Source: Serpentinicella alkaliphila
Lineage (GTDB): Bacteria > Bacillota > Clostridia > Peptostreptococcales > Natronincolaceae
Assembly: GCF_018141405.1 (NCBI RefSeq)
Contig: NZ_CP058648.1
Coordinates: 1 to 5,000, forward strand
Direction of reading: 5' to 3'
DNA length: 5,000 bases
The notes under the pieces were generated by a model, which ran no database searches, was not told the DNA's origin, and saw only the letters and a list, made by a program, of their open reading frames with translations. The position numbers were made by a program, and so were the translations under genes. Position 1 is the stretch's first letter. The number at the start of each line of letters is the position of its first letter. This document shows positions 1 to 5,000 of the stretch, piece after piece.

Positions 1-76
1 TGGTGATCCATCCGCGACTCGAACGCGGGACACCCTGATTAAAAGTCAGGTGCTCTACCGACTGAGCTAATGGATC
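1..76 (-). tRNA. tRNA-Lys (anticodon UUU)
   Basis: Read on the minus strand this folds as a standard cloverleaf. The acceptor stem GATCCAT pairs with ATGGATC, the discriminator is A, and CCA is encoded at 1-3. The D stem is GCTC/GAGC. The anticodon stem CCTGA/TCAGG closes loop CTTTTAA, with anticodon UUU at 41-43, so it reads both AAA and AAG lysine codons. The T arm is CCGCG-TTCGAGT-CGCGG. It is the last tRNA of the array visible here, 7 nt behind tRNA-Gln, and no terminator lies between it and the window edge. Confidence 0.96.
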
Positions 77-83
77 ATCTCTA

Positions 84-159
84 TGGCTGGGATACCAGGA
101 CTCGAACCTGGGAATGACGGAGTCAAAGTCCGTTGCCTTACCGACTTGGCTATATCCCA
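84..159 (-). tRNA. tRNA-Gln (anticodon UUG)
   Basis: Minus-strand cloverleaf. Acceptor TGGGATA pairs with TATCCCA, the discriminator is G, and CCA is encoded at 84-86. Anticodon stem ACGGA/TCCGT closes loop CTTTGAC, giving anticodon UUG at 124-126. T arm is CCAGG-TTCGAGT-CCTGG. The U1-A72 pair and G73 fit the known pattern for glutamine tRNAs. It lies 12 nt behind tRNA-His. Confidence 0.96.
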
Positions 160-171
160 ATGTTTTTATCT

Positions 172-248
172 TGGGGTGGATGATGGGATTCGAACCCACG
201 CATGCAGGAGCCACAATCCTGTGTCTTAACCGCTTGACTACATCCACC
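172..248 (-). tRNA. tRNA-His (anticodon GUG), with encoded G-1
   Basis: Minus-strand cloverleaf with acceptor GTGGATG/CATCCAC. An extra G at position -1 (plus base 248) faces discriminator C73 (plus base 175). The G-1:C73 pair is the histidine identity element in bacteria, so I include base 248. CCA is encoded at 172-174. Anticodon stem CAGGA/TCCTG closes loop TTGTGGC, anticodon GUG at 212-214. The T stem starts with a G-U wobble. Confidence 0.96.
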
Positions 249-283
249 ATGTCTATTTAGTCTATTTAAAAAAGACAAAGAAA
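249..283 (-). other. AT-rich spacer between tRNA-Gly and tRNA-His
   Basis: This is one of the two longest gaps within the tRNA array (the other, 1078-1151, holds repeat copy A). It contains a short tandem repeat (tctattta at 252-259 and 261-268). In the minus transcript a weak 4-bp GUCU/AGAC hairpin with a U run in its loop could form. It is too weak to call a terminator, and I see no promoter motif. Confidence 0.4.
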
Positions 284-358
284 TGGAGCGGAAGACGGGA
301 CTCGAACCCGCGACCCTCGCCTTGGCAAGGCGATGCTCTACCACTGAGCCACTTCCGC
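284..358 (-). tRNA. tRNA-Gly (anticodon GCC)
   Basis: Minus-strand cloverleaf. Acceptor GCGGAAG pairs with CTTCCGC, the discriminator is U (usual for Gram-positive tRNA-Gly), and CCA is encoded at 284-286. Anticodon stem TCGCC/GGCGA closes loop TTGCCAA, anticodon GCC at 324-326, reading GGC and GGU. The D loop is short (AGTGGTA). Confidence 0.96.
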
Positions 359-363
359 TTAAT

Positions 364-446
364 TGGTGCGGGTGGAGGGACTTGAACCCCCACGGTCGCC
401 CGCTAGATCCTAAGTCTAGTGCGTCTGCCAATTCCGCCACACCCGC
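364..446 (-). tRNA. tRNA-Leu (anticodon UAG)
   Basis: Class II tRNA on the minus strand with acceptor GCGGGTG/CACCCGC, discriminator A, and CCA at 364-366. Anticodon stem CTAGA/TCTAG closes loop CTTAGGA, anticodon UAG at 410-412. The long variable arm is a compact hairpin, CGG-GCGA-CCG, capped by a GNRA-type tetraloop. It is one of two leucine tRNAs in the array; the other reads UAA. Spacing to tRNA-Gly is only 5 nt. Confidence 0.96.
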
Positions 447-462
447 ATATATATAATTAAAA

Positions 463-547
463 TGGTGGAGGGAGAAGGATTCGAACCTTCGAAATCGTCG
501 ATAACAGATTTACAGTCTGCCCCCTTTGGCCACTCGGGAATCCCTCC
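463..547 (-). tRNA. tRNA-Tyr (anticodon GUA)
   Basis: Class II tRNA on the minus strand with acceptor GGAGGGA/TCCCTCC, discriminator A, and CCA at 463-465. Anticodon stem GCAGA/TCTGT closes loop CTGTAAA, anticodon GUA at 511-513. The variable arm contains a small stem (ATC-GAC-GAT). The long variable arm is the bacterial form of tRNA-Tyr, shared with Leu and Ser tRNAs. Confidence 0.95.
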
Positions 548-555
548 ATTTTTTA

Positions 556-631
556 TGGAGCTGGCAATAGGAATCGAACCTACAACCTGCGATTACAAGT
601 TAAATTTGCTCTACCGTTGAGCCATGCCAGC
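556..631 (-). tRNA. tRNA-Thr (anticodon UGU), anticodon stem poorly paired
   Basis: Acceptor GCTGGCA/TGCCAGC, discriminator U, CCA at 556-558, D stem GCTC/GAGC and T arm GTAGG-TTCGATT-CCTAT are all sound. The only loop with U33 and a sensible anticodon is CTTGTAA, giving UGU (Thr) at 595-597. The anticodon stem is abnormal: TTTAA faces TCGCA, giving two Watson-Crick pairs, one G-U and two mismatches. Three bases instead of one separate the D stem from it. From memory, related tRNAs have a TCAGC-like 3' strand here, so this copy looks as if it lost a base there and gained bases on the 5' side. It could be a damaged gene, a sequence error, or a divergent tRNA. Position between Asp and Tyr is the usual place for Thr in this block. 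Confidence 0.75.
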
Positions 632-661
632 ATTAATATATTTACTAATTTAGTTTTAAAA

Positions 662-738
662 TGGCGATCCGGAAGGGGCTCGAACCCTCGACCTCCAGCG
701 TGACAGGCTGGCATTCTAACCAACTGAACTACCGGACC
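662..738 (-). tRNA. tRNA-Asp (anticodon GUC)
   Basis: Minus-strand cloverleaf with acceptor GGTCCGG/CCGGATC (G2-U71 wobble), discriminator G, and CCA at 662-664. Anticodon stem CCAGC/GCTGG closes loop CTGTCAC, anticodon GUC at 702-704. G73 and the GUC anticodon agree with known aspartate identity elements. An AT-rich gap of 30 nt separates it from tRNA-Thr. Confidence 0.96.
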
Positions 739-752
739 ACTTGTTTAAAATA

Positions 753-828
753 TGGTGGGCGCAACAGGACTTGAACCTGTGACCCCCTGCTTGTAAGGCA
801 GGTGCTCTCCCAGCTGAGCTATGCGCCC
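753..828 (-). tRNA. tRNA-Val (anticodon UAC)
   Basis: Minus-strand cloverleaf with acceptor GGGCGCA/TGCGCCC, discriminator A, and CCA at 753-755. Anticodon stem CCTGC/GCAGG closes loop CTTACAA, anticodon UAC at 793-795. The T arm is ACAGG-TTCAAGT-CCTGT. Its D and anticodon stems match those of tRNA-Ala at 4571-4646, apart from the anticodon. Confidence 0.96.
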
Positions 829-833
829 ATATT

Positions 834-908
834 TGGTGACCCCTAGGGGAATCGAACCCCTGTTACCGCCGTGAAAGGGCGGTGTCTTGACCGCTTGACC
901 AAGGGGCC
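834..908 (-). tRNA. tRNA-Glu (anticodon UUC)
   Basis: Minus-strand cloverleaf with acceptor GGCCCCT/AGGGGTC (G2-U71 wobble), discriminator A, and CCA at 834-836. Anticodon stem CCGCC/GGCGG closes loop CTTTCAC, anticodon UUC at 873-875. The D arm is GTC...GAC with a 3-bp stem, as is common for this isoacceptor. Confidence 0.96.
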
Positions 909-915
909 CTACATT

Positions 916-992
916 TGGTAGCGGCAACAGGAGTCGAACCTGTGACCTTTCGGGTATGAACCGAACGCTCTAGCCAGCTGAGCTATGCCGCC
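916..992 (-). tRNA. tRNA-Met, elongator (anticodon CAU)
   Basis: Minus-strand cloverleaf with acceptor GGCGGCA/TGCCGCT (G1-U72 wobble), discriminator A, and CCA at 916-918. Anticodon stem TTCGG/CCGAA closes loop TTCATAC, anticodon CAU at 956-958. I call it elongator rather than initiator because position 1-72 is a wobble pair and not C-A, and the three stacked G-C pairs of the initiator anticodon stem are absent. It resembles the Bacillus elongator Met tRNA rather than the lysidine-modified tRNA-Ile(CAU). It lies directly downstream of the initiator tRNA. Confidence 0.92.
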
Positions 993-1001
993 ATATATAT
1001 T

Positions 1002-1077
<76 letters not shown>

Positions 1078-1147
1078 ATATTGCAATCACCTAAATCTCC
1101 GATTTAGTGTGAGTGTAATACTCAGCATAATTTGAGTTTCATATTTA
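1078..1147 (-). repeat. Structured spacer repeat, copy A, upstream of tRNA-fMet
   Basis: This ~70-nt element also occurs upstream of tRNA-Ala (copy B, 4647-4717). In the minus transcript it has an AATATGAA start, a hairpin of stem ACTCA/TGAGT (plus 1120-1124 and 1133-1137), the shared linker TGAGTATTACA, then a perfect 7-bp hairpin CTAAATC-GGA-GATTTAG (plus 1091-1107). A 13-nt tail then runs to the tRNA 5' end. The linear identity with copy B is patchy: 11 nt at 1114-1124 and 8 nt at 1138-1145 are exact. The hairpins are kept by paired changes, which suggests a structured RNA. I do not recognise it. A role in tRNA 5' processing or transcript pausing is only a guess. Confidence 0.7.
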
Positions 1148-1151
1148 AAAC

Positions 1152-1240
1152 TGGTGCCGAGGACCGGAATCGAACCGGTACGATCTTGAAGGACCGCAGG
1201 ATTTTAAGTCCTGTGCGTCTGCCAGTTCCGCCACCTCGGC
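1152..1240 (-). tRNA. tRNA-Leu (anticodon UAA)
   Basis: Class II tRNA on the minus strand with acceptor GCCGAGG/CCTCGGC, discriminator A, and CCA at 1152-1154. Anticodon stem CAGGA/TCCTG closes loop CTTAAAA, anticodon UAA at 1204-1206. The variable arm forms CGGTC-CTTCAA-GATCG. Its CCA end almost touches repeat copy A, so the repeat fills the whole gap to tRNA-fMet. Confidence 0.96.
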
Positions 1241-1247
1241 ATATAAA

Positions 1248-1322
1248 TGGCTCCAAAGAGAGGGCTCGAACCTCCAACCTACCGGTTAACAGCCGGTTGC
1301 TCCACCATTGAGCTACTTTGGA
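1248..1322 (-). tRNA. tRNA-Asn (anticodon GUU)
   Basis: Minus-strand cloverleaf with acceptor TCCAAAG/CTTTGGA, discriminator G, and CCA at 1248-1250. Anticodon stem ACCGG/CCGGT closes loop CTGTTAA, anticodon GUU at 1288-1290. It is the first tRNA after 5S rRNA, about 8 nt away, which is the usual place for tRNA-Asn in many Firmicutes rRNA operons. Confidence 0.96.
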
Positions 1323-1330
1323 ACATCTAA

Positions 1331-1443
1331 ACCGCAACGACCTACTCTCCCAGGCGGCTGCCCGCCAAGTACCATCGGCGCCGAAGGGCTTAACTTCTGT
1401 GTTCGGTATGGGAACAGGTGTGACCCCTTCGCTATTGTCACGA
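1331..1443 (-). rRNA. rrf: 5S ribosomal RNA
   Basis: The minus strand contains the conserved 5S core: CCATACCGAACACAGAAGTT, then AAGC, GCGCCGATGGTA, and the tail GGGAGAGTAGGTC. The terminal helix forms between CGTGAC at the 5' end (plus 1437-1442) and GTTGCG at the 3' end (plus 1333-1338), with wobble pairs. This sets the ends to within a few bases. Length is about 113 nt, near the usual 115-120. It binds uL18, uL5 and bL25-type proteins in the central protuberance of the 50S subunit. It is separated from 23S by about 57 nt. Confidence 0.95.
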
Positions 1444-1457
1444 TTTATTGAGAGTGT

Positions 1458-1470
1458 TCTCTCAAAACTA
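1458..1470 (-). repeat. 13-nt spacer repeat (copy after 23S)
   Basis: The minus transcript reads TAGTTTTGAGAGA, identical to 4750-4762 in the 16S-23S spacer. Both copies lie roughly 25-30 nt downstream of the 3' end of a large rRNA (23S here, 16S there). Similar GTTTTGAGAG sequences are, from memory, common after Firmicutes rRNA genes. A role in trimming or folding of the precursor is inference. Confidence 0.6.
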
Positions 1471-1491
1471 CAAGTGAGATTTTAAAGCTTT

Positions 1492-1500
1492 CATCTTTTT
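1492..1500 (-). other. 23S processing stem, 3' arm
   Basis: In the minus transcript AAAAAGATG directly follows the 23S 3' end. It pairs with CATCTTTT just before the 23S 5' end (plus 4425-4432), extending the terminal GGTCAAGC/GCTTGACC helix. Such stems are the known RNase III (or Mini-III) cleavage substrates that release 23S from the precursor. Confidence 0.7.
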
Positions 1501-4421
<2,921 letters not shown>

Positions 4422-4424
4422 TTT

Positions 4425-4432
4425 AAAAGATG
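4425..4432 (-). other. 23S processing stem, 5' arm
   Basis: CATCTTTT in the minus transcript, three bases before the 23S 5' end. It is complementary to AAAAGATG of the 3' arm at 1492-1500. Together with the 8-bp terminal helix of 23S it makes a stem of about 16 bp with a small asymmetric A bulge. Confidence 0.7.
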
Positions 4433-4473
4433 CTTGTAAATTTCTTTACTTAACTTTATTTCTCACTTTGCAG

Positions 4474-4486
4474 TTTTCAAAGAACA
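4474..4486 (-). promoter_or_regulatory. boxA-like antitermination motif
   Basis: The minus transcript reads TGTTCTTTGAAAA, close to the bacterial rRNA boxA (E. coli TGCTCTTTAACAA) and to the form common in Firmicutes spacers. boxA RNA binds NusB-NusE (S10), which, with other Nus factors, makes RNA polymerase resistant to Rho termination across rRNA genes. It lies about 50 nt before 23S, a normal place for a second boxA in an rRNA operon. Confidence 0.7.
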
Positions 4487-4495
4487 CTTGTTCTT
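4480..4495 (-). other. Hairpin overlapping boxA
   Basis: AAGAAC at 4480-4485 is the exact reverse complement of GTTCTT at 4490-4495, with a 4-nt loop. In the transcript the second arm is the first half of boxA. The stem would therefore cover part of the NusB-NusE site, or act as a boxB-like structure next to it. It is short and could be coincidental, since boxA itself supplies one arm. Confidence 0.5.
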
Positions 4496-4517
4496 CCTGC
4501 CTTTTGGCCGGAATACT

Positions 4518-4546
4518 ATATTACCATCTTTTTATCTTCATGTCAA
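4518..4546 (-). promoter_or_regulatory. Promoter-like site inside the 16S-23S spacer
   Basis: On the minus strand there is a perfect -35 hexamer TTGACA (plus 4541-4546), a 17-bp spacer, and a -10-like TAATAT (plus 4518-4523; 4 of 6 to consensus) preceded by TGG, the extended -10 form. The start site would fall near plus 4511, about 25 nt before boxA and 90 nt before 23S. That order, promoter then boxA then rRNA, copies an rRNA leader. TATAGT one helical step away is an alternative -10 but would need a 20-bp spacer. A perfect -35 with optimal spacing in 150 bp of AT-rich DNA could still be chance. Confidence 0.5.
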
Positions 4547-4570
4547 TTGGTACTTGATGGCATTTGTTTG

Positions 4571-4646
4571 TGGTGGAGACGAGGAGAGTCGAACTCCTGA
4601 CCCCCTGCTTGCAAGGCAGGTGCTCTCCCAACTGAGCTACGCCCCC
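4571..4646 (-). tRNA. tRNA-Ala (anticodon UGC) in the 16S-23S spacer
   Basis: Minus-strand cloverleaf with acceptor GGGGGCG/CGTCTCC. This includes the G3-U70 wobble, the key alanine identity element (plus 4644 and 4578). Discriminator is A and CCA is at 4571-4573. Anticodon stem CCTGC/GCAGG closes loop CTTGCAA, anticodon UGC at 4611-4613. It is the only spacer tRNA. Repeat copy B lies immediately upstream, its hairpin ending 13 nt from the mature 5' end. Confidence 0.97.
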
Positions 4647-4717
4647 ATGTTACAACTTCCCAAATTTTAATTTGGTGTAGTTTGTAATACTCAAAGATTA
4701 GCCGAGCTTCATATTAA
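4647..4717 (-). repeat. Structured spacer repeat, copy B, upstream of tRNA-Ala
   Basis: Partner of copy A at 1078-1147. In the minus transcript: AATATGAA, a hairpin GCTCG/TGAGT (plus 4703-4707 and 4689-4693), linker TGAGTATTACA (4683-4693, exact match to copy A), a 7-bp hairpin CCAAATT/AATTTGG (4660-4675), then a 13-nt tail to tRNA-Ala. Two positions of the 7-bp stem differ from copy A, and both arms change so pairing is kept. The first stem has G-U pairs where copy A has A-U. On the plus strand these would be A-C mismatches, so the structure belongs to the minus-strand RNA. Confidence 0.7.
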
Positions 4718-4731
4718 ATTACTTCTTTTTG

Positions 4732-4750
4732 AAAAACCTTCATCGAAGGT
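4732..4750 (-). terminator. Terminator-like hairpin in the spacer (weak)
   Basis: In the minus transcript ACCTTC-GAT-GAAGGT forms a 6-bp stem with a 3-nt loop, directly followed by a U4 run (the last stem base makes it U5). It begins about 36 nt after the 16S 3' end. The form is that of an intrinsic terminator, but only 3 of 6 pairs are G-C, so it is weak. In an antiterminated rRNA operon it would mostly be read through. It could equally be a processing hairpin. Confidence 0.35.
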
Positions 4751-4762
4751 CTCTCAAAACTA
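4750..4762 (-). repeat. 13-nt spacer repeat (copy after 16S)
   Basis: TAGTTTTGAGAGA in the minus transcript, 25 nt after the 16S 3' end and identical to 1458-1470 after 23S. The matching placement behind both large rRNAs suggests a shared role in the precursor, or copying between spacers. Confidence 0.6.
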
Positions 4763-4778
4763 AACAGTATAGAAGCTT

Positions 4779-5000
<222 letters not shown>

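Follow-up and report, generated by a model that had tools for sequence, protein, structure and literature searches.

What keeps a stretch of about 70 nt, capable of folding into hairpins, in front of two different tRNA genes of the same operon: selection on an RNA structure, the ancient duplication of a spacer, or an origin elsewhere? The question is raised by the window analysed here (the whole stretch of 5,000 nt from Serpentinicella alkaliphila), which consists of one rrn/tRNA operon on the minus strand, in the order 16S, tRNA-Ala, 23S, 5S and then a series of tRNAs. A sequence-only reading had placed the two copies at 1078-1147 and 4647-4717 and proposed a function next to the tRNAs, such as guiding RNase P, or else a spacer duplication.

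The two copies of the window and their parts

Both copies were confirmed at these positions on the minus strand, copy 1 (1078..1147, model match 1078-1146) in the spacer between tRNA-Leu(TAA) and tRNA-fMet, and copy 2 (4647..4717, model match 4647-4716) in that between 16S and tRNA-Ala. The two spacers are 79% identical across 75 aligned columns, and the copies lie far above chance (BLAST E values of 1e-32 to 2e-5 within their own genome, model matches down to 2e-15). The order of parts also held as first read: AATATGAA, hairpin 2, TGAGTATTACA, hairpin 1 and then exactly 13 nt up to the tRNA. These 13 nt, however, are not a spacer but the 3' arm of hairpin 1: on folding, the linker TATTACA pairs with the last 13 nt before the tRNA, which extends hairpin 1 to ~18 bp, interrupted by a bulged A, and brings the element flush with the tRNA. 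The unit is thus A(T/G)GAA(A/G), a short hairpin 2 and the ~18-bp hairpin 1, and it ends at the base preceding the tRNA.

In copy 1, the unpaired box AATATGAA (1138..1145), conserved judging from sequence and alignment columns (family consensus A[T/G]GAAAC), is followed on the minus strand by an imperfect hairpin 2 (1120..1137, ACTCA/TGAGT) and by the full hairpin 1 (1079..1120), with outer arms TATTACACTCAC/GTGATTGCAATA, the bulged A and inner arms CTAAATC/GATTTAG; tRNA-fMet (1002..1077, minus), which starts CGCGGGG and has a C1-A72 mismatch, begins 0 nt further on. Copy 2 repeats this arrangement on the same strand, with the box at 4708..4715 (recognised on the same grounds), hairpin 2 at 4689..4707, hairpin 1 at 4648..4689 (outer TTACAA/TTGTAA, inner CCAAATT/AATTTGG; an intact sister copy exists) and tRNA-Ala(TGC) at 4571..4646, again at 0 nt. 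As had been read, two pairs of hairpin 1 differ between the copies (T-A/C-G and C-G/T-A), with both arms changed together. Hairpin 2 is damaged in both window copies (ACTCAAATTATGCTGAGT and GCTCGGCTAATCTTTGAGT), whereas the stem is perfect in sister copies (ACTCAGC-TAT-GCTGAGT, GCTCAGC-TAAT-GCTGAGT and the compensated GCTCGGC-TAAT-GCCGAGT), and one of them, L014:6365-6433, shows a compensated A-U to G-C change. Element and tRNA are predicted to fold independently within the precursor. An intrinsic terminator was considered and rejected on the sequence, given that an RNA gene follows hairpin 1 directly and there is no T-run. In other operons, the stretch from 5S to the next tRNA holds a terminator-like hairpin with a T-run that also starts with AATATGAA (L009:14486-14538, L012:6889-6977, L014:15989-16041).

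BLAST with each copy, followed by covariance model R1, gave 15 copies in the source genome, all within rrn/tRNA clusters and in three settings: the 16S-tRNA-Ala spacer, the 16S-23S spacer lacking a tRNA and the tRNA-Leu-tRNA-fMet spacer, where copy 1 has three sisters (L009:8284-8351, L012:7072-7139, L013:5915-5978). The 16S-23S copies end against the 23S boxA-like TGTTCTTTGAAAACT, 64 nt before 23S. In the window, the spacer from tRNA-Ala to 23S (4422-4570, minus) contains a promoter-like TTGACA-17-TAATAT, a GCCAAAAGGC hairpin and the boxA TGTTCTTTGAAAACT, and resembles a second rrn leader within the operon. The rRNA regions of this assembly look unreliable, and defects of hairpin 2 in single copies are therefore not to be over-read. 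On the window contig (L010:7533-20000), the adjacent 23S genes are truncated or interrupted and there are long stretches of N; the 23S genes of the assembly score 2684-2821, against about 2990 in relatives. The tRNA-Thr at 559-631 is damaged (missed by ARAGORN, 47 bits with Rfam) and intact in a sister cluster (L009:7763-7837), being either a pseudogene or an assembly error.

Covariation of the hairpins

Among 50 distinct sequences (alignment A9), 87.4% of the cells pair, compared with 77.7% after shuffling, double compensatory changes occur in 15 of the 24 pairs (8.0 when shuffled), and the cells with double changes number 113 against 33.4, a value reached in none of 500 shuffles; every slid control was also far below the observed covariation. 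The covariation expected of a cis-acting structured RNA is hence found above both kinds of control. An alignment fitted to a structure is biased towards it and related copies are not independent, but independent support comes from two distant clostridial genomes (G335 and G431), in which whole stems have been replaced. The departures from pairing are conserved too: the bulged A is kept in 49 of the 50 sequences, and an A-C mismatch near the foot of the stem persists, with the position unpaired in 40 of 49.

Which strand, or which nucleic acid, has to fold? The first reading had argued from G-U pairs possible only in the minus transcript, an argument that does not generalise: outside the three conserved mismatch positions, G-U and A-C departures are about equally frequent (26 and 24), so there is no sign that the RNA strand, rather than the DNA, must fold. 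The G-U asymmetry was accordingly rejected as proof of RNA folding, since it is not seen.

Distribution and placement against stable RNA genes

Additional copies upstream of rRNA-operon tRNAs, the supporting result named by the sequence-only reading, came from searches with covariance models, both in the source genome and in relatives, and their stems show many more compensatory changes. Screening with model R1 and afterwards with R2 added four further genomes of the family (G003, G005, G016 and G019), four of another family of the same order (G088, G098, G103 and G107) and G024, the matches of G003 and four of those of G005 being antisense copies in 16S leaders. The hosts found by covariance models are other Natronincolaceae-like genomes, Marinisporobacter and, rarely, other clostridial lineages, and a pattern scan of named genomes identified Marinisporobacter sp. 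McD1.33 and McD2.5 and Alkaliphilus sp. NP8. G431 and G335 have one copy each, both flush with 5S and of the same shape, with stem sequences that are almost wholly different. The spread is patchy: counting the source genome, the element is present in 9 of the 297 genomes belonging to the order, in 2 of the 391 of a class sample and in 2 of the 398 of a phylum sample, the large searches having used strict filters that may pass over weak copies. Model matches of ~30 bits in G001, G004 and G011 were judged too weak to be included; G004 carries a related hairpin type. Comparison with Rfam returned no family covering the element, even at permissive thresholds: no Rfam 15 family exceeded its gathering threshold, only rRNA, tRNA, 5S, SRP and T-box being detected, and the weak matches (SNORD58, CRISPR-DR50, TD-1, ToxI) fell far below. 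The open-access literature searched holds no description of the element, most subscription papers lying outside that search.

Position was measured against the neighbouring stable-RNA genes. Taking the 68 window-type copies with a stable-RNA gene no more than 400 nt downstream (the antisense 16S-leader copies of G003 and G005 and the weak matches left out), the 3' end falls within -3 to +2 nt of the mature RNA 5' end in 56 and exactly at 0 in 38, bearing in mind that Rfam 5S starts may be off by 1-3, while upstream (5') distances are spread over 0-105 nt. The RNA partners comprise tRNA-Met/fMet, Thr, Leu, Gly, Pro, Arg, Ser, Ala and Ile, as well as 5S and 23S, and all window-type copies adjoining an RNA gene in this set are in sense orientation. 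After collapsing duplicates, 21 of the 27 distinct sites with both neighbours known were flush, against 7.9 expected and in none of 200,000 simulations. Most exceptions are instructive, in that four copies abut a 20-nt 5' fragment of a tRNA, with a further insertion after the fragment. Tandem copies occur before 5S, and window-type copies are also found at the ends of protein genes (L104, L111, L112). Two copies (L056:3617-3685 and L061:9103-9171) abut a lone tRNA-Ser(GGA), with a large SRP RNA gene directly after it.

The claim of a structured element next to two tRNAs, with a function there, thus stands as far as the element covaries and recurs; it does not as regards its partners, which are neither these tRNAs in particular nor RNase P substrates alone, but also 5S, 23S and protein genes. 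With the hairpin ending 0-2 nt short of +1, hardly any of the leader stays single-stranded, which makes the suggested role as an RNase P guide unlikely.

Insertion, maturation and other explanations

The copies form one homologous, covarying family, placed flush with RNA genes in many unrelated contexts and patchy taxa, with filled and empty versions of the same junction both within and between genomes (Asn-Leu and Val-Asp in Marinisporobacter-type genomes, Tyr-Leu and Asp-Thr in G019). On balance, we lean towards an insertion-derived, MITE-like origin, that is, a dispersed non-coding element of ~70 nt with two hairpins whose 3' end is joined exactly to the boundaries of stable-RNA genes. Short, non-coding dispersed copies with empty sites are what MITEs show. 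The terminal inverted repeats of a MITE match those of an autonomous transposon; here the 3' hairpin of the element is itself an inverted repeat, and no such transposon was found. The foot of the ~18-bp hairpin, with its conserved bulged A, would be the joining end, and the hairpin would be recognised by a DNA-level mobility system acting in trans. Insertions may survive at the edges of RNA genes because the leader is discarded in maturation; in the precursor RNA, a self-contained hairpin would stack beside the acceptor stem and be removed with the leader.

A related hairpin type, TAAGTGAC...CTACTTAT, has the same 43-nt architecture and is dispersed in G004 (55 pattern matches, none for the reversed control), where sense copies stand ahead of 5S and at the 5' end of 16S; antisense copies immediately follow the CCA ends of tRNA-Val, tRNA-Asp and tRNA-Ala. 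A unit of ~98 nt containing it has been inserted after nucleotide 20 of tRNA-Gly and tRNA-Thr in two orders (L099:2524-2641, L102:2931-3049 and 3575-3693, L095:18490-18607, L220:5133-5380), with tRNA nt 1-20 duplicated, exactly from +1 on, and is in tandem upstream of tRNA-Thr in a Tissierellales genome (L220). No target-site duplication was seen for the window-type element. This counts against the insertion-derived reading, and so does the search for an autonomous partner, which found none. Neither TnpB genes nor those of Y1/REP-type transposases have the element at their flanks, the complete genome G107 lacks TnpB, and a single copy lies near a tnpB (L169), just beyond the gene and in antisense. 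IS200/IS605 or REP parentage was rejected after searching PF07282 and PF01797 genes and their flanks, which showed no matching ends. Viral vectors were likewise rejected: pattern scans of viral contigs gave 3 and 0 matches, the three contigs having neither a model match nor a tRNA gene. Two further points are at odds with the preferred reading, namely the sense-only orientation next to RNA genes, which a simple orientation-neutral insertion does not predict, and the good pairing of the stems in most copies, which points to selection or gene conversion and not to decay.

These same points are where the main rival draws its strength. A selected RNA-maturation module, in which the flush hairpin would help to form or protect the mature 5' end (for instance, by offering an endonuclease its site, by blocking a 5' exonuclease or by insulating the folding) and copies would be kept because they are functional, accounts for the strong covariation with its conserved bulged A and mismatches, for an alignment, exact and in sense only, with the 5' ends of mature RNAs from three classes, for the single copies abutting 5S in distant genomes and for the independent folding of element and tRNA. 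Nevertheless, we regard it as rather unlikely, since its rarity in the order and in the phylum sample indicates that the element is dispensable, the corresponding junction is without it in many operons of a genome that carries it, copies also lie between protein genes, the equal G-U and A-C departures give no strand-specific RNA signal and different enzymes mature the adjoining RNAs. A part in the maturation of precursors is possible but unproven, and it could coexist with mobility.

An insertion at the RNA level, by template switching that joined the 3' end of the element RNA to mature 5' ends, or by tRNA 3' ends that primed cDNA, the product then recombining into the chromosome, would explain why copies sit at mature ends, why antisense relatives immediately follow tRNA CCA ends and how the 20-nt duplication arose; it is nonetheless improbable, as no reverse transcriptase domain (RVT_1) is present in the complete, copy-rich G107 or was found in the drafts G088 and G431. 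Still less credit is due to a simple ancient duplication of one rrn spacer within the lineage, although the Leu-Met and 16S-Ala spacers are similar across the whole element and the copies of this genome occupy only three settings. The duplication proposed at first could hold, at most, for the copies within this one genome; in the window, where the element occupies two spacers of one operon, duplication of operons probably raised its number. Across the whole family, that proposal is contradicted by other genera and families, in which the element precedes many other RNAs without the neighbouring spacer. A repeat derived from insertion accounts better for one element standing before 5S, 23S and at least eight tRNA types, and for junctions that exist both filled and empty. 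Shared rrn spacers need not mean local duplication. The faintest prospect is that the matched changes reflect template-switch correction of a DNA quasi-palindrome and not selection on structure, in line with double changes that are mostly Watson-Crick with few intermediates and with the parity of G-U and A-C departures, but such correction would erase the bulged A and the A-C mismatch, whose persistence across genera argues against it in its simple form.

How does the insertion-derived element compare with known systems? REP/REPIN palindromes are also short dispersed hairpins, some of them bulged, which are common between genes and spread in trans by REP-type (RAYT) transposases (PMC3116915, PMC6006769); unlike them, the element has no GT[AG]G at the hairpin foot (the alignment columns read (T/C)GAG before hairpin 1 and GAA(A/G) before hairpin 2), the RAYT-like genes here are not flanked by it and its placement is exact at stable-RNA ends. 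It resembles the ends of IS200/IS605 elements and their miniature derivatives in its imperfect hairpins with an unpaired base, but the TnpA/TnpB loci here have no ends that match it. The 5S expansion of Thermoanaerobacterium type shares the two unequal hairpins, the clostridial hosts and relatives in rRNA leaders and spacers, similar motifs having been noted there in other prokaryotes (PMC7812874). That expansion lies inside the 5S core, whereas the element is outside, flush with the 5' end; since the motifs were compared by description only, part of the family may have been glimpsed before in that remark. The 16S-23S spacers of Clostridioides difficile, with and without tRNA-Ala, likewise vary by module between operons (PMC3090617, PMC4164361), through 9-bp repeats and spacers of 20, 33 and 53 bp whose structure is reported as not conserved (PMC4164361). 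These modules were rejected as the same element, given that their published consensus sequences do not show it.

RNA genes are, as a rule, either left alone or disrupted by insertion elements. A family that meets mature RNA ends with single-base precision implies some rule of target choice, or else a part in maturation, and the sources searched describe neither. Tentatively, this may be an undescribed family of hairpins that either selects the precise ends of mature tRNA, 5S and 23S (and apparently, in a related form, 16S) or persists nowhere else. It would then be mobile DNA following a target rule of a new kind, or a module of general use in 5'-end maturation that spreads from one RNA gene to another. 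A natural experiment is at hand where the operons of one genome differ in having or lacking the hairpin at a given junction, so that effects on RNase P, 5S and 23S maturation are directly measurable. As for the related hairpin type, in G004 (L144-L161) it also terminates long dispersed repeats, TATCCTTCGGTGTATTGCTAAGAC...AACTAAGTGACTAACACC, which extend about 100 nt or more upstream of it.
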